Source: Bacillota bacterium (GTDB lineage: Bacteria > Bacillota > Clostridia > Christensenellales > QALW01). Taken from it: a stretch of 35,152 nucleotides of DNA. A model generated the notes under the pieces. That model did no database searches. It saw nothing but the letters and a program-made list of their open reading frames with translations, and was not told the DNA's origin. The position numbers were made by a program, and so were the translations under genes. Each line of letters starts with the position of its first letter. Position 1 is the first letter of the stretch. The stretch lies in assembly GCA_029007865.1 (NCBI GenBank), contig JAQXIQ010000040.1:1-35152 (forward strand). The letters are read 5' to 3'. Below are positions 1-35,152 of the stretch, in pieces.

Positions 1-65
1 ACTGATCTTCACCACAACTATCCATTCATGCGCAGATCAATTTAATATGCTATCAGCTCACCTAT

Positions 66-95
66 ATTATAATATTATAAATATACCCGCGTCAA
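66..95 (-). promoter_or_regulatory. Putative sigma-A promoter reading out of the left edge
   Basis: On the minus strand there is a TTGACG at 95-90, an 18-base spacer and a TATAAT at 71-66. It would drive a gene lying to the left of the window. No coding start is visible before the edge. Confidence 0.5.
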
Positions 96-187
96 TAGGG
101 CAAATGCGGAATAGTTGTAAAATAGTTGTAATTTTTCATTGCGAAATCATATAGCGGCAGGAAAGCTGAGCGTGCCGCCCCTGGCAT

Positions 188-214
188 AAAAAAACACCCG
201 CCTTGCGGTGGGTG
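188..214 (-). terminator. Intrinsic terminator after HU
   Basis: The 8-bp stem at 195-202 and 207-214 has a 4-base loop and one G-U pair. On the minus strand it is followed by seven T residues (194-188). It lies 18 bases after the HU stop. Confidence 0.85.
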
Positions 215-231
215 CATAAGTGAAAGCTTGA

Positions 232-504
232 TTATTGTACGGAATCCTTAAGAGCCTTGCCGGCCTTAAAGGAGATTACCTTGCTGGCGGGAATGTCCAT
301 CTTGGCCTTGGTAGCGGGATTGACGGCCGTCCTTGCGGCGCGCTCCTTAACCTCAAAAGAGCCAAAGCCCATAATCTGCACCTTATCACCGTTTTTAAGA
401 GCCTCGCCGATAATGGAAATAACGGCGCTGACTGCCTTTTCAGCTTCCTTCTTGGTCATACCGTTCTGCTCTGCAAGAGCGTTGATCAAATCAGCCTTAT
501 TCAT
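232..504 (-). CDS. hup: HU-family nucleoid DNA-binding protein
   Basis: A 90-residue histone-like protein that bends and compacts DNA as a dimer in the nucleoid. The start MNKADLINAL, the helical N-terminal half and the GFGSFEVKERAART arm segment are diagnostic of the HU/IHF fold. The usual RxGRNPxTG of the DNA-contacting arm is changed here to RTAVNPATKAKM, but the conserved proline and the C-terminal SFKAGKALKD are kept. This start is preferred to an ATG 69 bases upstream because a GGAGGAA ribosome site sits directly before it (517-511 on the minus strand) and the length matches the family. The gene is monocistronic, with its own strong promoter and terminator. Confidence 0.96.
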   Translation of the reverse strand: MNKADLINALAEQNGMTKKEAEKAVSAVISIIGEALKNGDKVQIMGFGSFEVKERAARTAVNPATKAKMDIPASKVISFKAGKALKDSVQ

Positions 505-594
505 CAATGATTCCTCCGTAATAAATAATATTTTTGATTCAAAAGCAAAAAATATAATGTCAGAGCCGCTCATTCAGCCCTTGACTTGATAACA

Positions 595-623
595 ATTCTA
601 CACGAAAAGAGCCTATATGTCAA
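595..623 (-). promoter_or_regulatory. HU promoter
   Basis: On the minus strand TTGACA (623-618), a 17-base spacer and TAGAAT (600-595) form a near-consensus sigma-A promoter. Transcription would begin near 588, giving a leader of about 85 bases. This fits an abundant protein. The remainder of the 505-850 gap shows no gene; it is AT-rich up to the hairpin at 791. Confidence 0.8.
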
Positions 624-781
624 TAGCGTTTTGAAAAAAATACATATTTATTCCTGTTTTGCTTTTCCGCATCGAAATAATTATTGCCCGGCGCAGTAAG
701 ATTATTCCGTTATTTTTTGCACCCGCACGGGCAAAAACCGTCCTTTTTGAGCAAAAAACGGCTCTTTTACCGGGCAGAGAG

Positions 782-824
782 AAAAAACAGGCCGGGGCGC
801 CCTGCGGCGGATGCCCCGGCTTTT
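782..824. terminator. Bidirectional terminator downstream of the aldolase gene
   Basis: A perfect 8-bp GC stem (791-798 with 813-820) is flanked by A6 on the left and T4 on the right, so it can work on both strands. On the minus strand it lies about 30 bases after the aldolase stop. Confidence 0.75.
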
Positions 825-850
825 GACTGCTGCGGCGCCGCCGCATGCAC

Positions 851-2143
851 TTAATCGGTGAGATTGAAGTCCTTTTCTATCTGCTTGACCTCATCGTCGG
901 TGATGACGGCAGGCTGACCCACCTGCGCGCAGCAGATAAGAGACCTTGCCGTAAACTCGGCCACCTCAAGGCGGTCAAAGGCGTTAATAAGGCTGGCTCC
1001 GGTGAGAATTACGCTGTCGTTTTCTATGATGATCATGGGTACGCTGTTGCAGAAGGTCTTGGCAGTGCCCAGTATATCGGTGTAGCTGGAGCCGAAGGGC
1101 AGCTTCTTGGCCTTTCTGAGCATAATATAGCTCTCGGGTATGGTTCTGGAGTCGAATACCTCGTCGGTAACGGCATAGGCCATGATATACTGCGGATAGG
1201 CAATTATTATGGAGTTCACATCGGGGTGAGTCTCATATATGGTTTTATGCAGCAGTACCGAACGCGAAGGCTTCTTGCCGTCCTCGCAGCGTCCGTTTTT
1301 GATAAGCACCAGATCCTCCGGCTCAAGATATGCCCTGTCCTGCTGATACGGCGTAATGATGAAGGAGCCGTCGGACAGCCTTGTGGAGAAGGTACCCTGA
1401 GTGGAAGCGATAAGGCGCTGAGCGTACGCACGGTGTATCAGCTTGCACATCTCGCGGCGTGCGGCGCGCTCCTCGATGGTGTGGAACTTGACCTCAAAGG
1501 TGTCCAGCAGCGGCAGTATGCGCGCGGCGGAAAGATCTATCTGCTGTTGGGTAAGAGTCCTGGGAGTACCGATGCGGGCCGCATCTATCTGCAGCTTTGC
1601 GCAGTGCTCCAGAGTCTCAAACTTCATAAACGCACTGAAGATATCCTTATCGCCGCAGACAACGCCGTGGTTCCACATCATAACGGTATTGTGTCCGTTT
1701 TCAAACTCCTTGGCGATCCTGTCGCCCAGAGCCTTGGAGCCCGGCACCTCATAACCCGCAACTCCGACCTCGCCCACCACAATGGCGGCATTGGGCACTA
1801 TCTTGACATCGGGCACTCTGCGCACCAGGCTGAAGGCCACGCATGCCGGCGGATGCGCGTGTACTACCGCCTTAATGTCGGGGCGGATCTGGTAAATGTG
1901 GCGGTGGAACGGCAGCTCCACCGAGGGCTTATGAATGCCGATAACCGTGCCGTCCGGCTTTATCTGCATAATATCCTGACGGGTAAGACTGCCCTTGTCG
2001 ATACTGCTGGGCGTTATCCATATATCGCCGTTATCATCCATTATTGACAGGTTACCGCCGCTGGTGGTGGTCAGCCCGTTCTTATATATCCTCTCCATGA
2101 ACATTACAAGCTGGTCTGCAGGATGCATTAGCTCAAATTTCAT
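851..2143 (-). CDS. Class II aldolase/adducin-family protein, two tandem domains
   Basis: A 430-residue protein with two class II aldolase modules. This family includes L-fuculose-1-phosphate and L-rhamnulose-1-phosphate aldolases, zinc enzymes that cleave a deoxy-sugar phosphate to dihydroxyacetone phosphate and lactaldehyde. The first module (about 1-200) carries the full site: GGNLS at 29-33, the catalytic-type Glu76 in SVELPFH, zinc histidines H95 and H97 in HAHP, and H159 in WNHG. The second module (about 225-420) keeps the fold but has SRSVLLH where the Glu should be, AYP in place of HAHP, and no NHG. Only the first half is expected to be catalytic. The rhamnosidase gene 1.5 kb away suggests deoxy-sugar catabolism, but the substrate is an inference. 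The start is ATG with a GAAAGGAAGG ribosome site. Confidence 0.85.
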   Translation of the reverse strand: MKFELMHPADQLVMFMERIYKNGLTTTSGGNLSIMDDNGDIWITPSSIDKGSLTRQDIMQIKPDGTVIGIHKPSVELPFHRHIYQIRPDIKAVVHAHPPACVAFSLVRRVPDVKIVPNAAIVVGEVGVAGYEVPGSKALGDRIAKEFENGHNTVMMWNHGVVCGDKDIFSAFMKFETLEHCAKLQIDAARIGTPRTLTQQQIDLSAARILPLLDTFEVKFHTIEERAARREMCKLIHRAYAQRLIASTQGTFSTRLSDGSFIITPYQQDRAYLEPEDLVLIKNGRCEDGKKPSRSVLLHKTIYETHPDVNSIIIAYPQYIMAYAVTDEVFDSRTIPESYIMLRKAKKLPFGSSYTDILGTAKTFCNSVPMIIIENDSVILTGASLINAFDRLEVAEFTARSLICCAQVGQPAVITDDEVKQIEKDFNLTD

Positions 2144-2176
2144 ATTGTAAACCTTCCTTTCTGTTTTTGTGGCTAT

Positions 2177-2205
2177 ATTATATCCTTATTTGATTATTAT
2201 GGCAA
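2177..2205 (-). promoter_or_regulatory. Promoter of the aldolase gene
   Basis: On the minus strand TTGCCA (2205-2200), a 17-base spacer and TATAAT (2182-2177) lie about 35 bases before the aldolase start codon. Confidence 0.7.
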
Positions 2206-2392
2206 TTAAAATCAATCAATTTTTATCGTTTTGCATTTTATTTATTTTTTTCCTGCATTTTTTGCTGCAGCCTGCGTTATATTCCCGTCTCTTCGGGCAG
2301 AATCCTGCACGGCGCGGCGCCGAAATGCTCATGCCGCGCACCCGGTCATGCGGCCGTTTTTTATTATCCGCATTCCGCGCGGTTTTTACACG

Positions 2393-2471
2393 GGTTTTCT
2401 CCGCATTGCATGGGTTTTTCAAAATAATTCAAAGAGTATGAGCAAGCAGCGGTTTTCTCCGCATTGCATGG
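2393..2471. repeat. 21-bp direct repeat in the aldolase-degV intergenic region
   Basis: The same 21 bases occur at 2393-2413 and 2451-2471, offset by 58 bases. The shared core is CTCCGCATTGCATGG followed by T-rich sequence. The 2144-2610 gap holds no convincing gene. Apart from this repeat and the two flanking promoters it is T-rich on the plus strand and otherwise featureless. Confidence 0.8.
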
Positions 2472-2544
2472 TTTTTTGCCAAAACGGCGTCCGCAAACCG
2501 GTGCCAAATTGTAAACAAATAATAAACAATACGCTTTTATGTAG

Positions 2545-2573
2545 TTTTAATTACTATATGATGTTATTATAAT
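2545..2573 (+). promoter_or_regulatory. Probable degV promoter
   Basis: A perfect TATAAT at 2568-2573 lies 37 bases before the degV start. The matching -35 region (TTTTAA at 2545-2550, 17-base spacer) is poor, so only the -10 is well supported. Confidence 0.45.
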
Positions 2574-2610
2574 AGCGTTTTTATATATTTTTATTCAGGA
2601 GGCTTTACAA

Positions 2611-3459
2611 ATGGCGGTTAAAATCATAACGGACAGCACCTGTGACCTGAGCGCCCTGCAAAAAGAGCAGCTGGGCGTTACGGTGCTGCCCCTGAGCGTA
2701 TATTTCGGCAATGACGAGTACAGGGACGGCGTGGATATCACCCCGTCGGAATTCTTTGAAAAGCTGGAGAGTATGGAGGACGGCAAGCTGCCCACCACCT
2801 CTCAGGTAAATCCCGCGGCATTTGAGGCCGCCTTCCGCAGCGCCACGGAAAACGGAGATCAGGCGGTGGGGATATTTATTTCCTCCAGGATAAGCGGCAC
2901 ATATCAGTCCGCCTGCATTGCCAGGGACACGGTAAGCAACGGCAGGATATTCGTGGTGGACTCCAAGGTCGCCACGATGGGGCTTGCCCTTATGGTACAG
3001 ACCGCTTGCCGTATGCGCGACGAGGGCGCAGGCGCCGCCGAAATAGCACAGCGGCTCACCCAGCTGAGCGACAGAGTGCGCTTTATCTGCGTTGTGGATA
3101 CCCTCAAATATCTCAGAATGGGGGGCAGAATATCCTCGGTGATAGCCGGGATAGGCGGCGTTCTGGACCTTAAGCCCGTAGTGGTAATGACGCAAGGCAT
3201 AATAAAGGCCGTGGATGTGGGCAAGGGGCATAAGCGTGCGGTCAAAAAGCTGCTGTCCCTGGTGGAAAAGGACGAGCCGGATTTTTCCATGGGCACAAGC
3301 GCCGCCCATTCCGCCGCGCCCGCCCTGTTTGAGGATTTTCTTGCATCTCTTAAGGACAGGTTCGGAGAGCTGTCCCCTCTCAGGATAGACCTGGGAGCCG
3401 CCATAGGAGTCTACGCCGGCCCGGGCTGTGTGGGGCTGTCCTATTTTTCCGGCAGGTAG
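2611..3459 (+). CDS. DegV family (FakB-like) fatty-acid-binding protein
   Basis: A 282-residue soluble DegV protein. These bind a single fatty acid, and FakB members present it to the FakA kinase for phospholipid synthesis. The N-terminal domain starts with KIITDSTCDL, and PTTSQVNPAAF (about residues 61-71) and SSRISGTYQSA are the typical lipid-carboxylate-binding segments. DTLKYLRMGGRIS marks the start of the second domain. Full family length. An AGGAGG at 2597-2602 sits 8 bases before ATG. It appears monocistronic and no fakA lies nearby, so the acyl substrate and partner are unknown. Confidence 0.93.
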   Translation: MAVKIITDSTCDLSALQKEQLGVTVLPLSVYFGNDEYRDGVDITPSEFFEKLESMEDGKLPTTSQVNPAAFEAAFRSATENGDQAVGIFISSRISGTYQSACIARDTVSNGRIFVVDSKVATMGLALMVQTACRMRDEGAGAAEIAQRLTQLSDRVRFICVVDTLKYLRMGGRISSVIAGIGGVLDLKPVVVMTQGIIKAVDVGKGHKRAVKKLLSLVEKDEPDFSMGTSAAHSAAPALFEDFLASLKDRFGELSPLRIDLGAAIGVYAGPGCVGLSYFSGR

Positions 3460-3587
3460 CCGCCGCAAGGCACAAACGCCGCTCCTGTGCGGTATGCCGC
3501 GCGGCACGCCGGGTTAGTTATGTGCTAAAACCCCGAAAACAGGGCTATATTGGTTATGATTGTGCTAGTTTTTGTTATAAAAATGAT

Positions 3588-3616
3588 TTGATTATTACCC
3601 GGAATATTGATAGAAT
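3588..3616 (+). promoter_or_regulatory. Promoter of the rhamnosidase gene
   Basis: TTGATT (3588-3593), a 17-base spacer and TAGAAT (3611-3616) are followed by a GGAGGT ribosome site at 3643-3648 and the ATG at 3655. Confidence 0.7.
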
Positions 3617-3654
3617 ATATGCAACTTAACCTGTAATATTTCGGAGGTAATTAT

Positions 3655-6372
3655 ATGTCAGAACCATTAAGAGCAACGGCGCTCAAATGCGAATACTTTG
3701 ACCGCCCGCTGGGCATAGATACGCCGTCCCCCCGCATATCCTGGATCCCGGTTCAGGAGGGGCGCGCACGCCGCCAGACCGGCTACCGCATCGTGGTGGG
3801 CACCATGCACGATGTTGTGGCCATAGGCGAGGGCAATATGTGGGACTCCGGCTTCGTTCGCTCGCGCAGCTGTTCAAATATAGTTTATGACGGCGCTCCC
3901 CTGCAGAGCGGCACCCGCTATTATTTCAGCGTACAGCTCCTGGACGCAGACGGCGTAAAGGGCCCCATAAGCGAGGTCTCATATTTTGAAACCGCCCTTA
4001 TGCACCAGAGCGACTGGAAGGGCTGCTTTATCGGCATGCCGGACCAGGGGCGCAATCAGCCGGCACAGCTTATGCGCCGCGAGTTCACGCTGGAAAAGGA
4101 CATTGCAAGGGCCAGAGCATACGTTGCGGGGCTGGGCTACTACGAGCTGCATATAAACGGCAGACGGGTAGGCGACCGCGTAATGGAGCCCGGCTTTACC
4201 GACTACTCCAAGCGCATTTTTTACTCCACTTACGATGTTACCGACTTTCTGGTAAAGGGCGAAAACTGCGTGGGCGCGCATGTGGGCTCGGGCTGGTATA
4301 CCCATCCCTGCTTTATCCTGCAGCTCAACGTGGAGTTTACCGACGGCACCCGCACCAGCGTTTATACCGAGCCCGGCAAATGGGATATGTTTATAAGCCC
4401 GGTGACCCACACCAACATCTATATGGGAGAAATGTACGACACCCGCTTTGAGGTGCCGGGCTGGGATACCGTCAGTCCCGGGCTTATCGACCGCTTCCCA
4501 AGACAGGGCTGGAAGGTCTATGCCATTTTCACGCCCTCCCCGTTCGACGCGCAGGAGAACCCGGTGTATGCCGACGTATACCACCGCTCCTTTGTCGCCC
4601 TGGAAGCCGCTCATCCCGGCGGAAAGCTGGAGGCGCAGCCCATAGAGCCCATACGCGTGGTACGCACGGTGCATCCGGTGCGCATCACAAGTCCCAAGGA
4701 GGGCATATACGTCGCCGATTTCGGCGAGAATGTCGCCGGCTGGGTACGCTTCCGCACCGTTGCTGAGGAGGGCGACGTGGTGGCCCTGCGCCATTCCGAG
4801 ATACTCTTTGACGACGGCACCATCAACCAGAGCTATCTGATAGCCGCGGAGCTCTACGGCAGCGGCGCCCAGATGCAGACGGATTATTACCGTCTCAGAA
4901 AGGGCGTAAACGAATTCGAGCCCAAGTTCACCTATCACGGCTTCCGCTTCGTACAGCTTGAGGGCTTCCGCTCCATGCCGGATGCCAAGGATATATGCGC
5001 CTGCGTAGTGCATTCCGACGTTAAGCAGCGCGGCTTCTTCAGCTGCTCCGATATGCTTATTAACACGCTGCAGGACAATATTCTGCGCACCGAAACGGAC
5101 AACCTGCACTCCATTCCCACCGACTGCCCGCAGCGCGACGAGCGCATGGGCTGGCTCAACGATATGACGGTGCGCTATGAGGAGGCCGTTTATAACTTTG
5201 ACATGGTGCATCTGTACGAAAAGTGGGCCCAGGATATTTCCGATGCGCAGGAGCCCGTCTCCGGCGCCATTCCGGACACCGCGCCCCTCAAGCGCGGACA
5301 GCGCCCCGGCGACCCCTGCACCGCTTCGTATCTGCTGGTGTCCAACGGTCTTCTTGATCACTGCGGCGATATACGCACCGTAGAGCGCCAGTACGAAAGC
5401 TATAAAAAGTGGGTCAATTACCTGTACCGCCAGAGCATTGACGGCATACTGACCTACAGCTACTGGGGTGACTGGGCAGGCCCCAAGGATTACACCACCC
5501 GCCAGATGTGCGACGCAATAAGCGCCATAACGCCGGGCGAGCTTATAAGCACCGGATATCTGTACTATGAGCTCAGGCTTATGGAAAAGTACGCTCAGCT
5601 TGTCAGAAAGGAGGACGCCGCGGATTTTGCCGCCCGCGCCCAGGAGATAAAGCAGGCCTTTAACGATAAATTCTTTAACGAAGAAAAGGGCAGCTACTCC
5701 ACCGGCTCTCAGGCCTGCAACGCCTTCGCCCTCTTTTTGGACGTCGTGCCCCAGGGCAGAGAGGCCGAGGTGGCAGCGGCGCTCAATGCCGATGTTGTAG
5801 CACACGATTATCACCTGACTACCGGCAACCTCTGCACCAAGTATGTGCCGGAGCAGCTTACCCGCTACGGCTATACCGACACCGTTTTCAAGCTCATCAC
5901 CCAGACCACATATCCCAGCTGGGGCTATATGATAAGCATGGGCGCCACAACTATATGGGAGCGTTGGGAATATGCCACCTCTCAGGGCATGAACTCCCAC
6001 AACCACCCCATGTACGCCTCCATAAGCGCTTATTTCTACAAGTACCTGGCAGGCATCACGGTGGGCGGCGCTTCCGGCTTTGACAGCTTTACTCTCTGCC
6101 CGTACATACCCACCGGCCTGGAATACGCCAAGGCAGAGCTGGACACCGTCCGCGGCAGGGTGTCAAGCGCCTGGAAAAAGGAGGACGGCGGCATAACCTT
6201 TGACTTTGAGATCCCCGTGGGCAGCGAGGCGGAATGCCTGCTCCCCGAGGGCGAGATAACGGAAAACGGTGCGCCTCTGCAGTCCGGCAGCGGCATCAGC
6301 GTCATAGGCCCCAGACAGGGACGAATGGCACTGCGCCTGGGCTCCGGCAAATATACCTTCAAAGTGCGTTAA
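3655..6372 (+). CDS. Alpha-L-rhamnosidase, glycoside hydrolase family 78
   Basis: A 905-residue inverting exo-glycosidase that removes terminal alpha-L-rhamnose from plant glycosides and polysaccharides. The N-terminus (KCEYFDRPLGIDTPSPRISW) is the usual GH78 beta-sandwich. A carbohydrate-binding-like N-domain follows (about 135-310), then a second beta domain, the (alpha/alpha)6 catalytic barrel (about 450-790) and a C-terminal beta domain. The catalytic region contains DCPQRDERMGW at 490-500, with acidic residues typical of the active site, and the TIWERWE segment at 766-772 with the likely general-base Glu769. There is no signal peptide or anchor, so it should act in the cytoplasm on imported rhamnosides. 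It has its own promoter and a strong terminator. The nearby class II aldolase could handle a deoxy-sugar product. Confidence 0.94.
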   Translation: MSEPLRATALKCEYFDRPLGIDTPSPRISWIPVQEGRARRQTGYRIVVGTMHDVVAIGEGNMWDSGFVRSRSCSNIVYDGAPLQSGTRYYFSVQLLDADGVKGPISEVSYFETALMHQSDWKGCFIGMPDQGRNQPAQLMRREFTLEKDIARARAYVAGLGYYELHINGRRVGDRVMEPGFTDYSKRIFYSTYDVTDFLVKGENCVGAHVGSGWYTHPCFILQLNVEFTDGTRTSVYTEPGKWDMFISPVTHTNIYMGEMYDTRFEVPGWDTVSPGLIDRFPRQGWKVYAIFTPSPFDAQENPVYADVYHRSFVALEAAHPGGKLEAQPIEPIRVVRTVHPVRITSPKEGIYVADFGENVAGWVRFRTVAEEGDVVALRHSEILFDDGTINQSYLIAAELYGSGAQMQTDYYRLRKGVNEFEPKFTYHGFRFVQLEGFRSMPDAKDICACVVHSDVKQRGFFSCSDMLINTLQDNILRTETDNLHSIPTDCPQRDERMGWLNDMTVRYEEAVYNFDMVHLYEKWAQDISDAQEPVSGAIPDTAPLKRGQRPGDPCTASYLLVSNGLLDHCGDIRTVERQYESYKKWVNYLYRQSIDGILTYSYWGDWAGPKDYTTRQMCDAISAITPGELISTGYLYYELRLMEKYAQLVRKEDAADFAARAQEIKQAFNDKFFNEEKGSYSTGSQACNAFALFLDVVPQGREAEVAAALNADVVAHDYHLTTGNLCTKYVPEQLTRYGYTDTVFKLITQTTYPSWGYMISMGATTIWERWEYATSQGMNSHNHPMYASISAYFYKYLAGITVGGASGFDSFTLCPYIPTGLEYAKAELDTVRGRVSSAWKKEDGGITFDFEIPVGSEAECLLPEGEITENGAPLQSGSGISVIGPRQGRMALRLGSGKYTFKVR

Positions 6373-6424
6373 AGCACGCGGCAGCCTGCCCGGAAAGCAG
6401 CGCCCCGAAGCTATATAAGACAAA

Positions 6425-6470
6425 ACTACCCGAAGAAGAGAAAAAAGCTCTTTTCCGGGTAGTATTTTTA
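6425..6470 (+). terminator. Intrinsic terminator after the rhamnosidase
   Basis: A long hairpin pairs ACTACCCG and a GAAGAG-type extension with GCTCTTTTCCGGGTAGT, followed by ATTTTTATT. It lies about 50 bases after the stop. Confidence 0.85.
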
Positions 6471-6480
6471 TTCCGTGATA

Positions 6481-6524
6481 AGCCTTGCGGCGGCAGTAAT
6501 ACAGCCTTGCGGCGGCAGTAATAA
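6481..6524. repeat. 22-bp tandem duplication
   Basis: Two copies of a 22-base unit starting AGCCTTGCGGCGGCAGTAAT lie at 6481-6502 and 6503-6524, differing only in the last base. It is noncoding, between two terminators. Confidence 0.9.
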
Positions 6525-6537
6525 TAAAGCCTGCCGC

Positions 6538-6577
6538 AAAAGTAAAACTGCCCGGGTGTCCTTCACGGCACCCGGGC
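6538..6577 (-). terminator. Terminator-like hairpin after the small membrane gene
   Basis: A perfect 9-bp GC stem (6550-6558 with 6569-6577) is followed on the minus strand by AGTTTTACTTTT. On the plus strand a T7 tract occurs only 13 bases beyond the stem, so the minus direction fits better. Confidence 0.55.
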
Positions 6578-6638
6578 AATGTATTGCTGTTTTTTTGTTT
6601 TAAGCGCACCTGCGCGCAAGCATCACGGCCGCCGGCTC

Positions 6639-6902
6639 TCAGCGCCTGTATCTGTCTGCGCCGCTGCGCGTCTGCCTGCGCTCCGCGTTTCTTCCGGAAG
6701 CGGCGTCTCTGTCCGCACGGTACATATCCGCGACGTACAGCCCGCCCGTAACCATGGACAGCACCGACCAGATGAAAAGCAGGGTAAGCGATATCTCGTT
6801 ATTGATAAAATTCATCGCGTCATTAAAATAGTTTATAATGGAAAAGGTCAGAAACATACCCCCCAGTATAATACAGCAATGAGCCAATATCTTTTTAACC
6901 AT
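6639..6902 (-). CDS. Small membrane protein of unknown function, two transmembrane helices
   Basis: An 87-residue protein with hydrophobic segments at about residues 5-25 and 38-58, then a very basic, arginine-rich C-terminal tail. The tail would face the cytoplasm by the positive-inside rule. I do not recognise the family. The reading frame is supported by an AAAGGA ribosome site 7 bases before ATG, a promoter just upstream and a terminator hairpin downstream. It lies 70 bases after the solute-binding lipoprotein gene and could also be cotranscribed with it. No function can be assigned. Confidence 0.65.
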   Translation of the reverse strand: MVKKILAHCCIILGGMFLTFSIINYFNDAMNFINNEISLTLLFIWSVLSMVTGGLYVADMYRADRDAASGRNAERRQTRSGADRYRR

Positions 6903-6940
6903 AATCCTATCCTTTCTGAAAACCTTGTATTGCCGCTTTT

Positions 6941-6969
6941 ATTATAATACATCTCAGGGAAATAATAAA
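6941..6969 (-). promoter_or_regulatory. Possible promoter of the small membrane protein gene
   Basis: On the minus strand TTTATT (6969-6964), a 17-base spacer and TATAAT (6946-6941) lie in the 70-base gap before the gene. The -10 is perfect and the -35 weak. Confidence 0.4.
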
Positions 6970-6972
6970 GCG

Positions 6973-8580
6973 CTATTTATCTTTATCGATATACCATTTA
7001 TCAATATTCTCGTAAACTCTCAGATCCCTGTTTATCCCGGTGGGGACAAGGCTGTCCCTGTGCAGCAGGGTATGGGAAAAGCCGATAAGTCCTATCTGGG
7101 GCAGCTGCTGAGCCACATATTGCTGCAGACGCCCGTAAACCTCGGCATACTCCTCCCTGGTGCGCGCCGAATCCAGCTCGTCTAGCAACCCGTCGCATAC
7201 CGCATCGGAGTACCCCATTATATTCCCGACGCCGCCCGTTCTGACAGCAAAGGAGACATCGGGCGAGCCCGACAGATAGTATCCGGTAAGCGCCAGGTCA
7301 AACGCCCCGTCCTCTATGGCGGCATTGAGCTGTTCCGCATTCAGGGTCTCCACCTGCAGCTCTATCCCGGCATAGGCAAGCTGCCGCTTTATCATGGCGG
7401 CGGTATCCCGCCGCACAGGGTTGTCGTCGCTGCGCAGCGTGATCAGCCTGAAGGACAGGCGTTTTCCGCCCTTTTCCCTGATGCCGTCCTCACCCGGCGT
7501 CCAACCCGCTTCCTCCAGCAGCTCGCAGGCGGCGGCAAGGGAGTAATCATACCTGGGTATATCGGTATTGTTAAATGCCAGGTCGCTGGCAAACGGGTAT
7601 TCCATGGATATGCCGTGGCTGATATATATGTTTGCTATAATGCTCTTTCTGTCTATGGCATATGATATGGCACGCCGGATGTTCACATCCCTGAGTATCG
7701 CATTCTTAAAATTGGGCGCGATAAAGTCATAGTAATTGGACATATAGCTGTAGCAGGAAACGCCGGAATAGCCGTCGTAAATATCGGTAGTATATATGGC
7801 TGTGGGCACGCAGTCCAGCTCCCCGTTTATAAAAGCGCTTATCGCAGCGGCGTTATCGCTGTACCCTACCGCGCGGATGCGCTCAATATAGGGCTGCTTT
7901 TTCCACCAGTAGGTATTGCGCACCATAACCATGGAGGCCGGACTCATGCTCATGCTCGCCACGGCAAAGCCGCCGCTGCCCACCGGAGTGATATCAGTCT
8001 GTGCCGGAACTCCGGAATAGACCGACTCGGGTATGATGGGTACGCTCAGCGAATAATAAACCGCGTAGCAGGCTTTCTTTACCTCAAAGCGCACCGTATA
8101 GGCGTCGGTTGCCTCGGCGCTCAGGATATATTTGCTTACGGTGGAGTAATATGTCGAATCGGGGCTGTCCAGTATGGTATTAAAGGTAAATACCACATCG
8201 GAGGCGGTAAGCTCGGTGTTGTCATGGAACCGTACGCCGGAGCGCAGACGGACAATCACGCTGTCGCTTTCGGTGTCAAACTCCCAGCTGTTTGCTATGC
8301 TCACCGCCGGAAGCATCTTTTCGTCAATGGCGATAAGAGGCTCAAACAGCATGGAATATATATTGCTCATCTCGGTCTGGCGTATAAACAGCGGATGCGT
8401 GGTATAGGGCTCCGCCGGCATGGGTATCGTTATCTCCCCGCCGCTCTGGGGCAGCCTTGTTACTCCGGGCGCCGCCGTTTCCGTCTGCCCGGCAAAGGGC
8501 GTGGGAGTGACCACCGCCCCGGCATAACAGCCGCCAAGCAGCACGGCGGCAAGCAGAATCGCCGCCAGCTTTTTTGTCAT
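6973..8580 (-). CDS. ABC transporter solute-binding lipoprotein, family 5 (oligopeptide type)
   Basis: A 535-residue extracytoplasmic binding protein anchored by lipid. The N-terminus MTKKLAAILLAAVLLGGC is a lipoprotein signal with a clear LLGGC lipobox. The family 5 signature is seen in PLIAIDEKMLPAVSIANSWEFD, the VRFHDNTELTASDVVFTFNTIL segment, and IRRAISYAIDRKSIIANIY in the second lobe. An in-frame ATG five codons earlier exists. The start at 8580 is preferred because it overlaps the coaE stop as ATGA and has a GGGGTGAG ribosome site. No permease or ATPase genes are adjacent, so it is an orphan binding protein or uses a permease encoded elsewhere. The ligand is unknown; the family binds peptides, nickel or oligosaccharides. 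Confidence 0.9.
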   Translation of the reverse strand: MTKKLAAILLAAVLLGGCYAGAVVTPTPFAGQTETAAPGVTRLPQSGGEITIPMPAEPYTTHPLFIRQTEMSNIYSMLFEPLIAIDEKMLPAVSIANSWEFDTESDSVIVRLRSGVRFHDNTELTASDVVFTFNTILDSPDSTYYSTVSKYILSAEATDAYTVRFEVKKACYAVYYSLSVPIIPESVYSGVPAQTDITPVGSGGFAVASMSMSPASMVMVRNTYWWKKQPYIERIRAVGYSDNAAAISAFINGELDCVPTAIYTTDIYDGYSGVSCYSYMSNYYDFIAPNFKNAILRDVNIRRAISYAIDRKSIIANIYISHGISMEYPFASDLAFNNTDIPRYDYSLAAACELLEEAGWTPGEDGIREKGGKRLSFRLITLRSDDNPVRRDTAAMIKRQLAYAGIELQVETLNAEQLNAAIEDGAFDLALTGYYLSGSPDVSFAVRTGGVGNIMGYSDAVCDGLLDELDSARTREEYAEVYGRLQQYVAQQLPQIGLIGFSHTLLHRDSLVPTGINRDLRVYENIDKWYIDKDK

Positions 8581-9179
8581 ACGCTCACCCCGCATTTCTT
8601 TAAGGCTCTGTTTATCAGCCTGCTTACCCTTGCCATGGCAGCCTCCAAACTGCCGCCGTTGTCAATAATATGGTCCGCTCTGCGTTTTTTGAGATAAAAC
8701 GGCATCTGACTGCGTATGCGCTTCCTGACCTGCTGGGGCTCCATGCCCGACCTGGCACATGCCCGCTCTATCCGCACGCGCTCCGGCGCATATATGAGCC
8801 ATACCTCGTCGCACATTTCGTCCATGCCGCTCTCAAGCAGCAAAGGCGCGTCAATAAAGAACAACTGTTCGTTTGCGCATTCGCGCATTTTTTCTTTGCA
8901 CCGGGAAATTACCAGCGGATGTATTATATTCTCCAGCATTCTGCGCTTTTGCGGGCTGTCAAATACCTCTTTGCTCATCCTTGCCCTGTCCAGCGCCCCG
9001 TCCTTTATGAACTCCGCGCCGAAGCAGCTCTCTATTTGGGCAAGAGCCTCTCCTCCGGCCCTTGTCAGCCCCACGGAACAGGCGTCTGCGTCAAAAACGG
9101 CGTAGCCCAGGCTCCTGATATATGCGCTCAGCACGCTCTTGCCGCTGGCGATACCGCCGGTTATGCCTATAACTCTCAT
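8577..9179 (-). CDS. coaE: Dephospho-CoA kinase
   Basis: This 200-residue enzyme phosphorylates the ribose 3'-hydroxyl of dephospho-CoA, the last step of coenzyme A synthesis, in the cytoplasm. The N-terminus MRVIGITGGIASGKS contains the P-loop (GGIASGKS at 8-15). The FDADACSV, IIHPLV and DAPLLLESGMDEMCDEVW segments are characteristic CoaE substrate-site and lid regions. Full length for the family. It starts 12 bases after the polA stop, an arrangement common in Firmicutes, and its stop overlaps the next gene's start by four bases. Confidence 0.96.
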   Translation of the reverse strand: MRVIGITGGIASGKSVLSAYIRSLGYAVFDADACSVGLTRAGGEALAQIESCFGAEFIKDGALDRARMSKEVFDSPQKRRMLENIIHPLVISRCKEKMRECANEQLFFIDAPLLLESGMDEMCDEVWLIYAPERVRIERACARSGMEPQQVRKRIRSQMPFYLKKRRADHIIDNGGSLEAAMARVSRLINRALKKCGVSV

Positions 9180-9191
9180 CCCGCGCCTCCG

Positions 9192-11744
9192 CTATTTTGT
9201 GTCGTACCAGTTAAGGCCGGAGCTGCACTGGGTAACAAGAGGCACTCTGAGCTCGCAGCAGCCCTCCATGCACTCCTTGAGAAGCTGCTCGGCCTCCGTT
9301 TGCTCCTCAAGAGGCGCCTCAAGTATCAGCTCGTCATGCACCTGCAGTATCAGCCTTGTACGCATATTTCTCTTTTTAAGCTCGCCGTGTACCCTTACCA
9401 TCGCCAGCTTGATTATATCCGCGGCGCTGCCCTGCACCGGCGTATTCATCGCCACCCTCTCGCCGAAGGAGCGGGTATTGTAATTGGAGCTGACAAGCTC
9501 GGGGCAGGGGCGCCGTCTGCCCATCATGGTTACGGCATATCCGCTCAGCTTGGCCTCGGCCTTGCAGCGCTCCATAAACTCCCTGACCCCTATATACTGC
9601 TCCAGATAGTCCTTGATATACTGCCCTGCGACATACACCGGCACCCCCAGGTTCTGGGACAGCCCGTAATCGCTGATACCGTACACTATGCCGAAATTGA
9701 CCGCCTTAGCCGCGGAACGCTGCTGTCTGGTCACCTGCTGTGGCGTGGTGCGGAACACCGAGGCGGCGGTGGCGGTATGGATGTCCTCATTGCGTGCAAA
9801 GGCGCCGCACAGCCTTTCATCCTGCGACATATGAGCAAGCACGCGCAGCTCTATCTGTGAATAGTCGCCGTCAATCAGCACGCAGCCCTCCTTGGCGGTA
9901 AAGGCCTTGCGTATTATCCTGCCCAGCTCCGTACGCACAGGTATGTTCTGCAGGTTGGGCTCTGCGGAGGATATCCGTCCCGTAGCCGTGACAGTCTGAT
10001 TAAAGCTGGAATGCACTCTGCCCGAATCGTCGGGCAGCGGCAGCATACCGTCGATATAGGTGCTTTTGAGCTTCTGCAGCTGTCTGTAATCCATTATGGG
10101 CTTTATTATCGCATGATCGTTCACAAGGGACTGCAGCACCTCCACGCTTGTGGAATAGCCCGTCTTGGTTTTTCTTCCGTGAGGCAGACCCAGCTTTTCA
10201 AACAGTATTTCCCCCAGCTGTTTGGTGCTGTTTATGTTAAAGCGCTCTCCCGCAAGCTCGTAGATCTCCCGGCTGAGCTTTTCCGTCTCCTCTCCCAGCT
10301 CCGCCCCCAGCCTGCGCAGCATATCGCTGTCCACGGTAAAGCCGCTTACCTCCATGGAATACAGAACTCCGATAAGGGGCAGTTCAATGTCATTGTAGAG
10401 CCCCGCCATGCCCTGCTCCTCCAGCCTGCCGCGCTGGATCCTGTCAATATACAGCATGGCGCAGGCGCCCTCGGCGACCCCGTACTGCTCCAGCAGCTCC
10501 GCAAGCGGATAATCGCCCTTAATGCAGTTAAGCAGATATTCCGCCACCATTATATCTCCTGCCGGCTCAAACTCAAACTCCAGCTCGTGCATCAGAGCTT
10601 TGGCGTCATAGGTGATTATCCTTTTGCCCTTCAGCAAAGCCCTCAAGGCAGGATAGAGCGTATCAGGGCTTATCCCATCGCACGCAAAATTAAGCCCTAG
10701 GGGTATCTTTATCTGCTCCCGGACTCCGCCGGCCATATATACCGCCGGCTCATCCTGCTCCGCGGCTATAAGTACAGCCACGGTATCGCCCCAGTCCGAC
10801 GCCTGCCCGTCCAGCTCCGCGGCATCGGTTACAGTGTGTGTTATCGGTTCCTCAAAAGCCTCCGCGCTCTGCGGCACGGTCTTTTTTTCCGGCTCCGGAA
10901 TCCTGGAGAGCAGGCTCTTAAACTGCAAAGTGCTGAACAGGCTGTACAGCCCCGCCGCATCCGCCGGAACATATTTGCAGTCATTCATGGTAAAGCTTAT
11001 GGGCACATGCCTGTCAATGGTGGCCAGACGCTTGCTCAAAACGGCGTTGTCCTTATCCTGCGCTATACGAAGGCCCAGCTTGCCCCCTATCTCATCGGTG
11101 TGAGCCAGCACCTCCTCCACGCTTCCAAAGCGCGCAAGCAGCTTAATCGCCGTCTTCTCCCCCACCGAGCTCACGCCCGGAATATTGTCCGAGCTGTCTC
11201 CTGCCAGCGCCTTGTAGTCCGTTATCTGCCGCGGCTCCAGCCCCATGGCCTGCTTCAGATAATCCGGGGTAAACTTCTCGGTCTGGCTTATCCCCTTTCG
11301 GGTTATCCACACCTGGGTGCTGTCCGACACCAGCTGCAGGTTGTCCTTGTCGCCCGAGAGTATCACGCAGTCGCCGCCGGCGTCCTGACAGATAAGGGAC
11401 AGCGTGCCTATCAGGTCGTCAGCCTCATAGCCCGCCAGGTCTATGGTGGAGATGTTCATCCTCTCCAGCACCTCCCGCAGCAGCGGAAACTGCTGTGCCA
11501 GCTCCTGCGGCATCTCCTTTCTGCCCGCCTTATAATCCTGATATTCGCGGTGCCGGAAGGTCGGCTCCCGCCTGTCAAAGGCCACCGCCACATGCGTCGG
11601 GGCTACCTGCTCCAGCGCAGTCAGAAGCATATTGGTAAAGCCGTAAACGGCGTTGGTGTATCTCCCGTCCGGCGCCGTCAGCAGCGGCATGGCATAAAAC
11701 GCCCTGTTGAGCAGGGAATTTCCGTCTATAAGCAGCAGTTTCAT
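9192..11744 (-). CDS. polA: DNA polymerase I
   Basis: This 850-residue polymerase fills gaps and removes RNA primers during replication and repair. The N-terminal 5'-3' exonuclease domain (about 1-290) begins MKLLLIDGNSLLNRAFYAM and contains the metal-binding YEADDLIGTL and GDKDNLQLV segments and the helix-hairpin-helix GVSSVGEKTA. The middle domain (about 300-460) is present but lacks the DxE proofreading motif, so 3'-5' exonuclease activity is probably absent, as in Bacillus. The C-terminal polymerase domain has motif A DYSQIELRVLAH starting at D627, the O helix RSAAKAVNFGIVYG, and motif C VHDE at 802-805. A GGGAG ribosome site precedes ATG. First gene of the polA-coaE-lipoprotein operon. 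Confidence 0.97.
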   Translation of the reverse strand: MKLLLIDGNSLLNRAFYAMPLLTAPDGRYTNAVYGFTNMLLTALEQVAPTHVAVAFDRREPTFRHREYQDYKAGRKEMPQELAQQFPLLREVLERMNISTIDLAGYEADDLIGTLSLICQDAGGDCVILSGDKDNLQLVSDSTQVWITRKGISQTEKFTPDYLKQAMGLEPRQITDYKALAGDSSDNIPGVSSVGEKTAIKLLARFGSVEEVLAHTDEIGGKLGLRIAQDKDNAVLSKRLATIDRHVPISFTMNDCKYVPADAAGLYSLFSTLQFKSLLSRIPEPEKKTVPQSAEAFEEPITHTVTDAAELDGQASDWGDTVAVLIAAEQDEPAVYMAGGVREQIKIPLGLNFACDGISPDTLYPALRALLKGKRIITYDAKALMHELEFEFEPAGDIMVAEYLLNCIKGDYPLAELLEQYGVAEGACAMLYIDRIQRGRLEEQGMAGLYNDIELPLIGVLYSMEVSGFTVDSDMLRRLGAELGEETEKLSREIYELAGERFNINSTKQLGEILFEKLGLPHGRKTKTGYSTSVEVLQSLVNDHAIIKPIMDYRQLQKLKSTYIDGMLPLPDDSGRVHSSFNQTVTATGRISSAEPNLQNIPVRTELGRIIRKAFTAKEGCVLIDGDYSQIELRVLAHMSQDERLCGAFARNEDIHTATAASVFRTTPQQVTRQQRSAAKAVNFGIVYGISDYGLSQNLGVPVYVAGQYIKDYLEQYIGVREFMERCKAEAKLSGYAVTMMGRRRPCPELVSSNYNTRSFGERVAMNTPVQGSAADIIKLAMVRVHGELKKRNMRTRLILQVHDELILEAPLEEQTEAEQLLKECMEGCCELRVPLVTQCSSGLNWYDTK

Positions 11745-11838
11745 TCCGTTCTCCCAAAATACGGCGGCGGCCCGCCGTTAATTTATAAATGTCTTTGGCC
11801 GGCGCAAAATGCCGTCACGGCATACGCCTCCGCATGCT

Positions 11839-11867
11839 ATTTTATCATAATCCCGTAAAATAATAAA
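11839..11867 (-). promoter_or_regulatory. Probable promoter of the polA operon
   Basis: On the minus strand TTTATT (11867-11862), a 17-base spacer and TAAAAT (11844-11839) lie about 95 bases before the polA start. Confidence 0.45.
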
Positions 11868-11894
11868 TATATTTTTGTGCCCCTCAAAAAATAA

Positions 11895-11923
11895 TTGCAA
11901 ATTGCCCGTTAATGTGCTATCAT
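11895..11923 (+). promoter_or_regulatory. Promoter of tRNA-Leu
   Basis: TTGCAA (11895-11900), a 17-base spacer and TATCAT (11918-11923) end 14 bases before the mature tRNA 5' end. Confidence 0.65.
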
Positions 11924-11937
11924 ATAACTTGCAATAT

Positions 11938-12024
11938 GCCGGAATGATGGAATTGGCAGACGTGCCGGACTCAAAATCCGGTGGTAGCGATACCGTGCGG
12001 GTTCGACCCCCGCTTCCGGCACCA
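11938..12024 (+). tRNA. tRNA-Leu (anticodon CAA), with encoded CCA
   Basis: The acceptor stem GCCGGAA (11938-11944) pairs with TTCCGGC (12014-12020), followed by ACCA. The anticodon stem CCGGA/TCCGG encloses loop CTCAAAA, giving anticodon CAA, which reads UUG. A long variable arm (TGGTAGCGATACCG region) and the T arm GCGGG-TTCGACC-CCCGC confirm a class II leucine tRNA of 87 bases. It is expressed alone and ends at a terminator. Confidence 0.97.
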
Positions 12025-12025
12025 G

Positions 12026-12066
12026 AAAAGAACCCGCATTTGTCTACGACAACTGTGGGTTCTTTT
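12026..12066 (+). terminator. Terminator of tRNA-Leu
   Basis: AAAAGAACCC (12026-12035) pairs with GGGTTCTTTT (12057-12066), immediately after the CCA end. The right arm supplies the T-run. Confidence 0.8.
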
Positions 12067-12070
12067 CAAC

Positions 12071-12233
12071 TAAGTGTGCCTTGCGGCACGAGAAGAGCAC
12101 TTCGCGCGTGAAGTGATGCTTCGCATCGCGAAGTGCCCGCTGGCGTGAGTGGCACACTTAACTTAACTTTGTGCGAAGCACAAAACTTCACGGCGGCATC
12201 GCCGCAGCTTCACTTGGCGAAGCCAAACTTCAC
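12071..12233. repeat. Hairpin array with TTCAC spacers (array 1)
   Basis: An outer 10-bp perfect stem pairs 12071-12080 with 12151-12160 and encloses nested hairpins, including GATGC-TTC-GCATC at 12115-12127 preceded by GTGAAGT. Three small hairpins with 3-base loops follow: TTTGTGC-GAA-GCACAAA (12168-12184), GCGGC-ATC-GCCGC (12193-12205) and TTGGC-GAA-GCCAA (12214-12226). After them come ACTTCAC (12185), GCTTCAC (12207) and ACTTCAC (12227). The stems differ in sequence and the heptamer is conserved. There is no reading frame. I do not recognise a named repeat family. Confidence 0.8.
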
Positions 12234-12302
12234 GAAATGAGGAGTGCCTATAAATTTTCGAAATAATAAGTTCGATAAAACGGAATTTGTGGAGGTATTC
12301 AT

Positions 12303-12380
12303 ATGAAGTATTGTGTAAAATGCAAGAGGGGATTTGCAAACGAAGAAGAAAAATGTCCAGTCTGCGGAACAAAACTCTGA
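12303..12380 (+). CDS. 25-residue zinc-ribbon microprotein (or truncated gene start)
   Basis: The frame ATG-TGA encodes 25 residues with two metal-binding knuckles, CVKC at residues 4-7 and CPVCG at 18-22. This is the minimal zinc-ribbon spacing of C-x2-C-x10-C-x2-C. A perfect GGAGG at 12291-12295 sits 7 bases before ATG, stronger evidence than length alone. The same motif often forms the N-terminus of larger Firmicute proteins (zinc ribbon plus membrane or other domain), so this could be the surviving head of a longer gene cut by the hairpin array that begins 13 bases after the stop. Either way it is flanked on both sides by hairpin arrays. No function is assigned. Confidence 0.6.
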   Translation: MKYCVKCKRGFANEEEKCPVCGTKL

Positions 12381-12392
12381 GAGACCGCGTGC

Positions 12393-12498
12393 GTGATGCA
12401 GACTTCGTCTGTGATGCACGCCTTCGGCGCGCGAGCGAAACGCATCGCATCATTTATCACTTATCACGGCGCAGCCGCATCACCTATCACTTATTCAC
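12393..12498. repeat. Hairpin array with GTGAT/ATCAC spacers (array 2)
   Basis: GTGATGC at 12393-12399, hairpin AGAC-TTC-GTCT at 12400-12410, and GTGATGC again at 12411-12417 are followed by the inverted form: GCATCAT (12447), TTATCAC (12454 and 12461), GCATCAC (12477), CTATCAC (12484) and TTATTCAC (12491). Between them are GC-rich mini-palindromes such as CGCCTTCGGCG. The heptamers point toward each other, so the whole may fold as one branched structure. It begins 13 bases after the zinc-ribbon microgene. Confidence 0.7.
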
Positions 12499-12523
12499 AA
12501 ATTAACCGAATTTACGATATAAT
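12494..12523 (+). promoter_or_regulatory. Probable promoter of the GH127 gene
   Basis: TTCACA (12494-12499), an 18-base spacer and a perfect TATAAT (12518-12523) lie about 135 bases before the GH127 start. The -35 overlaps the last TTCAC of hairpin array 2. Between promoter and gene a short hairpin (CTCCGA with TCGGAG, near 12550-12568) sits in the leader. Confidence 0.5.
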
Positions 12524-12659
12524 CGCAAAAAAATGAGGTGCATATTATCTCCGAATACGGACTCGGAGACCTCTTAATGAAATTACTATTGACTTACCCA
12601 CAACACTGTACTACAATCTAATGCAGCACATATTAACGCAATTAAAAGGAGAATACAGG

Positions 12660-14396
12660 ATGAACGGAAAAGATACCCTTTCTGCGGTTAAAATGAAAAA
12701 CTGCAAATATTCGGGAATGACCGGAACCCTTGCAAAAAATATAATCAATAACTGGCTTCTGGGACTGAAAGAATCAAATCCGGCAATTCTTTCAATGTTT
12801 GCAGAGCGCGATAAATTACCGTACCGCGATTTACTGCAATGGTCGGGCGAATTTGCCGGTAAGTATTTAACCGGTGCATATTATATTTACAGAATTACCT
12901 TTGACGGGCGTCTGAAAAATGAATGTATTGAATTCTGCGACGAGTTTATCGGCTATCAGGATCGGGACGGTTATCTGGGTTGTTATTCAAAGGAATGCCA
13001 TCTTACCGGCGCATTTTCGCAGGATCCGGATGCCTTGGGGACATGGGATGCATGGGGGCATTATCATTGGATGTTTGCGCTTTTGCTTTGGTACCGCGAA
13101 ACCGGAAAAACCGAGTATCTGAATACCGTAAAACGCGCGGCAGAGCTTTTCATAAAACTGTTTTATAATCCGGAAACCGGAAATAAACAGCTTTCCGCAA
13201 TAGGCTGGACGGAAATGAATCTTTCCCCCATTCATGTTTTTGCCCTGCTTTATGAAGAAACCTCGGAAAAGAAATATATTGACTTTGCAAATAAAATTGC
13301 AGAGGATTTCGGCTCTGCGGGCGCCGGAGACTATATCAATTCCGCTCTTAACGGACTGGAATTCTATCAGTGTCCCAAGCCCAGATGGGAAAGCCTGCAT
13401 TGCATTATCGGTGTTGCAGAGCTTTACCGCGCAGAGGGCAACGAAAAATATCTGCGTGTTGCACGGCAGATTTTCCACTCCATTCTGAAAACCGATGTAC
13501 ATAATACCGGAGGGTTTTCCACCCAGGAGCAGGCAATCGGCAATCCGTATACCGGCGGGCCGATCGAAACCTGCTGCGTAATTGCATATAATGCACTTGC
13601 GGTTGAAATATTAAAGCTTACCGGCAGCAGTATTGTAGCCGATCATCTTGAAAGATCGCATTACAATGCCTGCATGGGAATGTGGTCCCCCACCGGGCGT
13701 TGGTCAACCTATGACACGCCGATGAACGGAGTCCGTCTGGCAAATACAACGCAGATTCACTTCCAGAGCCGTCCCGGTTCGCCGGAGCTTAACTGCTGCT
13801 CCGTTAATGCCGCGCGTTCAATCGGAATGATAGGAGAATGGGCGGTAATGGATAGCGGCGGAAAAATCTATATCAATGCTTATGAGAATGCGGAATACGA
13901 AACCGAAAACGGCATCAGAATTTCGGTATCCGGCGGTTATCCGTATAATAATAAAGTATCCGTCAGCATCAGCGGCACAAGCCAGGAAATTATGCTCCGC
14001 ATTCCGAAATGGTCGGAAAACACCGTAATAATAAACGGCGAAACGGAATACAGGCCCAAGTCAGGCGATTATTTTGCCGTTGAATTCAAGGAAAACAGGC
14101 CTGTTGCCGTTGAATTTGATTTTTCCACAAGATTTGAGGACGGCCATCTTGAACTGGAAGGTTTGACAAGCATATTCCGGGGCCCGATACTTTTCGGTAC
14201 CGACACCTCAATATGCGGCTGTCACGACCTTGATAACCTGCCGACGCTTTCACGAATTGAAATATCGGCAGTTCCCACAACCGTTACAGGCGAAAAAGCG
14301 CATATATGTCTTTCAAACGGCGTAACACTCGGAGATTTTTATCATCTGGGCGTAACCGGCGCCCGGTATGTTTCATGGCTGAAAACGGAAAAATAA
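12660..14396 (+). CDS. GH127-like beta-L-arabinofuranosidase (DUF1680 family)
   Basis: A 578-residue glycoside hydrolase expected to release beta-L-arabinofuranose from plant arabinan or hydroxyproline-rich glycans. Retaining enzymes of this family use a cysteine nucleophile within a Zn-Cys3-Glu site. The equivalent residues are visible: E303 and C305 in IETC, and C379-C380 in LNCCSVN, with the spacing known from the family. Aromatic GHYHWMFALLLWY and the central alpha/alpha barrel precede a C-terminal beta domain (about 405-560). There is no signal peptide, so it is cytoplasmic. The start at 12660 is chosen because AAGGAG at 12647-12651 lies 8 bases before it; an ATG 13 codons upstream has no such site. 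Codons end in A/T more often than in the polA or rhamnosidase genes, hinting at a different origin. Confidence 0.87.
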   Translation: MNGKDTLSAVKMKNCKYSGMTGTLAKNIINNWLLGLKESNPAILSMFAERDKLPYRDLLQWSGEFAGKYLTGAYYIYRITFDGRLKNECIEFCDEFIGYQDRDGYLGCYSKECHLTGAFSQDPDALGTWDAWGHYHWMFALLLWYRETGKTEYLNTVKRAAELFIKLFYNPETGNKQLSAIGWTEMNLSPIHVFALLYEETSEKKYIDFANKIAEDFGSAGAGDYINSALNGLEFYQCPKPRWESLHCIIGVAELYRAEGNEKYLRVARQIFHSILKTDVHNTGGFSTQEQAIGNPYTGGPIETCCVIAYNALAVEILKLTGSSIVADHLERSHYNACMGMWSPTGRWSTYDTPMNGVRLANTTQIHFQSRPGSPELNCCSVNAARSIGMIGEWAVMDSGGKIYINAYENAEYETENGIRISVSGGYPYNNKVSVSISGTSQEIMLRIPKWSENTVIINGETEYRPKSGDYFAVEFKENRPVAVEFDFSTRFEDGHLELEGLTSIFRGPILFGTDTSICGCHDLDNLPTLSRIEISAVPTTVTGEKAHICLSNGVTLGDFYHLGVTGARYVSWLKTEK

Positions 14397-14585
14397 TATG
14401 CCTTACGGAGTGAATAAGAACTATTAAACACCTGAATAAACCTAGGCAATCCGTAATTTTGCCAGTAAAAAGAGCGCAGAAAACTGCTCTTTGAGCTTGC
14501 GGCCGATGGTTCTTTTTCCATAAAAACGACAGCGCAAATGAAATGACGGAAGATTGCAATTTTAATCAGTATCGGAGGATAAAAT

Positions 14586-15185
14586 ATGGGACTGCCTGAA
14601 GAAATCTACTGTGCGGAATGCGGAAAAAAGACCGATGCGCATACACGGACAAAGCTGAATGACGGCAATCATCTGTGCCCGGCTTGCAGCCAGACGGTTC
14701 CGGAGTGGCTGACGGAAAGCGCGGGAAAGATTTCCCTTGAGCAATTTCACAAGCTCAGAGATTATTTTTATTATTCGCAGAACGAGCTTAGCAAGCTGTT
14801 TAAGGAAACGCATTCGTACCAAAAATTGCACCTGGATTCCAAACACATGCTTTTTTATTATGACTTAGGCCTCCCTGATTGCCGCGTGATTTTCGAGCTT
14901 AAAAACCTTGATGAATTTGAACTGGAATATAAGCCGGGCATTTGTAAAGGCGGCATCATCCACAGGAGCGTTGAGGGAGAACTGCTGTTAACAATGCAGA
15001 CATCAAACCCGTATACTTATACCCGGGAGACCATAGCCAAGGATATTAAATCCAAGTGCAAAACAAATTTTTCGGGTACCCAGGTGACATATAAAAACCC
15101 GAGCGGAATGGATGAATTCCTGGACTTCTTCAGAACGGCCTGGTTCGAGGCTACAGTCGGGCAGGATGCAGAGGCCGACGAATAA
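14586..15185 (+). CDS. Zinc-ribbon protein resembling DUF4428
   Basis: A 199-residue soluble protein. The N-terminus has four cysteines, C9-x2-C12 and C31-x2-C34, with KLNDGNHLC between them, the pattern of the DUF4428 zinc ribbon. The rest is a mixed alpha/beta region with no motif I recognise, and it ends in an acidic tail. Function is unknown; related proteins often have a membrane-proximal or lipid-binding domain after the ribbon. A GGAGGATAAAAT ribosome site precedes ATG. It is in the same orientation as the GH127 gene 189 bases upstream; the gap contains a TTACGGA/TCCGTAA inverted repeat and an AAAGAGC/GCTCTTT hairpin but no clear terminator. Confidence 0.7.
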   Translation: MGLPEEIYCAECGKKTDAHTRTKLNDGNHLCPACSQTVPEWLTESAGKISLEQFHKLRDYFYYSQNELSKLFKETHSYQKLHLDSKHMLFYYDLGLPDCRVIFELKNLDEFELEYKPGICKGGIIHRSVEGELLLTMQTSNPYTYTRETIAKDIKSKCKTNFSGTQVTYKNPSGMDEFLDFFRTAWFEATVGQDAEADE

Positions 15186-15317
15186 CGGTATTTTTAAGCA
15201 AGGCATTAACCGTATTCAAGAGCGTCACGGACAAAGCATAACGCCCAAAGAGCGCAGAAAAATATTTATAATTCGGCAATTTATCGGTTAACCGCACAAA
15301 AACAAAGGAGACAGCCA

Positions 15318-15707
15318 ATGGGTTTTTTAGGGGATTTATTTAGTGCAAAACGCTCAAAAGAGCCTCAGCACGCGCCTTCATGGGAAGAAATTGTTGAAAT
15401 AATGTACGATTTGCAGCTTGATGTTTTTCCCGGTGAGGTGGTAAGAGTAATCTATTCCGCGGATAAATCAAAGCGATATGTTGTGCTTAAAGATAAGAAT
15501 TCGTATTTTTCATACCGGCTGGAAACCGTTTATAAGCTCGACGAAGCCGAATATAAGCAAGCCAAGCGCGTTTTCCCGCATAATAAAGCCTTGCCGGCAA
15601 TATGGGAGCCTCTGGGCGGAACGACGGAAAAATCGCTGTTTGAAAACGAGGAAGAACTGTTAAAGGAACTGAAAGCAGAACCCGAATACAAGCGGTATTT
15701 TGAATAA
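15318..15707 (+). CDS. Hypothetical protein, 129 residues
   Basis: I do not recognise this family. It is a soluble, charged protein: an N-terminal MGFLGDLFSAKRSKEP segment, a beta-rich middle (EVVRVIYSADKSKRYVVLKDKNSYFSY, rough positions 40-70), and an acidic lysine/glutamate helix at the C-terminus. AAAGGAGACAGCC before ATG is a good ribosome site. It lies 132 bases after the DUF4428-like gene in the same orientation. A 15-base string AAAGAGCGCAGAAAA recurs upstream of both genes (near 14468 and 15247), which may mark a shared origin. The AT-rich codons resemble its two upstream neighbours. Confidence 0.6.
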   Translation: MGFLGDLFSAKRSKEPQHAPSWEEIVEIMYDLQLDVFPGEVVRVIYSADKSKRYVVLKDKNSYFSYRLETVYKLDEAEYKQAKRVFPHNKALPAIWEPLGGTTEKSLFENEEELLKELKAEPEYKRYFE

Positions 15708-15890
15708 TTGCGCGGTTTTCTTTCGCTTTGCTTTTAGGCGCCCCCGCGCTATCAGGCGCAAAACGGCGCTTGCGTTAACTCGGTAAGCGTAAAGATAAAC
15801 AAAAACCGTCATGACGGCTGCAGGCGCTCCGTGCCGGACGAGCACGCTGTATAAGCACAAAACGCCTGCAAGGGTCATGGCGATTTTTAA

Positions 15891-15913
15891 CCGGCAAAAG
15901 CTCTTTTGGCCGG
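15891..15913. terminator. Hairpin between convergent genes
   Basis: CCGGCAAAAG pairs with CTTTTGGCCGG with a single bulge. On the plus strand CTTTGTT follows; on the minus strand TTAAAAA follows. Neither is a strong T-run, so function as a terminator is uncertain. The rest of 15708-15949 shows no convincing gene. Confidence 0.35.
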
Positions 15914-15949
15914 CTTTGTTCCCGTCAGGTAAGCCGGGGGCCCGAATTA

Positions 15950-16933
15950 TCAGAATTTCACATCCTTAGGGTTTACAACCTCTCCGCTTTTGAGCGACTT
16001 ATAAATAGCGCGCACAAGACGCAGAGTTTCATGCCCTTCTTTGCCGTTTGTAAGCGGCGTCTCGCCGGTCTCTATACAGTGGGCAAAATGTTCATACATA
16101 CTCGGGCACTCGGGCGCTTTGACATCCTTAAGAATGCCGCCCTCAACGCTGCCCAGCCCCAGTTTAAGCATGCCGTCCTGTTTTACCAGCATACCGGCGG
16201 TGCCGGAAACGGAAAGGCCTTCATAATACAGATAGGAAAAGGCAGCCCAGTTTATGGAAAAATCCGCCACTACGCCGCTGTCAAAGGCGATAACGGCATG
16301 AACGCAGGCCTCGGCCTCCAGCCGTTCCGGCATCCCTATACCCTCGGCGTAAACCCGTATCGGCTCACCGAAATACCAGCGCAAAAGATCCAGACGGTGA
16401 ACGCCGCTGCCGATAACCGCTCCGCCGCCCACCGTTTCGGTACTTCTCCACCAACTGTCGGGGGCGGGGTTGAAGTTCTGATAGTGATCAATCCTCGCAG
16501 AGAGCAGCCTGCCGATTTTTCCGCTGCTAAGTACGTTTTTGATATACACATGGCCGGGATCAAACCTTTCGCAGAAGCCCACCATAAATGCAGTACCCGC
16601 CTTGTCCGCAGCCTCCAGAATCCTTGAGGACTCCTCAAGATTCCTGGCGATGGGCTTTTCTACGATAACATGCTTTCCCGCTTCAAAAGCGGCGCAGCAA
16701 TGCTCCCGATGCAGGTCATGAGTGGTGCTGATAAGCACGGCGTCAATTTCCGGGTCGGCCAACAGCTTTTTATAATTCGTGTAGTAGTTTTCTATTCCCA
16801 TGTTTGCCGCGCTGCCGTCGTCGGGACGGATATCCGCCGCCGCACGGATTTTGAACTTTCCGCTGCTTTGCATCTGCGGGATATGCAATAATCTCGCAAT
16901 TCCGCCCATGCCGATGATACCGATATTAATCAT
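15950..16933 (-). CDS. Gfo/Idh/MocA-family NAD(P)-dependent oxidoreductase
   Basis: A 327-residue sugar or cyclitol dehydrogenase-like protein. The N-terminal Rossmann fold begins INIGIIGMGGIARLLHIP, with the GxGGxA dinucleotide motif at about 8-13. EKPIARNLEES carries the family's conserved EKP catalytic lysine, and GSGVHRLDLLRWYFGEP supplies the active-site histidine. The start at 16933 is favoured over an in-frame ATG nine codons upstream because AAAGGAGAAGG lies directly before it. It begins 13 bases after the cupin stop, so the two form an operon. They are probably regulated together by the divergent AraC protein. The sugar substrate is unknown. Confidence 0.9.
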   Translation of the reverse strand: MINIGIIGMGGIARLLHIPQMQSSGKFKIRAAADIRPDDGSAANMGIENYYTNYKKLLADPEIDAVLISTTHDLHREHCCAAFEAGKHVIVEKPIARNLEESSRILEAADKAGTAFMVGFCERFDPGHVYIKNVLSSGKIGRLLSARIDHYQNFNPAPDSWWRSTETVGGGAVIGSGVHRLDLLRWYFGEPIRVYAEGIGMPERLEAEACVHAVIAFDSGVVADFSINWAAFSYLYYEGLSVSGTAGMLVKQDGMLKLGLGSVEGGILKDVKAPECPSMYEHFAHCIETGETPLTNGKEGHETLRLVRAIYKSLKSGEVVNPKDVKF

Positions 16934-16946
16934 AGCCCTTCTCCTT

Positions 16947-17288
16947 TCAGTAGCTGGCAACTACAATAAGAATGCAGTTTTCCGTGGCACGGAAGCCGTG
17001 GCTGTGCCCGTCGGCGCACAGGGAAATATCGCCCGCGTTCATTTCATACTCTTTCCCGTCAAAGGTCAGAACCCCCTTGCCGGACTGCAGATAATAGATT
17101 TCTTCATTCTCCGTATGGGAGTGAACCCCTATCGAAACGCCTGCCGGCATCTCGTCGGAGTGCATAAAGGGGAACTTACTGCTGCCCAGTCCGTCCAGCA
17201 GAGAACGGCACAGCAGAGTACCCTCGCCGTCATGGCAGTCCGCAAACGGAGCCGGAATAATCTCGCGCAATTTTCTTATTTCCTTCAT
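16947..17288 (-). CDS. Cupin-domain protein
   Basis: A 113-residue single-domain cupin. The metal-binding motif 1 is intact: GVHSHTENEEIYYLQSG (two His and one Glu), followed by motif 2 with GDISLCADGHSHGF (His). Small cupins next to Gfo/Idh genes are often sugar isomerases, epimerases or sensors; the exact role here cannot be read. GGAGGC lies before ATG. It is the first gene of the cupin-dehydrogenase operon, divergent from the AraC gene, with a palindromic operator-like site in its leader. Confidence 0.85.
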   Translation of the reverse strand: MKEIRKLREIIPAPFADCHDGEGTLLCRSLLDGLGSSKFPFMHSDEMPAGVSIGVHSHTENEEIYYLQSGKGVLTFDGKEYEMNAGDISLCADGHSHGFRATENCILIVVASY

Positions 17289-17313
17289 AAAAAGCCTCCA
17301 GTTTTTTTAATTT

Positions 17314-17331
17314 GTGATATACTTATATCAC
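17314..17331. promoter_or_regulatory. Perfect 8-2-8 inverted repeat, candidate operator
   Basis: GTGATATACTTATATCAC has perfect 8-bp arms around a CT centre. It lies between the cupin and AraC start codons, about 25 bases before the cupin start. A TGTGATAATAC half-like copy occurs at 17379-17389 near the AraC gene. A TATACT sequence on the minus strand (17345-17340) is a candidate -10 for the cupin operon, which would put the dyad just downstream of its start point. Confidence 0.6.
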
Positions 17332-17412
17332 TGCTTTACAGTATAACACAACAAAACATGGGCTCATAGCAGCAGTATGTGATAATACTTTTATATTTGT
17401 GAGGTAAACGCT

Positions 17413-18231
17413 ATGTTTTCTTTCCTTAAGGCGTATGCCCGGATCGAAGTCGCCGACCCCTGCCGGGCCTTACCCAGGCCCACGGAGATTTACCACGCCG
17501 CCGTTAATTCCACGGATTACCGTTCCCGCGGAACGGAACGCCCGAACGAGCAGCATTGCATTTTTCATTATACCGTGCAGGGCAGCGGAGAGGTAATATA
17601 TGAAGGAAAAGCATATAAAACAACGGCCGGACAGGGGTTTTTTAATATCATTAACGACCCTCTCTCCGGATACGGCTATCCCGCAAACGGAACGGAGCCC
17701 TGGGAGTTTGTGGTGATCTGCTTTGACGGAGGCAACACCAGAGTGCTGACCAAGGAGCTGCTGGACAGGCAGGTCGTCTACGATCTGTCCGGCGAAGCCG
17801 GTACATTTGAGAAGCTGTGCGCGGATTTATCCCGGCCTCTGCTAACCAGAGATATGGGCACATCCTTTATTTTCCGGCTTATGGAGATGCTCCGCTCGCA
17901 GCAGCCGTGCTTCTATGTAACGGAGTTTTGCCGTATTGCCAGACGGGATATAATGAAAAACCCCACCATTTTTTCCATTGCCGAGGAAATCGGGATCTCC
18001 AGAGAGCATCTGCAGCGGGAATTCCGGCGCAATACCGATTCCAGCCCGGCTCAGTACCTGGCCAGGCTGCGTCTGGAGGCCTTATGTCAGCTATTGTGCG
18101 AAAATTACAGCGAGGCGGAAATTGCGCGCATGATGAACTTCCCGTCGGCATCCGGTGTTTCCCTGTTTTTCAAAAAGCATACCGGGATCACTCCGCGAAA
18201 GTACCGCGAGAGAAAATATCTGCACCTGTAA
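17413..18231 (+). CDS. AraC-family transcriptional regulator
   Basis: A 272-residue regulator with an N-terminal cupin-like sensing domain (about 45-135, with HYTVQGSGEVIYEGKAYKTTAGQGFF) and a C-terminal double helix-turn-helix (about 170-272). The first HTH is seen in FSIAEEIGISREHLQREFRR. The second is in SEAEIARMMNFPSASGVSLFFKKHTGITPRKYRE, the standard AraC C-terminal signature. It is divergent from the cupin-dehydrogenase operon, which it probably controls in response to a sugar. A TTTGTGAGGTAAACGCT leader provides a GAGG ribosome site. Confidence 0.92.
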   Translation: MFSFLKAYARIEVADPCRALPRPTEIYHAAVNSTDYRSRGTERPNEQHCIFHYTVQGSGEVIYEGKAYKTTAGQGFFNIINDPLSGYGYPANGTEPWEFVVICFDGGNTRVLTKELLDRQVVYDLSGEAGTFEKLCADLSRPLLTRDMGTSFIFRLMEMLRSQQPCFYVTEFCRIARRDIMKNPTIFSIAEEIGISREHLQREFRRNTDSSPAQYLARLRLEALCQLLCENYSEAEIARMMNFPSASGVSLFFKKHTGITPRKYRERKYLHL

Positions 18232-18254
18232 TAAGGAGAAGCGTTGTAAAGCAG

Positions 18255-18293
18255 AAAAAAAGAGAGCTTGCTCCGCTATTGCCGGGCAAACTC
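18255..18293 (-). terminator. Terminator after the AEC transporter gene
   Basis: On the minus strand GAGTTTGC pairs with GCAAGCTC (8 bp with one G-U), followed by TCTTTTTTT. It lies between the convergent AraC and AEC genes. Confidence 0.75.
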
Positions 18294-18316
18294 CTACAAA
18301 TCGCCGCAGCCTGCGC

Positions 18317-19270
18317 TCAGAGCAGGGACAGCAGCAGGCTCATAACCGGGATGGACAGCAAGGACAGCAGCGTGGAAATGCTCACGCCGGCGCTTGCATA
18401 GGCGGCGTCCCCTCCGTATCGCTGAGCCATCATGGTGGTGACGGAAGCAGAGGGCATACAAAGCTGCAGAAAGGGCACCGCAATAAGCATATTTTCCTGC
18501 GGCAGAATGCCGGTAAGCCTGATAAGATAATAGCAAAAGAAAATAACGCAGGGCAGCACAAACAGGCGCATACCCACGGCCACAAGCAGCTGCCAGGAAC
18601 GGAAAATGCCCCTGAAATCAAAATGCGCAAGATGTGCCCCCACGATATACATGGCAAGCGGCGTTACCGTGCCTGCAAGCAGCTGCGTCACATCCATAGC
18701 AAACTGCGGCATAAAATCCGCGGCAGAGGTGGCAAACAGCAATATTCCTATCGCGCAGGCAATAACTCCGGGGTTAAGCAGCACCTTTCTGACGCCGCCC
18801 CTTTCCCCCTTGGGAGTGACCATGCGCACCCCTACAGTCCAGGTAAGCACATTATGGCACACTATGACGCCGGTGGCGTACAGCACCGCGATATCGCCCT
18901 GAGCGCCGAATATGCTTTTAAGCACCGGAAGCCCCATAAAGCCGGCGTTTGTAAAGAGCATCATAAATTTGAGTACGCCCTTTTTGGCCTCCGGCATTTT
19001 GTTAAACATTAAGCAGATGATGATAAAGGCCGCCGCATATCCCACAATCCCAAGCAGAAGCTCCACGCCCAGATTGAGCAGAATCTCTTTGTCAAACACC
19101 CTGAGAAAAGCATTTATTATCATAAAGGGCTGAGCAATATACAGCGTAAAATTGGTCAGTCCCTTGGTAAAGTCCTCCGGAACAAGACGGAACCGCTCGA
19201 ATATCACTCCGGGCACGAGCAGCACTATCATGGTAAGAACACTGGTTAAAACAACGGAAAATTCAGGCAT
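18317..19270 (-). CDS. AEC (auxin efflux carrier) family transporter
   Basis: A 317-residue integral membrane protein with about ten hydrophobic helices and the family's two-half repeat. NAGFMGLPVLKSIFG in the first half and the PFLQLCMPSASVTTMMAQRYGG segment in the second are the typical broken-helix motifs. Bacterial AEC carriers move malate, malonate or related carboxylates; the substrate here is not determinable. The start codon overlaps the DUF1836 stop by eight bases, so translation of the two is coupled. The convergent AraC gene faces its 3' end. Confidence 0.9.
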   Translation of the reverse strand: MPEFSVVLTSVLTMIVLLVPGVIFERFRLVPEDFTKGLTNFTLYIAQPFMIINAFLRVFDKEILLNLGVELLLGIVGYAAAFIIICLMFNKMPEAKKGVLKFMMLFTNAGFMGLPVLKSIFGAQGDIAVLYATGVIVCHNVLTWTVGVRMVTPKGERGGVRKVLLNPGVIACAIGILLFATSAADFMPQFAMDVTQLLAGTVTPLAMYIVGAHLAHFDFRGIFRSWQLLVAVGMRLFVLPCVIFFCYYLIRLTGILPQENMLIAVPFLQLCMPSASVTTMMAQRYGGDAAYASAGVSISTLLSLLSIPVMSLLLSLL

Positions 19271-19805
19271 CGGGGTTTTCTCGTTCCTCCTTGAGCAGAG
19301 ACAGTATCTTTTCTGCGGCTATCCTGCGTGCCGAAGCCTCCAGCGCAAGGGACATCGCCAGCTCCTCCAGCTGAGCGCGACCGTGTTTGCGGGCGTCGCT
19401 GCAGGCCTCCTCCACCCTTTGCATTACCTGGCTCAGAGCCTCTGACTGCTTGATGCAGAAATCCGTATAGCTTTCGCGGGCTGTACAGCGCTTGTCCAGC
19501 GAGGAAAGCAGGCAGGCAATGTCCGGCATCTGCAGTACCGGCTTAAGGCCGCTTATCATAAGCAGAGACGCAATGTGTTCCCGTGAATAGCGCTTCTGCT
19601 CCGGCCTGCGCACAAGGCCGTCCTTTACATAATTGTTGACCATATTGCCGGTCATGGGAGTATCGCTTACAGCCTCCTGCTGTCTGTTGATATACATAAT
19701 GACCTGATCCATGTATAAGCCTATATCCGGGAGCATCTCCCACGGCGCACCGCCGTACTCGCCCGCGCTTTGCGCAAAGCTGCTTACCTCATCGATAGCC
19801 TGCAT
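19263..19805 (-). CDS. DUF1836 family protein
   Basis: A 180-residue soluble protein. The N-terminal third has LPDIGLYMDQVIMYINRQ and TGNMVNNYVKDGLVRRPEQKRYSREHIASLLMI, the conserved core of DUF1836. This core resembles a MerR-like winged HTH, so a DNA-binding role is plausible but unproven. The C-terminal half is helical, with charged heptad-like sequence that could dimerise. GGAGGCTGAAT precedes ATG. It is first in a two-gene operon with the AEC transporter, whose expression it may tune. It has its own promoter. Confidence 0.85.
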   Translation of the reverse strand: MQAIDEVSSFAQSAGEYGGAPWEMLPDIGLYMDQVIMYINRQQEAVSDTPMTGNMVNNYVKDGLVRRPEQKRYSREHIASLLMISGLKPVLQMPDIACLLSSLDKRCTARESYTDFCIKQSEALSQVMQRVEEACSDARKHGRAQLEELAMSLALEASARRIAAEKILSLLKEERENPDA

Positions 19806-19865
19806 ATTCAGCCTCCTTGCCGGAGCGTATTACCCTCCGACCCTATCCGTTATTGCGGTATAATA

Positions 19866-19894
19866 ATTATAACATAACTAATAATAATACACAA
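19866..19894 (-). promoter_or_regulatory. Promoter of the DUF1836-AEC operon
   Basis: On the minus strand TTGTGT (19894-19889), a 17-base spacer and TATAAT (19871-19866) lie about 60 bases before the gene. Confidence 0.65.
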
Positions 19895-19912
19895 CATGAT
19901 ATGTCTAAACCC

Positions 19913-19941
19913 TTGACAAAATTAAAATAATGATTTAATAT
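19913..19941 (+). promoter_or_regulatory. Promoter of the SGNH hydrolase gene
   Basis: TTGACA (19913-19918), a 17-base spacer and TAATAT (19936-19941) lie about 40 bases before the start. The two divergent promoters are only 19 bases apart. Confidence 0.75.
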
Positions 19942-19981
19942 AGTATCGAAAACCAGATAATGCGATTTAAGAGGCGATATC

Positions 19982-20680
19982 ATGAATATAAATAATGTCA
20001 TTATATGGGGCGACTCCATAACAAAGGGCATTGTGTTTGACGATAAAACCAACAGATACACGGTGTCTGCGCAAAGCGCCTGCGTTCAGACGCAGCAGGC
20101 AACAGGCATAAACATTATAAACCGCTCCAGGATGGGCATGACGGTCACGCGCGGTCATGCTCTTATGGAGGCAGACCTTAAAGCCGGCGTGGACTGTCCG
20201 ATAGCCCTTATAGAATTCGGCGGCAACGATTCGGATTTCAACTGGAAGGAAATCAGCACGAATCCGGAGGGGGAGCATTTGTCCAGGACTCCGCTTGACT
20301 GCTTTGAGGCGGAATTGCGCGCCATGGTAAAGCTTGCCCGCAGCAGCGGCATACAGCCCGTGCTGGCCACCCTGCCCCCGATAAACGCAGGCAAATACTT
20401 TGAATTTTTCAGCAGAGGTCTTAATAAAAAGAACATCCTCTCATGGCTGGGCGACATATCGGTAATATCCCGCTATCACGCCATGTATTCATCGGCGGTG
20501 AGCAGGATTGCAAAGGAAGAACGCTGCCCTCTGCTGGACTGGCGCAGCGCGTTTGCCGCCGACAGCGGGAATACCGACCTGTTCTGCACGGACGGGATAC
20601 ATCCAAGCCCCGAGGGGCAGCGCCTCATGGCAAAGGCGGCCACGCGCCTCATCCGCAGCGCAGAAAAGGCGCTCCCGTAA
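19982..20680 (+). CDS. SGNH/GDSL-family hydrolase
   Basis: A 232-residue serine esterase or deacetylase. Block I is IIWGDSITKG with nucleophile S12; block III is EFGGNDSDF with N82; block V is TDGIHPSPEG with D204 and H207. All catalytic blocks are present. The family includes carbohydrate acetylesterases, lysophospholipases and thioesterases. The absence of a signal peptide places it in the cytoplasm, which fits deacetylation of an imported oligosaccharide, but that is inference. The ribosome site AAGAGGCGATATC is moderate. It is monocistronic and convergent with a TIGR04076 gene; a hairpin overlaps its last codons. Confidence 0.9.
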   Translation: MNINNVIIWGDSITKGIVFDDKTNRYTVSAQSACVQTQQATGINIINRSRMGMTVTRGHALMEADLKAGVDCPIALIEFGGNDSDFNWKEISTNPEGEHLSRTPLDCFEAELRAMVKLARSSGIQPVLATLPPINAGKYFEFFSRGLNKKNILSWLGDISVISRYHAMYSSAVSRIAKEERCPLLDWRSAFAADSGNTDLFCTDGIHPSPEGQRLMAKAATRLIRSAEKALP

Positions 20681-20691
20681 ACGGAAGCGCC
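20664..20691 (-). terminator. Terminator of the TIGR04076 gene, inside the SGNH gene end
   Basis: A 10-bp stem pairs 20668-20677 with 20682-20691 (one G-U), and on the minus strand TTTTC follows. It overlaps the last codons of the convergent SGNH hydrolase gene. Confidence 0.65.
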
Positions 20692-20728
20692 CGCGATACC
20701 CAGGCACGAAGCCTGACGGCGTCTGCCG

Positions 20729-21073
20729 TTAATCCTTCCTGCCGGTAAAAAAGTTAGGGTTGCCCGTTTTTTCCGCGGTAAGACGGAATATAACGCAGCC
20801 GTCGGGGCAAACGATATCCTTGACATATTTGCCGCTGCCCCCGATATTCGCAAGGCTTCCGCCGCTGCGTACCGCCTCCATTATCGGGTACAGCATCATC
20901 ATAACTTTGGAGCATATCCCCTGTCCGTCGCTGTTTACCGGACAGCCGTAGGTGCAGCTGTACCTGTCCCCTATCTCCTCGCCGTTGCGGCAGTACCCCT
21001 CGGTGCGGTCGCCGCGCAGAAACCCGACCACCCGGATTTCAAAATTGTATTCCTCCGCAAACCATTTTTTCAT
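20729..21073 (-). CDS. TIGR04076 family protein
   Basis: A 114-residue conserved protein of unknown function. It shows the family's cysteine-rich pattern: GYCRNGEEIGDRYSCTYGCPV, GICSKVMMMLYPIMEAVRSGG and YVKDIVCPDGCVIFRLTA. The conserved cysteines suggest a metal or redox role, which is not established. An AAGGGGGAAAACAC ribosome site is seen. A promoter about 160 bases upstream leaves a structured leader. A second, shorter member lies at 24604-24855. Confidence 0.85.
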   Translation of the reverse strand: MKKWFAEEYNFEIRVVGFLRGDRTEGYCRNGEEIGDRYSCTYGCPVNSDGQGICSKVMMMLYPIMEAVRSGGSLANIGGSGKYVKDIVCPDGCVIFRLTAEKTGNPNFFTGRKD

Positions 21074-21160
21074 GTGTTTTCCCCCTTAAAATATATGCCG
21101 CAGCGTGACCGCGGCTGTTTTTATATGCCCTATTACTTCCTTATTACCATACTGCGCAGG

Positions 21161-21209
21161 CCGGACTTACCTTGCAAAAGCCGTTATTCCGGCAGGCACG
21201 CAAGTCCGG
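21161..21209 (-). other. Structured leader upstream of the TIGR04076 gene
   Basis: On the minus strand CCGGACTTGC pairs with GCAAGGTAAGTCCGG (a 3-base bulge), with an inner CCGGAATAACGG element. It lies inside the long transcribed leader between the promoter at 21234-21262 and the ATG at 21073. The rest of the 21074-21484 gap has GC-rich inverted repeats (GGCCGCGGC/GCCGCGGCC near 21268-21303) but no gene. Confidence 0.4.
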
Positions 21210-21233
21210 AAGCCCGATTATACCGATACCGTG

Positions 21234-21262
21234 ATTATAGCACAATTGCGCGCGCCCCGCAA
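21234..21262 (-). promoter_or_regulatory. Promoter of the TIGR04076 gene
   Basis: On the minus strand TTGCGG (21262-21257), a 17-base spacer and TATAAT (21239-21234). Confidence 0.55.
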
Positions 21263-21347
21263 CGGCGGCCGCGGCACACTCCTTTTACGGCAGCCGCGGC
21301 CGGCTTGCCTCCCGGGCGGAGCAGTAATTGCACCGGGCATTCTGCAC

Positions 21348-21370
21348 AAAAACCGCAAAGCCGGGTTTTT
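21348..21370. terminator. Bidirectional terminator-like hairpin upstream of CotH
   Basis: AAAAACC (21348-21354) pairs with GGTTTTT (21364-21370), flanked by the A-run and T-run the arms themselves provide. Confidence 0.4.
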
Positions 21371-21384
21371 ATTTGATTTTGCTA

Positions 21385-21413
21385 TTGTATTTTGTGCCGC
21401 CGTTTGCTAAAAT
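21385..21413 (+). promoter_or_regulatory. Promoter of the CotH gene
   Basis: TTGTAT (21385-21390), a 17-base spacer and TAAAAT (21408-21413). Confidence 0.6.
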
Positions 21414-21484
21414 AGATACGCTGACCAAGTTAAGAAAGCCGTAGTTTCCCGCTTATGCGTACGGACGGCAGAACGGAGAGCGCC

Positions 21485-23560
21485 ATGAAGAAACAGTTGT
21501 TTTCCCTGCTTTTTATCACCATCGGAGTCATCGGCCTTGTCTTTATAGGCTGGGGCATATATCAGACCTCCCTCGTCCCGCCCACAGAGGAGGCCGGCGC
21601 GGCGTCCGGCGCACCGACGTTCACGCCCACGCCTACGCCCACGCCCTCCGTGACCGAGACTCTGCTTGCGCCCACGGAAGCGCCCAAGCCCTCCGGACGC
21701 CCGGACGGCCTGACGGGCGGCGTGTCGGCGCGCACCTACAGTCTCAGCGCGGACGGTTTTCTGGATGACCTTTCGTCATATTCCTATCAGGGCGCCTTTG
21801 TCCCGGATATGCGTTCCGCTCCGTTTGCTCCGTCCCAGGGTCGCTACTACGTGCTCAAAGCCTTCTTTAACGCCGAGCAAAGCGGAGATTACTCCTTTAC
21901 CGCCGACTGCAGCGGCTCGGTACGGCTTATGCTGGGCGGGCGGCAGCTTATGCAGTCAAGCGGACGGGAAACCGCCACGGTAACCCTTTATCTGGAGGCA
22001 GGGTGGTACGATATTGAGCTGCACGCATGCGGCGACGCTTACTTTGATATTTCCGCACGCCTTAACGGCGAGAATCTGGATCTGTCCGGGCTCCTGTACT
22101 GCTCCGGCAATACCGGAAAGCCGGTATTTAACAATATTTCTCTGCTTGTTTCCTTAAATGACGGCCTTATATGCGATATACCGGCAACCAAGAGCGGCAG
22201 CACCGTCTCCATGCTGGTTCCTCCCGGCATCAGCCTGGAAAATGCCGTCCTCAGCTTTGATGCCAAAGGCATGGTACTGGCAGACGGCGAGGCCGTGGTC
22301 TCCGGGCAGACCCGTCTTGATCTTTCCTCTGCCCGCACGGTAAAGGTCAGCTGCGGCTCGGAAACCAAAACATACAAGCTTTCGGTACGGCAGCTGGAGA
22401 CCGGACTGCCCTGCGTAGCCATAACCTCCTCCAAAGCCATTACCTCCAAGGAGGAATATGTCGACTCCACCATAGCCATAAGCGCAGGGGGCGCCTCCTA
22501 CGGCGCCGACCTTGAACAGACCGTCTGCGGAGTAAAGGTGCGGGGCGCATACAGCTCCAGGCTGGAAAAAAAGCCCTATACCATAAAATTCGGCAAAAAG
22601 ACCGCCGTGCTTGACCTCACTGCGGAAAAATCATGGATACTTGTGGCATCACACCTGGACCTGTCCCAGATGCGCAACTATACCGCCTATGAGATAGCGC
22701 GCGAGTTTGACGCCACCGAGTTTTCCCCCAGAATGCGCTTTGTGGATGTCTTTGTAAACGGACAGTACCGCGGCCTTTATCTGCTGGGCGATAAGGTGGA
22801 CATAAGCTCCACGCGCTTTACGGTGGACAAAAACACCGACGAGCCCGATATCGGCGTATTTCTGGAGCTGGAAAAGGATTTCCGCGCCGAGGGCGTCAAG
22901 GGCTACGACTATTTCCAGACCCCTCAGGGCTGGTGCGTGACCTTTAAGGACCCGGACGCCGATAAGCTCACCGCAGAGCAGCGCAATTATATAAGGGATT
23001 ACTTTATAGCCGCCGAAAATGCCATAATAAGCGGCGTGGGCTATGAGGATTACATCGATGTGGACAGCTTTATTGACTGGTTTTTGGTGGAAACCCTGTT
23101 CAAAAACTGTGACAGCGAGTTTACCAGCAGTATTTACTTCCATAAAGACCGCGGCGGCAAGCTGAAGATGGGGCCGGTCTGGGACTTTGACAGCGGTCTG
23201 GGCAACCATGAGGGCTTCCCGGAGCTGCTGGACACCACCGGCTGGCAGCCCAGGTACGGCACCTATTTTGAATATCTTATGCAGCATGAGGACTTCCGCG
23301 CCCGTATGAGCCGCCGTTGGTGGGAAAAGCACAGCGTAGTGGAGAGCTACGGAGCCCTTGTGGACAGCACCAAGGAGCTTATCCGCGCCTCTTATGACGA
23401 AAACTTCAAGGTGTATGACATACTGCAAAACGGCATCCCCCCTGTGCCCTCCTATATTTCCGACCTTAAAAGCATAGACGGGCAGGCGGAATTTATGAAA
23501 AACTGGGTAACAGAGCGCATTGCCTGGCTGGACAACGAGTTTTCCAAAACCGATTACTGA
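21485..23560 (+). CDS. Membrane-anchored CotH-kinase family protein
   Basis: A 691-residue extracytoplasmic protein. An N-terminal membrane anchor (about residues 5-27) is followed by a Pro/Thr linker with TPTPTPTP, then a PA14-like beta domain (about 75-195), an Ig-like or cadherin-like module (about 210-305), and a C-terminal CotH domain (about 320-690). CotH hallmarks are DLSQMRNYTAYEIA, GQYRGLYLLGDKVD and GPVWDFDSGLG at 563-573. CotH members are atypical protein kinases of spore coats, but many surface versions occur in gut Clostridia with adhesion or cell-surface roles. The start with GGAGAG four bases upstream is preferred to an ATG ten codons earlier. The role here is unproven. Confidence 0.88.
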   Translation: MKKQLFSLLFITIGVIGLVFIGWGIYQTSLVPPTEEAGAASGAPTFTPTPTPTPSVTETLLAPTEAPKPSGRPDGLTGGVSARTYSLSADGFLDDLSSYSYQGAFVPDMRSAPFAPSQGRYYVLKAFFNAEQSGDYSFTADCSGSVRLMLGGRQLMQSSGRETATVTLYLEAGWYDIELHACGDAYFDISARLNGENLDLSGLLYCSGNTGKPVFNNISLLVSLNDGLICDIPATKSGSTVSMLVPPGISLENAVLSFDAKGMVLADGEAVVSGQTRLDLSSARTVKVSCGSETKTYKLSVRQLETGLPCVAITSSKAITSKEEYVDSTIAISAGGASYGADLEQTVCGVKVRGAYSSRLEKKPYTIKFGKKTAVLDLTAEKSWILVASHLDLSQMRNYTAYEIAREFDATEFSPRMRFVDVFVNGQYRGLYLLGDKVDISSTRFTVDKNTDEPDIGVFLELEKDFRAEGVKGYDYFQTPQGWCVTFKDPDADKLTAEQRNYIRDYFIAAENAIISGVGYEDYIDVDSFIDWFLVETLFKNCDSEFTSSIYFHKDRGGKLKMGPVWDFDSGLGNHEGFPELLDTTGWQPRYGTYFEYLMQHEDFRARMSRRWWEKHSVVESYGALVDSTKELIRASYDENFKVYDILQNGIPPVPSYISDLKSIDGQAEFMKNWVTERIAWLDNEFSKTDY

Positions 23561-23619
23561 GCTGCCGTGCAGCACAGATGACAAATCCAAACGACGCGAT
23601 TTGCGGGAGAGTTTTTGCT

Positions 23620-24375
23620 ATGAAAATCGCCATCGATACGAACTATGATTTCACATCCGATACGCCGCATTATTGGGATAATTACTGGGATAATGATATT
23701 GTATTGGGTGGTTTTAATAATGATCCTGACTGTTCAAGCAAAACCTTGCAAAAGTATCATCAGGCGTTATATAGCAAGCAATTGCCTAATGGCAATATTA
23801 TGAGTTTAGTGATAGGATCAGGCGCGAATTATTTAACATGGAATGGATTTCGTTTTGGAAGCGATTCTATTATTGCAAGTTTCAGATATAAAAATTATAG
23901 GCATCTAATTGAACAAGCCTCAAATTCAATTGATGATTGGAAATCTTTTGTTGAAACATATTTAAGAAAATCCTACACATTAGGCGGCGAAATCATTTTT
24001 CCCAAGAGACCTGGCGGAATCAACCAAACTCGAGGTTGTAGTCCTTATATTAAAGATAGATTTGATCTGACGCTAGAGTGTATTCGAAGATTCTATTCAG
24101 GAGAGAAAAGCCCGCTCTATGATACATTAGTAAAAGATAAAGATTTTTTCGATTTGTTTCTTAGTTTTGAGGGATATATTGATTATTTCTATTTACAAGA
24201 TTGTGTTTCACCTGATTATTCAGCCGTGTTGTTTTGGCTTGGAAATGGTGAATTTGATAAAAATCCTCTTCCAAAGACAGTAAACGATTATTTCAACTTT
24301 ATGGCTAAGGAATTGGAATTTGTCAAAAAAAGAAACAATAGGATACAAGCAGCATACAAAATGAGTCCATTGTAG
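23620..24375 (+). CDS. Conserved hypothetical protein resembling DUF6994
   Basis: A 251-residue soluble protein. The opening FDxxxDTPHYWDNYW, the NNDPDCSSKTLQKYHQALYSKQLPNG segment, and the FRFGSDSIIASF region resemble the DUF6994 family, seen mostly next to mobile or accessory genes; no function is known. The start at 23620 is preferred because GGGAGAG lies 8 bases upstream; an ATG 14 codons earlier has no such site. Its codons are strikingly AT-rich (AAT, AAA, TTA, GAT), unlike the GC-ending CotH gene 60 bases upstream, which suggests horizontal acquisition. It ends at a terminator hairpin shared with the convergent gene. Confidence 0.65.
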   Translation: MKIAIDTNYDFTSDTPHYWDNYWDNDIVLGGFNNDPDCSSKTLQKYHQALYSKQLPNGNIMSLVIGSGANYLTWNGFRFGSDSIIASFRYKNYRHLIEQASNSIDDWKSFVETYLRKSYTLGGEIIFPKRPGGINQTRGCSPYIKDRFDLTLECIRRFYSGEKSPLYDTLVKDKDFFDLFLSFEGYIDYFYLQDCVSPDYSAVLFWLGNGEFDKNPLPKTVNDYFNFMAKELEFVKKRNNRIQAAYKMSPL

Positions 24376-24433
24376 ATTCAAGTAAAGCGGCGGAACACTG
24401 ATTCATTTCATTTTTTGCTATGATAAAGCAGTC

Positions 24434-24464
24434 AAAAGGCGTGATACTTGCTATCACGCCTTTT
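24434..24464. terminator. Bidirectional intrinsic terminator
   Basis: A perfect 13-bp stem, AAAAGGCGTGATA with TATCACGCCTTTT, has a 5-base loop. It lies 58 bases after the DUF6994-like stop and also downstream of the convergent TIGR04076 gene. Confidence 0.9.
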
Positions 24465-24603
24465 ATTATCTGTCAAGCGAAACAAAGGATGCAATTTCCT
24501 GCCCGCAGCGCAGTAACGCAGAGCCCGCGATTACCCCGCACAAAAGTGCGCCCTTGTCTGCCCAGCAAGCCGGGATCCGTCCCGTTCTGTATGCAGGAAG
24601 CCG

Positions 24604-24855
24604 TCAATCGTCTGTGATTTCTCCGTGAATGCTCACTCTGCATTCATCCGGGCACTTTGCGTCGAACATTTGTGCACGGGTATTACCGTAGTCCAGTTCG
24701 GCTCCGTTGCGCAATGCGTAAACAAGCGGATATATATTATTCCATAATTCGTGACATAACGGAGGACATATATCTCCGACAATGTATTCCTGACCTTTTT
24801 TGAAATATCCGTTTCTGCAATTGCTGTCGGTAATTGTAAGCTTGACTTTCGGCAT
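24604..24855 (-). CDS. TIGR04076 family protein, short member
   Basis: An 83-residue relative of the protein at 20729-21073. The cores SNCRNGYFKKGQEYIVGDICPPLCHELWNNIYPLVYALRNG and KCPDECRVSIHG match the same family pattern of cysteines and the invariant YP. It lacks the GxCSKxM stretch, having CHELWNNIYP instead. An AAAGGGGAATTGAA ribosome site precedes ATG. Function unknown. The two paralogs flank the CotH and DUF6994-like genes. The 24856-25020 gap shows nothing distinctive. Confidence 0.75.
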   Translation of the reverse strand: MPKVKLTITDSNCRNGYFKKGQEYIVGDICPPLCHELWNNIYPLVYALRNGAELDYGNTRAQMFDAKCPDECRVSIHGEITDD

Positions 24856-25020
24856 TTCAATTCCCCTTTCAGATACCGGTTTGCAAATCCGTTTTGCTCC
24901 GTATTGTCACATAACGGGCTGAAATACGGCGGCCGCAGCAGAGCAAACGGCCGTGACCTGCTGTTCTGTGAACACCGCGCTCATTGCGATGCGTCTTTTA
25001 CGCTGTGGATGAAAGAGCAG

Positions 25021-26043
25021 TTAAGGCTTGCACACTCCGCAGGGTGAATATCCCGCGTCAATAAGCTCCTGTCTGGTGCCGTAAAAGCTGTCCTTATTAC
25101 TGTCGCTTATGGTCTCAACCGACCGGCAGGAGGGATAATGGAATTTTTTACTGGAGGTATTGAGGATATAATCCCTGCTCTCCGGCGTAGCGGTAGCAGA
25201 AGCCCCGGGCTCCGGTGAAGCGGTTTCCTGCTCCGCAAGGCGGCTGCTGCCGTCGGAGTATTCTATCAGTATTCCGGGCTGGCAGTTGTAGACAAAAACA
25301 TTAAAGCATATACCGTCCCCGTTATCCTCCACTGACCAGCCCTCCATCTGCACTCCCCGCGCCACAAGCTCACTGCCGATAAAAACCGGTGTGGCTCTGT
25401 AAAGGACGTGGTTTCCGGTTTCCTTTATGTAGTCTGCCACCATATTTTCAAACGGCAGCATACCGTCAACATTCATATAGCGCGTACCGGTAATAAGATT
25501 TCTCTCGTTGGCGTTTTCCCCGGTAAGCTGCCAGCCTATCAGGTGACATCTGTTATACAGATACTTTCCGTCCACGATATCATACTTGACCGTATGCCAG
25601 CCGCTGGGCTTTATCTGTCCGATGCTTCCGCGCTCCCCCTCCGGCATCAAATCCCTGCCGATGCACGCTGCGGCTGTTCCGCACCTGCCAAGGCTGTCCA
25701 GCTCGCTGTAATGCTCATACGAGACAGGCTCGGTTACAGGCAGGTCAAACTGCGGGATATTGCCGTTTACCGCCGCATAAGGTTTTCCGGAAAACTCCGG
25801 CACGCCTTCATCCGTCGGGCGTTCCGTCTGTCCCGGAGTGACGGAAGTGGTAACGGTGTCCGAGGGAACCCTGCCCGTCCCGGAGGGCGGAGTGCTTAAC
25901 GAAGCGGTAATTATTGCGCTTTCCGTCCCCGTAGCGGCAGTAAAGCCGCCCGTACACGCCGTAAAAACGCACGCAAGTATTACAATTGCGGCAAGTACCT
26001 CCGGCATCCTGCCGCCCGGTTTTCGGCCGATATTACTTTTCAT
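25021..26043 (-). CDS. DNA/RNA non-specific endonuclease, secreted lipoprotein
   Basis: A 340-residue extracellular nuclease. The N-terminus has a lipoprotein signal with a TAC lipobox (VILACVFTACTGG), then a Thr/Ser/Pro-rich linker (about 30-85). The nuclease domain (about 100-275) is the beta-beta-alpha-metal type: NRCHLIGWQL with the general-base His167 and the ERNLITGTRYMN metal-binding Asn segment. A Pro/Ser linker leads to a C-terminal cysteine module (YILNTSSKKFHYPSCRSV, with SPCGVCKP) common in such nucleases. The start at 26043 follows GAAGGAACGGGC; an ATG 35 codons earlier lacks a signal-peptide position. It likely degrades environmental DNA for nutrition. It overlaps the upstream gene by 11 bases. 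Confidence 0.9.
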   Translation of the reverse strand: MKSNIGRKPGGRMPEVLAAIVILACVFTACTGGFTAATGTESAIITASLSTPPSGTGRVPSDTVTTSVTPGQTERPTDEGVPEFSGKPYAAVNGNIPQFDLPVTEPVSYEHYSELDSLGRCGTAAACIGRDLMPEGERGSIGQIKPSGWHTVKYDIVDGKYLYNRCHLIGWQLTGENANERNLITGTRYMNVDGMLPFENMVADYIKETGNHVLYRATPVFIGSELVARGVQMEGWSVEDNGDGICFNVFVYNCQPGILIEYSDGSSRLAEQETASPEPGASATATPESRDYILNTSSKKFHYPSCRSVETISDSNKDSFYGTRQELIDAGYSPCGVCKP

Positions 26044-26452
26044 GCCCGTTCCTTCTCTCCCAGACCTCTTTTGTAATTTTTTTATGCGAGGTGCCCTCAA
26101 ACTCCGAGCTTTGTACCAGTTCAAAGTCTTCGTTAAGGTCTGAGGCAAAATACATATCCGCCGGGTACAGCCTGTTCCAACGGTAAACCGTCACTCGCTG
26201 TATAGCGCCGCGGTCTGGAATCCCGTCAGGTCTTTCCGCAAAACAGGAAGCCTCCGCGCCGGCGGAAGCAAGCTCCTGCGTCACGGTATATTCCGCGCCG
26301 CGTCCTGCAAACAAAGGCTCGGAGTATCCCTCTATATACAGCCTTCCCGCACAGTCCCGCAGGATATCCTCAATAACGGCTCTGTCACGGCTCTGCCGCC
26401 TGCCGTTAAACATCATTCCGTTACGGTCGTCCAGACAAACTATTAAATCCAT
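26033..26452 (-). CDS. Conserved Firmicute protein of unknown function, 139 residues
   Basis: A soluble protein starting MDLIVCLDDRNGMMFNGRRQS, a conserved opening in a family found in many Clostridia. The VTVYRWNRLYPADMYF segment and FEGTSHKKITKEVWERR are also conserved. Databases sometimes label it ribonuclease Z, which I do not support because no metallo-beta-lactamase HxHxDH motif is present. The D-D-RNG start and RxDR-type motifs recall dihydrofolate reductase-like folds, as a guess. AAGGAGATAACATA precedes ATG. Its stop overlaps the nuclease start by 11 bases, implying coupled translation and perhaps a partner function such as regulation or immunity. Confidence 0.75.
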   Translation of the reverse strand: MDLIVCLDDRNGMMFNGRRQSRDRAVIEDILRDCAGRLYIEGYSEPLFAGRGAEYTVTQELASAGAEASCFAERPDGIPDRGAIQRVTVYRWNRLYPADMYFASDLNEDFELVQSSEFEGTSHKKITKEVWERRNGHEK

Positions 26453-26482
26453 TATGTTATCTCCTTAACAGCTTTCCGTGTC

Positions 26483-26511
26483 ATTATACCATTTTTCGCC
26501 GCAAAAGTCCA
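26483..26511 (-). promoter_or_regulatory. Promoter of the 139-residue gene and nuclease operon
   Basis: On the minus strand TGGACT (26511-26506), a 17-base spacer and TATAAT (26488-26483) lie just before the 139-residue gene. Confidence 0.55.
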
Positions 26512-26561
26512 TACACCGGGAGATAAATGCACAAAAAGCCCCGGTATGCGCAGCAATCATA

Positions 26562-26590
26562 TTGCATTCTTACGCTGTTTTGGCTATAAT
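26562..26590 (+). promoter_or_regulatory. Promoter of the second AraC gene
   Basis: TTGCAT (26562-26567), a 17-base spacer and TATAAT (26585-26590) lie 32 bases before the start. Confidence 0.7.
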
Positions 26591-26622
26591 TTATATGCAA
26601 TCTGCCCTAACGAGGTGATAAC

Positions 26623-27465
26623 ATGTCAGTCAGCAGCGACAAAAGCCCGCAGGCGCCCGTGTGCGTATACTACTGCGGCCATGAGCAGTGCCGGAGCGGA
26701 CACCGTTTCGGCCCGGCGTCGCGCAACCATCATCTTCTGCATTTTGTGGCCCGCGGAAGCGGTACCCTGAAAAATACATACGGCGAATTTGAAATAAGCG
26801 CAGGGAACGGGTTTTACATAGCCCCGGGCGAAACCACGGTGTACGGCACCGGAATGTACGACCCATGGGAATACTGCTGGATAGGCTTTGGCGGGACCGA
26901 CGCGCATCGTCTGCTCTCACTGGCCGGGATAAGCAGCGCAAACCCCGTATTCCGGTGCGATTACGGCGCCGTAAAGGACATTACCGACCGCCTTTCAGGC
27001 AAGCGGGAATGCTCTCCCGACATACAGCTTTCCGCCATCAGCGATGTGTATACCCTTTTTTCCCTTTTATGCTCCCTTAACAGCCGGCGGGAAAACAGCG
27101 CCTGCGACGGGGATTATGTGCAGCGCGCCCTTGCCTTCATGAGGGAAATAGCCTATTATGACATAAAAATAGAGCAGATCGCCTCGTATGTCGGGCTCAA
27201 CCGCTCCCATCTTTACCGTCTGGTACAGGCCCAGACCGGCAAAAGTCTCAAGGAGCACCTGATACAGTTCCGCATAGACAGAGCCTCCGAGCTGCTCAAG
27301 GGCACCGATCTGGAAATAAGCCAGATTGCCTATTCCTGCGGCTTTAATGACGCCAACCACTTTTCCAGGCTTTTTCGCAGCCGCACGGGCATGTCTCCTT
27401 CGCAGTTCCGCGCCTTGCGCACCGAAAACGAGGGGATAGATATATATACCCCTGCGGAGCCGTAG
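26623..27465 (+). CDS. AraC-family transcriptional regulator
   Basis: A 280-residue regulator. The N-terminal cupin-like sensor (about 10-110) contains HHLLHFVARGSGTLKNTYG and the typical PGETTVYGTGMYDPWEYCWIGF, a pattern common in sugar-responsive Clostridial AraC proteins. The C-terminal double HTH (about 180-275) has IKIEQIASYVGLNRSHLYRLVQAQTGKSLKEHL and ISQIAYSCGFNDANHFSRLFRSRTGMSPSQFR, the canonical signature. GAGGTG precedes ATG. Its target is unknown: it is divergent from the nuclease operon and convergent with a transporter remnant. Confidence 0.92.
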   Translation: MSVSSDKSPQAPVCVYYCGHEQCRSGHRFGPASRNHHLLHFVARGSGTLKNTYGEFEISAGNGFYIAPGETTVYGTGMYDPWEYCWIGFGGTDAHRLLSLAGISSANPVFRCDYGAVKDITDRLSGKRECSPDIQLSAISDVYTLFSLLCSLNSRRENSACDGDYVQRALAFMREIAYYDIKIEQIASYVGLNRSHLYRLVQAQTGKSLKEHLIQFRIDRASELLKGTDLEISQIAYSCGFNDANHFSRLFRSRTGMSPSQFRALRTENEGIDIYTPAEP

Positions 27466-27513
27466 CCCGGCCTCCGTTCTCCGCGCGTCATGCGGCAATG
27501 CGCAGACGGACGT

Positions 27514-27783
27514 CTATGCTTTTGTATCGGAGGCTGACAGATAAGTGCCCGCAATCATTATTGCAAGGGCGATCAGATAGGCAAGCGAGGGAACGGTGCG
27601 GAATATCACAAGCGATATAGCCGAGCCTATAAAGGGCGCGGCGGCATAATAAGTGCTTGTCCTGGCCGCGCCCAGATACAGCAGTGCAGCCATCATAACT
27701 TCGGACACTTCATTAAGCATCAGCTTGGAAAACGGCGTGCTTATGGCATAAAGCGCCGCCGCAAGCAATGCAAAAGCCGTCAC
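27514..27783 (-). pseudogene. EamA/DMT-family transporter, internally deleted remnant
   Basis: The frame encodes 89 residues. Residues 4-39 (ALYAISTPFSKLMLNEVSEVMMAALLYLGA) match the first helices of a roughly 300-residue EamA drug/metabolite transporter. Residues 36-89 (YLGAARTSTYYAAAPFIGSAISLVIF) match its last helices. The two parts join at YLGA, a tetrapeptide that occurs at both places in full-length EamA proteins, so recombination at 27667-27678 may have removed about 200 codons in frame. The start is GTG after AAAGGGAAAA. The product would keep about three helices, too few for a normal carrier, but a small SMR-like protein cannot be excluded. Confidence 0.65.
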
Positions 27784-27913
27784 TTTTCCCTTTTTCCGGC
27801 CAAAAAACTCACCACCGCCATAGCGGCATTTATATATCGCGCTTTTATATATATTTGCAGCCTCTTAATGCTTTTAATGCCGCTCCAAACGCCGCCACAT
27901 TACTGCCCGAATG

Positions 27914-27948
27914 CAAAAAGAGCGGAGCACACCGCAATCATGCTCCGC
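27914..27948 (-). terminator. Terminator of the nfnAB operon
   Basis: On the minus strand GCGGAGCA pairs with TGCTCCGC (8 bp perfect), followed by TCTTTTTGC. It lies about 100 bases after the nfnB stop. Between them a GCATTCCTT motif recurs three times (27980-28010). Confidence 0.75.
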
Positions 27949-28044
27949 CTCAAAAACATAAGCCTTATAACCCGCAGCATTCCTTACGGGCATTCCTTCG
28001 AGGCATTACTTACGCGACAAAGCAGCGCTCAGCCGCGATGGCGC

Positions 28045-29433
28045 TTACGCCTTATTATTGATATAGTCGTCTATGGCCTGAGCCGCAGCCTTGCCCGCGC
28101 CCATAGCCAGAATGACCGTCGCGGCTCCGGTGACCGCGTCACCTCCGGCATACACGCCGTCCCTTGTGGTTTTGCCGCTCTCGTCCAGAGTTACAATGCA
28201 GCCTCTGCGGTCGCAGTCCAGGCCCTTTGTGGTAGTGCGGATAAGCGGATTGGGGCTGGTGCCTATCGCCATGATAACGCAGTCCAGCTCCAGCTCAAAT
28301 TCGCTGCCCTTTATCTCAACCGGAGACCGCCGTCCGCTGGCGTCCGGCTCGCCCAGCTCCATCTTTATGCATTTTATTCCGCGCACGGTATGATTCTCGC
28401 CCTCCAGTATCTCCACCGGATTGTTAAGCATCATAAATATTATGCCTTCCTCCTTGGCATGCTCGACCTCCTCGCGGCGCGCCGGCATTTCCTCCTCGGA
28501 GCGGCGGTAAATGATATATACCTCCTCGGCGCCCAGCCTCTTGGCACAGCGCGCAGCATCCATCGCAACATTGCCGCCGCCCACCACGGCCGCTCTCTTA
28601 GGCCGCACTATGGGGGTGTCCGAGCCCTCCTTATACGCCTTCATGAGGTTTATGCGGGTCAGAAACTCATTGGCGCTGTAAACACCGCAGAGAGTCTCAC
28701 CGGGGATGTTCATAAAGCGCGGAAGTCCTGCGCCCGTGCCTATGAACACGGCGTCAAAGCTCTCCAGCAGCTCGTCCACGGAATTTGTCCTGCCCACTAC
28801 GGTATTTGTCCTGATCTCAACGCCCAGCTCCTTTAATGTGTCTATCTCTTTCCGGACTATGGCCTTGGGGAGACGGAACTCCGGAATACCGTACACCAGC
28901 ACGCCTCCCGCGGTATGCAGAGCCTCAAACACTGTAACGGCATAGCCCCTGCGCGCAAGGTCGCCCGCCGCGGTAAGTCCCGCAGGGCCTGCGCCCACCA
29001 CCGCAACCTTATGTCCGTTTAGCTGCGGCTTGTCCGCAGCGGCGGTACAGTGCGCATTGTGCCAGTCCGCAACAAAGCGCTCCAGTCTGCCGATTGCCAC
29101 CGGCTCTCCCTTTATGCCGCGTACGCATTTGCCCTCGCACTGGTTTTCCTGCGGGCAGACGCGTCCGCATACCGCCGGAAGCGAGGAGGAACGGGATATT
29201 GTCCTGTAAGCCTCTTCAAATTCGCCGTCGCGCACCTGTCTGATAAACTCGGGGATATCTATACTCACCGGGCATTTGCCTGTGCACGGTCTGTTCTTGC
29301 AGCCCAGACAGCGATTAGCCTCCGCCATAGCCTGCTCCGCGGTATAGCCCAGCGCCACCTCGTCAAAATTTTTGTTTCTCTCCTGGGGCGCCTGAAGCGC
29401 CATCTCATTTTTCTTTAACGACATATCTGCCAT
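28045..29433 (-). CDS. nfnB: NADH-dependent ferredoxin:NADP oxidoreductase, large subunit (NfnB)
   Basis: A 462-residue GltD-like flavoprotein. With NfnA it forms the cytoplasmic Nfn complex, which couples NADPH, NADH and ferredoxin by flavin-based electron bifurcation. Two iron-sulfur cysteine clusters are in the N-terminus: C42, C45, C50, C54 and C89, C93, C99, C103, the second as CGRVCPQENQCEGKC. The FAD site VVGAGPAGLTAAG follows (about 145), then an NADP site VVGGGNVAMDAARC (about 283) and the C-terminal FAD motif GVYAGGDAVTG. Similar proteins are mislabelled glutamate synthase small subunit; the partner gene next door decides for NfnB. It starts 34 bases after nfnA. Confidence 0.92.
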   Translation of the reverse strand: MADMSLKKNEMALQAPQERNKNFDEVALGYTAEQAMAEANRCLGCKNRPCTGKCPVSIDIPEFIRQVRDGEFEEAYRTISRSSSLPAVCGRVCPQENQCEGKCVRGIKGEPVAIGRLERFVADWHNAHCTAAADKPQLNGHKVAVVGAGPAGLTAAGDLARRGYAVTVFEALHTAGGVLVYGIPEFRLPKAIVRKEIDTLKELGVEIRTNTVVGRTNSVDELLESFDAVFIGTGAGLPRFMNIPGETLCGVYSANEFLTRINLMKAYKEGSDTPIVRPKRAAVVGGGNVAMDAARCAKRLGAEEVYIIYRRSEEEMPARREEVEHAKEEGIIFMMLNNPVEILEGENHTVRGIKCIKMELGEPDASGRRSPVEIKGSEFELELDCVIMAIGTSPNPLIRTTTKGLDCDRRGCIVTLDESGKTTRDGVYAGGDAVTGAATVILAMGAGKAAAQAIDDYINNKA

Positions 29434-29467
29434 ATTACGCTACCTCCATAAGCTTTCATCCCGCGGT

Positions 29468-30301
29468 TTACCTTTTGAACAGGTTGCAGGCGCTTTCCCT
29501 TGCCTTCTGTTCAAAAGGCCGATACATGGCTCCGCGCTTGATGGCTTCGTCAAAGTCCACCTCATGGCCGTCAAAATCCGGGCCGTCCACGCATGCAAAC
29601 TTAACCTTGCCTCCCACCGTCAGACGGCAGCCTCCGCACATTCCCGTGCCGTCCACCATAATGGGATTCATGGACACCACGGTTTTTATTCCGTACTCCT
29701 TTGTAAGGGCGCAGACAAACTTCATCATAATAAGCGGCCCTATTACTATTACGCGGTCAAAGCTCTCGCCCTTTTCCAGCAGCGAGCGCAGAGCGTCGGT
29801 CACCAATCCCTTTTCCCCGGCGCTGCCATCGTCGCTCATAAGCAGGTAGCGGTCGCACACGCCGCGGAATTCCTCCTCCAGAATGACAAGGTCCTTATTG
29901 CGGAAGCCCACTATGCCGGTAACCTCGGCGCCCCGTTCATGCAGAGCCTTAGCCACGGGATATGCTATCGCGCAGCCTACGCCGCCGCCCACCACCGCGA
30001 CTTTTTTGATGCCCTCCAGCTCGGTTGCCTTGCCCAGAGGTCCCACAAAGTCCTGGATATATTCGCCCTGATTCATGGTGTTGAGCTTCATTGTGGTGCC
30101 GCCCACTACCTGAAATATTATTGTTACCGTGCCCTGCGTTCTGTCATAATCGGCTATGGTCAGAGGTATTCTCTCCCCGTTTTCATCCACGCGCAGTATT
30201 ATGAACTGCCCGGCCCGGGCCTTTGCCGCCACCTCCGGCGCCGCTATTTCCATAAGGGTAACGGTAGGATTAAGTTCCTGCTTCCGTTTGATAAGATACA
30301 T
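29468..30301 (-). CDS. nfnA: NADH-dependent ferredoxin:NADP oxidoreductase, small subunit (NfnA)
   Basis: A 277-residue dihydroorotate-dehydrogenase-electron-transfer-like flavoprotein. The FAD-binding barrel occupies about 1-100 (GERIPLTIADYD), the NAD-binding region 100-215 (VAVVGGGVGCAIAYPVAKAL), and the C-terminal [2Fe-2S] region carries C222, C225 and C237. In studied Nfn complexes the fourth ligand is an aspartate; D217 in VDGTGMC is the candidate. The start at 30301 follows AAGGAGCGAGAATA; an upstream in-frame extension would be low-complexity and lacks a ribosome site. nfnA and nfnB are cotranscribed from a promoter carrying an inverted repeat. Confidence 0.93.
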   Translation of the reverse strand: MYLIKRKQELNPTVTLMEIAAPEVAAKARAGQFIILRVDENGERIPLTIADYDRTQGTVTIIFQVVGGTTMKLNTMNQGEYIQDFVGPLGKATELEGIKKVAVVGGGVGCAIAYPVAKALHERGAEVTGIVGFRNKDLVILEEEFRGVCDRYLLMSDDGSAGEKGLVTDALRSLLEKGESFDRVIVIGPLIMMKFVCALTKEYGIKTVVSMNPIMVDGTGMCGGCRLTVGGKVKFACVDGPDFDGHEVDFDEAIKRGAMYRPFEQKARESACNLFKR

Positions 30302-30349
30302 TATTCTCGCTCCTTGATAATGAATAGGTAATTTGTTTTTATGTATTAT

Positions 30350-30388
30350 ACCGTTTATATTTATGTATAATAATACACCATAAACGGT
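30350..30388. promoter_or_regulatory. Inverted repeat in the nfn promoter, candidate operator
   Basis: ACCGTTTAT (30350-30358) and its reverse complement ATAAACGGT (30380-30388) are 21 bases apart. One arm lies inside the spacer of the promoter and the other just past its start point. Confidence 0.55.
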
Positions 30389-30398
30389 TTTTACACAA
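30370..30398 (-). promoter_or_regulatory. Promoter of nfnAB
   Basis: On the minus strand TTGTGT (30398-30393), a 17-base spacer and TATTAT (30375-30370). A second TATAAT at 30350-30345 may be an alternative -10. The 3' part of the 30302-30600 gap is GC-rich and holds only a hairpin. Confidence 0.6.
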
Positions 30399-30495
30399 GA
30401 ATTTTTTGCGCAAAACACTAATCGGATGCTCCGGCACGCCCGCAGCGCTCCTCTTGCTTTGCGCCCCCGGCACTCCTTGCGCGGTGCAAAACACA

Positions 30496-30522
30496 GCGCC
30501 CGGGGAGCCATTCCCCGGGCGC
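30496..30522 (-). terminator. Strong hairpin after the wall-protein operon
   Basis: A perfect 11-bp GC-rich stem (30496-30506 with 30512-30522), GCGCCCGGGGA type. On the minus strand it is followed by TGTGTTTTGC, a weak T-tract. Confidence 0.5.
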
Positions 30523-30600
30523 GGCAGAGCTTAAAGCGGTTGGCCGCGGCGTTATAAGCCATGCTTGCATTTTCCCGCCGCCGCAAAAGCTCTTGCCTCG

Positions 30601-31122
30601 CTACACCTTTTTGGTGCGCAGGTTATCATAGAGCGAATTGAGCCGGTTCCATGTTATCTGGTCTAACTGTCCGGTTTGCGGCAGCTTAAAGCATTCCTGC
30701 AAAAAAATAAGCGCATCCGCAGTCCGCGCGTCCAGCACACCGTTTATCTCCACCGCCCTGACATTGTCAAACTCCCTGGAAGCACAGTTTATTATAAACT
30801 GCGCTATATGGACGCAGTCCGCGGAATCTCCCGCGGCATATACCCGCCCCGGAGTAAAAAACCGCGCTCTTCGCGGCTCCGTCTGTTCATATCCGGCCTG
30901 CCCGGCAAGCCGCACTATTCCGCTCCAGGTATCAAAATCCACAACGCCGGTCCTGCTCAGTCCCAGCATTCCCTGTACTTCCCGTACGGCGCTTTTTGTC
31001 TTGTCTCCGTACACCCCGTCCGTAATCGGAAACGGCACGGACGGATAGCTGCGCGCTATCACCCGGAGAAACGTCTGAAGGTCTCTCACCCCCTCGGAAT
31101 AGGTATCATCAAATAAATCCAC
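30601..31122 (-). CDS. Peptidoglycan-binding domain protein
   Basis: A 173-residue protein with two PG_binding_1 repeats. The first has GVRDLQTFLRVIA and DGVYGDKTKSAVREVQGMLGLSRTGVVDFDTW. The second has NGVLDARTADALIFLQECFKLPQTGQLDQITWNRL. The repeats bind peptidoglycan. No signal peptide or catalytic domain is visible. The start is GTG at 31122, which follows AAAGGAGGAAACACT; an ATG 18 codons earlier has no ribosome site. It is the third gene of an operon with the SpoIID-like and regulatory-domain proteins, probably wall or spore related. Confidence 0.85.
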   Translation of the reverse strand: MDLFDDTYSEGVRDLQTFLRVIARSYPSVPFPITDGVYGDKTKSAVREVQGMLGLSRTGVVDFDTWSGIVRLAGQAGYEQTEPRRARFFTPGRVYAAGDSADCVHIAQFIINCASREFDNVRAVEINGVLDARTADALIFLQECFKLPQTGQLDQITWNRLNSLYDNLRTKKV

Positions 31123-31187
31123 AGTGTTTCCTCCTTTCACGCATGGCAATAAAACGGGCATAAACTGCATGTGCAAAGCAATTCATC

Positions 31188-32582
31188 TCACGCTCCCAGG
31201 TCTATGCCCAGATACTGCTGTGTCTGACGAAGCGCGGCAGCCCGGATATCGCGGTACACCTCGGTCAGCTTATCCCACGTCTGCTGTCCTATTATTCCGT
31301 CGGGCTGCAGACCAAGCAGTATCTGAAACTGCCTGACCGCATTATAGGTCTGCGGGGTAAACACCCCGTTGGGTATTACTGCCGGTATTTCCGGAAACAT
31401 TTTGGACGCGGTAAGCAGATACACCTGCGCCGCCTCCACCTCGTCGCCCACGCTGCCCTCCCGCAGCGGATAACCCGGATACGGTGCGGTTTCAAACCCG
31501 CCGTAGGCAGGAGGCAGAGACAGGATAATGCCCTCATAGTACTCGTAAAGGCGCCGGAAGTCCGGCCCGGTTACCACTCCGGTGGGCTCCAGCCCCACGG
31601 TTTCCTGAAATGCTCTCATGCTGCGCGCCGTGCCTTCCGTATATGTCCCGGTGACCGGAGATTCCGGCACCGAGGCAAAAAAGCCCGCCGCCACCGACAG
31701 AAAATACTGCACATACAGCACATCCGTGCCCGAGCTTCCCACCGTCAGAGTCCTGCCAAACTGCGCGTCCTGCTGCGGCAGCCGCTCGCCCTCGCTTACC
31801 AGCTCTGCCAACCTGGCAACGGAGGTATAGATGTAATTAAGCCTGTACCACGTCTGTTTGCCCACGATGCCGTCTGCTTCAAGCTCAAACAGGCGCTGAA
31901 ATTCCCGCACCGCGTCCTCCGTATGCGTGCCGTATATTCCGTCCACAGGGTTTATCTTGGGTATTGCCGGATAGTTTATGCTGACACGGTTAAGCCTGTT
32001 CTGCACCGTGCGCACCTGATCTCCTCTGGAGCCAAAGCGCAGCGGCTCTCCCGGATAGCTGGGTATTGCCGGATAAAACGGAGCGTCCCTGACTATTTCC
32101 AGATTATCACCGTAATAATATGTCAGTATTTCATAGGGAGTCATGCCTTGCTGAGCAAGCCCCACCGTACCCCACTGTGAAAGCCCCGCACAAGTGACCG
32201 TGGTACCGTTGCAGTACTGGGCAAGCAGCGGCTCGGCCTGCCCGGGGCGGCGGAGATAATCGTTGAATATCTCATCCACCACCCTGTTTATGCTGCCGAA
32301 TATCTCCCTGCCGAAAACAAAGTTCTGGTCAAAAGCGGTGGAGCTTGTAATATCAAAATCATAGCCCTGGGACGGATACCATTCGGTATATATACGATTC
32401 AGCGCAAAGGATATCTGCGCATAGACATTTGCCCGTATGGAGCTGTCCGGCCATGTGGGGTATATCTCGCTTGAAGCAACATTCTTGATGTATTCCGGGA
32501 AGGTCACCGTCACATTCTGCGCATCACTGCCCGGCCTGCCCAGATGCACCGTTATGTAAACGGGTATGTACGGTTCAGCCAC
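31188..32582 (-). CDS. SpoIID-like domain protein with three peptidoglycan-binding repeats
   Basis: A 464-residue protein. The N-terminal SpoIID/LytB-like region (about 25-165) has YIKNVASSEIYPTWP and the hallmark SQWGTVGLAQQGMTPYEILTYYYGDN. Three PG_binding_1 repeats follow (about 180-250, 275-345, 370-450), with DGIYGTHTEDAVREFQ and DGIIGQQTW as typical segments. SpoIID is a lytic transglycosylase of engulfment and uses a Glu in the EALKAQ segment; here the aligned stretch is DSSIRAN, so that Glu is a Ser (residue 47). The catalytic role is therefore doubtful. No signal peptide. Its start overlaps the upstream stop by eight bases. Confidence 0.88.
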   Translation of the reverse strand: MAEPYIPVYITVHLGRPGSDAQNVTVTFPEYIKNVASSEIYPTWPDSSIRANVYAQISFALNRIYTEWYPSQGYDFDITSSTAFDQNFVFGREIFGSINRVVDEIFNDYLRRPGQAEPLLAQYCNGTTVTCAGLSQWGTVGLAQQGMTPYEILTYYYGDNLEIVRDAPFYPAIPSYPGEPLRFGSRGDQVRTVQNRLNRVSINYPAIPKINPVDGIYGTHTEDAVREFQRLFELEADGIVGKQTWYRLNYIYTSVARLAELVSEGERLPQQDAQFGRTLTVGSSGTDVLYVQYFLSVAAGFFASVPESPVTGTYTEGTARSMRAFQETVGLEPTGVVTGPDFRRLYEYYEGIILSLPPAYGGFETAPYPGYPLREGSVGDEVEAAQVYLLTASKMFPEIPAVIPNGVFTPQTYNAVRQFQILLGLQPDGIIGQQTWDKLTEVYRDIRAAALRQTQQYLGIDLGA

Positions 32583-33021
32583 TTATGCTTCCTCCAGTCT
32601 CCGAATACAGCTGATGCGGCGGCGTATCGGTTATTATCTCGATCTCCGAGGTCTTTTCATCCGCCGGGAGAGGCACCAGGTCCACCTGCAGATATGAGGT
32701 CTGGTTTGGATATACCTCTATGCCGGTACGGTACACCGCATAATAGCCCTGCAGAAACACCCGCACATTCAGCTCGGTATACGGCATTTCGTTTCCGGGC
32801 CGGGTGGACAGCTCTAACGGCGGCGTGCTTACCGTAACCGTCGGCGTAAGTCCGTCCTGGTTTGTAATAAAATGATGCAGCAGCACCGACTTCCTGCTGA
32901 CCGTAACCAGTGCGTCCAGCAGCGGCAGCGCCCCCAGCGCCGTTGTGACGGTAACGGACAGTTCTCCCTGAGCCGGGGCATCCTGCTCCGGAACGGAACG
33001 CATACTGCGATAAAACCTCAA
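32575..33021 (-). CDS. Carboxypeptidase-regulatory-like domain protein
   Basis: A 148-residue protein with one beta-sandwich domain: GELSVTVTTALGALPLLDALVTV, TNQDGLTPTVTVSTPP, then PYTELNVRVFLQGYYAVYRTGIEVYPNQTSYLQVDLVPLP. This is the shape of a carboxypeptidase regulatory-like (transthyretin-like) fold. Family members precede SpoIID-peptidoglycan-binding genes in many Clostridia. The start is a TTG at 33021 with GAGGTG six bases upstream; a GTG at 33030 is possible but overlaps the ribosome site. First gene of the three-gene operon, and its stop overlaps the next start. Function is unknown, probably structural. Confidence 0.7.
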   Translation of the reverse strand: MRFYRSMRSVPEQDAPAQGELSVTVTTALGALPLLDALVTVSRKSVLLHHFITNQDGLTPTVTVSTPPLELSTRPGNEMPYTELNVRVFLQGYYAVYRTGIEVYPNQTSYLQVDLVPLPADEKTSEIEIITDTPPHQLYSETGGSISG

Positions 33022-33109
33022 GGCAAACACCTCACTTATTCAAAATACTCTGTAAAACGCTCTATAAAATATTATGCTGCCCGCCGCTAAGAAGTGACGC
33101 AAAAAGTAA

Positions 33110-33139
33110 TTGTAAAATATGCGGAAAATGGTGTATAAT
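33110..33139 (+). promoter_or_regulatory. Promoter of the DUF1858 gene
   Basis: TTGTAA (33110-33115), an 18-base spacer and TATAAT (33134-33139). The leader of about 110 bases carries TAAGCC-GCAA-GGCTTA (33168-33183), a GNRA-type hairpin, and a CGCCGTTTTCCGGCG hairpin near 33202. Confidence 0.5.
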
Positions 33140-33257
33140 ATAAAACAGCAGCATAAATACTGCCGTATAAGCCGCAAGGCTTAAGCCAAATATATAAAAC
33201 CGCCGTTTTCCGGCGTATTATATTTATTATTTTTCTTATTGAAAGGATCTGTTTGGT

Positions 33258-33452
33258 ATGATAAAGAAAACCGATACAATAGGTCAGGTAATGTCTCAGG
33301 ATAGTTCCCTGGCAGCGGTATTTGCCGGCTTCGGAATGTTCTGCGTGGGCTGCCCCAGCGCTCAGGCTGAGACTCTGGAGGAGGCCAGCGCCGTACACGG
33401 CATCGACGCCGACGCCCTTGTGGAAGAGCTAAACAAGCACCTGAATAAATAA
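33258..33452 (+). CDS. DUF1858 redox-disulfide domain protein
   Basis: A 64-residue protein with the DUF1858 (hybrid-cluster-protein-associated) fold: TIGQVMSQDSSLAAVFAGFGMFCVGCPSAQAETLEEAS. The CVGC at 29-32 is a dithiol/disulfide redox motif. Family members are found beside redox enzymes or fused to them, but the partner is unknown here. GAAAGGA lies about 10 bases before ATG. serS begins 62 bases after its stop, with a hairpin between. Confidence 0.85.
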   Translation: MIKKTDTIGQVMSQDSSLAAVFAGFGMFCVGCPSAQAETLEEASAVHGIDADALVEELNKHLNK

Positions 33453-33459
33453 TCACCAA

Positions 33460-33495
33460 AGCGGTGCCGCTCCGTCCTTATTGAAGAGCACCGCT
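33460..33495 (+). other. Hairpin between DUF1858 and serS
   Basis: AGCGGTGC (33460-33467) pairs perfectly with GCACCGCT (33488-33495), enclosing a 20-base loop. No T-run follows, so it is unlikely to be a simple terminator. It ends 19 bases before the serS start. Confidence 0.5.
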
Positions 33496-33514
33496 GCAGA
33501 AAGGATTTCTCCAA

Positions 33515-34798
33515 ATGCTGGACATAAAATTTTTACGGGAAAACCCGGATATCGTAAAACAAAACATCAAAAACAAATTTCAGAACGACAAGCTGCCCCT
33601 TGTGGACGAGGTCATTGAGCTGGACAGGCAAAACCGCGCCGCCATAAGCGAGGCGGATAATCTTAGGGCAGACCGCAACCGTCTCTCCAAGCAGATAGGC
33701 GCGCTCATGGCTCAGGGCAAGCGCGAGGAGGCCGACGCCGTAAAGCAGCAGGTCACCGCCGGAAGCGCCCGCCTGGCCGAACTGGAAAAACAGGAAAAGG
33801 AGCTGGAAGAACGCATCCGCTCCATCATGCTGGTGATCCCCAATATAATTGACAAAACTGTACCCATCGGCAAGGATGACTCCTGCAATGTTGAGCTGGA
33901 GCGCTTCGGCGAGCCGAAGGTTCCGGATTTTGAGGTACCTTATCACGCCCAGATAATGGAGCGGCTGGACGGACTGGACCTGGACAGCGCGCGCCGCGTG
34001 GCAGGCAACGGCTTTTACTATCTGACCGGGGACATTGCCCGCCTCCATTCCGCGGTTTTATCCTATGCGCGCGATTTTATGATAGACCGCGGCTTTACAT
34101 ACTGCATTCCGCCGTACATGATACGCTCCGATGTGGTCACCGGCGTAATGTCCTTTGCCGAAATGGACGCCATGATGTATAAAATCGAGGGCGAGGACCT
34201 GTATCTCATCGGCACCAGCGAGCACTCCATGATAGGCCGCTTTATTGACACCATACTGCCCGAATCTCAGCTGCCGCTTGCCCTTACCAGCTATTCCCCC
34301 TGCTTCCGCAAGGAAAAGGGAGCGCACGGTCTGGAGGAGCGCGGAGTTTACCGCATTCATCAGTTTGAAAAGCAGGAAATGATAGTTATCTGCCGTCCCG
34401 AGGAGAGCATGGAATGGTATAACAAGCTCTGGAAATACACGGTGGAGCTTTTCCGCAGCCTGGATATCCCGGTGCGCACGCTGGAATGCTGCTCCGGCGA
34501 CCTTGCCGACCTGAAGGTAAAATCGGTGGATGTCGAGGCGTGGTCTCCCAGACAGCGCAAATATTTCGAGGTGGGCTCCTGCTCAAATCTCGGCGACGCT
34601 CAGGCTCGCAGGCTTAAAATCCGCGTGCAGGGTGACGGCAAATATCTTGCCCATACCCTTAACAACACCGTAGTGGCGCCTCCCCGCATGCTTATCGCCT
34701 TTCTGGAAAACAATCTGCAGGCCGACGGCTCCGTGCTTATTCCCAAGCCGCTGCAGCCGTATATGGGCGGCAAGACCGTGCTTGTCCCTAAAAAATAA
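33515..34798 (+). CDS. serS: Seryl-tRNA synthetase, atypical sequence type
   Basis: A 427-residue class II synthetase that charges tRNA-Ser with serine, and selenocysteine tRNA where present. It begins MLDIKFLRENPDIVKQN and has the long N-terminal coiled coil (about 30-110) that grips tRNA-Ser. Motif 2 is FRKEKGAHGLEERGVYRIHQFEKQE from F264. Motif 3 is HTLNNTVVAPPRMLIAFLEN with R391. Most bacterial SerRS have FRKEAGSAGRDTRG and HTLNGSGLAVGR; the NNT...PPR form is the less common, archaeal-like version. AAAGGATTTCTCCAA precedes ATG. It is downstream of the DUF1858 gene. Confidence 0.93.
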   Translation: MLDIKFLRENPDIVKQNIKNKFQNDKLPLVDEVIELDRQNRAAISEADNLRADRNRLSKQIGALMAQGKREEADAVKQQVTAGSARLAELEKQEKELEERIRSIMLVIPNIIDKTVPIGKDDSCNVELERFGEPKVPDFEVPYHAQIMERLDGLDLDSARRVAGNGFYYLTGDIARLHSAVLSYARDFMIDRGFTYCIPPYMIRSDVVTGVMSFAEMDAMMYKIEGEDLYLIGTSEHSMIGRFIDTILPESQLPLALTSYSPCFRKEKGAHGLEERGVYRIHQFEKQEMIVICRPEESMEWYNKLWKYTVELFRSLDIPVRTLECCSGDLADLKVKSVDVEAWSPRQRKYFEVGSCSNLGDAQARRLKIRVQGDGKYLAHTLNNTVVAPPRMLIAFLENNLQADGSVLIPKPLQPYMGGKTVLVPKK

Positions 34799-34905
34799 GG
34801 CTCAGGCCCGCAGTTACAATTGCTTAAGCAGAAATCCCGGCATCAGTCTGCCCGCAGGCCGTCCGAGGGGTGACTTCCGTAGAGCAGTATACTCGAACTG
34901 ACAGG
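34799..34905. other. Noncoding spacer after serS
   Basis: No gene is supported. A minus-strand frame runs through it and the hairpin array beyond, but it has no ribosome site and low coding character. The sequence TGACTTCCGTAGAGCAGTAT leads directly into the terminator and hairpin array that follow. Confidence 0.4.
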
Positions 34906-34944
34906 AAAAGGACGAAGAATTGCAAAAATTCCTCGTCCTTTTTT
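34906..34944 (+). terminator. Intrinsic terminator after serS
   Basis: AAAAGGACGA with a GAATT extension pairs with AATTC and TCGTCCTTTT, followed by TTC. It is the last element before the hairpin array. Confidence 0.8.
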
Positions 34945-34957
34945 CTTGACAAGCACT

Positions 34958-35152
34958 GCATTTGTAGACACAAATGCATATAGTGAAATGTTTTGCTTCC
35001 GCAAAACGTGAAATAATGTGCTACCGCACATTGTGAAATATCTCGCCTTGCTCGATGTGAAATGAAATTTGCCCACGTCCGCGCAAGCGGACATTTCACA
35101 TTTGCGGAGCAAATATTTCACCGCAAAGCGATTTCACTTGCCCGAAAGGGCA
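34958..35152. repeat. GTGAAAT-spaced hairpin array (array 3), truncated by the window edge
   Basis: Four GTGAAAT heptamers start at 34983, 35008, 35033 and 35057, spaced 25, 25 and 24 bases. They separate 17-18-base palindromes of unrelated sequence, such as GTTTTGC-TTCC-GCAAAAC and AATGTGC-TACC-GCACATT. After GTCCGC-GCAA-GCGGAC (near 35077) the motif is inverted: ATTTCAC at 35093, 35115 and 35131, spaced by ATTTGC-GGA-GCAAAT, CGCAAAGCG and TTGCCCGAAAGGGCA. The array starts with GCATTTGT-AGAC-ACAAATGC at 34958-34977. The forward and inverted heptamers can pair, giving a branched structure. I know no named family for it. Confidence 0.85.

Follow-up and report, generated by a model that had tools for sequence, protein, structure and literature searches.

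A heptamer array with palindromic spacers beside serS in a Clostridia genome is probably a small mobile element, linked to S23 proteins, that lacks the ORF

The window analyzed here, a stretch of 35,152 nucleotides from a Clostridia genome (G000), ends inside an array of short palindromes placed between serS and other protein genes. The heptamer GTGAAAT occurs on the plus strand at positions 34983, 35008, 35033, and 35057 (spacings of 25, 25, and 24 nucleotides) and as its complement, ATTTCAC, at positions 35093, 35115, and 35131, an inversion at the center that the first-pass annotation had described and that these coordinates bear out. The array holds 7 of the 10 GTGAAAT copies in the 35-kb window; the whole-window expectation is 3.7, and 10 copies were reached in 0 of 100 shuffles. 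Across the whole genome, the pattern GTGAAAT-spacer-GTGAAAT was found 25 times, and a reversed control pattern 0 times. Coordinates, shuffles, and control all agree with the original description of a constant heptamer separated by variable palindromes.

The palindromic spacers have the arms GTTTTGC/GCAAAAC, AATGTGC/GCACATT, ATTTGC/GCAAAT, CGC/GCG, and TGCCC/GGGCA. The third spacer of the left arm, ATCTCGCCTTGCTCGAT, is an imperfect palindrome that reads ATC-GA-GC..GC-GA-GAT on the minus strand, with a tandem GA/GA mismatch. The palindrome length originally given, 17 to 18 bases, does not hold for the right arm, where the palindromes measure 15 and 9 bp. A CRISPR was rejected, as it had been at first pass: CRISPR repeats are about 21 to 50 bp long with nonpalindromic spacers, whereas the constant unit here measures only 7 bp and the spacers are palindromic.

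The last 141 bp of the window are the first 141 bp of another contig of the same genome (C76), which indicates that the array spans an assembly break; we infer the junction between the two from this overlap, and the full unit is the window joined to C76. The resulting dispersed element, delimited by the abrupt ends of a 97% identical copy in another genome (L109) and by near-identical copies in a genus mate (G001), is approximately 290 bp long, with its sense on the minus strand, and comprises positions 34901 to 35152 of the window (252 bp) and positions 142 to 179 of C76 (38 bp, to TCTGCGTACC). The repeated unit thus begins at 34901 and not at 34958, where the array had been annotated to start. 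In sense order, a full element consists of a hairpin (usually a terminator), CAACGAAAT, hp1, GTGAAAT, hp2, GTGAAAT, hp3, GTGAAAT, hp4, the center, ATTTCAC, hp5, ATTTCAC, hp6, ATTTCAC, hp7, and a last ATTTCAC followed by T.

Read along the plus strand, the window copy opens with its 3' end, a terminator-like hairpin (AAAAGGACGAAGAATTGC..ATTCCTCGTCCTTTTTT, 34906 to 34945, no strand assigned) that is conserved in L109, followed by a hairpin adjoining the array (GCATTTG..CAAATGC, 34958 to 34977, no strand assigned) that is found in L109 with one change. Next come an arm with four GTGAAAT copies and three hairpin spacers, which are hp7, hp6, and hp5 of the sense strand (34983 to 35063, plus strand), and the center, defined from sequence and covariation, which holds hp4, GTCCGC..GCGGAC, and GAAATTTGCCC, a segment that is the complement of the hp1 strand (35064 to 35092, minus strand). 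The other arm, first in sense order (35088 to 35152, minus strand), contains three GTGAAAT copies (at 35131, 35115, and 35093), hp3, hp2, and part of hp1, and is cut by the contig end. Outside the element, AAATCCCGGCATCA (34832 to 34845, plus strand) is possibly the 5' half of the serS terminator, the other half, GATGCCGGTTTTTT, lying on C76 beyond the element; the two would form an 8-bp stem, as read from the sequence. The window copy has no S23 (PF05635) ORF, as is the case for most GTGAAAT copies.

This first arm matched the Rfam family Gut-1 (RF01706) on the minus strand at 50.4 bits, above the gathering cutoff of 50 bits. A complete Gut-1 copy at C76 positions 77 to 151 scored 64.5 bits, matches over the cutoff occurred at seven places in the genome, and the other arm of the window array gave a match below threshold (34981 to 35068, plus strand, 41.6 bits). 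A 2010 study (Weinberg et al., PMC2864571) presented Gut-1 as an RNA that probably stands alone and that had been seen in no other source than human gut metagenomes. The first arm resembles it in both sequence and structure, and the RF01706 model spans that arm only. The unit that we describe differs from Gut-1 as filed in that it is two-armed, has a terminator, has an S23 gene when complete, and is sited after tRNAs. It also differs in habitat, since contigs from roe deer, sheep, goat, and cattle are among the matches listed for the array DNA. We found no earlier description of a link between Gut-1 and S23 in the open-access literature.

Across 24 elements, from which two near-identical copies had been removed, the arms of hp1, hp5, hp6, and hp7 paired with their own partners at 0.85 to 0.97 of positions, versus 0.41 to 0.61 with the arms of other elements (P < 5e-4 each, in shuffles that ignore relatedness). 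A segment in the center is a second complement of the hp1 5' strand and covaries with it in the same way (0.95 versus 0.59), which means that two helices compete for one strand. On the sense strand, hp5 has often retained its tandem GA/GA mismatch (ATCGA..GAGAT). Fold prediction for the near-identical L109 copy gave zipped heptamers with side hairpins (z score of −6.4 as RNA and −7.0 as DNA), the very arrangement that the first-pass annotation had suggested for the opposed heptamers. That annotation had also proposed covariation of the variable arms as a check on function, and an unconserved heptamer with drifting arms as a mark of decay; the arms covary across relatives, and together with the shuffles and the reversed-pattern control this rules out chance or decay. 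Wobble pairs in the stems were not enriched in a count confined to the spacers (5 G·T, 4 A·C, and 456 Watson-Crick pairs; a wider count, biased by heptamer edges, was discarded), so there is no RNA signature that would point to selection at the RNA level.

Genes for PF05635, the 23S rRNA intervening-sequence protein, in this genome and its relatives had hairpin arrays immediately upstream on inspection. The regions upstream of 81 S23 genes contained 3.6 hairpins per 300 bp, and the 270 control windows contained 1.2 (P = 8e-18). A two-armed score, for a k-mer with repeats in one arm and its complement in the other, reached 5.5 or more in 35 of the 81 upstream regions and in 1 of the 270 controls; the other 46 regions scored below 5.5, several of which show arrays by eye. 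Both detectors, the hairpin density and the two-armed score, were chosen or tuned after examples had been seen. At least nine kinds of heptamer were found (GTGAAAT, GTGAAGT, GTGATGT, GCGATAT, ATGATG, ATGAAG, TGAATT, GTTATA, and TGTAAT), each time with the complement in the opposite arm. The S23 subfamily tracks the heptamer type (Mantel r = 0.56, P < 5e-4), and the two are inherited together. Eight GTGAAAT elements run into an S23 ORF that starts 21 to 76 nucleotides past the last ATTTCAC. Among the S23 genes of GTGAAAT elements, PF05635 was confirmed in five of five tested and TIGR02436 in two of two, and one matches a solved structure (2RLD). In a set of 391 genomes of the class, an S23 gene was present in 26 of 30 genomes with similar array DNA, compared with 86 of 361 others (P = 7e-12).

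Outside the source genome, 17 of the 23 GTGAAAT elements checked lie directly downstream of a tRNA, with ten isotypes represented. The junction is usually CCA followed by GAAAA, and at many tRNAs a terminator hairpin comes directly after CCA. A tRNA end lies 140 to 300 bp upstream in 24 of 83 S23 loci. At the tmRNA gene of G000, a GTGAAGT element is located exactly after CCA; no element was seen at this site in 29 relatives inspected, G001 included, although the sequence from one of the 29 stops right behind the tmRNA. Terminator halves flank the element in some copies, clearly on contig C105 and plausibly in the window and L109, as if the element had entered a terminator loop. Two stacked elements occur at one tRNA-Leu in the window (11938 to 12580). 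The tRNA (11938 to 12024) is followed directly after CCA by a GTGAAGT-family element (12025 to 12233, plus strand), with a weak Gut-1 match at 12180 to 12256, and then by a decayed GTGATGC-family element with a promoter-like TATAAT and an apparent remnant of an S23 start (12380 to 12580, plus strand, identified by eye against locus L181); a 27-amino-acid zinc-ribbon-like ORF is present there too. At another locus (L140, 1591 to 1990), two different GTGAAAT elements stand in tandem after a tRNA-Trp.

In L109, from a sheep Clostridia genome, a 97% identical copy of this unit (290 bp, TCTGCGTACC to TTTTCCTGT in the window) lies between unrelated genes and has abrupt ends. The best serS match of that genome is 33% identical, versus 80 to 86% within the family of the window. 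A longer segment might have been transferred and account for this identity, although homology stops at the element ends. In the genus mate G001, each of three near-identical copies has other flanking sequence, and 3' of serS neither G001 nor G003 has the window element. These comparisons of filled and empty sites are between species, in genomes that are all drafts or MAGs; no movement was seen between strains of one species, and no target-site duplication was apparent at the ends of the window or L109 element. Among the matches listed in a scan of a genome collection, two-armed arrays occurred at 26 loci, of which 25 bear Clostridia names. A plasmid or phage vehicle was rejected, as plasmid and phage records had no match for the array; three IMG/VR contigs do hold two-armed arrays. 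One of these, a provirus contig (L403, 12967 to 13239), has a GTGAAAT element after a tRNA-Ser, together with an S23 frame that is truncated. Several contig ends of G000 (on C29, C64, C111, C118, C44, and C65) fall inside GTGATGT-family elements, which therefore seem to break the assembly.

The first-pass annotation had left the choice between a structured RNA, a protein-binding array, and a mobile element, and dispersal, the filled site, and co-occurrence across genomes support the last best. The Gut-1 match, the S23 gene of full copies, the position at tRNA and tmRNA 3' ends, and the alternative heptamers go beyond that annotation. A functional noncoding RNA, that is, Gut-1 as filed, would be made by transcription running on from the tRNA or starting at a promoter of the array itself, and would have a job in the host, with S23 as a host RNP partner. 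The strong covariation, the helices that compete for one strand, and the tandem GA/GA of hp5 on the sense strand are what such an RNA might look like, and Weinberg et al. (PMC2864571) rated Gut-1 a certain RNA. We nonetheless consider this reading unlikely, given the patchy presence at orthologous sites, the several near-identical copies at different loci of one genome, the many heptamer families, the lack of G·U enrichment in stems, and the terminator that usually separates tRNA and array. A host role at tRNA genes, as a compound terminator or as a buffer of the 3' end, would account for the terminator hairpins straight after CCA; with the tmRNA site working without an element in 29 relatives, and copies distant from tRNAs in the window, L109, and G001, we give it very little credence.

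If folded arrays were integron-like attachment sites at which cargo genes are exchanged, the array-gene-array layouts on contig C91 of the source genome, and in L068 and L091, where two copies enclose other ORFs, would be expected, but at most loci a single array is followed by S23, and we regard this idea as highly improbable. In another reading, the arrays are REP/BIME-like repeats that a RAYT transposase (Y1, HUH) would move, guided by the heptamer beside each hairpin. Such repeats are likewise extragenic, numerous, and arranged as inverted pairs of hairpins with a short constant sequence. However, no Y1 transposase (Y1_Tnp, PF01797) was found in the drafts G000, G001, G002, and G003, of which the first three have arrays, the sequence of the array hairpins is free to vary, and the linkage is to S23; we therefore rejected this candidate, to which we assign scarcely any probability. 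A resident reverse transcriptase was also rejected, none having been found in the source genome.

We conclude that the window array likely represents a small mobile element of the S23/intervening-sequence (IVS) type, in a copy without the ORF: the same sequence occurs at different loci with abrupt ends, and both filled and empty sites exist. Elements of this kind, dispersed in gut Clostridia, are probably selfish, and we think that the window array is a nonautonomous copy. A complete element consists of a terminator hairpin, a two-armed hairpin array with a family-specific heptamer, a promoter-like sequence, and a gene that encodes an S23 four-helix bundle, and lies directly 3' of a tRNA or tmRNA gene or near terminators. 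The host tRNA would remain intact, because the attachment is at its CCA end and a terminator comes with the element. We postulate that the sense strand folds such that the heptamers zip and the hairpins protrude, that the S23 protein, a homologue of the accessory protein Avd of diversity-generating retroelements (DGRs), binds the folded array, and that bound S23 helps to copy or insert the element, including gene-less copies in trans; an RNA or single-stranded DNA intermediate and the insertion chemistry would be further parts of this model.

The IVSs of 23S rRNA with S23p, for example in Coxiella, are considered selfish (PMC4990558). The Clostridia element, when complete, resembles them in having a PF05635 gene and an inverted-repeat, RNA-like structure at a stable-RNA gene, but it lies outside rRNA, 3' of tRNA or tmRNA genes or at terminators, and it has a multihairpin heptamer array and its own promoter-like sequence. 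PF05635 resembles Avd in fold and family (PMC10053308); unlike in DGRs, no reverse transcriptase was found in G000 (a 92%-complete draft) or G001. More broadly, we offer the tentative speculation that a selfish class with an Avd-like S23 and a heptamer-zipped array, and with no known transposase or reverse transcriptase, may insert at the mature CCA ends of tRNAs of any isotype and tmRNA and into terminator loops, that the 23S rRNA IVSs may be its rRNA-dwelling branch, and that the strand with two partners may be a conformational switch. The element brings together two orphan families, the RNA Gut-1 and the protein S23/23S-IVP, in one unit with a defined anatomy and target, and it provides a concrete substrate for testing the role of S23 proteins. 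It suggests that 23S rRNA intervening sequences are relatives of a wider class at tRNA ends, and it would explain why Gut-1 looks like an RNA without a regulated gene or known host.

A member of the same order (G033) contains TAAAGTG-spacer-TAAAGTG, the reversed control pattern, approximately 147 times; this is an unrelated repeat array. On contig C91, a 97-amino-acid ORF with no NCBIfam match lies directly 3' of the S23 gene (L036, 632 to 925). At L091 (4290 to 5183), two GTGAAAT elements surround a leucine-rich-repeat ORF (4562 to 4966, HupY/LrrG-like) in the place where an S23 gene would be expected.
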